Positions 1-48,402 of a DNA stretch of 48,402 bases are shown here, piece by piece. The notes beneath the pieces are model-generated. The model made no database searches. It saw nothing but the letters and a program-made list of their open reading frames with translations, and was not told the DNA's origin. Positions within the stretch are counted from its first letter, which is position 1. Each line of letters opens with the position of its first letter. Both the position numbers and the translations under genes were made by a program. Origin of the DNA: a bacterium (GTDB lineage: Bacteria > Chloroflexota > Chloroflexia > Chloroflexales > Kallotenuaceae); assembly GCA_016781505.1 (NCBI GenBank), contig JADDQF010000026.1, positions 1 through 48,402 of the forward strand. The letters are read 5' to 3'.

Positions 1-912
1 ATAGAGCGCGTTGAGCGCCGCCACCTGCGCCGGCGTGTCCAGCCGTACCTGCCCCAGGTACGCCCGCACCAGCGTCGCGTTCTTCTGCTCGACGAAGCGA
101 TTGTCGTTCTTCTGGTACGGCCGCGAGCGCGAGAGCTGGAGCCCCGTGATCGCGTCCCCGAAGAAGCGCACGAGATGGTGGTTCAAGAACTCGCTCCCAT
201 TATCGGGATGGAGTTCCCGAATCGGGAACGGCAGCCGCGTCAAGATCCGCCGAAAGCCCGCTTCCATCCGCAGTTGGCTGCGCCCGAGCACGGCCACCCG
301 TTCGCTCCAGCCGGTCGCCACGGCGATCAGCTGGAGGGTATAGCCGTAGTCGCCGACCGGCACGGGGCCACCATGATGCACCAAGTCGACCTCAAAATGC
401 CCAGGCTCGGCGGTATCCCAGGGAATGCGGCGCATGGGAATGGTCTTGGCGAGCCGGTTGGCCTGCTCCGGACCTTTGCGCGGCAGGCGCGGGGTGTCCT
501 GCGTGAAGCGGGTCAGGCGCCGCTGCACACTGGCGATACTGATGCGCCCGAGTTGGGCGCGCAGCGTATCCGAGAGGCAGAGCTCCCCATGGTGGGCCAA
601 TTGCTGGGCGGTAGGGACGAGGGCCGCGGTCAGGCGCTCGGCACACACATAGTCCAGGGTCTCCCAAATCAGGCAAATGGCGTCCTCGACCGCGACTCCA
701 TCGGTGCGGCTGCGTTGGCGCGCGCAGGGCTGGCGGGCGAGCGTGGCGGCGTTGAGCAGGCGGAGGAGACTCTTGCGGTGTAAGCCGGTGACTGCCTGCA
801 TCTCGGTGAGCAACTGACTGCGGCCAGGACGGTCGGCTGCCCGGTAGCGCGGGAACATCCGGGCGAGGTAGGTGCGGCGTTCGGTGATGCTCATCGGTGG
901 TATGTCCAACAT
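1..912 (-). CDS. DDE (rve-type) transposase, C-terminus beyond the window
   Basis: The frame is open from ATG at 912 to the window edge, 304 codons without a stop. The N-terminal part is basic and helical, as in DNA-binding regions of integrase-core transposases. The catalytic core is recognisable: the first Asp lies in a FEVDLVHH segment, the second in HPDNGSEF, and the Glu in FVEQKN, which gives a complete DDE triad. The motif RSRPYQKNDN between the last two is typical of integrase catalytic regions in soil and hot-spring bacteria. Nothing visible is broken, so the gene may be active. I cannot see the C-terminal region and do not assign an IS family with confidence. Confidence 0.85.
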   Translation of the reverse strand, partial: MLDIPPMSITERRTYLARMFPRYRAADRPGRSQLLTEMQAVTGLHRKSLLRLLNAATLARQPCARQRSRTDGVAVEDAICLIWETLDYVCAERLTAALVPTAQQLAHHGELCLSDTLRAQLGRISIASVQRRLTRFTQDTPRLPRKGPEQANRLAKTIPMRRIPWDTAEPGHFEVDLVHHGGPVPVGDYGYTLQLIAVATGWSERVAVLGRSQLRMEAGFRRILTRLPFPIRELHPDNGSEFLNHHLVRFFGDAITGLQLSRSRPYQKNDNRFVEQKNATLVRAYLGQVRLDTPAQVAALNALY

Positions 913-921
913 GGTCCCTCA

Positions 922-978
922 GTAACATTCTCATTTGAGGGAACCATAATGCCTTCGGTAACATTTTAGGTGAGGGAA
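922..978. repeat. Paired direct repeats at the IS end
   Basis: Two copies of a 21-22 bp unit, GTAACATTYT followed by 5-6 variable bases and TGAGGGAA, lie at 922-943 and 958-978. They are separated by 14 bp and sit immediately upstream of the transposase start codon. The first copy also forms a partial inverted repeat with GGTCCCTCA at 913-921. Confidence 0.6.
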
Positions 979-986
979 TACGCGGC

Positions 987-1017
987 TTGGCACCACCTGT
1001 CGGCGCTGTGCTACAAT
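987..1017 (+). promoter_or_regulatory. Candidate sigma-70 promoter for the PrsW-like gene
   Basis: TTGGCA at 987-992 and an extended -10, TGCTACAAT, at 1009-1017, with 19 bp between the hexamers. The -35 begins only 9 bp outside the inferred IS end. The resulting 5' untranslated region would be about 140 nt. Confidence 0.5.
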
Positions 1018-1162
1018 AATCCTGCGTTGCATCCCCCGCCGCTACGCTGGTCAACTCAGCGGCTCCGACCGAATTGGCGAACGCCGCATACGCAGCATAA
1101 CGGATCACGTCGGATAGCGTGCTGAGCGTTTGGGCTCCAGCACGGTACCCCTGCCAATCTGT

Positions 1163-2146
1163 ATGAACCTACTCACGCCGCTTGTCGCCGCCTTTGCGCC
1201 AACTGCATGCTACACCCTCCTGCTCTGGTGGCTGGATCGCTACGAGAAAGAGCCGCTGCATCTGCTGATTGTGACCTTCGTCTGGGGCGCCGTTCCGGCG
1301 CTGGTGTTGGCGATTGTTGCAGAGCTGGCGGTGGGGGCGGCAGCGATCAACATGTTCGGCCTTGGCTCGGAAACAACAATCGTGGCGCCGGTGGTAGAGG
1401 AACTGCTAAAGGCGCTGGTGTTGATTGGCATCTTTGTCTTTGCCCGGCGTGAATTCGATGGCGTGCTTGACGGCATCATCTACGGTGCACTGGTCGGGTT
1501 TGGCTTCGCCATGAGCGAGAACGTCCTGTACTTCATGCTGTACCAGCATCAGCTCGTGAGCGTGTGGCTGCTGCGCTCCGTGCTGTTCGGCCTTAATCAC
1601 GCCTTTTTTACCAGCATCGTCGGCATTGCGCTTGGCCTGGTCCGCTACGAACGGCGGCGTTGGGTCGGGTATGTGGCGGTGCCGATCGCTCTGTGGCTGG
1701 CCATGGTTTTGCATGCCGTGCACAATACTTCGGCCCAATCGGGACTGTTGGGGCTCGGCCTGGCCTGGATCATTGACAGTGGCGGCATACTGGTTGTGCT
1801 CGCAACCGTGGTCCTATCCCAACGCCAAGAGCGAGCATGTCTCAATGCCGAGCTGGACGAGGAGGTAAGCCGGGGTGTTATTACGCTGCGTCAATATGAG
1901 CGCGTTCTGAGTCCTGCGCTCCGCTCCAAAATCGAGCTACGGGCGCTGCTCCTGCGCGGCTGGCTGCACTACCGCCGCCTGCGCCGCTTTCACCACCTGC
2001 TGACCGAGCTTGCTTTCATCAAACAGCAGCTACGGCAGGGCGATCGCTACTGCTGCCAGGAGGATGTGGAGGCACTTCGTGACGCCGTGCTTGCCGTTCG
2101 GCGACTGCTGAACGAGGCGGGGTCGCACTCTGCCCTGCCGCGATAA
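1163..2146 (+). CDS. PrsW family intramembrane metalloprotease
   Basis: A 327-residue polytopic membrane protein of the PrsW/M82 family, whose known members cut membrane-bound anti-sigma factors. The family signatures are in order: EELLK at residues 79-83, the SEN motif around 118-120 at the end of a glycine-rich helix, NHAFF with His146, and HAVHN with His184 and His187. About eight hydrophobic segments precede a charged cytoplasmic tail of about 90 residues rich in Arg and Leu. I chose ATG 1163 because hydrophobic sequence begins there; a TTG at 1130 would add 11 residues, and neither start has a strong ribosome binding site. The substrate is unknown. The anti-sigma protein at 18209 is one possible target in the same window, but that is speculation. 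Confidence 0.85.
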   Translation: MNLLTPLVAAFAPTACYTLLLWWLDRYEKEPLHLLIVTFVWGAVPALVLAIVAELAVGAAAINMFGLGSETTIVAPVVEELLKALVLIGIFVFARREFDGVLDGIIYGALVGFGFAMSENVLYFMLYQHQLVSVWLLRSVLFGLNHAFFTSIVGIALGLVRYERRRWVGYVAVPIALWLAMVLHAVHNTSAQSGLLGLGLAWIIDSGGILVVLATVVLSQRQERACLNAELDEEVSRGVITLRQYERVLSPALRSKIELRALLLRGWLHYRRLRRFHHLLTELAFIKQQLRQGDRYCCQEDVEALRDAVLAVRRLLNEAGSHSALPR

Positions 2147-2202
2147 ACCTGCAAGCCAAGCCAGGCAGCCCACCTTAACACGAAAATTCGGACCTGCCAC
2201 AC

Positions 2203-2229
2203 TCTGCTTCGCTCTTTGGGACGAGCAGA
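2203..2229. terminator. Weak hairpin between convergent genes
   Basis: TCTGCTTCG pairs with CGAGCAGA, with one bulged T and a 10-nt loop, in the 105-bp gap between the convergent prsW-like and permease genes. There is no U-tract, so terminator function is doubtful. Confidence 0.3.
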
Positions 2230-2251
2230 CGGGGAACACGAGGTTCGGCCG

Positions 2252-2926
2252 TTAGGCGTCTCCGTGCACCGCGAGCGAAACCCAGCGCTCGACCAGCCGC
2301 AGTCCCAGGTTGGCCAGACCGGCAAGTGTGGCTGCGCCAATCGCGCCAGCCACGATCATATCCGGATAGTCGCGCGTAATGCCGTCAAAGAGCAAGCGGC
2401 CAAGCCCACCGGCGTTGATTAACCCCGCAACCATCGCAATGCCAATGATCGTCACCGCTGCGATGCGAATGCCGGCAATGATCACCGGCAGTGCCAGCGG
2501 CAGCTCCACCTGCAGCAAGCGCTGCCAGTTGCTCATGCCCATGCCGCGTGCCGCCTCGATAACATGGGGGTCGACGCCGTTGAGCCCAACAAAAATATTC
2601 CGCACCAAAATAATTTGGGCATACACCACCAGCACAATCACGGCATTGTCTGTACCCAGGCCGATAAATGGCACGGTTAGCAACAACACCAGCAGTGCCA
2701 AGCTGGGGCTCGTGTACACCACGTTGAGCAAGGTCGTGACCGGCCCTGCCAGCCGCCGATAGCGATGGAGCACTACGCCAAGCGGCAAGGCGATCAGCAG
2801 CGCAATCACCAGGGCCACGAGCGTCAGCACAAGATGCTCGCAAAAGCGCAGGGCTACATCGCCGAAGCGGTTGACCAGATACTTGAGCTTGAGCGCTTCA
2901 ATGAAAGGCTGCATCCCGGCGCTCAC
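2252..2926 (-). CDS. OpuC/OsmF-type ABC transporter permease (last gene of the operon)
   Basis: A 224-residue BPD-type permease for quaternary-amine compatible solutes such as glycine betaine, choline or carnitine. It has about five to six membrane helices and the EAA loop, visible as EAARGMGMSNWQRL around residues 125-138. That loop docks on the ATPase. The start is GTG at 2926, whose GTGA overlaps the stop of the ATPase gene by 4 bp, which implies translational coupling. An internal ATG at 2914 is the alternative. It pairs with the second permease at 4963-5610 to make a heterodimeric channel. The exact substrate cannot be read from sequence. Confidence 0.85.
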   Translation of the reverse strand: MSAGMQPFIEALKLKYLVNRFGDVALRFCEHLVLTLVALVIALLIALPLGVVLHRYRRLAGPVTTLLNVVYTSPSLALLVLLLTVPFIGLGTDNAVIVLVVYAQIILVRNIFVGLNGVDPHVIEAARGMGMSNWQRLLQVELPLALPVIIAGIRIAAVTIIGIAMVAGLINAGGLGRLLFDGITRDYPDMIVAGAIGAATLAGLANLGLRLVERWVSLAVHGDA

Positions 2927-3921
2927 CTACCCCCAACGGGAGGCTGGCCGCTTTGGCGGATAGCGGCTTGAATGATGTCAAAGGTAAGCATGCCCACGGG
3001 CTGCTCGTCGTCACCCACAACCACGAGCACGTCAGCGCCGCTGCCCAGCAGGAGCGAGAGCGCCGCGCGCACATCACCGTTGACACTGACGCGCGGTGCA
3101 TCGGCCAAGGCCATACGGTTACCATCAAAAGGACCAGCGACCGCGCCGACCTGGAGCAATCCCAGGCGCCGCAGCATGTCTCCCGAGGCAACCAATGAAG
3201 CTACAAACTGGTCTGCCGGTTGGGTCAGCAGTGCCAGGGGTGTGTCGAACTGGACGATCTGGCCCTGCCGCATCACCATGATTTTGTCGGCCAACCGCAG
3301 CGCCTCGTCAACATCATGCGTCACAAACAGGATTGTTTTGTGCAGCTTGCGGTGAATGCGCAGCAGCTCCTCTTGCAGCCGCGCACGGGTGATCGCGTCA
3401 ACGGCGCCAAACGGCTCGTCCATCAGCATTATCTCGGGGTCGGCAGCCAAAGCCTGCGCAATCCCCACGCGCTGCTGCTCGCCTCCCGAGAGCTGCCGCG
3501 GATAACGGCGGCGGTAGTCGTTTGGCAAATCCAACAGCTCCAACAGCTGGTCAATCCGCGCGTCGATACGCGGCTGCTCCCAGCCCAGCAGCCGTGGCAC
3601 CACCGCGATATTCGCCTCGACCCGCATATGCGGAAACAGGCCGGTTTGCTGAATCACATAGCCAATCTGACGCCGAACATTGGTCACCGGCAGCTGCATC
3701 ACATCCGTGCCGTTGAGCAGAATACGGCCCGCCGAGGGCTCGTACAGCCGATTGATCAGCTTGAGCAGCGTCGTTTTGCCGCAGCCGGACGGCCCCAGAA
3801 GCACAATCAGCTGCCCGGCTGTCACCTCAAACGAGCAGTCATCAACCGACGACTGCGCGGTGCCCGCAAACTGCTTCGACACATGTTCGACCACGATCGC
3901 AGGTGGCTTCGTCATACCCAT
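2923..3921 (-). CDS. Compatible-solute ABC transporter ATP-binding protein
   Basis: A 332-residue ATPase of the OpuCA/ProV type. Visible motifs are Walker A GPSGCGKTT at residues 43-51, a Q-loop at VIQQTGLFPH, the signature LSGGEQQRVG, Walker B LMDEPFGAVD and the switch histidine in VTHDVDEAL. After the ATPase domain, about 90 residues end in a segment (ADVLVVVGDDEQPVGMLTF) that matches the end of a CBS domain, the region that senses ionic strength in OpuA. Only part of one CBS repeat is evident. The start is ambiguous between 3921 and an in-frame ATG two codons later. It follows the binding-protein gene by 59 bp and overlaps the downstream permease by 4 bp. Confidence 0.88.
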   Translation of the reverse strand: MGMTKPPAIVVEHVSKQFAGTAQSSVDDCSFEVTAGQLIVLLGPSGCGKTTLLKLINRLYEPSAGRILLNGTDVMQLPVTNVRRQIGYVIQQTGLFPHMRVEANIAVVPRLLGWEQPRIDARIDQLLELLDLPNDYRRRYPRQLSGGEQQRVGIAQALAADPEIMLMDEPFGAVDAITRARLQEELLRIHRKLHKTILFVTHDVDEALRLADKIMVMRQGQIVQFDTPLALLTQPADQFVASLVASGDMLRRLGLLQVGAVAGPFDGNRMALADAPRVSVNGDVRAALSLLLGSGADVLVVVGDDEQPVGMLTFDIIQAAIRQSGQPPVGGR

Positions 3922-3980
3922 CCAAACAAAGCACAGCGTAGCTGATCCGTGCTGCAGCCCCGCTGTGAGCGTACGACCCG

Positions 3981-4952
3981 CTACTTAACCAGACCTTGGT
4001 CGGCCAGAAACTTGGCCACAACGTCGGCCGGCTCCTGCTTCTCGGGTCCATCGACCAGCCAGTTGAGCTTCGCCACGGTTGTCTCGTCGAGCTTATCGGC
4101 AATCAAGCCCAGTACATCCGCAATGGTGGGATTAGCCCGCAGAATGTCCTGACGGATCACCGGCGCGGCCTGATACACCGGGTAGAAGTTTTTGTCGTCT
4201 TCCAGCGCCTGGAGATCGAAGCCGCCGATCTGGCCGTCGGTGCTGAACGCGACCACCACGTCGACCTGACCGGCCTGGAGGGCCTGGTAGCGCAGGCCCG
4301 GATCGAGCTGCTTAACGTCCTTGAACTCGAAGCCACCGTAGGCCGCCTGCAGCCCCTTGGTATCTTCGCGTCCCAAAAACTCGGGCGGTCCACCCAGAAC
4401 GAGATCGCCAGACTTGGCAAACAGGTCGCTGTACGTCTTGACGCCCAGCTCCGCAGCGCGCTTTTTCGTCAAGGCAAAGGTATTTGTGTTGTTGAACTTG
4501 GCGGGCTGGAGCCAGGTCAGCTTAAATTGCTGCTCGTACTCGCGCCTGAGAGTATCAATCGTTTTTTGACGATCGGTCTCCTTGGGCAGCTTGAGCACTT
4601 CCAACAAGCCGGTACTCGTGTATTCGGGATATACGTCGATCTCTTTGCGCTTGAGCGCTTCATGGGCAATGTCCGTCGCGCCTAGGTTCAGCTTACGCTC
4701 GACGATGAAATCGTTCGCTTCAAGCAGCTGCGCATACATCTCGCCCAGCAGAATCGCTTCTGTGAAATTCTTGGAGCCTACCTTGATCGGACCCCGCGGA
4801 GTGGTCGTGGCGGATGCGTCGGCCGCAGCTCCGGACCCATTGCCGGTGGCGGGTGAACCACAGGCCGCTAACAGGGCGAGCACAACCAATAGGCCGAGCA
4901 TACGGGTCCAACTGCCCTTCGTGATCAGATACCCTGTTCTTCTATGTTTCAT
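3981..4952 (-). CDS. OsmF/OpuCC-type solute-binding lipoprotein
   Basis: A 323-residue substrate-binding protein. The signal peptide ends in the lipobox LLAAC with the lipidated Cys at residue 31, followed by a Gly/Ser/Ala-rich tether. The mature part starts with the family hallmark VGSKNFTEA and contains DVYPEYTSTG, both typical of choline/betaine binders of the OpuAC superfamily. The start ATG 4952 is fixed by an AGGAGA site 8 bases upstream; longer in-frame starts would place extra sequence before the signal peptide. It sits between the first permease (10-bp gap) and the ATPase gene. The ligand is inferred to be a quaternary amine. Confidence 0.88.
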   Translation of the reverse strand: MKHRRTGYLITKGSWTRMLGLLVVLALLAACGSPATGNGSGAAADASATTTPRGPIKVGSKNFTEAILLGEMYAQLLEANDFIVERKLNLGATDIAHEALKRKEIDVYPEYTSTGLLEVLKLPKETDRQKTIDTLRREYEQQFKLTWLQPAKFNNTNTFALTKKRAAELGVKTYSDLFAKSGDLVLGGPPEFLGREDTKGLQAAYGGFEFKDVKQLDPGLRYQALQAGQVDVVVAFSTDGQIGGFDLQALEDDKNFYPVYQAAPVIRQDILRANPTIADVLGLIADKLDETTVAKLNWLVDGPEKQEPADVVAKFLADQGLVK

Positions 4953-4962
4953 CGCTCGTCTC

Positions 4963-5610
4963 CTAGCGCGTACGGTGCGGGGGAGTGGCAGCACGCTGCA
5001 GGCCGGCGAGCAATGCATCCGCGAGCAGTGCCAGCACCGCAATCGGGACGGTCCCAACCAGCATAATGTCGGGACGGCGAACAGCAAAGCCAACCTGAAT
5101 AAAATTACCAAGCCCATCGCCGGCAATAAACGCAGCCAACGAGGCGCTGGCAATCACCTCGACGGTTGCGATGCGGATACCAACCAGCAGCACCGGCAGC
5201 GCCAGTGGAAACTCGACGAGCCGCAGCACCTGTGCCTTAGCCATCCCCATGCCATGGGCAGTCTCGATCACAGCGCGGTCAATAGCGCGAAAGCCAGCAT
5301 ACGTGTTGATCAAAATTGGGGGACAAGCCAGCACCGTGAGCGCGACCAGCGACGGCTTAAAGCCGAGGCCAAGGTAGGGCAGCGCCAAAAACAGAATCGC
5401 CAAACTCGGCACAACCCGGAGCGCATTGGCCACGTTGATGATTGGCTGCGCTACCCGCTGCCGCTTCGCCGCAAGCACGCCGAGCGGCACACATACAATC
5501 AAGGCTAGCGCAAGTGCTGCCAAGCTGAGCTGCAAATGAGTGCCAACATTCTGCCAAAATTCAGCCTGATGATCGAGCAAGTACTGGTATGCCTTGCTGA
5601 GCTCAGCCAT
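4963..5610 (-). CDS. OpuC/OsmF-type ABC transporter permease (first gene of the operon)
   Basis: A 215-residue permease with the same architecture as the one at 2252-2926. It has about five hydrophobic helices and the EAA loop ETAHGMGMAKAQVLRL near residues 116-131. It heads the operon permease-binding protein-ATPase-permease. The two permeases are clearly homologous but diverged, as in OpuCB and OpuCD. No good ribosome binding site precedes the ATG, and the leader from the candidate promoter at 5671-5679 is about 55 nt. Confidence 0.85.
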   Translation of the reverse strand: MAELSKAYQYLLDHQAEFWQNVGTHLQLSLAALALALIVCVPLGVLAAKRQRVAQPIINVANALRVVPSLAILFLALPYLGLGFKPSLVALTVLACPPILINTYAGFRAIDRAVIETAHGMGMAKAQVLRLVEFPLALPVLLVGIRIATVEVIASASLAAFIAGDGLGNFIQVGFAVRRPDIMLVGTVPIAVLALLADALLAGLQRAATPPHRTR

Positions 5611-5670
5611 AGAAGCTGTAGGTCATGAGTAGGTTCATCCGCGTGTACGAGCACGTCAAGCGCTTTGGCC

Positions 5671-5679
5671 ATGATAGCA
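5671..5679 (-). promoter_or_regulatory. Extended -10 for the compatible-solute transporter operon
   Basis: On the minus strand the bases read TGCTATCAT, an extended -10 element, about 60 bp upstream of the first permease gene. The -35 match (TTCTTT, 16 bp away) is poor, as expected for an extended -10 promoter. Confidence 0.45.
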
Positions 5680-5738
5680 CTTTTCGTCCAACAAAGAACA
5701 TCCGCCGTGCATTCAGTATGGATGGTTTCCGCACCCAG

Positions 5739-6710
5739 CTAAGCGGTAACGCGCAGCACAATTTTGCCAAAATTGGCATTCTGCTCCATGTACTGCTGAG
5801 CTGCCGCCGCAGCTTGGAGATCAAAGACGCGATGGAGGACCGGACGAACCGCGCCCCGTGCTAACAGCGGCACCACTTGCTTGGCAAAGGCCTGGGTCAC
5901 CACGATTTTTTCTTCAAGCGGACGTGACCGCAGCACGGTGCCGATGATCTGGAGACGCTTGCGCTGAATAACGCTCAGGTCGACCTCGGCTGTGGCGCCG
6001 CCCAGCAGCCCGATCAGCACCAACCGCCCCCGTGGCGCTAAAGCGTTGAGATTTGCTCCCAAGTATGAGCTGCCCACAAAATCCAAAATGACGTCAACCT
6101 GCTGGTTGCTCGCAGCCAGCTCGTCCGACCAGGTTGCCGCAGCAAGGCCAACATCCAGCCCAAGATCGCGTGCTCCCGTCAGCTTTTCGGGCGAGCGAGC
6201 AGTGCCATAGCTCGTTCCACCAAGCGCACGTACGAGCTGCACCGCCGCCGTGCCCACACCCGAGCCCACCGCGTGCACCAACACGCGCTCGCCCGCCACA
6301 AAATGCGCTTGGCGCAAGGCATCGTGCGCGGTCATAAATACTTCGGGAACGGCTGCCGCCTGCAGCCAATCGAGGTTATCAGGAATGGTAACCGCCATTC
6401 GTTCGGTGGTGATAAGGTACTCGGCATACGCGCCACCGCCAACAATCCCAAAGACCCGTTGGCCTGGCCGCAACGTCACCACGAGCGGACCAACCGCATC
6501 GATCTCGCCTGCAAACTCCAACCCTGGAATATCGGCAGGCACACCAAACGGCGCAGGATATCCTCCACGCCGCTGCAGCAGGTCGGCACGATTAAGGGCA
6601 GTCGCATGGACCCGAATCCGCACTAGGTCTGCTACGGGTTCGGGGCGCGGGACATCCCGCAGCTGGAGCACATCGGCATCACCGGGTCGCGTTATCACAA
6701 TTGCGCGCAT
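5739..6710 (-). CDS. NAD(P)H:quinone oxidoreductase, PIG3-like zinc-free MDR
   Basis: A 323-residue medium-chain dehydrogenase/reductase. The N-terminal GroES-like part has NRADLLQRRGGYP and PGLEFAGEI, matching the quinone oxidoreductase PIG3 subgroup. The cysteine and histidine ligands of zinc alcohol dehydrogenases are absent. The Rossmann part shows HAVGSGVGTAAVQL around residues 144-157, a variant of the usual glycine-rich loop, and later LVLIGLLGG. It likely reduces quinones or enones with NADPH in the cytoplasm. It starts 13 bp after the stop of the upstream aminopeptidase gene, so the two form an operon, although no functional link is evident. Confidence 0.85.
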   Translation of the reverse strand: MRAIVITRPGDADVLQLRDVPRPEPVADLVRIRVHATALNRADLLQRRGGYPAPFGVPADIPGLEFAGEIDAVGPLVVTLRPGQRVFGIVGGGAYAEYLITTERMAVTIPDNLDWLQAAAVPEVFMTAHDALRQAHFVAGERVLVHAVGSGVGTAAVQLVRALGGTSYGTARSPEKLTGARDLGLDVGLAAATWSDELAASNQQVDVILDFVGSSYLGANLNALAPRGRLVLIGLLGGATAEVDLSVIQRKRLQIIGTVLRSRPLEEKIVVTQAFAKQVVPLLARGAVRPVLHRVFDLQAAAAAQQYMEQNANFGKIVLRVTA

Positions 6711-6723
6711 AGTTTAGTTGCTC

Positions 6724-9303
6724 TCAGGGCTTGTCCTGCTGCGCGAACCAGGCAATCAGGTCGTCGCGGGTGCGGGTCTTAAACTCGGCCAGCTGGTCCA
6801 TCGCCTCCAATGCGCGGGCATAGCTCATCTGCGCCTCGCCATTGAGATGGGCATCAAAGAAAGCCACCACATCCTGACGCAGCGTCACAGGCAGCTGACC
6901 GGTGGCTTGCACAAGGCCTCCGATCCATAATGCCCCGAGAGCATGAACGACGGCCCAATGCTCCTTGATATAGTTCCAAGCGGCCAGCTGTGTATGTTTC
7001 CTGTTCAACATCCCCGCCAGCAGCCCGCCGACCCCTTCCTGCGGCACGATCTGCTGCTCGATCAGCTGGAGCGTGCGGCGCACCAGCTCCGGCGAACGAA
7101 AATGGGGGAAGCTTTGCAGGTAGCGGTTGGTCTGGTGCGGGCCAGCCCCTGCCGCTCTACGCTGTTGATACAGATGGACGTAGCGCTCAAAGCGTGCCTC
7201 GTCGCCAAACTGCGCCGCAGCCCGAATAAAGAGCGGCGCGAGATTGGGATCAACAGCGGCGGGATCCGCTGCTTCACAATCAGCCCACTGTGTAGCCTGA
7301 TCCAGTATGGCCGCGTCATGCGCAACCGTAACCAGCGCATCGAGCAGGGCAATCCGCTGTTGCGCTATGTTGCGCGTTTCGCCTGGCTTCGGCGCCAGGC
7401 CGCTAGCAGCCAGCTTCGGCCCATATTGCCGACTAACCCAAGCTCGAAAACGCTGGAGTGTGGGCTCATCGCCGGTCTCTACGATCAGGTCTTCCAACGT
7501 GTGCAGATAGGTAACAACCTGGCTGAGCACATGGTACTTGTCGCTAGCCCCCATAGCCGCCAGCACGTCCAAAAACTGTGTGATTGCCTGATCGCCGCGA
7601 CGAGTAAGCGCCCACTGGTCGCGGAGCAGTCCCATTTGCTCGCTGGTCGTCAGTTGCGCAAGGTTGGCGAGTACCTGAGCCAACAGCTGGCCGTCCAGGC
7701 GTTGACGGTAAAAGCCGATCTCGTCGGCGTTCGCATAGCACCACTTGATCGTTCCCTGCACATCGAGCGCGATCCTGGTTTCCGGTGTATCAAGGAGCTG
7801 CCGCAGCTCGTGCACACCGGCCGCATCCTCGAAGCGCAGCACAAGTGGAATCGTCCACGTTTGAGCTGCGGCCGACATGGCGGCAGGACTGGAAAAGAAT
7901 CGTTCCTGACGGAGGTGCAGGGAATGGCTGTCAGGGTTAAGCGCAACATCGATCAGCGGATGGCCGCTTTGCGTGATCCAGCTTTGCATGATCTGAGCTA
8001 TTGGCTCGCGTGACGCCTCCTGTAGATGGCGCCACAAATCAGCTCCCACTGTGTTTCGCTCGGCGAACTCGCGCATATAGGTTCGCACTCCGGCTCGAAA
8101 GGCCGGCTCGCCCAGAAAGTGCTCCAGCATCCGCAGCACCGAGCAGCCCTTGACATACGTAATCGTATCGAAGAGCTCATTGGCCTCGGCGGCTGTCGCG
8201 ACCGGACTGTAGATCGGATGCGTAGTTTCCAGAGCGTCGGTCGCCAGCGCGCCGGACTTGCTGCTTTGGAAATCGTCCCAGATGGCATAGTCAGGCGAAA
8301 GCAGGCTCACCGCTTTCATTGATACCCATTCGGCGAACGCCTCATTCAGCCACAGGTCGTCCCACCACTGCATGGTTACCAGATTGCCAAACCACATATG
8401 CGCAAATTCGTGCGCCACGATATGCGCGATGTATTTTTCTTGTTCCCAGGATGTCGTCTGGGGGTCAACCAGCAGCCCGGTTTGACGGAAAAGCACCAGG
8501 CCGCTGTTTTCCATCGCGCCCGACGAAAACCCCGGCACCGCCACCTGGTCATACTTGTCGAAGTGGTAGGGCACGTCGAAATAGGTTTCGTACCAGGGCA
8601 GCAGCCGCGCAGCGTACTGCTGGGCAAACTGGCCCATATGTTCCTTGCCGCGCAGCGCCCAGACCCGTAACGGCGTGCCATGCACAGTTTCTTCCGCCGT
8701 TCCCGCAAGATCGCCGATCACCAGCGCCGCAAGGTAGGATGACATCGGCTTGGTGGGCGCGAAGCACCACGTTTGTGAGCGACCATTCTGGCTCGGAGTC
8801 ACCGCCACCACTGGCCCGTTGGAGAGCACAGTGGCATCGGCGGCGGTCGTGATGGTGAAGGCGAACCGCGCCTTGAAGGTCGGCTCGTCGAAGCACGGAA
8901 AGGCCGCGCGGGCATCCGTTGCCTGAAACTGCGTACAGATCACCTGCTCTGGACCATCGCTGGCCAGATACAACCCTTCCATACCCCGGCTTAGTTGGCC
9001 CACGAAGCGGAGATGGAGCGTTGCGGAACCGGTGGGCAAGGGTTTGCCAAACTTAATCGTGGCTGTTTCACGCTCGGCATCCAGCGTTACATCGCCCGGA
9101 TGTGTTTGACCGTCCCCGTCCAGCTGCGCCTCAAAAAGCCGGAGGTCACGCGCATGCAGCTCGATCAAGTCACAGGGCTCCCCGAGGTCGAGGGTAATGG
9201 AAACACGCCCGGTAAACTCGGGAACGCCTAGCCGTGTATCAAGCTCAATATCGTAGCGTTTGGGCCGCACATGCTGCGGCAAACGGTAGGCCTTCGGGTC
9301 CAT
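6724..9303 (-). CDS. M1 family zinc aminopeptidase
   Basis: An 859-residue cytosolic-type gluzincin aminopeptidase that removes N-terminal residues from peptides. The exopeptidase motif GAMEN is at residues 262-266. The zinc site HEFAH is at 298-302, followed 18 residues later by Glu321 in NEAFAEW. The N-terminal beta domain starts at RPKRYDIEL, and a large helical ERAP1_C-like domain fills the C-terminal 350 residues. No signal peptide is seen. I chose ATG 9303 because CAGGACC lies just upstream and homologous proteins begin at this point; a longer open frame reaches 9570 but has low-quality sequence. A TATACAAT box on the minus strand near 9391-9398 may be its promoter. Confidence 0.92.
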   Translation of the reverse strand: MDPKAYRLPQHVRPKRYDIELDTRLGVPEFTGRVSITLDLGEPCDLIELHARDLRLFEAQLDGDGQTHPGDVTLDAERETATIKFGKPLPTGSATLHLRFVGQLSRGMEGLYLASDGPEQVICTQFQATDARAAFPCFDEPTFKARFAFTITTAADATVLSNGPVVAVTPSQNGRSQTWCFAPTKPMSSYLAALVIGDLAGTAEETVHGTPLRVWALRGKEHMGQFAQQYAARLLPWYETYFDVPYHFDKYDQVAVPGFSSGAMENSGLVLFRQTGLLVDPQTTSWEQEKYIAHIVAHEFAHMWFGNLVTMQWWDDLWLNEAFAEWVSMKAVSLLSPDYAIWDDFQSSKSGALATDALETTHPIYSPVATAAEANELFDTITYVKGCSVLRMLEHFLGEPAFRAGVRTYMREFAERNTVGADLWRHLQEASREPIAQIMQSWITQSGHPLIDVALNPDSHSLHLRQERFFSSPAAMSAAAQTWTIPLVLRFEDAAGVHELRQLLDTPETRIALDVQGTIKWCYANADEIGFYRQRLDGQLLAQVLANLAQLTTSEQMGLLRDQWALTRRGDQAITQFLDVLAAMGASDKYHVLSQVVTYLHTLEDLIVETGDEPTLQRFRAWVSRQYGPKLAASGLAPKPGETRNIAQQRIALLDALVTVAHDAAILDQATQWADCEAADPAAVDPNLAPLFIRAAAQFGDEARFERYVHLYQQRRAAGAGPHQTNRYLQSFPHFRSPELVRRTLQLIEQQIVPQEGVGGLLAGMLNRKHTQLAAWNYIKEHWAVVHALGALWIGGLVQATGQLPVTLRQDVVAFFDAHLNGEAQMSYARALEAMDQLAEFKTRTRDDLIAWFAQQDKP

Positions 9304-9424
9304 TACGGTCCTGTCTGATGCCACAATTTCCGCACGCACAGCGACAGAAATGGGGCATCGCATTTGTCGCCCTTTAGCTTGGGGCGCGGGTATTGTATAC
9401 CACCCAGCGCTTAACGGTCGCTGA

Positions 9425-11131
9425 TTACGACCGGCGCTGGCCCGTTTCCCATACGTAGCCCTCGTAATCACCCTCGAAAACGCGGACCTGCCCCGCGCGC
9501 ACCTCGATAACCCGCTGCCGCGCGCCCCGGCCCCAGCTTTGCAAAAAGGCCCGGTCATGCGCGATCGCAATCACTGTGCCTTCAAAGGCCTCCAGCGCCG
9601 CCTCAAAATGCTCTCGACCCTCGATGTCCAGGTGATTCAACGGCTCGTCCAGCAGCAGCAAGTTGCAGCCCCGCAGCACCAGCAAGGCTAGCTGCAGCCG
9701 GCTACGCTCGCCAAGGGAGCACGCGCCGACCCGCCGAAAGACACTTTCGCCGCCAAAAAGAAAGAAGTGGAGAAAGCTGCGCGCCTCGGTCTCACTCATC
9801 GGCCGTTCATGGAGCACCGTTTCAAGCACGGTCCGCCGCACGTCCAGCGTTTCATGCTCCTGCGCCAGCACGCCCAGCCGCACGTTCGCCCCGATGCGAA
9901 TAGTGCCATGCTGTGGCTGCAGCCGACCTTCGATCAGCCGTAGCAGTGTGGTTTTGCCGGTGCCATTCGGCCCAACCAGCGAGACGCGCTCCCCATGGAA
10001 CACGTCGAACGACACATGCTCGAACAGCGGCGCAGACTGCCCATACGCAAAGCCAACCTCCTCCAGCCGCAGCACCGCCCGACCACTCGGCGGCGCAGCG
10101 CCAAAGTCTAGCTTGAGGTTCCACTGGGCCTTGGGCTTGTCAACGCGCTCATCCGACTCCAGGAACCGTTCGAGCTTGCGCTCGCGAGCCCGCGCCTTAC
10201 GCGCAACTTTTTTGGAGCCGCCTTTACCGCTCAGAAAGAATTTTGCATCCCGATCCGTGGGCGTGCTGCTGAGCTCAACATTCAGCGCCTGGGCCTTGAG
10301 CCGCACGATATCTTGCTGCACGTTGCCAATATACTCTTGCTGCTTTTTGTAGGTCTCCACCTGCAGCGCGTGCTCGTGCTCGCGTGCTAAGGCATAGTCG
10401 CTATAATTTCCAGCATAGCTTTTGAGCGTACGGCTCAGCGGATCGAGGTACAGAATGCGCGTCACAGTTTGGTCCAGAAACGCGCGATCATGTGAAACGA
10501 CCAGCACCGCCCGGGGATAGCTTTGCACAAAATTCTCCAGCCAGGCCAGCGCCTCCACATCCAGATGGTTGGTCGGCTCGTCCAGCAGCAGCAGATCGGG
10601 CTCGCGCAGCAACAGCGCGGCCAAGCCAAGGCGGGTCTTTTGGCCGCCACTCAGGGCAGCTACATCAAGATCGTGATCGAGCTCACCCAGACCTAGGCCT
10701 TGGAGCACCGCCGCCGCCCGATGCTCACGCTCATAGCCGCCCAGCGCTTCGAAGCAAGCCAGCGCTGTGTCGTAGCCAGCCATGGCGGCTTCAAGGTCGG
10801 TGGCGGTTGCCAGCGCATCTGCCGCCGCTTGCACCGCCGCCTCGGCGGCAGCAAAGTCCGCCTGCGCGGCGGCTACGACCTCGCCTACCGTCCGGTTGGT
10901 CATGGTTTCAAACGCCTGCGCCAGGTAGCCGATCATGAGGTTCGGCGGCGACAGCAGAATCGTGCCGCTGTCGGGCTGCTCCTGGCCGATGACGCAGCGC
11001 AGCAGTGTTGATTTGCCCACGCCGTTCGGTCCGATCAGACCCACGTGTTCGCCGTCGTTGATGATACAGCTGACATCGGCGAGCACTGTGGCCACGCCGT
11101 AGCTCTTATGGAGTTTTTGAATCTGAAGCAT
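9425..11131 (-). CDS. ABC-F family ATPase, likely ribosome-protection type
   Basis: A 568-residue protein with two ABC domains and no membrane segments. Domain one has Walker A GPNGVGKST (34-42), signature LSGGQKTR and DEPTNHLD. Between the domains lies the basic ABC-F linker, rich in Lys and Arg. Domain two has GPNGTGKTT, but its signature is SLGERSR and its Walker B is DEPLNHLD, both slightly degenerate. ABC-F proteins bind the ribosomal E site; some displace antibiotics. The start 11131 is fixed by AAGGAGG four bases upstream. The upstream 11-codon leader and competing hairpins (separate entries) argue for drug- or stalling-induced expression and hence a resistance or stall-relief role. 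That role is inferred. Confidence 0.9.
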   Translation of the reverse strand: MLQIQKLHKSYGVATVLADVSCIINDGEHVGLIGPNGVGKSTLLRCVIGQEQPDSGTILLSPPNLMIGYLAQAFETMTNRTVGEVVAAAQADFAAAEAAVQAAADALATATDLEAAMAGYDTALACFEALGGYEREHRAAAVLQGLGLGELDHDLDVAALSGGQKTRLGLAALLLREPDLLLLDEPTNHLDVEALAWLENFVQSYPRAVLVVSHDRAFLDQTVTRILYLDPLSRTLKSYAGNYSDYALAREHEHALQVETYKKQQEYIGNVQQDIVRLKAQALNVELSSTPTDRDAKFFLSGKGGSKKVARKARARERKLERFLESDERVDKPKAQWNLKLDFGAAPPSGRAVLRLEEVGFAYGQSAPLFEHVSFDVFHGERVSLVGPNGTGKTTLLRLIEGRLQPQHGTIRIGANVRLGVLAQEHETLDVRRTVLETVLHERPMSETEARSFLHFFLFGGESVFRRVGACSLGERSRLQLALLVLRGCNLLLLDEPLNHLDIEGREHFEAALEAFEGTVIAIAHDRAFLQSWGRGARQRVIEVRAGQVRVFEGDYEGYVWETGQRRS

Positions 11132-11132
11132 T

Positions 11133-11195
11133 GTGCCTCCTTGGGAGACACCCGTGTGTCTCCATGCTAGATCAGGTTGGGATCGAAGAAGACAC
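11133..11195 (-). promoter_or_regulatory. Four-segment translational attenuator of the ABC-F gene
   Basis: Four 8-nt segments lie on the minus strand. Segment 1, GTGTCTTC (11195-11188), is inside the leader peptide. Segment 2 is GGAGACAC (11163-11156), segment 3 is GTGTCTCC (11151-11144) and segment 4 is GGAGGCAC (11140-11133), which contains the ABC-F Shine-Dalgarno sequence. Pairs 1:2 (one G-U), 2:3 (perfect, 4-nt loop) and 3:4 (one G-U, 3-nt loop) are all possible and mutually exclusive in the classical way. With 1:2 and 3:4 formed, the ribosome site is hidden. A ribosome stalled on the leader would mask segment 1, allow 2:3 and free the site. Confidence 0.75.
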
Positions 11196-11202
11196 GCTCC
11201 AT
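11167..11202 (-). CDS. 11-residue leader peptide upstream of the ABC-F gene
   Basis: A short frame MERVFFDPNLI has an excellent AAGGAG site six bases before its ATG and a TAG stop at 11169-11167, 35 bases before the ABC-F start codon. Codons 3-5 carry segment 1 of the attenuator. The position, strong translation signal and overlap with mutually exclusive hairpins are those of the regulatory leader peptides of erm-type and ABC-F resistance genes. The peptide is not a recognised one, and stalling by any drug is inferred, not shown. Confidence 0.75.
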   Translation of the reverse strand: MERVFFDPNLI

Positions 11203-11264
11203 CAAAAACTCCTTGGTGAGGCAAAAAACCAACCTGCCGCGATGGCTCGGGGCGAGGTATCGGT

Positions 11265-11270
11265 ATTGTA
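11265..11270 (-). promoter_or_regulatory. Candidate -10 for the ABC-F leader transcript
   Basis: The minus strand reads TACAAT about 63 bp upstream of the leader peptide start. No good -35 is visible at 16-18 bp. Transcription would begin near 11258 and the leader RNA would be about 127 nt. Confidence 0.35.
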
Positions 11271-11385
11271 CCCGATTGTGGAGTAGGCTGCGTCGGCCTA
11301 AAGGCGGAATGCACCAACCCCCGGGAAGGCCGTCACCGGGCTTAAAGGCGCGGCTTTTAAGGAGACTTGAGCGGGCAACCCCGCC

Positions 11386-11922
11386 TTACAGCTCGTGGTA
11401 TTTGATCTTGTCGTACAGCAGATCAAAGGCTGCTTGCTCTGCCTCGGGCTGGCTATGGTAAAAGTAGGGGCTGAAAACATTATCGAGCAACACAAACCAC
11501 GCGCCCTGGTACTTGGGCGCCGGGTGACGCACCAGCAGCACCGTATGCCCACCCAAGCTCCGACCAAGGTTACCATTTGCAAGCGGCTGCCACTGCTGGC
11601 CAAGCCAGAGCCGGCGAATATCATCCCGCGAGTGGAGCGGCTGCGACTCGGGCGGCTGCTCTGCCCGTTCGGATTGGAACGGTACATCGGTTGGCGGCTC
11701 ACGCGGGGGACGCTGCCAGCGCGCGCTTGGCTGTGGCGGGCGGACGGTGGTATGCGCTCGTCTGGGCCGAATACGCTCGCCCCTGAACTGGGCATACGCG
11801 GCGTTGATCGCCTGCATCACCAACGTATCCCCACCGTGATCGGGATGATGCTTGAAGCACAAACGGTGGTATTCGTCCCGTGCCTCGTCCAATGTTTCGC
11901 AATGCTCAAACCACTTCGCCAT
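11386..11922 (-). CDS. J-domain (DnaJ-like) protein
   Basis: A 178-residue protein that starts directly with a J domain: helix II sequence LDEARDEYHRLCFKHH leads into HPD at residues 26-28 and helix III MQAINAAYAQF. The J domain would stimulate the ATPase of a DnaK chaperone. A Pro/Arg-rich linker (about residues 45-90) follows, then an unrecognised C-terminal domain of about 85 residues rich in aromatics and ending KYHEL. There is no zinc or G/F region, so it is a type III-like J protein with an unknown client. ATG 11922 is preferred since the J domain begins there; an upstream in-frame ATG at 11958 is possible. Confidence 0.75.
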   Translation of the reverse strand: MAKWFEHCETLDEARDEYHRLCFKHHPDHGGDTLVMQAINAAYAQFRGERIRPRRAHTTVRPPQPSARWQRPPREPPTDVPFQSERAEQPPESQPLHSRDDIRRLWLGQQWQPLANGNLGRSLGGHTVLLVRHPAPKYQGAWFVLLDNVFSPYFYHSQPEAEQAAFDLLYDKIKYHEL

Positions 11923-12094
11923 GGGAGTGCCACCGGAGATTTTCGCTCCATGCATCAAGAATGTGCCTTGCGTGTATTATGCCACAACGTCCCAGCTATG
12001 CGTCACGCGCCGATTCGGTCGCAGCAGCCCACCCAGCTGTGCCCGACAACCTTCCGCAGCTTGCGCAAAGCCGAACCGCTTCCGTAAAGTTCAC

Positions 12095-12100
12095 TATACT
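12095..12100 (+). promoter_or_regulatory. Candidate -10 for the peroxiredoxin-like gene
   Basis: TATACT lies 26 bp before the start codon at 12127, in the 200-bp divergent region shared with the J-domain gene. No convincing -35 is seen. The resulting leader would be about 20 nt and include GGAAGGA as ribosome binding site. Confidence 0.4.
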
Positions 12101-12126
12101 TAACACGAAGAGCATGGAAGGAAGCA

Positions 12127-12675
12127 ATGAACGAACAGAGCAGCATTGTTGAGCCAGGCCAGCCCGCGCCTGATGTCACGCTCCGCAATGGAGACGACCA
12201 GCCGGTTGCATTGGCGTCGTTTTGGATCCAACGTCCAACGGCACTTGTGTTTGTGCGGCACTTTGGCTGACCGCATTGTCGTGAGCAGCTGGTGCAGTTG
12301 CGTGATAATTGGGAGCGTTTTGAGCAAGCGAAAATCGGCGTTGTGGCCATTGGTCAGGGCTCAGCCGTCCGAACGAAAGAGTTTCAAGCGCAGCTTGAAG
12401 TACCGTTTCCGCTGCTTGCCGATCCGCGCCGCATAGCCTACCGCGCTTATGGCTTAGCCAAGGCAAATCTGCTGCGGGAAGCGCGGGTCAGCAACCTGGT
12501 GCGGGGACTGCAGGCCGCGCGCTCCTTTGGCGTGGAATCCAGCAAAGACCAGGATATGCTGCAGCTCGGCGGTATCTTTGTGGTCGGCACAGACGGCATT
12601 GTACGCTATGCCCATCCGCAGCAGCGCATGAGCGATGTTCCGCCCAACGATGAGCTGCTAGCGGCTGTGCGTTAA
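12127..12675 (+). CDS. SelU/PRXL2-like peroxiredoxin, putative selenoprotein with in-frame TGA
   Basis: A 182-residue thioredoxin-fold protein of the AhpC/TSA-like PRXL2 family, expected to reduce peroxides or thiols. Reading from ATG 12127 (GGAAGGA upstream) the frame is open to 12675 except for one TGA at 12268-12270, codon 48. That codon is exactly the first cysteine of the family's CxxC: the surroundings read FVRHFG-TGA-PHCREQL, with Cys51 intact. Sequence before and after the TGA matches the family without a break, through the LADPRRIAYRAYG and QLGGIFVV segments. A SECIS-like hairpin follows at 12275-12309. Selenocysteine is therefore the best reading. The alternatives are a point mutation or a sequencing error; a downstream GTG at 12292 would give a protein without the active site. 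Confidence 0.8.
12275..12309 (+). promoter_or_regulatory. Candidate bacterial SECIS element
   Basis: Directly downstream of the TGA, ATTGTC (12275-12280) pairs with GATAAT (12304-12309) and GCAGCT (12285-12290) pairs with AGTTGC (12296-12301), each with one G-U. They are separated by a 4/2 internal loop and capped by the loop GGTGC. The loop starts 20 nt after the TGA and opens with GG followed by U. This meets the usual bacterial SECIS rules of a stem with a guanine at the start of the apical loop, 16-37 nt downstream. Confidence 0.7.
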
Positions 12676-12695
12676 CGTTGTTAAAGAATCATATG

Positions 12696-12722
12696 CCGGT
12701 CGCTGTTGAATACAGTGACCGG
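12696..12722. terminator. Bidirectional hairpin between convergent genes
   Basis: CCGGTCGCTGT pairs with ACAGTGACCGG (11 bp, one G-T) around the loop TGAAT, 20 bp after the selenoprotein stop and 38 bp before the stop of the opposing gene. Only weak T-runs flank it. Confidence 0.55.
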
Positions 12723-12760
12723 CCGGCTCCATATGCAGGTTTTAGCCTTTTCGCGGCGGA

Positions 12761-13369
12761 TTAAGCTGTGTGGCGGCCCCAGCCGAGGTACAGGCCCGCA
12801 CCGACCAACAACAGCGGTAGCCAGATCAACCCAACGGCGAAGAACGTGGGCAGCTCCGTGATCGCGACGATCCAGCCGACGCCAAACAGGATTACGCTCG
12901 GGATCGTCGGCCACACGCTGTGAATCCGAAACAGCGCCTTGCCAAGAATATAAATCAGCAAAAAGCCAAGCGAGAGCCCCCACAGCACGGACACGCCGCT
13001 CGTCAGCTCGGCCAAGGTAACGCCAACACTCAAGCCCGCCAGGATCAAGCCGGGAATGCTGAGGCCATAGATCCGCCGCCAGAACGCGAAGAATAAAAAG
13101 CAGCTGCCGATGGTGAGCAAGACCAGGCCGGCCGTAAAATCAATCTGACCCATCCCGAGCCGGCTTAACAGCATCAGGATGCCAACACTGATCAACGCGA
13201 TGGCTGCATGGTGGGTGCGCGGCTGCGGCGCAGCAAGCGCACCGGGCAGCGTTCCCGCAACGCCAGGTGGTTGCGCGGCGGCAAGGTGCTGCGTGTCCAA
13301 GCCCGCGGACGAGTAGTCTGACCGATAGCCTTGTTCAAGTTCCGTCTGCCGATCATCATACGCTGCCAT
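12761..13369 (-). CDS. Polytopic membrane protein, LiaF/DUF5668-like
   Basis: A 202-residue protein. The first 55 residues are hydrophilic with acidic and Gln-rich sequence, then about six to seven short hydrophobic segments follow to the end. The pattern of paired helices with short turns (for example GLVLLTIGSCFLFFAFW and FGVGWIVAITELP) resembles the LiaI/LiaF transmembrane modules of cell-envelope stress systems, but no C-terminal LiaF domain is present. The start ATG 13369 has GGGGGA nearby. Function is unknown; the family assignment is tentative. Confidence 0.6.
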   Translation of the reverse strand: MAAYDDRQTELEQGYRSDYSSAGLDTQHLAAAQPPGVAGTLPGALAAPQPRTHHAAIALISVGILMLLSRLGMGQIDFTAGLVLLTIGSCFLFFAFWRRIYGLSIPGLILAGLSVGVTLAELTSGVSVLWGLSLGFLLIYILGKALFRIHSVWPTIPSVILFGVGWIVAITELPTFFAVGLIWLPLLLVGAGLYLGWGRHTA

Positions 13370-13842
13370 AGCAGTCCCCCTTTTGTCACGGGTATCAGCT
13401 GTCGAATCAGGGCCCTCGCCGCTCACTGGTCCAAGGACGTTGTACGCCCGGTTGGCACAATCTCCGCGCCAAAGCCAACCATATATGAGATCGTGCGTTT
13501 GCCCGCAGCACAGGCGGAGCGGCAAATGGCTTCAGTCGCGAAGGTTCTAGCTGCGCTTATGGGCTTGGTAGCTCCATTGTGCGGCATTGCATATGCAAAC
13601 GGTCAAGTCCTTCGTTTGACGCTGCTCGCTCACGATTAGTTGCAGGTGCTTGGTCTACGCTTAGATACAACCATTATGCGCCACTGGGACACGTGTAGTT
13701 GCAGCGCGAGCTATGGCAAGTGCCCGGCGAGCATCTTGCCCACACGCTGCACTATGCACATTGTAACGCGACGCCTTGGCGCATAACTTGCTCGCCTGAT
13801 AGTAACTGTCGACCTTTCCGCAGCCGTCGGAAGGAGATTCCC
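13370..13842. other. Intergenic region, 473 bp, no gene seen
   Basis: This divergent region separates the membrane protein and PPK2 genes. Open frames here lack family resemblance and good start sites. It contains a perfect 12-bp palindrome, TTGCATATGCAA, at 13587-13598 that could be an operator. A possible promoter for PPK2 is TTGGCG with TAGTAA 18 bp downstream in the last 70 bp; this is weak. Confidence 0.4.
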
Positions 13843-14847
13843 ATGGGCAAGAAGCACAACTCCTCGAATGGCACAATCGCCACGCAATCAGAACAAGCTA
13901 CAACCAATCCAACCAATTCCAAGCAAGCTGTGGCAGCAGCAACGGCGCATGCAGCCGAGGTTACCTCACCCGAAACCATGGTGGTCACAGATCCGCCGCC
14001 CGCGCCGAACTATCCCCGCTACCGCATTGATCGGGGCGAACAATTACGGCTGGTCGAACCAAGCGCGCCGGCCGGAGTCCAGCTCGTCCAGATCGATCCC
14101 AACGAGTCCGAAGGCTTCGAAAGCAAAGACGACGTCAAAGACGAGCTGAAGCTCCAGCGCACGCGCATCGCCGAGCTGCAAGCACGACTGTACGCCGAGC
14201 GCAAACAAAGCTTGTTGATTGTGCTGCAGGCGATGGATACCGGCGGCAAGGACGGCACGATTCGGGGCGTGTTTCAGGGCGTTAACCCGCAAGGCTGTCA
14301 GGTCTGGTCGTTTAAAGCGCCGAGTAACGAAGAGCTTGAGCATGACTTTTTGTGGCGCTACCACATCAAAGCGCCACCGCGCGGCATGATTACCATCTTT
14401 AACCGCTCACACTACGAGGATGTGCTGATCGTACGGGTAAAAAACATTGTCGGCGAGGATGTATGGCGCCACCGCTACGCTATGATCAACGAATTCGAGC
14501 ATATGTTGACGCTTAACAACACCACGGTGCTCAAATTCTTTCTGTATATTTCCAAAGATGAGCAAAAGCGACGGCTTGAAAGCCGGCTTGCAGATCCGAC
14601 CAAGCACTGGAAATTCTCCAGCAACGACCTCAAGGAGCGTGCCTATTGGGAACAGTATCACGTCGCCTTTGAGGACGCGATCAACAACTGTTCAACGCCG
14701 TATGCGCCGTGGTATGTCGTGCCGGCCAACAAAAAGTGGTATCGCAATCTCGTGATCGCGCGCACCATCGCCGACACGCTGGAGGCGATGCATCCGCAGT
14801 TTCCGGAGGCAGAGGCTGGCCTCGATCAGATCGTCGTGCCCGATTAG
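13843..14847 (+). CDS. PPK2 family polyphosphate kinase / polyphosphate:nucleotide phosphotransferase
   Basis: A 334-residue protein. The first 70 residues are low-complexity, rich in Ala, Thr, Gln and Asn, and probably disordered. The core is PPK2: Walker A-like MDTGGKDGT at residues 131-139, then FNRSHYEDVLIVRV with the conserved Arg and Tyr, and the lid region with EQKRRLESRL. PPK2 enzymes move phosphate between polyphosphate and nucleotides. This single-domain form, with the N-terminal GEQLRLVEP lead-in, resembles the group that phosphorylates AMP or ADP from polyphosphate. The start is set by GGAAGGAG ahead of ATG 13843. It is monocistronic, followed by tRNA-Glu. Confidence 0.88.
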   Translation: MGKKHNSSNGTIATQSEQATTNPTNSKQAVAAATAHAAEVTSPETMVVTDPPPAPNYPRYRIDRGEQLRLVEPSAPAGVQLVQIDPNESEGFESKDDVKDELKLQRTRIAELQARLYAERKQSLLIVLQAMDTGGKDGTIRGVFQGVNPQGCQVWSFKAPSNEELEHDFLWRYHIKAPPRGMITIFNRSHYEDVLIVRVKNIVGEDVWRHRYAMINEFEHMLTLNNTTVLKFFLYISKDEQKRRLESRLADPTKHWKFSSNDLKERAYWEQYHVAFEDAINNCSTPYAPWYVVPANKKWYRNLVIARTIADTLEAMHPQFPEAEAGLDQIVVPD

Positions 14848-14941
14848 CGAGCACCCTCGTGCAGTGTCGGCGCGTTATTACGGGAGGTTGGGTGGAGGGC
14901 TGTGTTAGCCGATGCGGTAGCCCAATAATGTTTAGGTTCGC

Positions 14942-14970
14942 TTGCATCCGGGGCAAAATTAAGGTATAGT
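14942..14970 (+). promoter_or_regulatory. Sigma-70 promoter of tRNA-Glu
   Basis: TTGCAT at 14942-14947 and TATAGT at 14965-14970 are spaced by exactly 17 bp, ending 19 bp before the tRNA. A GC-rich stretch, TGCCCCGCAC, follows the -10 like the discriminators of stable-RNA promoters. Confidence 0.7.
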
Positions 14971-14989
14971 ATGCCCCGCACAGCGAGTT

Positions 14990-15066
14990 GGCCCCATCGT
15001 CTAGCGGCCTAGGACGTCACCCTCTCAAGGTGAAGACCGCGGGTTCGAATCCCGCTGGGGTCACCA
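14990..15066 (+). tRNA. tRNA-Glu (anticodon CUC)
   Basis: A full cloverleaf is visible. The acceptor GGCCCCA pairs with TGGGGTC, the D arm contains GTCTAGCGGCCTAGGAC, the anticodon stem TCACC/GGTGA carries the loop CTCTCAA (anticodon CTC), and the T arm is GCGGG-TTCGAAT-CCCGC. The discriminator is A at 15063 and CCA is encoded at 15064-15066. It reads GAG codons. Confidence 0.95.
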
Positions 15067-15075
15067 TCTAACCAG

Positions 15076-15137
15076 GATGAGGGATGAAGGCAGAAGGATG
15101 AGCTATTCATTCTTCGTGATTCATCCCTCATCTTTTT
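15076..15137 (+). terminator. Intrinsic terminator of tRNA-Glu
   Basis: GATGAGGGATGAA (15076-15088) pairs perfectly with TTCATCCCTCATC (15120-15132). An inner 9-bp stem GAAGGATGA/TCATTCTTC sits above an internal loop, and TTTTT follows at 15133-15137. The arms are made of repeats of the word GATGA/GGATGA, like other word-repeat stems in this window. Confidence 0.85.
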
Positions 15138-15175
15138 GCTTGCGGAAGTGGCACCGTGTCACTTCGTTTAACAAC

Positions 15176-15720
15176 CAGGCTCAAAAAGGTGTTCCGTCGC
15201 TGGCGAATGCCAGAGGAACTTCCCGACTCTCCGCTTGCCGGGGGCTGCAGGCGGAAGGCCGCCGTGAACCCAAGCGTTCCGGCGCGATCCTTCAATCTGT
15301 AGCTCCTGGCAAAAGGCCACCCTGCGAAACCGCAAGCAGGGGCAGCCTCCTGGCAACAGGTGGTTGACGCAAGACGGCAACAGCAAGCACACCCGCCGAA
15401 CGGGGACGCAGGGCGTAACGCCGTGGTCTCGCGTGGTGAGGGCTGAAACCGGTGGTGGTAAGAGCCCACCAGCGTCGTCGGCGACGGCGGCGGCTAGGCG
15501 ACTGCGCTGGCACAAGGAGAGCAAGGTGTGTGGGGTCGGCTTATTGGTGGCAGCGCAACAGCCTGCGGGCTGAGCGCGTGACGACTACCTCGCAGGCTCG
15601 CACCGCAGCGGCAAAGGCAAGGTTGGGTAACACCCAGCACGCCACGAGCTGCCTCCTGCGCTGCAGGAGAGAGAGATGACGGACACGAACAGAATCGGGG
15701 GTACGGCCTTTTTGAGCCTG
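15176..15720 (+). ncRNA. rnpB: RNase P RNA (bacterial type A-like)
   Basis: A 545-nt RNA recognised by its conserved core. P1 is a perfect 14-bp helix, CAGGCTCAAAAAGG at 15176-15189 with its complement at 15707-15720. A small P3-like hairpin CTGGC-GAAT-GCCAG follows at 15200-15213, then GAGGAA at 15213-15218. P4 forms between TTCCCGA (15220-15226) and TCGGGGG (15695-15701) next to ACAGAA (15689-15694). The centre has GGCAACAGCAAGCA, GGTAAGAGCCCACC near 15457-15470 and AGAGCAAGG at 15518-15526. P4 differs from the common sequence on both strands but still pairs, which supports the call. At 545 nt it is longer than most, with about 100 extra nt after P4. Confidence 0.92.
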
Positions 15721-15865
15721 TTGCGTATCGTTCCCTGGTCGGACGCCTGCGGTTGGATCAGGTAGCTACTGTTCAAATCCCTGTTCCTCAGCCAAGCGAC
15801 GGCTCGCCTACAGCTAGGAAGGCGCCGTCATCGTATGCCCAGCCATGCCTGCACACGGGGTGCCC

Positions 15866-16582
15866 ATGCCACTTAACTGCCTCATCCATGTTGCATCGTC
15901 GGCAAGCGTCTCCTACCTCGGCCAGCGTCCTTGGCGCGCTGTGGCCGCCATGGTCTTGTTGCTGTTCAGCATCACGGCGTGCACCACTGACCGCCAAGGA
16001 GCCGATGAGTCGGTCGTCGCAGGTACAACCCAGACAACGCTCCGCCCACCCAATGAGGTTCAACCCACACCTACATTTGTGCCGCTTGTGGCCGAACAGC
16101 CGGCCGGGCGCAGGTCGACTCTGGGAGGAGGCACGACCGGAGCAACGGTTGAGCTGGACGATGGAGCCTGGAGCGGGGGATATCGCCGGGCAAATGGCGG
16201 CACGTACGGCGGACGCACAGCTACCTGGATTTATGGCACCGCGACCGAATGGAGCACGATGCAAGCAACCTTTTTGGTTGAAGCGCAGCCTTTTGGCAGC
16301 GCCGAGCTAAGCGTCGAGGGCATGGATTCCGAGGGAGCAGACAAGACCCCGATCGTGATTGCCGTCAATGGCCACGAGATTTACAGCGGACCGAACTTAC
16401 TGCCGGATGACGATCTGCCGTTCGACAGCGGGACCTGGGACACATACACCTGGACCTTTAATGCTCAGGTGCTTCAGCCGGGCACCAATACGATCACGAT
16501 CGCCAACGGTGCGGTTGGAGCGTTTAGCCGACCCCCGTTTTTCATGCTCGACTACGCCGAGCTTGCCTACGAAGCACAATAA
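15866..16582 (+). CDS. Secreted lipoprotein with C-terminal beta-sandwich
   Basis: A 238-residue protein. Basic residues and a hydrophobic helix lead to the lipobox SITAC with Cys39, so the protein is probably lipidated and outside the membrane. A Thr/Pro-rich tether of about 50 residues follows, then a domain of about 150 residues rich in Gly, Thr and Trp (TATWIYGTATEWSTM, IVIAVNGHEIYSG) with the alternating pattern of a carbohydrate-binding-like beta-sandwich. No enzyme motif is visible. The start could also be ATG 15845; both have weak ribosome sites, and 15866 gives a more normal signal peptide. Function unknown. Confidence 0.65.
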   Translation: MPLNCLIHVASSASVSYLGQRPWRAVAAMVLLLFSITACTTDRQGADESVVAGTTQTTLRPPNEVQPTPTFVPLVAEQPAGRRSTLGGGTTGATVELDDGAWSGGYRRANGGTYGGRTATWIYGTATEWSTMQATFLVEAQPFGSAELSVEGMDSEGADKTPIVIAVNGHEIYSGPNLLPDDDLPFDSGTWDTYTWTFNAQVLQPGTNTITIANGAVGAFSRPPFFMLDYAELAYEAQ

Positions 16583-16633
16583 AGGGCTACCAACCACACC
16601 CCCGCCGAGCACATCTTGCTGCATTCCGCCATG

Positions 16634-17341
16634 CTAGGCCGATCGTCGCACCGGCCGCTTTGTCCGCGCGGCTTGGCGGGGCAACAGCGTGACCACCGGC
16701 TTGACCAGCTTTTCGGCGATGGCGAGCGCTGCCTGCACATCCTCGACCAGATAATCCGCGTCCGCGCAGCTCGCGCTAGCATCGCAAATCAGCATCGTGG
16801 TCATGCCCAGCGCTTTGGCCGGTGCTAAGTTATGCGGCGTATCTTCAAGCAGCAGCACCTCCGACCCAGCCACGCCGAGATCATCCAAGATATGCTGGTA
16901 GCAAGCCGGATCCGGCTTGGCCACAAAGTTAAAATAGCGCAGGTCGTAGATGCGCTCGAAGTGGTGCGCCAGGCCCATCGCTTTGAGCACCCGCTCAGCG
17001 TGCTCACGCGGCGAGTTGGTGAAGATGATCTTGGTGACGGGCAGTCGGGTCAACGCCGCGTCGAGCTCGGCATCGAATTGCAAAAATGTTTCAATCGCCA
17101 CATCATGAACGAACTGCAGATAATCGTCCGTCTCGACATGGCCGTAGTGTTGCTGTAAGCCACGCAGCGTGGTGCCATACGTCGAGTAGTAGTGGCGCTT
17201 GATCTCCGCCGCTTCCGCCTCCGACAAGCCCAGCCGCTGCCGCACATACTCCCCGATCCGTTGGTCGATGCTTTGCATCACGCCCGACGTAGCCGGGTAT
17301 AAGGTGTTATCCAGGTCAAACAAAATCGCGCGGATAGTCAT
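16634..17341 (-). CDS. HAD superfamily phosphatase, pyrimidine 5'-nucleotidase-like
   Basis: A 235-residue subclass IA HAD hydrolase. Motif I is FDLDNTLYP with Asp9 and Asp11, motif II IIFTNSPREHA, motif III the Lys in VAKPDPACYQ, and motif IV LLLEDTPHN. The DLDNTLYP form and the YGTTLRGLQ cap segment are those of the SDT1-like pyrimidine 5'-nucleotidases that dephosphorylate UMP or CMP. The extra C-terminus of about 25 residues is Arg-rich. ATG 17341 follows AAGGAG. Its leader contains a complete intrinsic terminator (separate entry), so expression may be attenuated. Confidence 0.8.
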   Translation of the reverse strand: MTIRAILFDLDNTLYPATSGVMQSIDQRIGEYVRQRLGLSEAEAAEIKRHYYSTYGTTLRGLQQHYGHVETDDYLQFVHDVAIETFLQFDAELDAALTRLPVTKIIFTNSPREHAERVLKAMGLAHHFERIYDLRYFNFVAKPDPACYQHILDDLGVAGSEVLLLEDTPHNLAPAKALGMTTMLICDASASCADADYLVEDVQAALAIAEKLVKPVVTLLPRQAARTKRPVRRSA

Positions 17342-17380
17342 ACGTTGCTCCTTTGCGCGCGGTCCCTGTTTCAGGGGGAC

Positions 17381-17408
17381 AAAAAAAGCCCTCCGAAACA
17401 CGAAGGGC
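17381..17408 (-). terminator. Intrinsic terminator inside the leader of the HAD gene (possible attenuator)
   Basis: On the minus strand GCCCTTC (17408-17402) pairs with GGAGGGC (17394-17388), 7 bp with one G-U and a 7-nt loop, followed by seven T at 17387-17381. It lies after the promoter at 17441-17470 and 40 bp before the ATG, so it would stop most transcripts unless prevented. A second stem, GTCCC/GGGAC, lies just downstream at 17380-17362. Confidence 0.65.
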
Positions 17409-17440
17409 CAACCAAATGGCGCCGAACTTTTCCTGTGTGT

Positions 17441-17470
17441 AGTATAGCAACCCGCGATCCACTATGTCAA
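17441..17470 (-). promoter_or_regulatory. Strong sigma-70 promoter of the HAD gene
   Basis: On the minus strand TTGACA (17470-17465) and TATACT (17446-17441) are separated by 18 bp, with TGC before the -10 making it extended as well. This is the closest match to consensus in the window. Transcription should start near 17434, about 93 nt before the ATG. Confidence 0.8.
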
Positions 17471-17594
17471 TACAATAGGAGTTAAGGCCGTATCAAAAGC
17501 GGATTAACGGCCTACTCAACAACGCTCACACTCAGCCAAAGGGGTGAGTGTTTGCCTCCGCCCGAGGTTCAGCCGGAAGCGCTTAAACGCCCTA

Positions 17595-17603
17595 TGCTAC
17601 AAT
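17595..17603 (+). promoter_or_regulatory. Extended -10 promoter of the ECF sigma gene
   Basis: TGCTACAAT lies 52 bp upstream of the start codon, with no clear -35 at 17 bp. Two short inverted repeats, AGGCCGT/ACGGCCT and CACTC/GAGTG, lie just upstream between the divergent promoters. Confidence 0.5.
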
Positions 17604-17654
17604 CGGCTGAAACCTTTTGCCGCAATCGTCGTACTTCTGTTCAAAGGAGCATCG

Positions 17655-18239
17655 ATGGAGCCGCAGACCGACGAGCTGCGCTGGATCGAATCAGCCGTGC
17701 GGGGCAACCACGAAGCATTTGCCCGCCTCGTGGACGCCTACAAAGCGCCTGTTTATAATCTGGCGTATCGCATGCTGCGCAGCGCACCCGAGGCCGAGGA
17801 TGCGGCCCAGGAGATTTTTTTGCGGGCCTATACCAAGCTAGCCACCTACGACCGTGAGCGCAAGTTCTCGACCTGGTTGCTTTCCATCGCCTCCAACTAT
17901 TGTATCGACGTGCTGCGTCGGCGCCGCGCGACCCTGGTGGAGCTTGACGAGGTCGCCTATGCGGTGCCCAGCTCGGCGCCCGGTCCGGAAAGCAGCGCGC
18001 TCGATCATGAGCAGCGCGAGGCTGTCGCTCGTGCGATCAGTCAGTTGCCCGACACCTATCGGCTGATCACTGTGCTGCGTTACTACCACGATCTTTCGTA
18101 TGAAGAGATCGAGCACATCACCAATCTGTCGCAGTCGACGGTGAAGACGCGGCTGTTTAGGGCGCGACGTCAGCTGGAGGAGCTGCTCGAAGCAGAAGGA
18201 GCTTTGCCGTGGATTGCAGAACAGCGCACACACGCTTAA
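17655..18239 (+). CDS. ECF-type RNA polymerase sigma factor (RpoE-like)
   Basis: A 194-residue group IV sigma factor. Region 2 covers residues 15-85 and includes LVDAYKAPVYNLAYRML and AEDAAQEIFLRAY, then FSTWLLSIASNYCIDVLRRRR. An acidic linker of about 40 residues follows. Region 4 (about 125-180) has LPDTYRLITVLRYYHDLSYEEI and the helix-turn-helix TNLSQSTVKTRLFRARRQL. It directs polymerase to stress promoters. ATG 17655 has AAAGGAG upstream. The following anti-sigma gene overlaps its last 31 bases, so the two are translationally coupled, the usual arrangement for a sigma factor and its regulator. Confidence 0.92.
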   Translation: MEPQTDELRWIESAVRGNHEAFARLVDAYKAPVYNLAYRMLRSAPEAEDAAQEIFLRAYTKLATYDRERKFSTWLLSIASNYCIDVLRRRRATLVELDEVAYAVPSSAPGPESSALDHEQREAVARAISQLPDTYRLITVLRYYHDLSYEEIEHITNLSQSTVKTRLFRARRQLEELLEAEGALPWIAEQRTHA

Positions 18240-19555
18240 TCGGCGCAGGTGAGCTACAGCCTGACGAGTATCAAGCGCACCAGGACCATCTCGCTGTCTG
18301 CGCTGCCTGCCGGGACGACCAGGACGACCCGTTCAGCCGGGCGCTGGTCCAAACGACGCGAGAGCTGGCACTGCCGCCGCCGGATTTTACAGCCAAGCTT
18401 ATGCAGCGCTTACCAGCCGAGTCGCCGCTTACCCTGGCCCAACAATCGGCCCAGCGTGTGCAGCGGCGGTGGCAGCAGATCGGACTGGCCGTAGCGGCTG
18501 GGCTCAGCATCGCCGTTGTCGCCGGCATAAGCTTGCAGCACCTGTGGGCCGGAACGACGTTGGGCCTAGCCGCGGATGTTGTGCTCACCGTTGCCGGTGC
18601 GGCCATAGGACCGCTGGTAACGCTGCTTGGCAGTGCCGTGGTCGTCACGCTGCTGCTCAATGGTGTTATGCGCCGGCCCAGCGTTGGTCGCGCGCTCGGC
18701 AGCGCTGCCCTGGCCGCCCTGCTCCTGCTATCGGGAGGCATGGTCACAGCCATGAACGATGCGGCAAACGCCGCCGCAAGTTTTGCTCAAGAGTCCACGA
18801 TTGCGACGGTCCTGCAGCCGATTCGCGTGACGCAAGCCATTGATGGCGATGTTGCCTCATTGCTCGGCACCATCGTCGTGGATGGCCTTGTTCGCGGCAA
18901 CGTCGCCAGCGTAGCGGGCACGGTTACTCTTGCTCCGGCCGCGCGTGTCGGCGGCGATGTGCTCGCGGGCATCGGCCAGATCCAGGCCGCTCCAGAACAA
19001 GTCGTGGGCGCCATACGGTCAAGCACCGGTACGCTCGCGGTCGGAACGGGCTGGTTTGGGGCGAGTGGGGCGACGGTGACGCCCAACGTCGTGCGCTCCT
19101 TAAGTGCGCTGTTTGGCGCGCTCGTCACACTGGCATTAGCCGGCCTCGCGGTGCTGCTATGGCCCCAGCGTACCCTTCGCGCCAGCCATGTTCTGCCCCG
19201 GCAACCCTGGGCTGCTCTCGGGATCGGTGTGTTGATCACAGTGCTGCTGGTGTTGCTCACGCTCCCCGTGCTGGCCCTGCTGGCCGCCACGGTTGTTGGG
19301 TTGCTCCTGGTGCCGCTGCTGTTGTTGGCGGCCCATCTGCCGTATGTGCAAGGGTTGGCTGCCGTCGGTCAAGCGCTTGGCTACCGGCTCACCGGCGGCG
19401 CGACTGTGGCCAGCGCGCTGTGGGGTGTTGCGGCGCAGCTGATCGTGGTCATCGGATTGGGCATCTGGACGCCCTTCGCCGGCCTGCTCACCTTTTATCT
19501 GCTTGCCAGCCTGGGACTCGGCGCCGACCTCCTTGCGCGGCGATTGCTGCCCTAA
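18209..19555 (+). CDS. ZAS-domain anti-sigma factor with bactofilin-like repeats and many membrane helices
   Basis: A 448-residue protein starting with GTG 18209 (AAGGAG upstream, inside the sigma gene). Residues 1-40 form a zinc-binding anti-sigma domain: Cys3, then His27-x3-Cys31-x2-Cys34. Membrane helices follow from about residue 90 to 190. Residues of about 205-275 have a repeating Gly/Val/Asp pattern (DGDVASLLGTIVVDG, GNVASVAGTVTLA) like the short beta-helix turns of bactofilins and polymer-forming proteins. At least four more helices fill residues 290-448. The N-terminal domain would hold the ECF sigma factor, while the outer repeat region may sense the envelope. This architecture is unusual for an anti-sigma protein. 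Confidence 0.8.
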   Translation: MDCRTAHTRLIGAGELQPDEYQAHQDHLAVCAACRDDQDDPFSRALVQTTRELALPPPDFTAKLMQRLPAESPLTLAQQSAQRVQRRWQQIGLAVAAGLSIAVVAGISLQHLWAGTTLGLAADVVLTVAGAAIGPLVTLLGSAVVVTLLLNGVMRRPSVGRALGSAALAALLLLSGGMVTAMNDAANAAASFAQESTIATVLQPIRVTQAIDGDVASLLGTIVVDGLVRGNVASVAGTVTLAPAARVGGDVLAGIGQIQAAPEQVVGAIRSSTGTLAVGTGWFGASGATVTPNVVRSLSALFGALVTLALAGLAVLLWPQRTLRASHVLPRQPWAALGIGVLITVLLVLLTLPVLALLAATVVGLLLVPLLLLAAHLPYVQGLAAVGQALGYRLTGGATVASALWGVAAQLIVVIGLGIWTPFAGLLTFYLLASLGLGADLLARRLLP

Positions 19556-19582
19556 GCAGTGTAAGAATAATAGCCCGCAGCG

Positions 19583-19612
19583 AACAGGATGGAGCATTCC
19601 ATCCTGTTTGTG
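19583..19612 (+). terminator. Intrinsic terminator after the sigma/anti-sigma operon
   Basis: AACAGGATGGA (19583-19593) and TCCATCCTGTT (19598-19608) form a perfect 11-bp stem with loop GCAT, followed by TGTGTTGT. It lies 28 bp after the anti-sigma stop. Confidence 0.75.
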
Positions 19613-19658
19613 TTGTATTCAAGGCACACAGGCTGCTAACTGATCGCTGACCCCGCGA

Positions 19659-20759
19659 ATGGAGCGATGTGTGCAGGCAGCAGCGATCGAAGCTAGTCAA
19701 GCTCGTTTCGGCGCGTTCGTACGCCAACTTAATCTGAATCAGCCAGTTGTGGTGCTGTGCCATAGCGATGCCGACGGACTTGCCGCGGGCGCTATTCTCG
19801 CCCGCACCCTGCAACGGCTTGGGCATGTCGTCTGTACCGACGTGACGGGCAAGGGCGAGAACGCATGGTCGGAAAGTGTGCGCAGGCGGCTTGCCCAGCA
19901 CCAGGCGCAGGTGTTGCTGGTGACCGATTTAGGCAGCCGCGACCAACCGATCCTTCCTGTGCCTACGCTGCTGATCGACCATCACCGGCCGATTGGAGTA
20001 CCACCAAATGCCGAGCTGATCACTGGCTATGGCTCCGATCCAACGCCGACGTCCGGACTGCTAGCCTTTTGGTGCGGTCAAGCCGTGGCTAACATCGACG
20101 ATCTGCAATGGATCGCGGCGATTAGCCTGTTGAGTGATCTTGGCGATAACGCACCATTCGCGCTGCTTGCCGCGGCCAAGCAGCGCTACAAAGCAACTCC
20201 CTTACGGGATGCTACCACCCTGTTGAACGCGCCCCGACGTTCCGCCACCGGCGACGCCCGGCCAGCGCTTGAGCTGTTGCTCACCGCCGACGATCCGCGC
20301 GATATTACCAAAGGCTCGGCGCCGCAGGTAGCCGTGATCAAAGCTGCCAAGACCGAAGTCAATCAAGCCTTCGCCGAAGCAAAAAAGGCAGCTCCAACCT
20401 TTAGCGGCAACGTGGCGCTGATCCGGATTCACACGCCTTGCCAGATCCACCCGCTGGTTGCCCAAATCTGGCGCACGCGCTTGCCAAAATATATCGTCAT
20501 GGGCGTCAATACGGGCTATCTGCCGGGTCGTGTTAATTTCAGCGTGCGCGCCGGACCCGACATCAACGTCCTTGATTTTTTACGCGAGCACGCACCCAAC
20601 GAGCCCGGCGAATGGTATGGCAATGGCCACGATCAAGCGAGCGGGGGCGCGTTAAGGTACACCGCTTGGAACGAGTTCGCGCGCGGGCTTGGCTTTGGGC
20701 CGGAGCTGCTGGTTGGCGAAACGCTAGGGGAAAGGCAAGTCAACAGTGACCATGGTTAA
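19659..20759 (+). CDS. DHH family phosphoesterase, RecJ-like
   Basis: A 366-residue DHH/DHHA1 protein, a family of Mn-dependent phosphodiesterases acting on single-stranded DNA, short RNA or cyclic dinucleotides. Motif I is CHSDADG (Asp37, Asp39), motif II includes Asp90 in VTDLG, and motif III is DHH at 107-109. The C-terminal DHHA1 part carries GNGHDQASGG near residue 320, the glycine/histidine-rich substrate-binding motif. It lacks the extra domains of full RecJ, so it is nearer to archaeal RecJ-like and short bacterial forms. Its end overlaps the UvsE gene by 14 bp, which suggests a role in DNA repair. The exact start is uncertain because the ribosome site is weak. Confidence 0.85.
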   Translation: MERCVQAAAIEASQARFGAFVRQLNLNQPVVVLCHSDADGLAAGAILARTLQRLGHVVCTDVTGKGENAWSESVRRRLAQHQAQVLLVTDLGSRDQPILPVPTLLIDHHRPIGVPPNAELITGYGSDPTPTSGLLAFWCGQAVANIDDLQWIAAISLLSDLGDNAPFALLAAAKQRYKATPLRDATTLLNAPRRSATGDARPALELLLTADDPRDITKGSAPQVAVIKAAKTEVNQAFAEAKKAAPTFSGNVALIRIHTPCQIHPLVAQIWRTRLPKYIVMGVNTGYLPGRVNFSVRAGPDINVLDFLREHAPNEPGEWYGNGHDQASGGALRYTAWNEFARGLGFGPELLVGETLGERQVNSDHG

Positions 20760-21807
20760 TCAGTCTCGGGCCACGCCGCTCCGCTTTGGCTTTGCCGTCA
20801 AAGTGCTCGGCCAGCCCGATCTCAAAAGCAACGATACGCGGCGATGGCAGAGCGAGCCGCACCTGCGGGTTTCACTCGGCTACCTGCGCGACATCTTTAC
20901 CTATCTTAAAACGCAGAACATCACGATGTATCGCATGTCGTCCGACGTTGCGCCGTACATCACCCATCCCGATATGCCCCAATTTCACAGCCAGATCAAG
21001 GAGTGTAGCCTGGAGCTGCGGGAGCTGGGGCTGATCGCGCAGGAGCAGGGGCTGAGGCTTTCGTTTCACCCGTCACAGTTTGTGGTGCTGAACAGTCCGG
21101 ACCGTGCGCTGATCGATAAAGGTATTCAAGATTTGGTGGCGCAGGCCGAAATGCTCGATTGCATGGGCCTTGGGCCGGAGGCTGTGCTGGTGATTCATGT
21201 GGGCGGCACGTATGGGGATCGCGCCGCCGGCCGCGACCGCTGGATCGAAACGTATGGGCGCCTGCCAGAGCCGGTCAGACGGCGGCTCGTGCTGGAAAAT
21301 GACGATATTCGCTACAGTGCCACGGATGTCCTTTTGATCCATGCAGCGACCGGCGTTCCGTTGATCTTCGACTACCAGCATTTTTGGTGCAACAATCCTG
21401 AAGGCGCGGACCTGCGGACCACCCTTGAGCGCTTTGTGCGCTCGTGGCCTGAGGGTGTGCGGCCGAAGCTGCATTTTTCGTCGCCACGCACGGAGCTGCG
21501 CGAGATCAAGCGCAAAAATCGCAAGACCGGCAAGCACGAGACCGTGCTGCAACCGCCGATCTGGACCGGCCACGCCGATTTTTTGAATCCGTTTGAGTTC
21601 ATCACCTTCATGCGCATGGCGCACGACCTTGACTTCGATGTGATGTTGGAAGCTAAATCCAAAGACCTGGCCTTACTCCGCATTCGGCGCGATCTGCTGC
21701 GATACGCTCCGGATGTTGCGCCGCGCTTTGGGCTCGCGCCTGACTTGATTGCAGCTGATGAAGACCGGGAGCAGGAACTGCTGGAAGCCGCCACCGGTGA
21801 AGATTAA
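20746..21807 (+). CDS. uvsE: UV damage endonuclease UvsE/UvdE
   Basis: A 353-residue TIM-barrel endonuclease that nicks DNA on the 5' side of UV photoproducts, starting an excision route independent of UvrABC. Family features are the early Arg/Phe-Gly segment (PLRFGFAVKVLG), YRMSSDVAPYITHP, LSFHPSQFVVLNSP with metal-binding His, VIHVGGTYGD, LENDD, IFDYQHFWCN and a late LEAKSKDLALLRIRRDL segment that holds the conserved catalytic Lys region. Start GTG 20746 fits the GGGGAAAGG site better than the ATG two codons later. It overlaps the DHH gene, and both are likely on one transcript from upstream of 19659. Confidence 0.93.
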   Translation: MTMVNQSRATPLRFGFAVKVLGQPDLKSNDTRRWQSEPHLRVSLGYLRDIFTYLKTQNITMYRMSSDVAPYITHPDMPQFHSQIKECSLELRELGLIAQEQGLRLSFHPSQFVVLNSPDRALIDKGIQDLVAQAEMLDCMGLGPEAVLVIHVGGTYGDRAAGRDRWIETYGRLPEPVRRRLVLENDDIRYSATDVLLIHAATGVPLIFDYQHFWCNNPEGADLRTTLERFVRSWPEGVRPKLHFSSPRTELREIKRKNRKTGKHETVLQPPIWTGHADFLNPFEFITFMRMAHDLDFDVMLEAKSKDLALLRIRRDLLRYAPDVAPRFGLAPDLIAADEDREQELLEAATGED

Positions 21808-22042
21808 CCGCAGAGCCGCAACCGATCAGCACATAAACGGATGCGCCGCGTTGGTTAGGTGTGCATGAGCGATCCGGAGCAAGACACACGACGGCCAGCA
21901 CAGCCTGCGGCTGGGTCGATGGGGAGGACATAAGCACTACTCAATACGAGCGCCATCAAGCAATTTCAGCAGGGTGATTTTGGCACGCAACTTGCGCAAT
22001 GGCCCAACATTATATCAAGTTATAGAATTGGGGAGAGGAAGT
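21808..22042. other. Intergenic region without recognisable gene
   Basis: No coding sequence, RNA or clear terminator is seen. An AT-rich stretch near 22008-22027 (TTATATCAAGTTATAGAATT) probably holds the promoter of the small membrane protein gene, though its hexamers do not fit the 17-bp spacing. Confidence 0.4.
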
Positions 22043-22174
22043 ATGCCGCGGCTCGAAGGTCAAAGCTCCAATACCGGCATGGTGATCATTACCATGCTTG
22101 CATTGGCCCTGCTCGCATTCGGACTACTCGAATATTTCGGCGTTGTTGACCTGCTGGCGTTCTTCGGGCGGTAA
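22043..22174 (+). CDS. Small membrane protein, 43 residues
   Basis: The frame begins at ATG 22043 after GGGGAGAGGA and encodes a hydrophilic start of about 11 residues, one hydrophobic helix (MVIITMLALALLAFG) and an aromatic tail ending FFGR. It ends 12 bp before the PRC-barrel gene, whose AAGGAG follows at once, so they share an operon. No family is recognised. It may anchor or accompany the PRC-barrel protein at the membrane. Confidence 0.6.
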   Translation: MPRLEGQSSNTGMVIITMLALALLAFGLLEYFGVVDLLAFFGR

Positions 22175-22186
22175 GGAGAGAACAAG

Positions 22187-23572
22187 ATGCGTAAAGGAAG
22201 TGATTTAGTCGGCAAGCCCATCGTCGCGTTTGATACCGGGGAAGAGTTTGAAAGCGTCCAGGATCTGTTATTCGACCAACACAACAATCAGTTGCTCGGC
22301 TTCCTGGTGGATGAAGGCGGCTGGTTCAGCAGCACACAAGTGTTGCCGCTCGAAAATGTGCAAACGATCGGGCCCGACGCGATCATTGTTCCTTCAAAAA
22401 CCGCGATCGTGAATGCTACGCAGGTGCCGGCGATCAACCGGGTGCTGGAGCGCAACAATGTGCTCAAGGGCACCAAGATCATGACAACCGACGGGCGTGA
22501 CTTGGGCACTATGGCCGATCTTTACTTTGACGAAAAGACGGGTGCGGTTGAGGGCTACGAAGTATCCGGGGGCATCTTTGCCGATGGGTATACCGGACGG
22601 TCGTTTGTGCCCGCGCCCCAAACGCTCAAGATCGGCGAAGATGTGGCGTTTGTGCCGCCCGAAACGGCAGATTTGATGGAAGAGCAGGTTGGCGGCATCA
22701 AAGCTGCTGCGCAGACTGCCGGCGAGCGCCTGCAAGAAACGACCCAAAGTGCGACAGCTTCGCTGACCAACGCGACGGTCGATCCGGCGCAGCAAAAACA
22801 GTTTGTGATTGGGCGGATCGCCGAAAGCGATGTCGTGGCACCTGACGGTACACTGTTGGTCACGCGGGGGCAGCAGGTCACACCGCTGGCCGCCGAAGAA
22901 GCCGAACGCCAAGGCGTGTTGGATGGTTTGTACCGGGCTACAGGCGGCAGTATCTCGGCCGGTCTTTCCAGCCGGGCCAGCGGGCTTGTGGCCGGCAGCG
23001 CAGTTGAGGAAGCGATCGGGCGCCGTGTGCTGCGTCCCGTGCGGACCAATGAAGGCATGGTTATCGCAGCTCCCAGCCAGATCGTAACCGAGCAGGTCGT
23101 GAATCGCGCCCGAACCTTCCACAAGGAGGCGGAACTGCTGGATGCGGTTGGCCTGTCTTCAACCGAAGCTGCGCGCGCGCAAGCGGGCGGAGCACTGTCG
23201 GTGGCCGGGGATCGTCTCAGCGCGACGACGCAGCAGGCCAACGCCGGCGCGGGCAACCTGTGGGAACGGCTCAAAGAAAAAGTAACCGATTTGAGTGAGC
23301 GCTCCGCGCAGGAAGCCCACGAAGCACGCATCAAAGCTGCGCTTGGACGGCCAGTCAGCCGCGTTATTCTTGATCCGCAGGACAATGTTATCTTGAACGT
23401 TGGCGAGCTTATTACGCACCAAGCCATTGCCCGAGCCGAGCAGGCAGGGGTATTAGACATATTGCTGGGCTCGGTGTATGATAAAGATCCCGAGATTTCC
23501 AGGGAAGAACTGCGCGCGCCAGAGTCGGGCGATGCCTCGCTCGAGCATCGAGAACGGAATGCAACTCTTTAG
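22187..23572 (+). CDS. PRC-barrel domain protein with long coiled/amphipathic C-terminus
   Basis: A 461-residue protein. Two PRC-barrel domains are visible. The first, residues 1-75, opens KGSDLVGKPIVAFDTGEEF; the second, about 90-160, contains TTDGRDLGTMADLYFDEKTG. These beta-barrels are found in photosynthetic reaction centre H subunits and RimM. Two later segments, about 205-245 and 265-310, have a repeated pattern including VTRGQQVTPLAAEEAERQGVL and IAAPSQIVTEQVVNRA, and a third similar one near 400-440 (VILNVGELITHQAIARAEQ). Ala/Thr/Gln-rich helices lie between. It looks like a multi-repeat cytoplasmic scaffold; function unknown. AAGGAG precedes ATG 22187. Confidence 0.75.
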   Translation: MRKGSDLVGKPIVAFDTGEEFESVQDLLFDQHNNQLLGFLVDEGGWFSSTQVLPLENVQTIGPDAIIVPSKTAIVNATQVPAINRVLERNNVLKGTKIMTTDGRDLGTMADLYFDEKTGAVEGYEVSGGIFADGYTGRSFVPAPQTLKIGEDVAFVPPETADLMEEQVGGIKAAAQTAGERLQETTQSATASLTNATVDPAQQKQFVIGRIAESDVVAPDGTLLVTRGQQVTPLAAEEAERQGVLDGLYRATGGSISAGLSSRASGLVAGSAVEEAIGRRVLRPVRTNEGMVIAAPSQIVTEQVVNRARTFHKEAELLDAVGLSSTEAARAQAGGALSVAGDRLSATTQQANAGAGNLWERLKEKVTDLSERSAQEAHEARIKAALGRPVSRVILDPQDNVILNVGELITHQAIARAEQAGVLDILLGSVYDKDPEISREELRAPESGDASLEHRERNATL

Positions 23573-23754
23573 GTAGCACCGCGAACGTGGTCATTGCAAA
23601 TGCCTACGGCAGCGACCACGCAATCGTATTTGAACATCCAAGTTTGTCCACATTTTGGTACGTCCTTAATCGGCGTATAACAACATCCACACCATGGCTC
23701 ACCGATCGTCATGCATTGGGCTGACTTTCGGTAGTCTTTTGGAGATATAGCGCG

Positions 23755-24174
23755 ATGTCCATCCAAAAACCGCCCATGGACCGCACACGGATTGTGATCG
23801 TTGATGACCAGCGCGAGCTCGCCGATATGTTGTCACACGTGTTGACGGACGAAGGATATGATGTCACGGTTTGCAGCGACGGTCGTGAAGCGATGCGCTG
23901 CGTCAAGGACAAGCAGCCCGCGGCCTTGATCCTGGATGTCATGATGCCCGAAACTGACGGCTTTGAAGTGCTACGCCAGCTGCGGAACGATCCGGCTGGA
24001 CGGAAATTGCCGGTGGTGCTGATGAGCGCAGCTTGGCGTTCGCATGAAAAACAGCGCCATATTGGCACTACGCTGGACATTGCCCCCACCGTTGTGCTCC
24101 CCAAGCCATTCGAGCTGGCCGAGCTTGATCGCTGCCTGCGCCAGCTGGGGGTGGCACCGCATCAGATCGCGTAA
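23755..24174 (+). CDS. Receiver-domain response regulator (CheY-like)
   Basis: A 139-residue stand-alone receiver domain. The acidic pair is Asp17/Asp18, the phospho-acceptor is Asp61 in LDVMMP, the switch residue is Ser91 and the conserved Lys is Lys117 in LPKPFE. There is no output domain, so it must act by protein contact. No kinase gene is adjacent; the nearest is at 28611. GGAG lies 14 bases before ATG 23755, further than usual. Confidence 0.85.
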   Translation: MSIQKPPMDRTRIVIVDDQRELADMLSHVLTDEGYDVTVCSDGREAMRCVKDKQPAALILDVMMPETDGFEVLRQLRNDPAGRKLPVVLMSAAWRSHEKQRHIGTTLDIAPTVVLPKPFELAELDRCLRQLGVAPHQIA

Positions 24175-24259
24175 GGACGTAGCCAATCTAATACCTTTTG
24201 TACGCATCCAACGCTCGCCTGGACGATGGCCTGTGTTGCGCGAACATCTCTACCTTGGC

Positions 24260-24288
24260 TTTACATCTTCGGTGTATTCTGCTATAGT
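24260..24288 (+). promoter_or_regulatory. Sigma-70 promoter of the second response regulator
   Basis: TTTACA (24260-24265) and TATAGT (24283-24288) are 17 bp apart, and TGC before the -10 extends it. The leader is about 55 nt. Confidence 0.7.
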
Positions 24289-24349
24289 GCAAAAACGGTA
24301 GCACTTCTCCCCCGCTCCACCCAGAGCACGCAGCTACCGAGGAGAGGCC

Positions 24350-24805
24350 ATGAGAGCCACGATTTTGCTACTTGAGGATGATGTAGTCCTGCAAGATCTG
24401 TTGCGCGAAGTGTTACAGGACGAAGGCTATCAAGTTGTCGCGGCGGACAATTTGCCGCACTTGCTCGAAGCAGCTCCAGCACAGGCGGATCTGTTGGTGA
24501 CGGATTTGCTGGTGAATTTCCAAATGGTGGGCCTGCAAGCAATCCAGGAAGTGCGACAGGCTATCGGCGCAGACTTGCCGGCGTTAATCTGCACCGCCGC
24601 ACTGCGGCAGCTTGAAATGCTGGAGCCAGAGATCGCACAACTGCGGGCACAAGTGCTGCATAAGCCATTCACCATCGATGAATTGGTAGATGTGGTGCGG
24701 GAGGCGCTGCGCCCAACCGAGGCGCTGTGCAGAACTGTTGGCGCCGAGAGCGTGCCCGCCGAGCCACACCTTATCTCGCCCTTCCTCCGCACATCGTTGG
24801 TATAA
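24350..24805 (+). CDS. Receiver-domain response regulator, divergent
   Basis: A 151-residue single receiver domain. The acidic residues are Glu9, Asp10 and Asp11, the phospho-acceptor is Asp52 (VTDLLV), the switch is Thr82 and the Lys is Lys105 in LHKPF. A C-terminal tail of about 30 residues has no known motif. The sequence after Asp52 lacks the usual MMP turn, so signalling geometry may differ. AGGAG lies 6 bases before ATG 24350. It has its own promoter and is not co-transcribed with the receiver at 23755. Confidence 0.82.
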   Translation: MRATILLLEDDVVLQDLLREVLQDEGYQVVAADNLPHLLEAAPAQADLLVTDLLVNFQMVGLQAIQEVRQAIGADLPALICTAALRQLEMLEPEIAQLRAQVLHKPFTIDELVDVVREALRPTEALCRTVGAESVPAEPHLISPFLRTSLV

Positions 24806-25152
24806 CCGAACCTTTGCGCGCTTGAACCATGCCGGGCGTTCCGACGAGCCTATGTAACCGTTGCCTGCCCTTGGGGCAGGCAACGGTTGGGGCGCCGGTT
24901 GCCATCTACGCGCAAAGCGCGGTTGGGCTAGACGGACGATGTACACCGGCTAGAAAGCTCCTAAGCCACCTCCTCGCATGTTCACCCGGCTAAAAGGAAT
25001 GCGCCAGGTCGTTCGGTTGCTTTTGCGATCGCTGAAGGCCCGAGACTGGCGCAAGCAGAGACCCAGCTCCGTCCCAAGTATTTGCTGCCCGGCCCAGGCA
25101 AGCAGATCCGTTGCAGGTACAGTAACCGGCTTTGCATGTGGTTCGGGTGGGG
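24806..25152. other. Intergenic region, 347 bp
   Basis: Apart from the perfect hairpin at 24856-24888 I see no gene or RNA here. The region lies between convergent genes. Confidence 0.5.
24856..24888. terminator. Perfect 15-bp hairpin between convergent genes
   Basis: AACCGTTGCCTGCCC and its exact complement are separated by only TTG. It lies 51 bp after the response regulator stop. There is no U-tract on either side, so it may be a Rho-independent stop of poor form, an RNA-stabilising stem or a small repeat element. Confidence 0.5.
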
Positions 25153-26757
25153 CTACGCGGCCCGACCGAGCACGCGGCGCATCAGCCGGCGATCCTCATC
25201 CTGCACCGCGCCCAGCAGCACGAGCAAGGCCCAGAAGACCGGCGGCGCGACCAGGATGCTGAGCAAAACATGCACGGGCGCGAGCAGCAGCATGGCCAAC
25301 CCCATCCCCAGGGCTGCGACAAGTGGACGCCACGTCATCTGCCACAGCCGCGTCGGGTTGAGCTCCTGCTGCAACACGCGCCACAGCGGCCAGAACAGCA
25401 CAACCTCCGACAGGATTGTGGCCACTGCCGCGGCATTAATCCCGTAGATCGGCACAAACACAAGATTGAAGACTAGATTGAACACGGCCGCCATGCCGAA
25501 GGCATAGGTGATCGGTTTGGGTCGTTCAAGCGCAATCAGGGCATATTGCGTCACGCCATTAACGTAGCTCAGCGGCAGATACCAGATCAGCAGTTGCAGT
25601 GCCGGTGTGCCCAGCTCCACATACTTAGCGCCATAGACAGCAATCAGCCAGCGCGCGATGATCGTCACACCAATTGCCAGCGGCAGCGCGAGCAACAGCA
25701 GGAGCCGCGTGAGATAGCTATACGCGCGCGTGAGCGCCGCTCGGTCGGCAACTGCTTGCCGGGCAAAGAGTGGAAAAACAGCGTTGATCACAATCGGTGG
25801 CAAAATCTGCGTCAGATTCACGTACTTGTAGGCCGCATCATAGGCTGCCAGCTCATTCGCATGGAAGGCGCGGATGATGGTGACATCAAAGCGAAAAAAC
25901 ACCGCGAGCAGCAGGCTATTGAGCATCAGCGGCCAGCCGGCCCAGAGCATCGTCTGCGCGAGCTGGCGGTCAAACCGCAGCCTGATCCAGCCCCAGGTTC
26001 GAACCAACAAACGGGCAAAGATGACGGCGCTGAATACTGTTGCCAGCAGCGCCGCGAGTGCTACCCCGACCAGTCCTAGACCGAGCACCAGCGCCCCAAT
26101 CTTCAGCAATGCGCTGACGATGTTGGTCAACAATTGCGTAACCGCCGGCACAATCGGCCGCTCCGTGGCCATAAAGAGCGCAGAAACCGCCGCGCTGAAC
26201 GCCCCTGGCAGAACGGTGCAGGCAAGCAGCAGCAGCAACAGCGCGCCTTGGGCATTAATGCCATCGCGGATTAGTTGGGCGGCTGCCAGCCCGTTGTACA
26301 GGTACACAACGCCCAAGCTGAGCGGGATAACTAAGGCCGCAAAGACGAGCCGCAGCGCGAGCGATGTGCCAAACGTTCGTTCGATCGCTTGCGCGTCACG
26401 AGCCACCTCACGGGTAAGGTAGATATTCAAGCCCCACTCGGCGATCGTGGCCAGCAGTACGGTTGTGACAAAGGCGGCAAAGACGAAGTTCGCGAGGGCA
26501 CGCTGCTGCTCTTCGAATACGCGGTAGAGCACAATCCCAAAGCCGAGGTCGATCGCCCGCACGACGAGTTGAATGGCCAGTGGCACGGCGCTGTTGTGCA
26601 GCAGACGCACCACATAGTCTTGCTGCGTGGTAATCCGTCGGCGCGCAGCCAGCACCAAACCCGCAACCACACACACGGCCAACACCCCCAGGCCAATCGT
26701 GAATACGGCTAAAAGGAGGGCTAAGCGCGGTGAAATAAAGCCTGCGTCGTTGTTCAT
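25153..26757 (-). CDS. Polysaccharide/lipid flippase of the MOP (Wzx/MurJ-like) superfamily
   Basis: A 534-residue membrane protein with about 14 hydrophobic helices. An extra N-terminal helix precedes a basic loop (LAARRRITTQQ) and the classical start, LLHNSAVPLAIQLVVRAIDLGFGIVLYRVF. Later segments such as FRFDVTIIRAFHANELAAYDAAYKYV and PLFARQAVADRAALTRAYSYL are typical of oligosaccharide-repeat flippases. It would move lipid-linked sugars across the membrane. It starts 10 bp after mtnP, so both are in one operon, but no glycosyltransferase is nearby, so the substrate is unknown. Confidence 0.82.
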   Translation of the reverse strand: MNNDAGFISPRLALLLAVFTIGLGVLAVCVVAGLVLAARRRITTQQDYVVRLLHNSAVPLAIQLVVRAIDLGFGIVLYRVFEEQQRALANFVFAAFVTTVLLATIAEWGLNIYLTREVARDAQAIERTFGTSLALRLVFAALVIPLSLGVVYLYNGLAAAQLIRDGINAQGALLLLLLACTVLPGAFSAAVSALFMATERPIVPAVTQLLTNIVSALLKIGALVLGLGLVGVALAALLATVFSAVIFARLLVRTWGWIRLRFDRQLAQTMLWAGWPLMLNSLLLAVFFRFDVTIIRAFHANELAAYDAAYKYVNLTQILPPIVINAVFPLFARQAVADRAALTRAYSYLTRLLLLLALPLAIGVTIIARWLIAVYGAKYVELGTPALQLLIWYLPLSYVNGVTQYALIALERPKPITYAFGMAAVFNLVFNLVFVPIYGINAAAVATILSEVVLFWPLWRVLQQELNPTRLWQMTWRPLVAALGMGLAMLLLAPVHVLLSILVAPPVFWALLVLLGAVQDEDRRLMRRVLGRAA

Positions 26758-26767
26758 CAGTGTTTGG

Positions 26768-27637
26768 TTACGAGTCTAGATACTTGCCGATGATAAGCTC
26801 AAGGCGGGTACGCGTTTCGGCGGGAATGTGTGGCGGCGCGGTCATGATTGCATGCTGCAGGGCAGTGCCACAGCGGCACTGGTGTTGGTTCGTCAACAAG
26901 GGCACCAGCGCTGCAATCACAGCCTGCGCATTGGCAACGTTCTGATGCAACACCTGCACAACGGCGTCCACGGTTACACTGTCGTGCTGGGGATGCCATA
27001 CATCATAGTCGGTCACAAGCGCCAGCGTGGCATAACAGAGCTCGGCTTCCCGGGCTAACTTCGCCTCGGGCAGCGCCGTCATGCCGACCAGGTCGCAGCC
27101 ATTGCGGCGATGGTATTCGGACTCGGCCCGCGTCGAGAATTGGGGCCCCTCGATCACACACAGCGTAGCGCCAGCGACAACCTGCTGACCCGTCGCCGCG
27201 ATTGCCTGGCACAACGCTGCCCGTGTTTGGGGACAGAATGGCGGGTCAAACCCGACATGGCCCACCACACCCGCGCCGAAAAACGTGAACGGCCGAACGC
27301 CTTTTGTGCGATCCAGAAGCTGATCCGGCACGACCAGCCGTCCCGGCGGCAAATCTTCGCGCAGACTGCCGACCGCGCTGATCGAGATCAGGCGCTCCAC
27401 TCCAAGTTGCTTAAACGCGTGGATGTTTGCCCGGCTCGGCACTTCCGTCGGCAGCAAGCGATGGCCGCGCCCATGGCGGGGCAAGAACGCTACCCGCTGG
27501 CCTGACAACGTTCCAATCACAAACTGATCGCTGGGCGCGCCGAACGGCGTATCAAGGGCTACATCCTCGCGCTCAGCCAGACCCGGCATATCGTACAGCC
27601 CACTTCCGCCAATGATGCCAATGGTGGCACGGGACAT
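26768..27637 (-). CDS. mtnP: S-methyl-5'-thioadenosine phosphorylase
   Basis: A 289-residue purine nucleoside phosphorylase of the MTAP family. It splits methylthioadenosine with phosphate into adenine and methylthioribose-1-phosphate in methionine salvage. Signatures are IGIIGGSGLYDMPGL at the start, LPRHGRGHRLLPTEVPSRANI, the phosphate/ribose loop ISAVGSLREDLPPG, IEGPQFSTRAES and CDLVGMTALPEAKLAREAELCYA with TDYDVW. The C-terminal 40 residues extend beyond the core. ATG 27637 has AAGGAG upstream and the promoter at 27680-27707. No other salvage genes are near. Confidence 0.93.
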   Translation of the reverse strand: MSRATIGIIGGSGLYDMPGLAEREDVALDTPFGAPSDQFVIGTLSGQRVAFLPRHGRGHRLLPTEVPSRANIHAFKQLGVERLISISAVGSLREDLPPGRLVVPDQLLDRTKGVRPFTFFGAGVVGHVGFDPPFCPQTRAALCQAIAATGQQVVAGATLCVIEGPQFSTRAESEYHRRNGCDLVGMTALPEAKLAREAELCYATLALVTDYDVWHPQHDSVTVDAVVQVLHQNVANAQAVIAALVPLLTNQHQCRCGTALQHAIMTAPPHIPAETRTRLELIIGKYLDS

Positions 27638-27679
27638 GCATTTCTCCTTAGCAATTGCGTTGTGCAAGGCGCCGGTCCA

Positions 27680-27707
27680 AGTATAGCACGGCAGAAAGAG
27701 TACTCAA
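27680..27707 (-). promoter_or_regulatory. Promoter of mtnP-flippase operon
   Basis: On the minus strand TTGAGT (27707-27702) and TATACT (27685-27680) are spaced by 16 bp; TGC precedes the -10. The leader is about 36 nt. Confidence 0.6.
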
Positions 27708-27821
27708 GGGAAGTACAACAGAATACGTACCAGCACAACGGCTCGTGGCACGCTTTATGCCAATATATACACCGACGGCATAACGGACAAAGCAACAACA
27801 CATGTCACAAGGGAGGCACAC

Positions 27822-28085
27822 ATGGGCATCATTGCATGGTTGATTTTCGGCGGTTTGGCAGGCTGGATTGCAAGCAAGATTATGGGCACGGACGCTCAGC
27901 AGGGCATTTTGCTCAACATCATTGTGGGCATCGTTGGCGCGATGATCGGTGGGTTCCTCGGTTCAAACTTGCTGGGCATCGGTATCACCGGTTTCAACAT
28001 TACCAGTTTCCTTGTCGCTGTTGTCGGAGCCTGTGTGCTGCTGTTCCTCGTCGGCCTGTTTACCGGTGGACGAAGACGAGTGTAA
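27822..28085 (+). CDS. GlsB/YeaQ/YmgE family small membrane protein (copy 1)
   Basis: An 87-residue protein of the transglycosylase-associated family with three helices. The hallmarks are the start IAWLIFGGLAGWIASKIMG, then GILLNIIVGIVGAMIGGFLG, and a last helix ending in GGRRR. Members are general-stress membrane proteins with unclear biochemical role. GGGAGG precedes ATG 27822. A paralogue follows 100 bp downstream. Confidence 0.9.
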   Translation: MGIIAWLIFGGLAGWIASKIMGTDAQQGILLNIIVGIVGAMIGGFLGSNLLGIGITGFNITSFLVAVVGACVLLFLVGLFTGGRRRV

Positions 28086-28185
28086 CACGAGCCACAATCG
28101 TGGTCCAAGAGTTGCTTTAGCATAGTGTAAGCTCGGGATAAGGTGTTCTTATCCTACTTCATAAACCTTTACGGAGGGTTTTACC

Positions 28186-28458
28186 ATGATTAACTTCATT
28201 ATTTGGCTGATCATCGGCGGCATTATCGGTTGGCTAGCGAGCATGGTCATGCGCACCAATGCCCAGCAGGGCCTTATCCTCAACATCGTCGTCGGCATCG
28301 TCGGCGCGTTCCTGGGCGGCTTGCTGCTGGCGCCACTGTTTGGCACAGGCACCATCAACCAGGGCGACCTCAACTTGCCCAGTTTGTTGGTTTCGTTCCT
28401 GGGCGCAGTGATCCTGCTGGCGATTGTTAACTTCTTCCGCCGCGGCTCTGTTCGCTAA
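28186..28458 (+). CDS. GlsB/YeaQ/YmgE family small membrane protein (copy 2)
   Basis: A 90-residue paralogue of the upstream gene with the same three-helix plan: FIIWLIIGGIIGWLASMVM, then LILNIVVGIVGAFLGGLLL, a loop with FGTGTINQGDL that is longer than in copy 1, and a final helix. ACGGAGGG precedes ATG 28186. The pair looks like a tandem duplication, and a strong terminator ends the unit. Confidence 0.9.
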   Translation: MINFIIWLIIGGIIGWLASMVMRTNAQQGLILNIVVGIVGAFLGGLLLAPLFGTGTINQGDLNLPSLLVSFLGAVILLAIVNFFRRGSVR

Positions 28459-28482
28459 CCACGCTGCGGCTACGCAGTACCC

Positions 28483-28516
28483 AAGCGGCGCTCCTGTTTA
28501 GGAGCGCCGCTTTGTT
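28483..28516 (+). terminator. Intrinsic terminator after the YeaQ-like pair
   Basis: AAGCGGCGCTCCT (28483-28495) pairs perfectly with AGGAGCGCCGCTT (28500-28512) around GTTT, ending in TTTGTT. It separates this unit from the kinase promoter 22 bp downstream. Confidence 0.85.
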
Positions 28517-28537
28517 ATGTCTGCTGGTGACGCAATA

Positions 28538-28546
28538 TGCTACAAT
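28538..28546 (+). promoter_or_regulatory. Extended -10 promoter of the sensor kinase
   Basis: TGCTACAAT lies 65 bp before the kinase ATG and directly after a strong terminator, so it must serve the kinase gene. No good -35 is visible. Confidence 0.55.
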
Positions 28547-28610
28547 AAAGCTCCACGTTGGCTCTGCCCGAGCGGAGCTCGACGCGCGACGAGGTAGCCG
28601 AGCAACAGCC

Positions 28611-30701
28611 ATGGATAGCGACCACCAGCTCGATCTGCTGCACCAACTCAGCCAGCTGTTGTTAAGCCGGGAAGCGTTGCCGCAACGCCTCAACCGTGTG
28701 CTCAAGCAGCTGCAAACCGTCATGCCCTTTGAGCACGCCCGCATGGTGGTCCTGCCTGGTGCAGCAAGTGGAGGTGGCTCGTGGAGCATTGTTGTGCCGT
28801 CGCAGGCGGAGCAGTCCGGGCCGGATGGCACAGCTGCACGTTGGCCCAAAACGTTCACAGCTGAGGTGCTGCGCGGCCGAGCCGGGTCCGCGGCAGCAGG
28901 CACACCGACTGAAGCGCCCGTGCAGCATCAGGTTGACGCCGAGCGGGTGTATGTTGGTTGGCCAATTCGCTGGCAGCACCGCATCTACGGCGCTCTCGAG
29001 TTACTCATGCCGCGTACCCGACAGGAGCCAGGCGCGTGGTCGCTGATCCAGGCGTTGCTCCCGTTGTTTGCCACAGCGCTCAGCCAGCCCCAGTCGCGGG
29101 ATGGCATCACGAGCATAGCCCTGCTTGCACCTACCGAGCAACAATACCTGGACGCCTACGCAGCCCAGTTGCAAGCACCACTGTTGCTGCATCCGCTGCT
29201 CGCGCATGTGCTCCAATGGTCACTTGAGCACTCCGGCGCCGTTCGGGGCTCGATCCATCTGGCCGAGGCTAACGGTCACGGTCTGCACCTGCTGGCGTTT
29301 GAACTGGCCGATCAGCGCTTACGCACGACCACCAATGGCACAACCGCGCTGGTCCATAGCCGCCGCAACCATGACTTGGCCAAGATCGCGCTGGCGAATG
29401 GGCGGGCGATGGTCCGCCAGACCGGCGATGAGACCGAGTTTGCCGCGCCGATCTTGCATGAGGGACGCTTGCTGGGCGCTGTGACGGTGGGCGGGCCTGC
29501 TATGGAGCACAAGGCCCTGATGTTTGTCCAGTGCTTGGCTGAGCTCGCCGGGCCGGCCGTTGTGCGCGCCCAATTTTATCAACAGCTGGCGGATGCCCGC
29601 ACGCATCTCCAGCATGTGTTTGATGAACTTCCAACCGGCCTGGCGCTCACCGATGCCGAGGGCAATCTGCTGCGCGCGAATCCCGCCTGGTGGCGTTTGT
29701 GGGGCTTGGATGTAACGGTCGCTGAGCATGTTAAGCTGGTGCCGTGGGACATTCTCCCGCGCATTCTGACCCGCCTGCCAGATCCGCTGGCCTTCTCGGA
29801 TCTTTTTACTCGGCCTGCCACCACGCCGAATGAGGCGGTGATTGTGCTGCAAAACCCGTGGCAGGAGCTGCGCATCGTCTTTATGCCCGTGCGGGATACG
29901 CTTGGACTGCAAGCAGGCTTTTTGTTGGCGGTGGATGACGTGACGCGTGAGCGCGAGGTTGATCGGCTCAAATCGGAGTTTGTCTCGGTGGTGTCGCACG
30001 AGCTGCGTACGCCGCTAACGTCGATTTTAGGCTATACCGAGCTGCTGCTGGCTCGTGAGTTCGAGCCAGCCGAGCGCAAAGAGTTTATTCAAACCGTGCA
30101 CAAAGAGGCCGATCATCTGTCGAGCTTGGTGGAAGACCTGCTGAATGTGTCCCGGCTGGATGCGGGCAAGATCAAGCTGGAACGCTGGGTCATGGCCTTA
30201 CCCAAGCTTGTCCGCGAGCTGGTGGCGCAGCTGAACAAAGAGCTGGACGGCGAGCGCCATCGCTTGCTGTTGGATGTACCCGAAAACTTGCCGCCGATCT
30301 ACGCCGACCGTGATCGTGTGCGGCAAATTTTAAGTAATCTTCTCTCCAACGCCATCAAATACTCGCCCGAGGGCGGCGAGGTCGTGCTCCATGCCTCGGT
30401 GTTGCATCGGCCACCGCATTCAGCTCCGCTCCTGCCACCGGAGCCGGCCTTGCTGATCAGCGTGCGCGACTGCGGCATCGGCATTCCGCAGCACGAGCTT
30501 ACCCGCATTTTCGAGCGTTTCTACCGCGTCGACAATTCAAACACGCGCCGGATCGGCGGTACCGGCCTGGGCTTGGCGATCACGCGCGCGTTGGTGGAGC
30601 TCCACGGCGGCCGAATCTGGGCTGAAAGCACCCCAGGTGATGGCAGCACGTTTTATGTCACCTTACCGATTGCGACCGAGATGCTACGAACGCGGCCGTA
30701 G
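28611..30701 (+). CDS. Cytoplasmic sensor histidine kinase with GAF-like and PAS domains
   Basis: A 696-residue soluble kinase with no membrane helix. Two GAF-like regions cover about residues 1-165 and 175-315. A PAS domain runs from about 325 to 445 (VFDELPTGLALTDAEGNLLRANPAW). The HisKA domain has the H-box SVVSHELRTPLTS with phospho-acceptor His463. The ATPase domain has the N-box SNAIKYSPEGG (about 577), the G1 box DCGIGIP (about 620), an F-box ERFYRVD and the G2 box GGTGLGLAI (about 649). The signal is unknown. No response regulator is adjacent; the receivers at 23755 and 24350 are candidate partners by proximity only. The start is ATG 28611, with a weak ribosome site. Confidence 0.9.
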   Translation: MDSDHQLDLLHQLSQLLLSREALPQRLNRVLKQLQTVMPFEHARMVVLPGAASGGGSWSIVVPSQAEQSGPDGTAARWPKTFTAEVLRGRAGSAAAGTPTEAPVQHQVDAERVYVGWPIRWQHRIYGALELLMPRTRQEPGAWSLIQALLPLFATALSQPQSRDGITSIALLAPTEQQYLDAYAAQLQAPLLLHPLLAHVLQWSLEHSGAVRGSIHLAEANGHGLHLLAFELADQRLRTTTNGTTALVHSRRNHDLAKIALANGRAMVRQTGDETEFAAPILHEGRLLGAVTVGGPAMEHKALMFVQCLAELAGPAVVRAQFYQQLADARTHLQHVFDELPTGLALTDAEGNLLRANPAWWRLWGLDVTVAEHVKLVPWDILPRILTRLPDPLAFSDLFTRPATTPNEAVIVLQNPWQELRIVFMPVRDTLGLQAGFLLAVDDVTREREVDRLKSEFVSVVSHELRTPLTSILGYTELLLAREFEPAERKEFIQTVHKEADHLSSLVEDLLNVSRLDAGKIKLERWVMALPKLVRELVAQLNKELDGERHRLLLDVPENLPPIYADRDRVRQILSNLLSNAIKYSPEGGEVVLHASVLHRPPHSAPLLPPEPALLISVRDCGIGIPQHELTRIFERFYRVDNSNTRRIGGTGLGLAITRALVELHGGRIWAESTPGDGSTFYVTLPIATEMLRTRP

Positions 30702-30840
30702 CTTTACCTGTTAGGCCCCATCCCATCTAGCCGCCGCCGATTTAAACGTATTTCACGAAGCCCTAAACCAATGCAGATGGTGCCGAGACCTTCCGATGGC
30801 TTAACGTCACCATTAGCCGGATGCAAGCTCGCGCGCTTTT

Positions 30841-30849
30841 TGTTATCAT
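30841..30849 (+). promoter_or_regulatory. Extended -10 promoter of the second ABC-F gene
   Basis: TGTTATCAT lies 31 bp before ATG 30881, giving a leader of only about 25 nt with GGAG in it. Confidence 0.45.
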
Positions 30850-30880
30850 TGGGCGTCGGTACGCACGATGGAGCCGTGTT

Positions 30881-32887
30881 ATGGCAGTTGTTTCTGGTGG
30901 TAACTTAAGCAAATACTACGGCGCTGATCTGATCTTCAGCGGCGTTAATTTCACAGTCAACCGTGGCGATAAAGTCGCACTGGTGGGCATTAACGGCGCC
31001 GGCAAAACCACGTTGCTTAAAATGCTGGCGGGTGTGGAAGAGCCGTCCGCCGGCACGCTCAGCTTTGCGCGCGGGACGCAGGTTAGCTATCTGGCCCAGG
31101 AAGCCGAGTTTCCAGGCGACCGGACGCTGCTGGAGGAGGCACGCCATGCCTTTGCGCATCTCCATGCCATGGAGGCCGAGATTCGTGAGCTTGAAACGCT
31201 GATCGCCGATACCGATCATCCCGAGTGGGAAGCACGGATGGAGCGCTACGGCGACCTGCAAGCCCGTTTTGAGCACGCGGGCGGCTATGATACCGAGCGG
31301 ATGATCGAGCGCACGCTGGAAGGCCTAAGCTTTACCCAAGCCCACTACCACCAGCCAATACGCGAGTTCAGCGGTGGACAGAAGACCCGCGCGGCACTGG
31401 CTATTACGCTGCTACAAGACCCCGACCTGCTGCTGCTCGACGAGCCGACCAACCATCTTGACCTCCATGCGCTGCAATGGCTGGAAGAATTTTTACGGAC
31501 CTGGCCTGGCACGCTCGTGGTGATCTCGCACGACCGCTACTTCCTGGACAAGGTGACCACGCGCACCTTTGAGATGGCCTTCGGCAAGCTCACCGACTGG
31601 CCCGGCAATTATTCCAAGTTCCTGCAGCTCAAGGCGGAGCGTGACGAGCGGCTGCAAAAGGTGTATGAGGCCCAGCAGCAGCATATCGCCAAAGAAGAAG
31701 AGTTTATCCGGCGGCATATGGCGGGGCAGCGCACCAAAGAGGCCCAGGGGCGGCTGAAGCGGCTTAATCGCTTCCGCTATGGCTGGGACTCGATGCGCGG
31801 GTTTGAGAAAGGCGCGATTGATGCGCCGCAAACTCAAAAGCAGATGAAGCTGACGCTGGATGCTAATCGGCGGTCGGGCTACACCGTGCTCACCACCAGC
31901 GATGGGCTAACAGTGGGCTATCACACCCCGCAGGGCACCAAACCGCTCGTGCGTACGCCTGAGCTCCAGCTGCACCGGGAAGAGTTCGTCGCGCTGATGG
32001 GGGCGAACGGCTCCGGCAAGACCACGCTGTTGCGCACAATTGTCGGCGAGCTGCCACCCTTAGCCGGTCGTGTGGAGTTTGGCGTAGGTGTTTCGGTGGG
32101 CTATTACTCGCAGATCCACGACGAGCTGATCTTTGAAAACACGGTGCTGGAAGAGCTGCATCGGATCAAGCCGTTGGAAAAAACAGAGCGGCTGCGTACG
32201 CTGCTGGGACGCTTCCTGTTCAGCAACGACGACATTTATAAGCAGGTGGGCGACCTTTCCGGCGGTGAGCGCAGCCGGGTGGCGCTAGCCCAGCTCACCA
32301 TTCAGTCGCCCAATCTGCTGATCTTGGACGAGCCAACCAACCACCTGGATATTGCATCGCGGGAGGCCCTGGAAGGCGTGCTGAGCGAGTTTCCCGGCAC
32401 GATCCTGTTTGTCTCGCACGACCGCTACTTTATCGACGCGCTGGCCGACAAGATTTGGATGGTTGAAAACGGCACCGTCAGCCAGTTCGACGGCGGCTAT
32501 ACGGAGTACATGGAGCAGCTTGCCGGGCAGGCAGTAGCGCGTAACGTACCACAGGCCCAGGTTGTCGATCCAAAAGCGGACGCGCGCGTGCCCGCCAAAA
32601 CGTCGCAGGCAGTCAAGCAGAGCACGGGCAATGGCCAAGGCCCAGCACTGTCGGGCCGGGATCACCGCGAACAAGAGCGCCAGCAGCGCGAGCGGCAAAA
32701 GCGCGTCAATGCGCTGGAGCGGCAAGTTGCCGATCTGGAACGTCAGCTCCATGTGATCCAATCCGCACTGGAGGCTGCGACTAGTCAGCGTAAGATCGAC
32801 GACATCGCGCGGCTGGGCGAGGAATACGTCACCCTCGAGCAGCAGCTGCAAAAACAGTACGACCTGTGGGCCGAGCTGGCGCAATAG
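30881..32887 (+). CDS. ABC-F family ATPase with Uup-like C-terminal coiled coil
   Basis: A 668-residue protein with two ABC modules. The first has GINGAGKTT, FSGGQKTRAAL and DEPTNHLD; the second has GANGSGKTT, LSGGERSRVALAQL and DEPTNHLD. Both signatures are complete, unlike the ABC-F at 9425. The inter-domain linker (about residues 235-320) is charged and helical with RRHMAGQRTKEAQGRLKRL. A low-complexity stretch near 560-600 leads to a C-terminal coiled coil (RQQRERQKRVNALERQVADLERQL) like the Uup/YdiF tail that binds branched nucleic acid. It probably acts on stalled ribosomes. GGAG precedes ATG 30881; no leader peptide is seen here. Confidence 0.92.
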   Translation: MAVVSGGNLSKYYGADLIFSGVNFTVNRGDKVALVGINGAGKTTLLKMLAGVEEPSAGTLSFARGTQVSYLAQEAEFPGDRTLLEEARHAFAHLHAMEAEIRELETLIADTDHPEWEARMERYGDLQARFEHAGGYDTERMIERTLEGLSFTQAHYHQPIREFSGGQKTRAALAITLLQDPDLLLLDEPTNHLDLHALQWLEEFLRTWPGTLVVISHDRYFLDKVTTRTFEMAFGKLTDWPGNYSKFLQLKAERDERLQKVYEAQQQHIAKEEEFIRRHMAGQRTKEAQGRLKRLNRFRYGWDSMRGFEKGAIDAPQTQKQMKLTLDANRRSGYTVLTTSDGLTVGYHTPQGTKPLVRTPELQLHREEFVALMGANGSGKTTLLRTIVGELPPLAGRVEFGVGVSVGYYSQIHDELIFENTVLEELHRIKPLEKTERLRTLLGRFLFSNDDIYKQVGDLSGGERSRVALAQLTIQSPNLLILDEPTNHLDIASREALEGVLSEFPGTILFVSHDRYFIDALADKIWMVENGTVSQFDGGYTEYMEQLAGQAVARNVPQAQVVDPKADARVPAKTSQAVKQSTGNGQGPALSGRDHREQERQQRERQKRVNALERQVADLERQLHVIQSALEAATSQRKIDDIARLGEEYVTLEQQLQKQYDLWAELAQ

Positions 32888-32897
32888 GATCGGGGGC

Positions 32898-32940
32898 GTG
32901 AGGCCGCAGGTGGTGCCCTGTGCGCAACTTCCGGCCTCAC
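32898..32940 (+). terminator. Hairpin between the ABC-F and coaE genes
   Basis: GTGAGGCCG pairs with CGGCCTCAC (9 bp) around a 25-nt loop. There is no U-tract, so read-through into coaE, 22 bp away, is likely. Confidence 0.35.
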
Positions 32941-32962
32941 CTGTTAAGCCAGGGAGCGCAAC

Positions 32963-33601
32963 GTGCAACCGCAGTTTCCGCATCTGTATCTGATCGGTCT
33001 GACCGGCAACATCGGCTGCGGCAAAAGCACGGTCGTCGGATTGCTGGTAGCACGCGGCGCCCACGTCATCGACGCCGATGCCGTCACCCGGCAGGTCATG
33101 GATGTTGGTCAGCCGGCTTATCGTCGCATTGTCGATGTTTTTGGAGAGGCGATTCTCCAGTCCCCGGCCGGACCGATTGACCGGCCAGCCCTGGGCCGCG
33201 TGGTCTTCGGCGAGCCCGCCAAGCTGCGCGAGCTTGAAGCAATCGTTCATCCCGCAACGCGCAACCTGATTTTGGCCTGGCTCAGCGAGCAAGACACCCA
33301 CGCAGCCCATCAAGCGCGACGCGAGGTTGCGGTTGTGGACGCGATCAGGCTGATCGAAGCCGGCTATCCCGCGTTTTGCGATGCCGTATGGGTGGTCACA
33401 TGCGATCCTGCGGTGCAGCTGCGCCGTTTAGTGGAACAGCGCGGCATGAGCGAGGTCGACGCGCGCCAGCGGATCAAGGCCCAGCCGCCACAAAGCACCA
33501 AGATTGCTGTTGCCGACGTGGTGATCGACAACAGCGGCACCTTGGAGCAGAGTGAGCAGCAGGTTGAGGTAGCCTGGGAAGCTGTGCAACAACGGTTGTA
33601 A
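32963..33601 (+). CDS. coaE: Dephospho-CoA kinase
   Basis: A 212-residue P-loop kinase that adds the 3'-phosphate to dephospho-CoA, the last step of coenzyme A synthesis. The P-loop is GNIGCGKST at residues 15-23. VIDADAVTRQVM follows with the catalytic Asp and Arg, then the conserved EAIVHPATR and the lid RRLVEQRGMSEVDARQRIKAQ. The usual DIPLLFE segment appears here as DAIRLIEAGY, a divergence worth noting. The C-terminus has DVVIDNSGTLE. The start is GTG 32963 with GGGAG upstream. The stop is 10 bp from that of the convergent lipoprotein gene. Confidence 0.92.
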   Translation: MQPQFPHLYLIGLTGNIGCGKSTVVGLLVARGAHVIDADAVTRQVMDVGQPAYRRIVDVFGEAILQSPAGPIDRPALGRVVFGEPAKLRELEAIVHPATRNLILAWLSEQDTHAAHQARREVAVVDAIRLIEAGYPAFCDAVWVVTCDPAVQLRRLVEQRGMSEVDARQRIKAQPPQSTKIAVADVVIDNSGTLEQSEQQVEVAWEAVQQRL

Positions 33602-33611
33602 CAAACAGCCC

Positions 33612-34229
33612 TTATGTCGCCGTCTGGGCAATCTGCCACAGATCATTCAGCTGCGTCAGTACAGCCTCCAATGCAGCGGGATTCGACGCTCCGTCAAAAG
33701 TGCCTACCTCTTTGCCATTGGCGCTGATGGTGTACGCAAAGCCGTCGGGCACTTGCCGCCCATACTTGTCCTCCAACTGCTGCCATTCCGGGCTCGTCAC
33801 CGACGAGCGCAACGCCTCGACCTGTCCAGCGGGAGCTTGGGCAGTTTTGACGACCTGTCCCGTTCGGTCGCCATTCAAAAGCTGCAGATTGCCATCACCA
33901 TTAACTACAAGCGTCTGAGTCTTGCCTTGAATGCCGCCGGAGCGGGTGTACACTGCTACCACACCGGAAGCAGCCGAACTTCCGACCGGGGAGCTTGCAG
34001 GAGCCACCGAAGCAGCGCTGCTTACCTCAGAAGGCGCACTGCTTGGTTCGACTACCGTTCCAGCGCTCGTGCTAGGCGCCGGCACAAACACACTGGTGCT
34101 GGGCGCTGGCACGTCAGCGCTGGCACTTGGAACCGGCTGAGCACCGCTGTCGGCCGTCGTTCCACCACCACACGCGGCCAGCATCATTATCAAGCCCATC
34201 AGCTGGTTGATCCGCAACCATTGGGTCAT
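33612..34229 (-). CDS. Lipoprotein with Ser/Pro/Ala tether, unknown function
   Basis: A 205-residue protein. The signal peptide ends at the lipobox MLAAC with Cys20. A tether of about 75 residues follows in which PAPSTS and related Ser/Pro/Ala units repeat. The C-terminal 100 residues form a compact domain (TLVVNGDGNLQLL, DGFAYTISANGKEVGTFDG) with the look of a small secreted beta-rich domain found in protease-inhibitor-like or DUF proteins; I do not recognise it firmly. ATG 34229 has AAGGAG upstream. It follows nuoN on the same strand, beyond a terminator hairpin, so it could receive read-through from the complex I operon. Confidence 0.7.
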   Translation of the reverse strand: MTQWLRINQLMGLIMMLAACGGGTTADSGAQPVPSASADVPAPSTSVFVPAPSTSAGTVVEPSSAPSEVSSAASVAPASSPVGSSAASGVVAVYTRSGGIQGKTQTLVVNGDGNLQLLNGDRTGQVVKTAQAPAGQVEALRSSVTSPEWQQLEDKYGRQVPDGFAYTISANGKEVGTFDGASNPAALEAVLTQLNDLWQIAQTAT

Positions 34230-34244
34230 GCCATCTCCTTGAAA

Positions 34245-34278
34245 CCGAAAGCCGTCGTGTTTCCACAACGGCTTTCGG
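34245..34278 (-). terminator. Terminator at the end of the complex I operon
   Basis: CCGAAAGCCGT and ACGGCTTTCGG form a perfect 11-bp stem with a 12-nt loop, 20 bp after nuoN, followed on the minus strand by TTTC. The short U-tract suggests partial termination ahead of the lipoprotein gene. Confidence 0.65.
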
Positions 34279-34298
34279 GGAACGTTCAGCAACGGAGG

Positions 34299-35951
34299 TT
34301 AGCGGCCGGCAGCTTGGGTTACCACCGAGATGGCCGGTAGGAAGAAGCTGGGCGCCAGGCCCAACACCAGCACCAGCACCGCCGAAAGAATCAACGAAAA
34401 ATTCATGCCGCCCGGCACCCCAATGCGTGTCTCCGCCTGCGGATCGCTCATAAACATATGTCGGAGCAGCCGCAGGTAGTAATACAGGCTGATGATGGTG
34501 TTGAGCACGGCGGCAACGACCAGCCAGATCGCGCCGCTTTCCCAACCAGCTTGGAAAACTAAGAACTTGGCAAAAAAGCCACTCAGCGGCGGAATCCCAG
34601 CCAGCGACAGCACAAAGACCGCCATCAGCACTGCCAGCCCAAGATTACGGCGATACAGCCCGTTCAGGTCGCTCAGGTCGTCGCCGCCCACGACGCGGCT
34701 GATCGCGGCCAGCGCGCCAAAGGCTCCCAGGTTGGTGAAGGTGTAGGTCACGAGGTAGTAGAACAACGAGGGCACGCCGAACTGCGTGAAGCGACCGGCC
34801 TGCCCTGACCCAAAGACCGCGATCAAGCCCATCAACAGAAAGCCCGCGTGTGCAATGGACGAATAGGCCAGCAGCCGCTTGGCATTGGTTTGGGTGATCG
34901 CCGCCAGATTGCCAAAGGTCATGGTCAGGAAGGCGATCAAGGCCAGAATGCTGGCCCAGCCCCCAAACTCACCCGCGAACGCGGCCGACCCGGCCAGCGG
35001 GCCAAAGCCGTCCACCAGCACCCGGTACAGCAGGAAGAAGCCTGCGCTTTTGGAGGCCGTCGACAAAAACGCCGTCACCGGGGTGGGCGCTCCCTGATAC
35101 ACATCCGGCGACCAGGAGTGGAACGGCACGACCGCGATCTTGTAGCCCAGGCCCGCGATGATAAAGATCAAGGCCAGGTACAACAAGCTCGAGTTGGTGC
35201 CACCAGTTGCGACCGCCTGCACGATCGCCGAAAAGGTCGTCGGGTTAGGAATCTGATTATAGGCGGCATAGCCGTACCACAGCGACAGGCCGTACAGCAG
35301 CACACCCGACGAGAGCGCGCCAAAGATGTAGTACTTGATCCCCGCCTCGGACGACCGCAGATCGCCCTTGAAGTAGCCGGCCATGATATAGAGCGCGACC
35401 GAAGCCAGCTCCAATGACAGGTAGGCCGTGATCATCTCGCCCGCGCCCGCCATCAAGTTCATGCCGATGGTGCTGAAGAGCAGCAATCCATAAAACTCAG
35501 CCGGATTGGCGGTCGCGCCATAGTCGCGCGTCAGCAGCGCCGTCACAAACGCCGCCGCAATAAACAGCAGCCGCGCCAGCATCGTCAGGTTATCAACGAT
35601 AAAAGCGCCGTTCAGCAACACATTGCCGGGCTGTCCGGTCGGACCCGGCGTCGGGTCGGTCACGACTTGAAGGTTGCGAAAAATGTTGGCAAAAAAGCCG
35701 CCAGCACCGCCCGCAGTGGGATCGAGCGTCGTCGGATCGATAAAGCGGTTGACGATATAGCCGCCCTGCAGCACTACCAGGCCAAAGACCAGCACGAGGC
35801 CCAGGGCTGTGGTCGAAGCCGCATCCGCAAACCGCTGCTCATCAGAGGCATCACCACTGAACAGGTCGAAGATCACGACCATCAGCGCCAGCAGCGCCAG
35901 CATCAGCTCCGGCAGAATCTTGAGAACGTCGGGAAAGAAGCTAAACTGCAT
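34299..35951 (-). CDS. nuoN: NADH-quinone oxidoreductase subunit N
   Basis: A 550-residue antiporter-like subunit of the complex I membrane arm with about 14 helices; longer than usual through a loop around residues 75-110 (TLDPTAGGAGGFFANI). The proton-path Glu lies in LSLELASVALYIMAGY and the central Lys in TASKSAGFF, with VPFHSWSPDVYQGAPTPVTAF between them. It starts 2 bp after nuoM2. It is the last nuo gene in the operon. Confidence 0.95.
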   Translation of the reverse strand: MQFSFFPDVLKILPELMLALLALMVVIFDLFSGDASDEQRFADAASTTALGLVLVFGLVVLQGGYIVNRFIDPTTLDPTAGGAGGFFANIFRNLQVVTDPTPGPTGQPGNVLLNGAFIVDNLTMLARLLFIAAAFVTALLTRDYGATANPAEFYGLLLFSTIGMNLMAGAGEMITAYLSLELASVALYIMAGYFKGDLRSSEAGIKYYIFGALSSGVLLYGLSLWYGYAAYNQIPNPTTFSAIVQAVATGGTNSSLLYLALIFIIAGLGYKIAVVPFHSWSPDVYQGAPTPVTAFLSTASKSAGFFLLYRVLVDGFGPLAGSAAFAGEFGGWASILALIAFLTMTFGNLAAITQTNAKRLLAYSSIAHAGFLLMGLIAVFGSGQAGRFTQFGVPSLFYYLVTYTFTNLGAFGALAAISRVVGGDDLSDLNGLYRRNLGLAVLMAVFVLSLAGIPPLSGFFAKFLVFQAGWESGAIWLVVAAVLNTIISLYYYLRLLRHMFMSDPQAETRIGVPGGMNFSLILSAVLVLVLGLAPSFFLPAISVVTQAAGR

Positions 35952-35953
35952 GA

Positions 35954-37531
35954 TTACTGCCCGTCCTGTGCCTGCACACTCGGGTTGTTGCCCAGCAATG
36001 GGTTCCCGACCGTTGCTAGCGTTTGCCGTGCTGTATCGAGTCGTTGCACCACCGGCGCGACACTGCGGTCAATCATAGGGTGAATCAAATCTGGAAAGAT
36101 GCCTAACAGCAGCACCAGCGTTGCTAGAATTGTGCCGGCCGTCTTTTCCTGCCAGGTAAGCTTAGGCAAGCGGAGAAACTCAGGATTGCGAATCTCGCCA
36201 AAGAAGACTTGGCGGATGACCCGCAAAATGTAGGCGGCCGTGATCGGAATGGCAATCCCCGCCAGGATAGCCACCAGCGGGAAGCGCGCCCACACGCCCA
36301 TAAAGATGTTGAACTCGGCGTAAAAGCCGGCGGTGCCAGGCATACCCATCGAGCTCAGCCCGCCGATAATGAACAGGAACGCCGCGAACGGAAAGACCTG
36401 CGCCAGGCCGCCAAGCTCGGGTAGCTGCCGCGTATGGGTGCGGTCGTAGATCATGCGACCGACGACGGCAAAGAAGAGCGCCGTCATAACGCCGTGAGCC
36501 ACCATCTGCAGCACCGCGCCATTTATGCTGATCGGGTTGAGCGCGGCCAGGCCCATCACCACCAGGCCCATGTGCGACACCGACGAGTACCCGATCACAT
36601 ACTTGAAGTCGCGCTGCGCCATCGCGATGTACGCGCCGTACACCACGTTCAGCAGCGTCAGCGAAATAATCACCGGCGCCCACATCTGCGCGCCTTCCGG
36701 CATCAGCCAGATCGCCGCCCGCAGACACCCGAACGCGCCGAGCTTCATCAACACGCCCGCGTGCAGCATCGACACCGCCGTTGGCGCAGCCACATGGCCG
36801 GTTGGCGACCAGGTATGAAACGGGAACATACCGGCCAGGATCGCAAAGCCGACAAACATCGGCATAAAGAACGCATACTGGAAGCGGGTCGAGAAGCCGG
36901 GCCGGAAGTTGGCCAGATCGATCATGTTGAAGGTGCGCAGGCCCGAGCCGAAGTAGACCGCAAGCATGCCGACAATGATAAACGCCGAGCCGACCATCAG
37001 GTAGAGCGTCAGCTTCATCGCGCCGTACTCTTTGCGGGTCGAGCCCCAGATGCCGATCAGCAGATACATCGGCAGCACGGCCAGCTCATAAAAGACGAAG
37101 AACAGGAACAGGTCCAGCGACATGAATACGCCGTACACGCCGATGACCAGGATCAGCAGGAGCACAAAGTATTCTTTGACGCGGTTTTCAATGTTCCAGG
37201 AGATGAGTGAGCCGGTAAAGATCACAAAGCCATTGAGCACCAACATGGCGATGCCAATGCCGTCGGCAGCCAAGAAGTACGAGATACCCAGGCTTGGAAT
37301 CCAGTTGGCTTGCTCAACAAACTGAAAGGTCGGTCCGTTCGGATCGTACGCCAGATACACCAACAGTGTGAGCACCAGCGAGATGAACGAAACCGCCGTT
37401 GCCGTCCAGCGCATCGCGTTCTTGGCGGTTGCCGGCAAAAACGCGATAATGATCGCGCCGACCAGCATGATCGCCCAGATAAAGGTCAGGTAGGGCAGGT
37501 TCGGCAACACACCAGCAGGAATAAGATTCAT
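35954..37531 (-). CDS. nuoM: NADH-quinone oxidoreductase subunit M, second copy
   Basis: A 525-residue antiporter-like subunit with about 14 helices. The proton-path Glu is in FYELAVLPMYLLIGIWG and the helix 8 Lys in LMKLGAFG. The normally conserved HTWLPDAHxEAPT segment has become HTWSPTGHVAAPTAVS, so this copy has diverged from nuoM1. It would add a fourth antiporter module and possibly one more proton pumped per turnover. It starts 3 bp after nuoM1 and ends 2 bp before nuoN. Confidence 0.93.
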   Translation of the reverse strand: MNLIPAGVLPNLPYLTFIWAIMLVGAIIIAFLPATAKNAMRWTATAVSFISLVLTLLVYLAYDPNGPTFQFVEQANWIPSLGISYFLAADGIGIAMLVLNGFVIFTGSLISWNIENRVKEYFVLLLILVIGVYGVFMSLDLFLFFVFYELAVLPMYLLIGIWGSTRKEYGAMKLTLYLMVGSAFIIVGMLAVYFGSGLRTFNMIDLANFRPGFSTRFQYAFFMPMFVGFAILAGMFPFHTWSPTGHVAAPTAVSMLHAGVLMKLGAFGCLRAAIWLMPEGAQMWAPVIISLTLLNVVYGAYIAMAQRDFKYVIGYSSVSHMGLVVMGLAALNPISINGAVLQMVAHGVMTALFFAVVGRMIYDRTHTRQLPELGGLAQVFPFAAFLFIIGGLSSMGMPGTAGFYAEFNIFMGVWARFPLVAILAGIAIPITAAYILRVIRQVFFGEIRNPEFLRLPKLTWQEKTAGTILATLVLLLGIFPDLIHPMIDRSVAPVVQRLDTARQTLATVGNPLLGNNPSVQAQDGQ

Positions 37532-37534
37532 GAA

Positions 37535-39214
37535 CTAGGCTCCACTAAAGAAGCGGACGACTGCGAGCGCCGTCTCGTTTGCAATCCGCATCAACGGCAG
37601 CGGATACACGCCGAAGACGATCAGCAACGCCAGCAGCGGCAGCAGCACGCTCCACTCGCGCAGGGTAATATCGGGCAGGCCGCGTAAGCGCTCGTTGACG
37701 GGCCCGGAGAAGACGCGTTGGAACATCAACAGCAGCGCGAGCGCCGAGATCACCAGTCCCAGCATCGACAGGATCGTCCAGAGCGGAAGCGCCGGCCACG
37801 TGCCGCGGAAAATAAAGAATTCGCCGACAAAGCCGGCCATGCCGGGCAGACCCAGGTTGGCGAACATCGCCACGCCCATCAGCGCCGCAAAGACCGGCAC
37901 AATCATGCGCAGACCGCCGAACGAGGTCAGTTCATACGAGCCGGTCCGCTCGGCCAAGCTGCCTGCCAAAAAGAAGAGCGCGCCGGTCGAAAGGCCGTGA
38001 GCAAACATCTGCATGACCGCGCCGTTGATCGCGATCGCCCGGCTATTTAAGTCGCCCTGCGCCGCGCCAGCCGCGGCAATCGCCAACATCACGTAGCCCA
38101 TGTGGTTGATCGAAAGGTACGAGATCAGCCGCTTGATATCGTTCAGCTTGCGCTCGCGGCGGAACGGCGCCCGGCCAATATTGTAGGCAACCCACGCGCC
38201 GACGATGATGCTCATAAAGGCGAAGAAGCCGAGCACACCGGCGGCTTGCTGCATCTGCTCCGGAAAGATTGGCAGCATCAGGCGCAGCATGGCGTACGCG
38301 CCCATCTTGGTCAACACGCCGGCAATCAGCATCGAGGCTGGCGTTGGCGCTTCCGCGTACGCATCGGGGAGCCAGGTATGGAATGGCCACACCGCCAGCT
38401 TGATGGCGAGCGCGACAAAGGTCGCCAGGAACAGGGCGCCCATGTAGAAGCCGACCGAGCCACCCAGCACGTTCACCACGCCCAGGTTCTGCATGTAGCT
38501 ATACACCATCTGCCCTAGGTCGCCTTGAATACCGGCCACCGGCAGCCCCTGAGCCAGCCGGCTCAGCTCCACCAGATCAAAGGTACCCCGCCCAGCAGCA
38601 CTCGTCGCAAGGTAGAAGAACTCAAACGCCAGCAGCATGCCCACCGAGCCGGCCACGGTGTAGACAAAAAACTTAAACGCGGCGTAACGCCGACTATTTG
38701 CCTCTCGCCCCCACGAGCTGATCAGGAAGAAGCCGGGGATCAGCGACACTTCCCAGAAGATAAAGAAGAGGATGAAATCGAGCGACAGAAAGACGCCCAA
38801 CATTGCCGTCTCCATCAACAGGATCAGCGCCAGGAAATAGCGAGGTCGTTCGCGCACATTGAACGATGCCAGAATCGCAATCGGCGTCATCAGCGTGGTC
38901 AGCAGCACCAGCGGCAGCGAGATGCCATCGAGGCCTAGTTGGTACTCGGCGCCCAGCACGCTGATCCACGGCAAGCGCTCGGCGTAGTCAAAGATTTGCT
39001 GCCGACCGTTGTCGGTACTGCCGCCACTGTAGGTCGCCGCTAGAAAAATGGCGATGCCCAGCGGCGCTAAGCTCAAAGCGAACGTGCCCCACTTTTGGAT
39101 CCGCCCATCCCGGCCTTCCGGCGTAATCGCCGCCAGCACCGCGCCAATCAACGGCAAGAAAACGAGCAAGCTTAGCCAGGGCACGCCAGCGCGAAAATTC
39201 AGATATGCGTCCAT
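37535..39214 (-). CDS. nuoM: NADH-quinone oxidoreductase subunit M, first copy
   Basis: A 559-residue antiporter-like subunit with the standard NuoM signatures: Glu in FWEVSLIPGFFLISSWG, then WPFHTWLPDAYAEAPTPASM, and the central Lys in VLTKMGAYAMLR. About 14 helices are present. This copy is closer to ordinary NuoM than the second. It follows nuoL after an 84-bp spacer that holds a word-repeat element. Confidence 0.95.
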   Translation of the reverse strand: MDAYLNFRAGVPWLSLLVFLPLIGAVLAAITPEGRDGRIQKWGTFALSLAPLGIAIFLAATYSGGSTDNGRQQIFDYAERLPWISVLGAEYQLGLDGISLPLVLLTTLMTPIAILASFNVRERPRYFLALILLMETAMLGVFLSLDFILFFIFWEVSLIPGFFLISSWGREANSRRYAAFKFFVYTVAGSVGMLLAFEFFYLATSAAGRGTFDLVELSRLAQGLPVAGIQGDLGQMVYSYMQNLGVVNVLGGSVGFYMGALFLATFVALAIKLAVWPFHTWLPDAYAEAPTPASMLIAGVLTKMGAYAMLRLMLPIFPEQMQQAAGVLGFFAFMSIIVGAWVAYNIGRAPFRRERKLNDIKRLISYLSINHMGYVMLAIAAAGAAQGDLNSRAIAINGAVMQMFAHGLSTGALFFLAGSLAERTGSYELTSFGGLRMIVPVFAALMGVAMFANLGLPGMAGFVGEFFIFRGTWPALPLWTILSMLGLVISALALLLMFQRVFSGPVNERLRGLPDITLREWSVLLPLLALLIVFGVYPLPLMRIANETALAVVRFFSGA

Positions 39215-39298
39215 GTTGCTCCGAGCATCGAGCCAAGGACCGAGAACCGAGCATCCGAGCCAACCAATGCCCGTCCGCCTACTTGGCTCTGTGTTTTC
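39215..39298. repeat. Word-repeat element in the nuoL-nuoM spacer
   Basis: On the plus strand the spacer is made of variations of GAGCATCGAGCC, GACCGAGAACC and GAGCATCCGAGCC. The pentamer CCGAG and the word GAGCC recur, and CTTGGCTC near 39281-39288 could pair with GAGCCAAG near 39230. No gene lies in it. Confidence 0.6.
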
Positions 39299-41683
39299 CT
39301 AAAACGCGTACAAATAGATCAGCGCGATCAGCAGAACACCGGCAAAGATCAACGCTCCATAGTCTTGGATTTTACCCGTTGTCGTTTGCCGTAGTCCATC
39401 GCCGGTAATAGCCGTACCTTCGGCCAGATTGTCGGCGCCCTGGTTCAGGACATAGTCGTCGATGATAAAGTTGATTTTGGCCAGCAGCAGCGAGCCCACA
39501 CCCACGCCGTTGACCGTGCCGTCGACCACGTTACGATCAAAGAAGCTCAAGCCGCGCCCAAACCAGTTGGTGAAACGCCCAATCGTCGCGGCGTATAACT
39601 CGTCGATATAGAACTTGTTATTCAGGATGCGGAACAAGCCGGGCATGCGTGCTTCAAGCGGATCAAGATCCGTGGCGCGTGCAAAAGCGCCGCGATACAT
39701 GGCATAGCCCAATCCAATGCCAGCAAGGGACAGCAGCGTAGCGATCCCGGCGACCAGGATGTTGAACTCGGCTGCCTCCTGCTGCAAGAAATGCGACAGC
39801 CAGTGCTGGCCAGGGAACTCAATCCCAGCAACCTCGGGGATATTCGCGTAGCCCGCGCCAAACGCAAACAGCGCCAGGATTATCAGCGGAACCGTCATCT
39901 GCCAGGGCGACTCGTGCGGCTCGTGGGCTTCGTGATGGCCATGCGCGTCGCCGTGCCCACCATGGGTGTCGTGGGCCGTCGCGCCATGCGCAGCCGTCGT
40001 CGCGTGCGTAGTGTAGGTCTTAGCCGTGGAGTCGTGCGCGCCGTGTGAGGCGCTGGTCACTGCCGGACTATGCGCCGGATCATGCGCAGGTGTCTCAACC
40101 GGTACCGCCTCGCTGTAGTCCTGCTGCGGATCAACTGGCCGCGGCTGGAACCCACGGAACGGCCCGTAAAAGACCACCATGATCTGCCGGGTCATATAGA
40201 ACGCGGTCAGCAAGGAGGCCACGCTGAGCGTGCCATACACCACATAGCCCAGGGTATCGCCCCGCCCGAAGGCATCCGCAATGATTTCGTCTTTGGAGAA
40301 GAAGCCCGAGAAGAAGGGCACGCCGGCCAGCGCCAGGTAGCCGATCATATAGGTCAGCCACGTCACGCCCATGAAGCGCCGCAAACCACCCATGTTGCGG
40401 ATATCCTGAGCCTTGTTCGGGTCGTGCCCGACCGCGGCCTCCATGCCGTGAATAACCGAGCCGGAGCCAAGAAAGAGCAGGGCCTTGAAAAACGCGTGCG
40501 TCAACAGGTGGAACAGACCGGCAACCCAGCCACCGATGCCAAGCGCCGCCACCATGAAGCCCAGCTGCGACAGCGTCGAGTAGGCTAGGATGCGCTTGAT
40601 GTCGAACTGCGCCACCGCAATCAGTGCCGCAAAAATCGCCGTAAACGCGCCAACGGCCGCCACAACCGTAAGCGCTGTCTCGCTCTCGATAAAGATCGGA
40701 TAGGTGCGTGCCACCAGGAACACACCCGCCGCCACCATGGTCGCCGCATGGATCAGGGCCGATACGGGAGTAGGGCCTTCCATCGCGTCCGGCAGCCACA
40801 CATGCAGCGGGAATTGCGCCGACTTGCCAACCGTGCCCATAAAGATCAGCAGCGAGATCGCAGTGGCCGCGCTCATACCGAAAAACGTGGTCTGGTTGTG
40901 CAACCGCTCCAGCAACGCGGGATTGAAAATCTGTCCTTCTGCCGTACCAAAGGTCAATGACCCGGCCTGGGTGTACAGGTAGAACAGGCCGAGCATCATA
41001 AACACGTCGCCGATGCGGGTCGTGATAAAGGCTTTGCGCGCCGCTCGGTAGGCCGACGGCTTGAAATACCAGAAGCCGATCAGCAGATACGAGCACAAGC
41101 CCATCAATTCCCAGCAGATAAAGAAAAGCAGCAGATTATCGGCCAGCACCATGCCCAGCATGGAGGCGGTGAACAGCGCAATAAATGAGAAGAAGCGGGA
41201 CTGTCGCTCGTGCCCGGCGGGATACTCGTCGTGCGCCATGTAGCCCATCGAGAAGAGATGGATACAAAAGCCGGCCAAGGTCACCATCGCCAGCATCAAC
41301 GCGACGGGCGCATCGATCAGGTAGCCGACGTTGAAGGTCGTGGTGCCGGTCGCAGCCCAGGCGATACTTTGGGAATAAGCTCCGCCAAAGCCCTCGAAGT
41401 GCACACCGCCATGCTCGCCCTCACCCTCAGCACCTTCTGCCACGGTGCCTTCGCCATGCGCAGCCTCAGCGGGCGCGGCATGACTCTCGCTCCCGGCGCC
41501 GAAGCCTGCCGACGCGGCTTGGAACAGGATGCCCCATGCCAGCACCACGGCAATCAGCATGGCCACAATCGCGACCGAGCCGCTGATGATGCGGCTGCGG
41601 TACAGCGGCGAGAAAAAGGTAATAAACACAAAAGCGCCCAGCGGCAGCAACGGAATTAACCAGGCTAGTGCAAAAAAATCCAT
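39299..41683 (-). CDS. nuoL: NADH-quinone oxidoreductase subunit L
   Basis: A 794-residue antiporter-like subunit, longer than the usual 600-680. The core motifs are Glu in ICWELMGLCSYLLIGFW, FPLHVWLPDAMEGPTPVSALIH and the later Lys-bearing helices. Two insertions stand out: residues 64-103 are acidic and Gly/His-rich, and residues of about 530-595 are a His/Ala/Thr-rich loop with over 15 histidines. The C-terminal lateral helix and last anchoring helix (ALIFAGVLLIALIYLYAF) are present. In complexes with two NuoM subunits the lateral helix has been reported to be longer; that needs an alignment here. Confidence 0.94.
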   Translation of the reverse strand: MDFFALAWLIPLLPLGAFVFITFFSPLYRSRIISGSVAIVAMLIAVVLAWGILFQAASAGFGAGSESHAAPAEAAHGEGTVAEGAEGEGEHGGVHFEGFGGAYSQSIAWAATGTTTFNVGYLIDAPVALMLAMVTLAGFCIHLFSMGYMAHDEYPAGHERQSRFFSFIALFTASMLGMVLADNLLLFFICWELMGLCSYLLIGFWYFKPSAYRAARKAFITTRIGDVFMMLGLFYLYTQAGSLTFGTAEGQIFNPALLERLHNQTTFFGMSAATAISLLIFMGTVGKSAQFPLHVWLPDAMEGPTPVSALIHAATMVAAGVFLVARTYPIFIESETALTVVAAVGAFTAIFAALIAVAQFDIKRILAYSTLSQLGFMVAALGIGGWVAGLFHLLTHAFFKALLFLGSGSVIHGMEAAVGHDPNKAQDIRNMGGLRRFMGVTWLTYMIGYLALAGVPFFSGFFSKDEIIADAFGRGDTLGYVVYGTLSVASLLTAFYMTRQIMVVFYGPFRGFQPRPVDPQQDYSEAVPVETPAHDPAHSPAVTSASHGAHDSTAKTYTTHATTAAHGATAHDTHGGHGDAHGHHEAHEPHESPWQMTVPLIILALFAFGAGYANIPEVAGIEFPGQHWLSHFLQQEAAEFNILVAGIATLLSLAGIGLGYAMYRGAFARATDLDPLEARMPGLFRILNNKFYIDELYAATIGRFTNWFGRGLSFFDRNVVDGTVNGVGVGSLLLAKINFIIDDYVLNQGADNLAEGTAITGDGLRQTTTGKIQDYGALIFAGVLLIALIYLYAF

Positions 41684-41700
41684 CGTCGTTCCTTGTTGTA

Positions 41701-41768
41701 GGCATCAGGCATCAGGAGTCCGTTACCCATACATTCCTGAAACCTGTAGCCTGTAACCTGTAGCCTCG
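41701..41768. repeat. Word-repeat element in the nuoK-nuoL spacer
   Basis: The plus strand reads GGCATCAGGCATCAGG, then after a gap CCTGAAACCTGTAGCC, TGTAACCTGTAGCC. The words CTGTAGCC, CTGTAACC and GCATCAGG are repeated and partly complementary. The same words occur in the nuoA-nuoB spacer at 47881-47960. Confidence 0.65.
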
Positions 41769-42095
41769 TCAGCCCCTCAACGTATCTACTTCGTCGGCGT
41801 TGATGGTTAGCCGTGTCCGATACACGGCAATAACCATTGCCAGACCAACCGCGGCTTCCGCTGCCGCGACCGTGATCGCGATGATTGCGAAGATCAGGCC
41901 ACTGGTATTGGTCGGTTCGAGGTAGCGCCAGAAGGCGATCAGGTTAATATTGACCGCATTGAGCATTAATTCGACGCCCATCAAAATGCCGATGATGTTA
42001 CGCCGCGACAGCGCACCAAACAGACCGATGCAAAAAAGCGCCGCCGCGACGGTCAGGATCGCCTCAAGTGGCATCGCCGTAACAATTGATCGCAT
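41769..42095 (-). CDS. nuoK: NADH-quinone oxidoreductase subunit K
   Basis: A 108-residue subunit with three helices. The two membrane Glu residues are in LMGVELMLNAVNINLIAF and VAAAEAAVGLAMVIAVYR, as in all NuoK. GGAGGT lies 6 bases before ATG 42095; most homologues begin at the later MPLEAILT, so a 7-residue extension is possible. It follows nuoJ by 4 bp. Confidence 0.93.
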   Translation of the reverse strand: MRSIVTAMPLEAILTVAAALFCIGLFGALSRRNIIGILMGVELMLNAVNINLIAFWRYLEPTNTSGLIFAIIAITVAAAEAAVGLAMVIAVYRTRLTINADEVDTLRG

Positions 42096-42099
42096 CGCC

Positions 42100-42840
42100 T
42101 TACCTCCGCTCCGCTGTGCCTGCTTCAGATTTTCCAGGCGGCAGCTGAGCGCTCGCCTGCAGCGGCCGCTCCATGCCCAAACCAGCCACCGAGCGTCGCA
42201 ACTCGGCCTCTTCTGCCAGTGTCAGAATCCGGCGACGCCGCGTGCGCTCTTCGTACGCAATCACGACCGCTCCGATCAACGCGACCAGCAGCAACAGTGA
42301 TGAAACTTCAAACGGCAATAAATATTCGGCCATAAACGAGCGACCAATCTCAAAAGCGCCGGCAATTTGCGGCGTCTCAGCTTCCGGCTGCGGCTCTTGC
42401 TGAGCTGCGGGTGCGGCTGCCGGTGTGGCCGAGGCTGCGGCGCGATCAGACTGCGGCCAATACGTAGGCTGACCGCGCTCCGCGACTGGCAGCCGCGGGA
42501 ACCAAATCGTGGGAACGATCACCACGGCAAACAGGCCAAATGCCACCAGAGCCGCCACCCACCAGCGCTTGAAAAGCTGCTGCGTGCCCTCGCCCGTCAC
42601 CTGCCGCGTCAGCATGATGGCAAAAAGCATCAGGATCGAGATGGCGCCGGTATATACCAGAATTTGGACCACGCCAATGTATGGGGCTTCGAGCAGAAAA
42701 TAAAAAGCCGCGATACCCGCGAACGAAGCAATGAGCCAGAGCGCCGCATGAATGATGTTCTTGACGATAACCACCATCAGACCCGAGAACAAAATCAGCG
42801 CGGACAAACCCCAAAAGATCAGTCCAATAATGAAATCCAT
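42100..42840 (-). CDS. nuoJ: NADH-quinone oxidoreductase subunit J, with extended C-terminus
   Basis: A 246-residue subunit with five helices. The N-terminal half carries the conserved LEAPYIGVVQILVYTGAISIL region that forms the pi-bulge helix. Between helices 4 and 5 lies an Ala/Pro/Gln-rich loop of about 50 residues (residues 125-165). The final 50 residues are a charged cytoplasmic tail (EERTRRRRILTLAEEAELR). Normal NuoJ is about 165-200 residues, so both are additions. It starts after a 167-bp gap from nuoH. Confidence 0.93.
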   Translation of the reverse strand: MDFIIGLIFWGLSALILFSGLMVVIVKNIIHAALWLIASFAGIAAFYFLLEAPYIGVVQILVYTGAISILMLFAIMLTRQVTGEGTQQLFKRWWVAALVAFGLFAVVIVPTIWFPRLPVAERGQPTYWPQSDRAAASATPAAAPAAQQEPQPEAETPQIAGAFEIGRSFMAEYLLPFEVSSLLLLVALIGAVVIAYEERTRRRRILTLAEEAELRRSVAGLGMERPLQASAQLPPGKSEAGTAERR

Positions 42841-42914
42841 GCACTACCTCGGTTTGCGGCGAACGCACCAGGGGCGCTGCACAAGCAAGTTATGTTATCT
42901 ATTTCCGCGGCGCG

Positions 42915-42923
42915 ATTGTACCA
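42915..42923 (-). promoter_or_regulatory. Candidate internal promoter upstream of nuoJ
   Basis: The minus strand reads TGGTACAAT, an extended -10, 75 bp upstream of nuoJ and downstream of the hairpin after nuoH. The -35 is poor. It would allow separate expression of nuoJKLMMN. Confidence 0.4.
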
Positions 42924-42971
42924 TGGAAGCACAGCCGCACTTGCAGTATTTGGTTATTTTAGAACACACGG

Positions 42972-42996
42972 AAGGGGCGTTCGTGGAACGCCCCTT
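42972..42996 (-). terminator. Perfect hairpin after nuoH
   Basis: AAGGGGCGTTC and GAACGCCCCTT form an 11-bp stem with a 3-nt loop, 11 bp after the nuoH stop. No U-tract follows, so it may slow decay or partly terminate instead of ending the operon. Confidence 0.5.
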
Positions 42997-43007
42997 GACT
43001 ACCATCG

Positions 43008-44222
43008 TTAGACTGCCGTGGGCGTTGCCTGATAGGTTGTTACCCCGCGCGTCGCATTCAACCGCGCCACCAGGAAGAAGGCCACCACATTGATGATCGC
43101 CGTTACCACCCAGGCGACTGCAATGCGTGCGATGCTCCCCGGCGCGCCCAAAGCTTCCGCGATGCCCATACCCTGCTCGGCGCCCCAGCGGATAATCGCA
43201 ATCCACAAACTGGTGCTGAAGATGTTGACCAATGCCAGCGGCAGCAGGAACTTCCAGGCAAAGTGCATCAGCTCGTCGATGCGTAGCCGCGGCACCACAC
43301 CACGAATCCAGACCATCACAAAGAACAAGCCGAGTGATTTGGCCAGGAAGTAGAAAACCGACAACAACGTGCCCAGGATCGGGATGTCGGAGCCGGGGCC
43401 ATTGCCACCGCCAAGGAAGACGCCGGCCGTCACCGCGCAGATGGCGAAGTTGGTCAGGTAGTTGGCCAGGAAGAGCACGGCGAACTTCATACCGCCATAT
43501 TCGGTCATGTACCCCGCGACCAGCTCCGACTCGGCTTCGGGATTGTCGAAGGGCGGTCGCTCACCTTCCGCCAGCGAGGCAATCCAGAAGACGATAAACG
43601 ACAGCAGCCCCACGGGCGTGAAAATATGCCAGGAAAGGATGTTACCGTAAGGATCCATTTGGTTCTGGATCACGTCAACCACGCTCATCGAACCGACCAG
43701 CATCACAATCGAGACCAACGACAAGACCTGGGGAATTTCGTACGAGATTGCCTGGGCAACACCACGCATGCCGCCGAGGAGCGCGAACTTGTTGTTGGAC
43801 GCCCAACCGGCCATCAAAATACCAACGGTGTGAACAGCGGACACGGCGACAATATACAGCACGCCAACGTTGATATCGACCGGAATCAGATTACCCCAGG
43901 GAATAACCGCGAAGGCCGCTACCGTGGAGGCCAAAATCACGACGGGCGCCAGGAAATGCACCCAGCGATCGGCGTCGGTTGGCGTAATATCTTCCTTGGT
44001 GATCGTTTTGATCGCTTCGGCGATGGGCTGGAACAAGCCGAATGGACCGACCCGATTAGGTCCCTTCCGGTCCTGCATGTAGCCCAGGCCACGCCGCTCA
44101 ATCCAGGTCAGCAGCATCATCACCAGCGACCCGGCAACCAGAATCGCGGTGGTGATGGTCAGGTAGCTGGTCAGGGTTGCGAGCCAGCCAACCCCAAAGA
44201 AGAATTCCCACATCGCTCGCAT
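43008..44222 (-). CDS. nuoH: NADH-quinone oxidoreductase subunit H
   Basis: A 404-residue quinone-chamber subunit with about eight to nine helices. Diagnostic segments are ERRGLGYMQDRKGPNRVGPFGLFQPIAEAIK near residues 42-72, FALLGGMRGVAQAISYEIPQ, ERPPFDNPEAESELVAGYMTEYGGMKFA and WIRGVVPRLRIDELM; only parts are quoted here for recognition. Its ATG overlaps the nuoI stop (TAATG). The C-terminus has an extra helix and a short Thr-rich tail compared with the usual 330-350 residues. Confidence 0.94.
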   Translation of the reverse strand: MRAMWEFFFGVGWLATLTSYLTITTAILVAGSLVMMLLTWIERRGLGYMQDRKGPNRVGPFGLFQPIAEAIKTITKEDITPTDADRWVHFLAPVVILASTVAAFAVIPWGNLIPVDINVGVLYIVAVSAVHTVGILMAGWASNNKFALLGGMRGVAQAISYEIPQVLSLVSIVMLVGSMSVVDVIQNQMDPYGNILSWHIFTPVGLLSFIVFWIASLAEGERPPFDNPEAESELVAGYMTEYGGMKFAVLFLANYLTNFAICAVTAGVFLGGGNGPGSDIPILGTLLSVFYFLAKSLGLFFVMVWIRGVVPRLRIDELMHFAWKFLLPLALVNIFSTSLWIAIIRWGAEQGMGIAEALGAPGSIARIAVAWVVTAIINVVAFFLVARLNATRGVTTYQATPTAV

Positions 44223-45277
44223 TATTGGCCTCCCCCCTGGGCACGCTTGGCCGCACGAATCGCTTCCAACCGGGCCTTCTTCTCATCTGACATACTCTGC
44301 CCCACTGCCGCCACTGGTCCCGTTGCGGGAGCCGGCGTCGTGGCGGGCGACGGCGCCAGTCCGGCCTGCGACTCGGCAACATGCAGGCCGCTCTCACCAG
44401 ATGCTACCGGGCTCGGCGCGACGATCTCGCTCTCGCCCGGCATGGTGGCGCCGCCACGCTTGGCCGCGCGAATTGCTTCCAAACGCGCCACCTTTTCGGG
44501 CGACATGTTTTTGCCGATGGCCGCCACAGGTGTCTTTGGTCGCGCCGCGGCGGCAGCTCCCGCTCCGGCCGCTGCCGCCGTCGGCAACGCCTTCTGCGTC
44601 TTGCCGATCATGTGCGGCGCGACGCCGATATTGCCGGGCCGCCGCTTGACGTTGTTTTGCAGCTTCTTCATGGCGTTCGCCTCGACGGCAGCCCAAAGAT
44701 TGGGGGCGATCGCCTGATAATACGAGATGGGCCGATCCAACGCGGCTTTATTCTGATCCATCGCAAGATGGTCGTGCGTCGACAGCTCATAAAAATGGTC
44801 CATCTTGATGGCGTCGAACGGGCAGATCTCGTGGCACAGGCCGCAGCTCATGCACGAGTCGTACTCGATAATGAACTCTTCCGCGGCCGGCACAGCCTTG
44901 CCGGTGTTCGGGTCTTTGGCCTGCGTGATGTGGATCACCTTGGGCGGGCAGATGCGCTCGCACTGGAAGCACGAGGTACACAGCTCTTGACCGGTCTTGT
45001 CGTCGTACAGCAGCACAGGCATGTTGCGGTACGCTTCCGGGAGCTCCATGCGCTCCTCGGGATACTCCACGGTGAACATGCCCGCCTGGTCGCTCTTATC
45101 GTCAATGCGGCTGGTGAACGACTTCGCAAAGTGGCGGATCACCACCGCCATGCCCTTGGCGATACCCTGGCCATAGCTTTGGCCCGGCTGCTTACGCTCC
45201 ACCACAACCACCCCGCCGCCACCAACGGGCTGCAGGGCTGTTTGTGTCGCTGTTGTTTGCTCGGGAGTCGCGGTCAT
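44222..45277 (-). CDS. nuoI: NADH-quinone oxidoreductase subunit I with repeated C-terminal extension
   Basis: A 351-residue iron-sulfur subunit; ordinary NuoI is about 150-220. Two 4Fe-4S motifs are complete: Cys100, 103, 106, 110 and Cys142, 145, 148, 152. They carry clusters N6a and N6b toward NuoB. From about residue 225 a tail rich in Ala and Pro contains two copies of a unit at 250-276 and 321-349: PVAAxG, then M-S-x-E-K and [11 protein letters not shown]. The ATG overlaps the nuoD stop (ATGA). The gene order D-I-H differs from the enterobacterial D/C-E-F-G-H-I. Confidence 0.93.
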
Positions 45278-46398
45278 CGATCAACTTCTCCCATCACGAT
45301 ATCAATGCTGCCCAGAATGACGACGATGTCGGCCACTGTGTAGCCACGACACATGTCGTTCAAAGCAGTCAGGTTAATCAAGCTTGGCGCGCGAATGCCA
45401 TAGCGATAGGCGCTATTTCCGCCATTGCTGACAATATAGTAGCCGAGCTCACCTTTGGGCGATTCGACGCGGCAGTAGGCTTCACCCGCTGGCAGCCGCA
45501 GGCCTTGCTGCTTGGAAGCCGCTTTGTAGGCCTGGTTGATATACGAGCCGCTAGCCTGCGGAAGCTGCTCCATCGCCTGTCGCAAAATGCGGTGGCTTTG
45601 GCGCATCTCTTCCATGCGCACCAGAAAACGGTCGTACACATCGCCGACCGAGCCAACGGGAATGTCGAAGGCAAAGCGATCATAGATCGAATACGGCTCG
45701 GCCCGGCGAATATCGTAGGGAATACCCGAGCCGCGGATGACCGGCCCCGTTACACTGTACGCAGCTGCCAACTCCTTGGGCAGGACGCCGACGTTGCGCG
45801 AGCGAGCCAGCAGAATTTCGTTCTCCATCATCAGCCGCTCGAAATCGTCGATGAATTGCGGAAAGCCTTCCAGGAACAAATTAATCTGCTCGACCAGGTT
45901 GGGCGTCAAGTCACGTGCAACGCCGCCAAAGCGCATGTAGTTGCACATCATGCGCGAGCCACCCACGGACTCGAAGATGTCCATGATCATTTCGCGCTGC
46001 CGGAAGCCAAACATTAGCGTGGTGCCCCACGAGCCCATATCCTGCAGCCAGAAGCCGATCGCCGCGGCATGATTCAGGATGCGTGACAGCTCGGACATAA
46101 TCACCCGGATGTACTCGGCCCGCTCCGGAACCTCGATGCTCGCCAGTTTCTCGACGGTCATGCAGTAGCCATGCTCGTTGATCATCGAGTTGAAATAGTC
46201 GAGGCGATCGGTAATCGTGATCGTTTGCAGATAGGTCCAGATCTCGCCCAGCTGCTCATGGTTACGATGGAGATAGCCAAAGACCGGCTCGAGATGCACC
46301 ACGGTCTCGCCATCGACGGTGGCCATCAGCCGAAACACACCGTGGGTCGAGGGGTGCTGGGGGCCGATATTAATTTGCAGCTCTTCTGTTTTTAGCAT
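45274..46398 (-). CDS. nuoD: NADH-quinone oxidoreductase subunit D
   Basis: A 374-residue 49-kDa-type subunit that forms the quinone site with NuoB and NuoH. Characteristic are [16 protein letters not shown] at residues 9-24, with the quinone-site His, [12 protein letters not shown] and [15 protein letters not shown], and the C-terminal [18 protein letters not shown] with the terminal Arg. It follows nuoC after 41 bp without a strong ribosome site. Confidence 0.95.
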
Positions 46399-46439
46399 AG
46401 CCGTGAGTCACGGGAGCAACGATCACCGGTTGGTGAAGG

Positions 46440-47096
46440 TTACTCTTCGCCGCCCTCCCCTTTCCACTTAAAGTGGTAATACGAGTCGCCGATCTTTTCA
46501 AAATCCTTGCGCATCGGATGGCCTTCAAACTCGTCCCACATGTAGATGCGCTTATGATACGGATGACCCGGGAAGTGCACGCCAAACAGGTCGTAACACA
46601 CCCGTTCTTCCAGATTGGCGCCCGGCCACATCGGCGTGATCGACGGGATGACGGCGTTATCGCGGGGGACACGCACGCGCACAATCTGCCCCGGCCCGCC
46701 TTCAATGCGGTAGAAGTGATACACCACCTCGATCAGGCCATAGGCCGGGTAGTCCACCGCCGTCACCCGCGACAGGTAGTCGTAGCCCAAGCGGTCACGC
46801 AAAAAGGCCGCTACATCCGGCAGCCGCTCAGCGCGCACCACAGCATCGTCTTGAGAGAGCGGCGGAACGGACGGCTCTTCCTTGTCGACGACGTCCGCCT
46901 GGCGTTCGGCCGCCGCATCGCCGGTGGCGGGCGGTGGCGACGTATCGCCCATCGTGTCGGAGGCTTGATCCTCGACCTCGAGCTGGTGCGTAGCCTCCAC
47001 GTTGCCGTAGCGATTGACAGGCCGCGTGGGATCCAAAGCACCCGGCAGCTCGCGCTCAAGCAGCGCCCGCAATTCGCCTTGGTTAAGTAGCGGCAT
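46440..47096 (-). CDS. nuoC: NADH-quinone oxidoreductase subunit C
   Basis: A 218-residue 30-kDa-type subunit. Residues of about 30-75 are an acidic, Pro/Ala-rich insertion ([19 protein letters not shown]). The conserved core follows: [13 protein letters not shown], then [24 protein letters not shown] and [13 protein letters not shown], where the family signature ERExYDxxG appears as [10 protein letters not shown]. The start ATG 47096 is set by GGAGGAG four bases upstream; it overlaps the end of nuoB by 14 bp. Confidence 0.93.
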
Positions 47097-47874
47097 GGTG
47101 CTCCTCCAGCAAGTTGGTACCTGCCCGGCCTTCGCGGATTTCGGCGACCAGGCCCTTCGGAACGTTGCCTTCAAGCACCGCTGGATCGGTATGACGCTCG
47201 CCCTGGCCGCCCAGGGCCGGACTCACAAACGGCATCATTTGGGGCACGCCACCGACCGGATCGGCAACGCCCGGAATGCCGGCAACAACTAGCCCTTTCG
47301 CGCCAAATTCAGGCACCGGAAACTCGACCGCCGTACCTTTCTGATACCAGCGGACCTTTTTGATCTTTTCCCGGTCGATCTGCTCCTGCACCGTGATCAA
47401 CGAATGGAGCAGCGCTTCGGGGCGAGGCGGACAGCCCGGCACATACACGTCCACGGGAATATACAGGTCGATACCACGCACGACGTTATACCCGTCTCGA
47501 AAGGGGCCGCCGGATGTCGCACACGCGCCCATCGAGATCACCCATTTGGGCTCGGGCATCTGGTTATACAACCGCACAATCTGCGGCACCATTTTTTTGG
47601 TGACGGTGCCCGACACAATCATGCAGTCTGCCTGCCGCGGCGACGCGCGGAACAGCTCCGAGCCGAAGCGCGCAATATCATAGCGCGACGCGCTAGCCGA
47701 GATCATTTCGATGGCACAGCACGCCAAGCCGAAGCCGAGCGGCCACACCGACGAGCGTCGACCCCAGTTGTACAGCTTGTTAACGCTTGAAAGCAGCACG
47801 CCTTCTTGTTCCAGCTCGAGCTGCACTTCCTCGTCGGTCATGTTGTCGTAGTCTTTTGGCGCCTTACTCATCAT
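47083..47874 (-). CDS. nuoB: NADH-quinone oxidoreductase subunit B
   Basis: A 263-residue PSST-type subunit holding cluster N2, the last cluster before quinone. The four ligands are Cys52, Cys53, Cys118 and Cys148, in [17 protein letters not shown] and [12 protein letters not shown]. The C-terminal 90 residues beyond the core (from about 172) are Gly/Pro/Val-rich and not typical. Two successive ATG codons could start translation. Confidence 0.95.
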
Positions 47875-47880
47875 TTCACC

Positions 47881-47960
47881 AAACTAGGTAATAGGTTACA
47901 GGCTACAGGTCACAATCTTCCAGCCTTTTGCTGAAACCTGTTGCCTGATGCCTGTAACCT
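47881..47960. repeat. Word-repeat stem-loop in the nuoA-nuoB spacer
   Basis: The plus strand has AGGTTACAGGC near 47891 and GCCTGTAACCT near 47950, an 11-bp perfect inverted repeat, with further copies of CTACAGG, AACCTGT and GCCTGATGCC between. It is related in words to 41701-41768. Confidence 0.65.
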
Positions 47961-48317
47961 TTAGATCCACTCCAATGCACCTTTACGCCAGGCATAGACC
48001 AGGCCGGCAACCAGGATCAACAAGAAGATGGCCATCTCGATCAACGCGAACAAGCCCAGCTGTCCATACGCCACGGCCCAGGGATACAAATAAATGGTCT
48101 CGATATCGAACACCACAAACGCCAGGGCATACAGGTAGTACTGCACCTTGAATTGCACCCAGATATCGCCCATCGCCTCCAGCCCGCACTCGTAGGTGCT
48201 GAGCTTAATCGGCGTAGGCCGTCGGGGCCGAATAAACCGCGACAAAATCAGTGGCAACAGGGGAAAGGTAATCGCCGCGATAGCAAAAATACCGATAAAT
48301 GCGTAGTTCGACAGCAC
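47961..48317 (-). CDS. nuoA: NADH-quinone oxidoreductase subunit A
   Basis: A 118-residue subunit with three helices. The conserved loop [27 protein letters not shown], quoted here only as its two ends TYECG and YLYALAF, and [13 protein letters not shown] with the membrane Asp/Glu are present. The start is GTG 48317 with AGGGAG eight bases upstream. It is the first gene of the operon; I see no confident promoter in the remaining 85 bp. Confidence 0.94.
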
Positions 48318-48402
48318 GGTTGCGACTCCCTTAAGCTACGATATCAAGCAAAAGAGCGCATGGAGAACGAGTCCCGTCGCTCTATCAGGTGCCGGTTAGG
48401 AC

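Follow-up and report, generated by a model that had tools for sequence, protein, structure and literature searches.

The UxxU diselenide motif is the hallmark of eukaryotic-type SelL, and the name SelU, when applied to bacteria, usually denotes the unrelated tRNA 2-selenouridine synthase. Selenocysteine (Sec)-containing proteins listed for bacteria include peroxiredoxin (Prx)-like proteins with UxxC or UxxU (PF00578), a cd02970 (PRX-like 2) protein with UxxS, and a Redoxin protein with UxxC (PMC13188914; PMC9312934). Sec-containing SelU is known from eukaryotes (PMC3473315), SelL with its UxxU motif is treated in PMC13188914 and PMC2398784, and three selenoprotein families had been counted in Chloroflexi by 2006 (PMC1794560). 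In the papers searched, we found no account of PRXL2/SelL-type selenoproteins with UxxC from Chloroflexota as a group of their own. The gene described here encodes a kind of selenoprotein already known from bacteria (Prx-like UxxC/UxxU and cd02970 UxxS), which is unusually widespread in Chloroflexota. We conclude with high confidence that it is a working selenoprotein gene, in which the UGA at 12268 to 12270 would be read as Sec to yield a PRXL2/SelL-type thioredoxin-fold enzyme.

The window, i.e., the whole stretch of 48,402 nucleotides analyzed, is contig 133 of a 4.18-Mb host genome that is 96% complete. The putative selenoprotein gene occupies positions 12127 to 12675 of the forward strand, running from an ATG at 12127 to a TAA at 12673 to 12675, with the TGA at 12268 to 12270 as its sole interruption, and is preceded by a purine-rich, Shine-Dalgarno-like stretch (GGAAGGAAG, 12116 to 12124, same strand). 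Translation with TGA as U gave a PRXL2/SelL-type AhpC/TSA (peroxiredoxin-like) protein of 182 residues with the site FVRHFG-U-PHCREQL, in which U48 is the first position of UxxC and the partner cysteine, residue 51 (U48-P-H-C51), is encoded at 12277 to 12279 on the forward strand. This agrees with a sequence-only reading of the window, which had placed one TGA at the first cysteine of a catalytic CxxC in an otherwise intact gene and had expected a standard gene caller to report a C-terminal fragment from 12292 and miss the active site. Under translation table 11, the only remaining in-frame open reading frame (ORF) of at least 90 amino acids was indeed that fragment (12292 to 12675, forward strand; 127 amino acids from a GTG start), which lacks the active site. 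Upstream neighbors on the opposite strand encode an ABC-type ATPase and an M1 peptidase, while a 254-amino-acid ORF of unknown kind (opposite strand) and a PPK2 gene lie downstream; no functional hint for 12127 to 12675 was found in this gene context. An Rfam scan of the whole window returned an ordinary tRNA gene at 14990 to 15063 (forward strand; RF00005, 63 bits) as its sole match.

The product matched the Pfam families AhpC-TSA (80 bits), AhpC-TSA_2 (61.1 bits against a gathering threshold of 27; residues 58 to 166), and Redoxin (54 bits), as well as the NCBIfam model NF040769, "SelL-related redox protein" (130.1 bits against a cut-off of 120; residues 12 to 180). Both NF040769 and AhpC-TSA matched all 34 homologues tested, and AhpC-TSA_2 matched 33 of them. 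AlphaFold2 modeling with Cys in place of Sec, based on five sequences, predicted a peroxiredoxin-like fold (mean pLDDT, 80; pTM, 0.76; residues 114 to 123 and 129 to 144 poorly modeled), with residue 48 directly before a helix spanning residues 49 to 60, and the nearest solved structures were AhpE and PrxQ-type peroxiredoxins. When the family profile was compared with solved structures, classical peroxiredoxins aligned over positions ∼2 to 104 only, whereas PRXL2B (9us9) aligned over positions 12 to 173, including the C-terminal D-x-LQ-x-GG. The SelU/PRXL2 label proposed in the sequence-only reading is therefore reasonable, given the AhpC-TSA_2 and PRXL2B matches, but not exclusive, as NCBIfam assigns the protein to the SelL-related redox proteins.

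With the SelL-related proteins of NF040769, the window protein shares a whole-protein score, and UxxU forms exist within its family (L117 to L119); however, it carries one Sec (UxxC) and thus not the UxxU of eukaryotic-type SelL, and the likeness is one of profile rather than of eukaryotic SelL sequences. With SelU/PRXL2 (PF13911, cd02970, including the prostamide/PGF synthase PRXL2B), it shares the PF13911 match and the alignment to PRXL2B over positions 12 to 173, and with Sec-containing eukaryotic SelU it shares the UxxC motif; it differs in that its gene is bacterial and holds a SECIS of the bacterial type within the reading frame, and in its weak pairwise similarity, PRXL2B being the only eukaryotic member compared. 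The bacterial cd02970 selenoprotein listed previously has UxxS rather than UxxC (PMC13188914). The bacterial Prx-like thiol:disulfide oxidoreductase selenoproteins (PF00578, UxxC/UxxU; WP_010940744.1, likened by description only) have the same Pfam family and Sec motif, but the window protein has matches to AhpC-TSA_2 and to the SelL-related model in addition. Sec-containing PrxQ/Bcp (TxxU), of which the host genome holds a copy (L086), has the same fold, but carries its Sec three residues later, at the peroxidatic position. Instead of the classical PrxQ/AhpE motif PxxxTxxC/U, the site here reads VRHFGUPHC, with U48 at the position of the PrxQ Thr.

The conservation of the TGA was examined in homologues drawn from order, class, and phylum surveys, mostly from metagenome-assembled genomes (MAGs), with the loci inspected singly. 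All three of the closest orthologues (L022, L023, and L024; 56 to 62% identity downstream of the TGA) had a TGA at the same codon. Where silent divergence could be calculated for these comparisons, it was at least ∼0.9, and one comparison was saturated, while dN was 0.28 to 0.52 on both sides of the TGA; such near-saturated silent sites combined with low dN indicate that purifying selection acts on the entire frame, also upstream of the TGA, and that the TGA itself has been retained. The close relatives, in which the sequence-only reading had suggested looking for other disabling mutations, keep the frame intact with the same TGA as its only interruption. Moreover, the TGA was at codon 48 in every TGA-bearing homologue of the same type examined (dozens, in Chloroflexota), and the Cys codons proposed to face it were found, the Cys-type homologues having TGC or TGT there; an in-frame TGA facing a Cys codon, with the frame kept on both sides, is the pattern of a bacterial selenoprotein gene. 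Position 48 (Sec or Cys) was invariant and position 51 nearly so among the 34 homologues, and a 58-sequence tree accommodated the Sec/Cys label with 5 changes, where shuffled labels needed 17 on average.

Several variants accompany this pattern. In L117, L118, and L119 (genomes G325, G234, and G417), a second TGA stands at the partner Cys, giving ULHU, ULHU, and UHYU, respectively; two of the three passed the NF040769 cut-off, and these sites may represent a diselenide motif like that of SelL. L057 (genome G089) reads UPYA, with the Sec retained and the partner Cys replaced by Ala. The host genome also encodes a Cys paralogue (L085, contig 68, 822 to 1376; CQFC), which groups apart, in one clade with further Cys forms from Chloroflexales. 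Two same-genus genomes, G026 (contig of 5,258,541 bases) and G029, encode a more distant AhpC/TSA-like protein with a TGA in RFFUPHC (L089 and L090, respectively); the family-type hairpin was not found after the TGA of either, so their SECIS, if any, would be of another form. In addition, TGA-containing Prx/ResA-like genes (L046, L083, and L087 in G004 and G002; L088 in G005) with RGWWUPHC, RGSWUPDC, RGWWUPQC, and AAGUPPC occur in the same family of genomes, where multiple Prx-like selenoprotein subfamilies seem to exist side by side. When genome contigs were scanned with a four-sequence profile, a first profile having been too diverse, only four loci were recovered, and two of these had been known before.

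The host genome encodes the machinery needed for Sec insertion. All four genes that the sequence-only reading had named as a check were present, with SelA (549 bits), SelB (311 bits), SelD (374 bits), and a tRNA-Sec scoring 68 bits, above its cut-off, whose anticodon was identified as tca (UCA) by ARAGORN. The SelD gene (L019, contig 118, 16916 to 17845) itself contains an in-frame TGA in SCAGUAAKMG, at the known Sec site of SelD, and is likely to encode a selenoprotein. A PrxQ gene close to a contig end (L086, contig 117, 64 to 372) has a TGA at the peroxidatic position in DDTPGUTLEA, the known TxxU motif, and likely represents a second selenoprotein of this genome. There are thus two sites of known Sec type in the genome besides 12268 to 12270. 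Across 400 Chloroflexota genomes, selA was present in 62 of the 63 with a listed TGA-form match, compared with 22 of the 32 whose matches were all uninterrupted (Fisher p = 5e-5, from a hand count of two tables and to be read as indicative, as the genomes are related). G325, the sole TGA-form genome without selA, is split into 1040 contigs and is 86% complete. In the set of the 60 nearest relatives, selC was not found in five TGA-bearing genomes (G001, G028, G033, G035, and G058), all of which have selA; the missing selC or selA in some TGA-bearing MAGs may be due to incompleteness.

Downstream of the TGA, folding revealed an apical hairpin at 12285 to 12301 of the forward strand (GCAGCTG(GTG)CAGTTGC), with a 7-bp stem and the loop GTG, or 6 bp and the loop GGTGC. 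In the minimum-energy fold (MFE) of the 42 to 60 nt from the TGA inclusive, it is extended by a lower stem (12275 to 12281 paired with 12303 to 12309) to a SECIS-like element at 12275 to 12309 (forward strand); the folding energy was −10.3 kcal/mol for the first 36 to 40 nt and −12.4 for 42 nt. The published bacterial SECIS model has an apical loop of 3 to 9 nt, an upper stem of 4 to 16 bp, a G within loop positions 1 to 2, 16 to 37 nt from the UGA, and an MFE of ≤ −7.5 (PMC13188914). The hairpin at 12285 to 12301 conforms to all four constraints of this model, and the fold bears out the two-part stem with apical loop GGTGC that had been matched to bacterial SECIS rules in the sequence-only reading. 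Taken alone, the hairpin of this gene was not significantly better than those of synonymous-codon shuffles (p = 0.10), and the claim of a SECIS therefore rests on a family-wide test, which took the best hairpin whose loop begins 17 to 32 nt from the first nucleotide of the TGA. This hairpin combined a stem of 6 bp or more with a GU-containing loop of 5 nt or fewer in 56 of 65 TGA genes, in 0 of 40 Cys genes, and in 5.1% of 13,000 sequences obtained from the TGA genes by synonymous-codon shuffling. The commonest form in the family, a 6- to 8-bp stem around AGTT, starts 28 nt from the first nucleotide of the TGA; in the clade of the window gene, the loop is shifted ∼4 nt toward the TGA relative to most homologues. 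In this four-sequence clade, covariation analysis of the apical hairpin, to which it was confined, found standard pairs in 27 of 28 pair cells and two pairs changed on both sides, a covariation not beyond that of column shuffles (126/500). MFE z-scores for the 45 nt after the TGA separated TGA genes (mean, −1.3) from Cys genes (mean, −0.35) moderately, the hairpin-specific test being much sharper.

It is extremely improbable that the TGA is a premature stop, whether in a pseudogene or created by an error of sequencing or assembly, so that nothing more than the C-terminal fragment from 12292 would be made. Standard translation does end at residue 47, and the C-terminal ORF has a GTG start, but the same TGA recurs, always at this codon, in genomes that were assembled independently and span several genera, families, and classes; on either side of it the frame is uninterrupted and subject to purifying selection, and among the stop codons only TGA, never TAA or TAG, occupies codon 48. 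Both pseudogene and sequencing error were rejected on this conservation and are excluded for practical purposes. That the UGA is instead read as cysteine, serine, tryptophan, or another residue, via a mischarged tRNA-Sec or a near-cognate tRNA, is very unlikely: the protein would function with Cys, as its homologues do, but the complete SelABCD set with a UCA tRNA-Sec, the GU-loop hairpin specific to TGA forms, and the association with selA across the phylum all argue for Sec.

Under the preferred reading as a selenoprotein, SelB and tRNA-Sec would deliver Sec at the UGA, directed by the hairpin just 3′ of it. Sec48, directly before the alpha helix, would act as the attacking nucleophile, with Cys51 as the resolving residue forming a selenenylsulfide, which may then be reduced by the thioredoxin system; the outcome would be thiol-disulfide exchange or (endo)peroxide reduction. 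The sequence itself shows the TGA and how it is conserved, the hairpin, the Sec genes, and the family assignment; that Sec is indeed incorporated in living cells is inferred, as are the catalytic cycle and the substrate. Fold and motif suggest thioredoxin-like UxxC chemistry, for which a disulfide, a peroxide, or an endoperoxide is a candidate substrate, and the enzyme most likely uses its selenol as a thioredoxin-fold oxidoreductase or peroxide reductase. A classical peroxidase cycle, in which Cys51 attacks the peroxide and Sec48 resolves, would still make this a selenoprotein and appears rather unlikely. In its favor, the TxxC motif of PrxQ-type homologues has its Thr opposite U48 and its peroxidatic Cys opposite C51, and the nearest solved folds point the same way; against this, residue 48 is the invariant one and 51 only nearly so, L057 keeps its Sec with no partner Cys, and classical peroxiredoxins match only the first ∼104 profile positions, compared with 12 to 173 for PRXL2B.

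The Sec48-centered PRXL2/SelL-type enzyme may belong to a wider picture, which we regard as speculative and doubtful at present: PRXL2/SelL-type selenoenzymes, in UxxC, UxxU, and Cys forms, would have radiated throughout Chloroflexota, largely misannotated and sharing a SECIS loop of lineage type (AGUU in most cases, with GU almost without exception), and this bacterial family would be the source of, or sister to, eukaryotic SelU and SelL. Standard gene calling reduces this gene, and dozens of related Chloroflexota genes, to truncated fragments without catalytic residues. The aligned UxxC, UxxU, and CxxC forms, together with a measurable SECIS signature, provide a natural data set on Sec/Cys interchange, as well as a bacterial comparison group for the eukaryotic SelU, SelL, and PRXL2 enzymes, the roles of which are poorly known.
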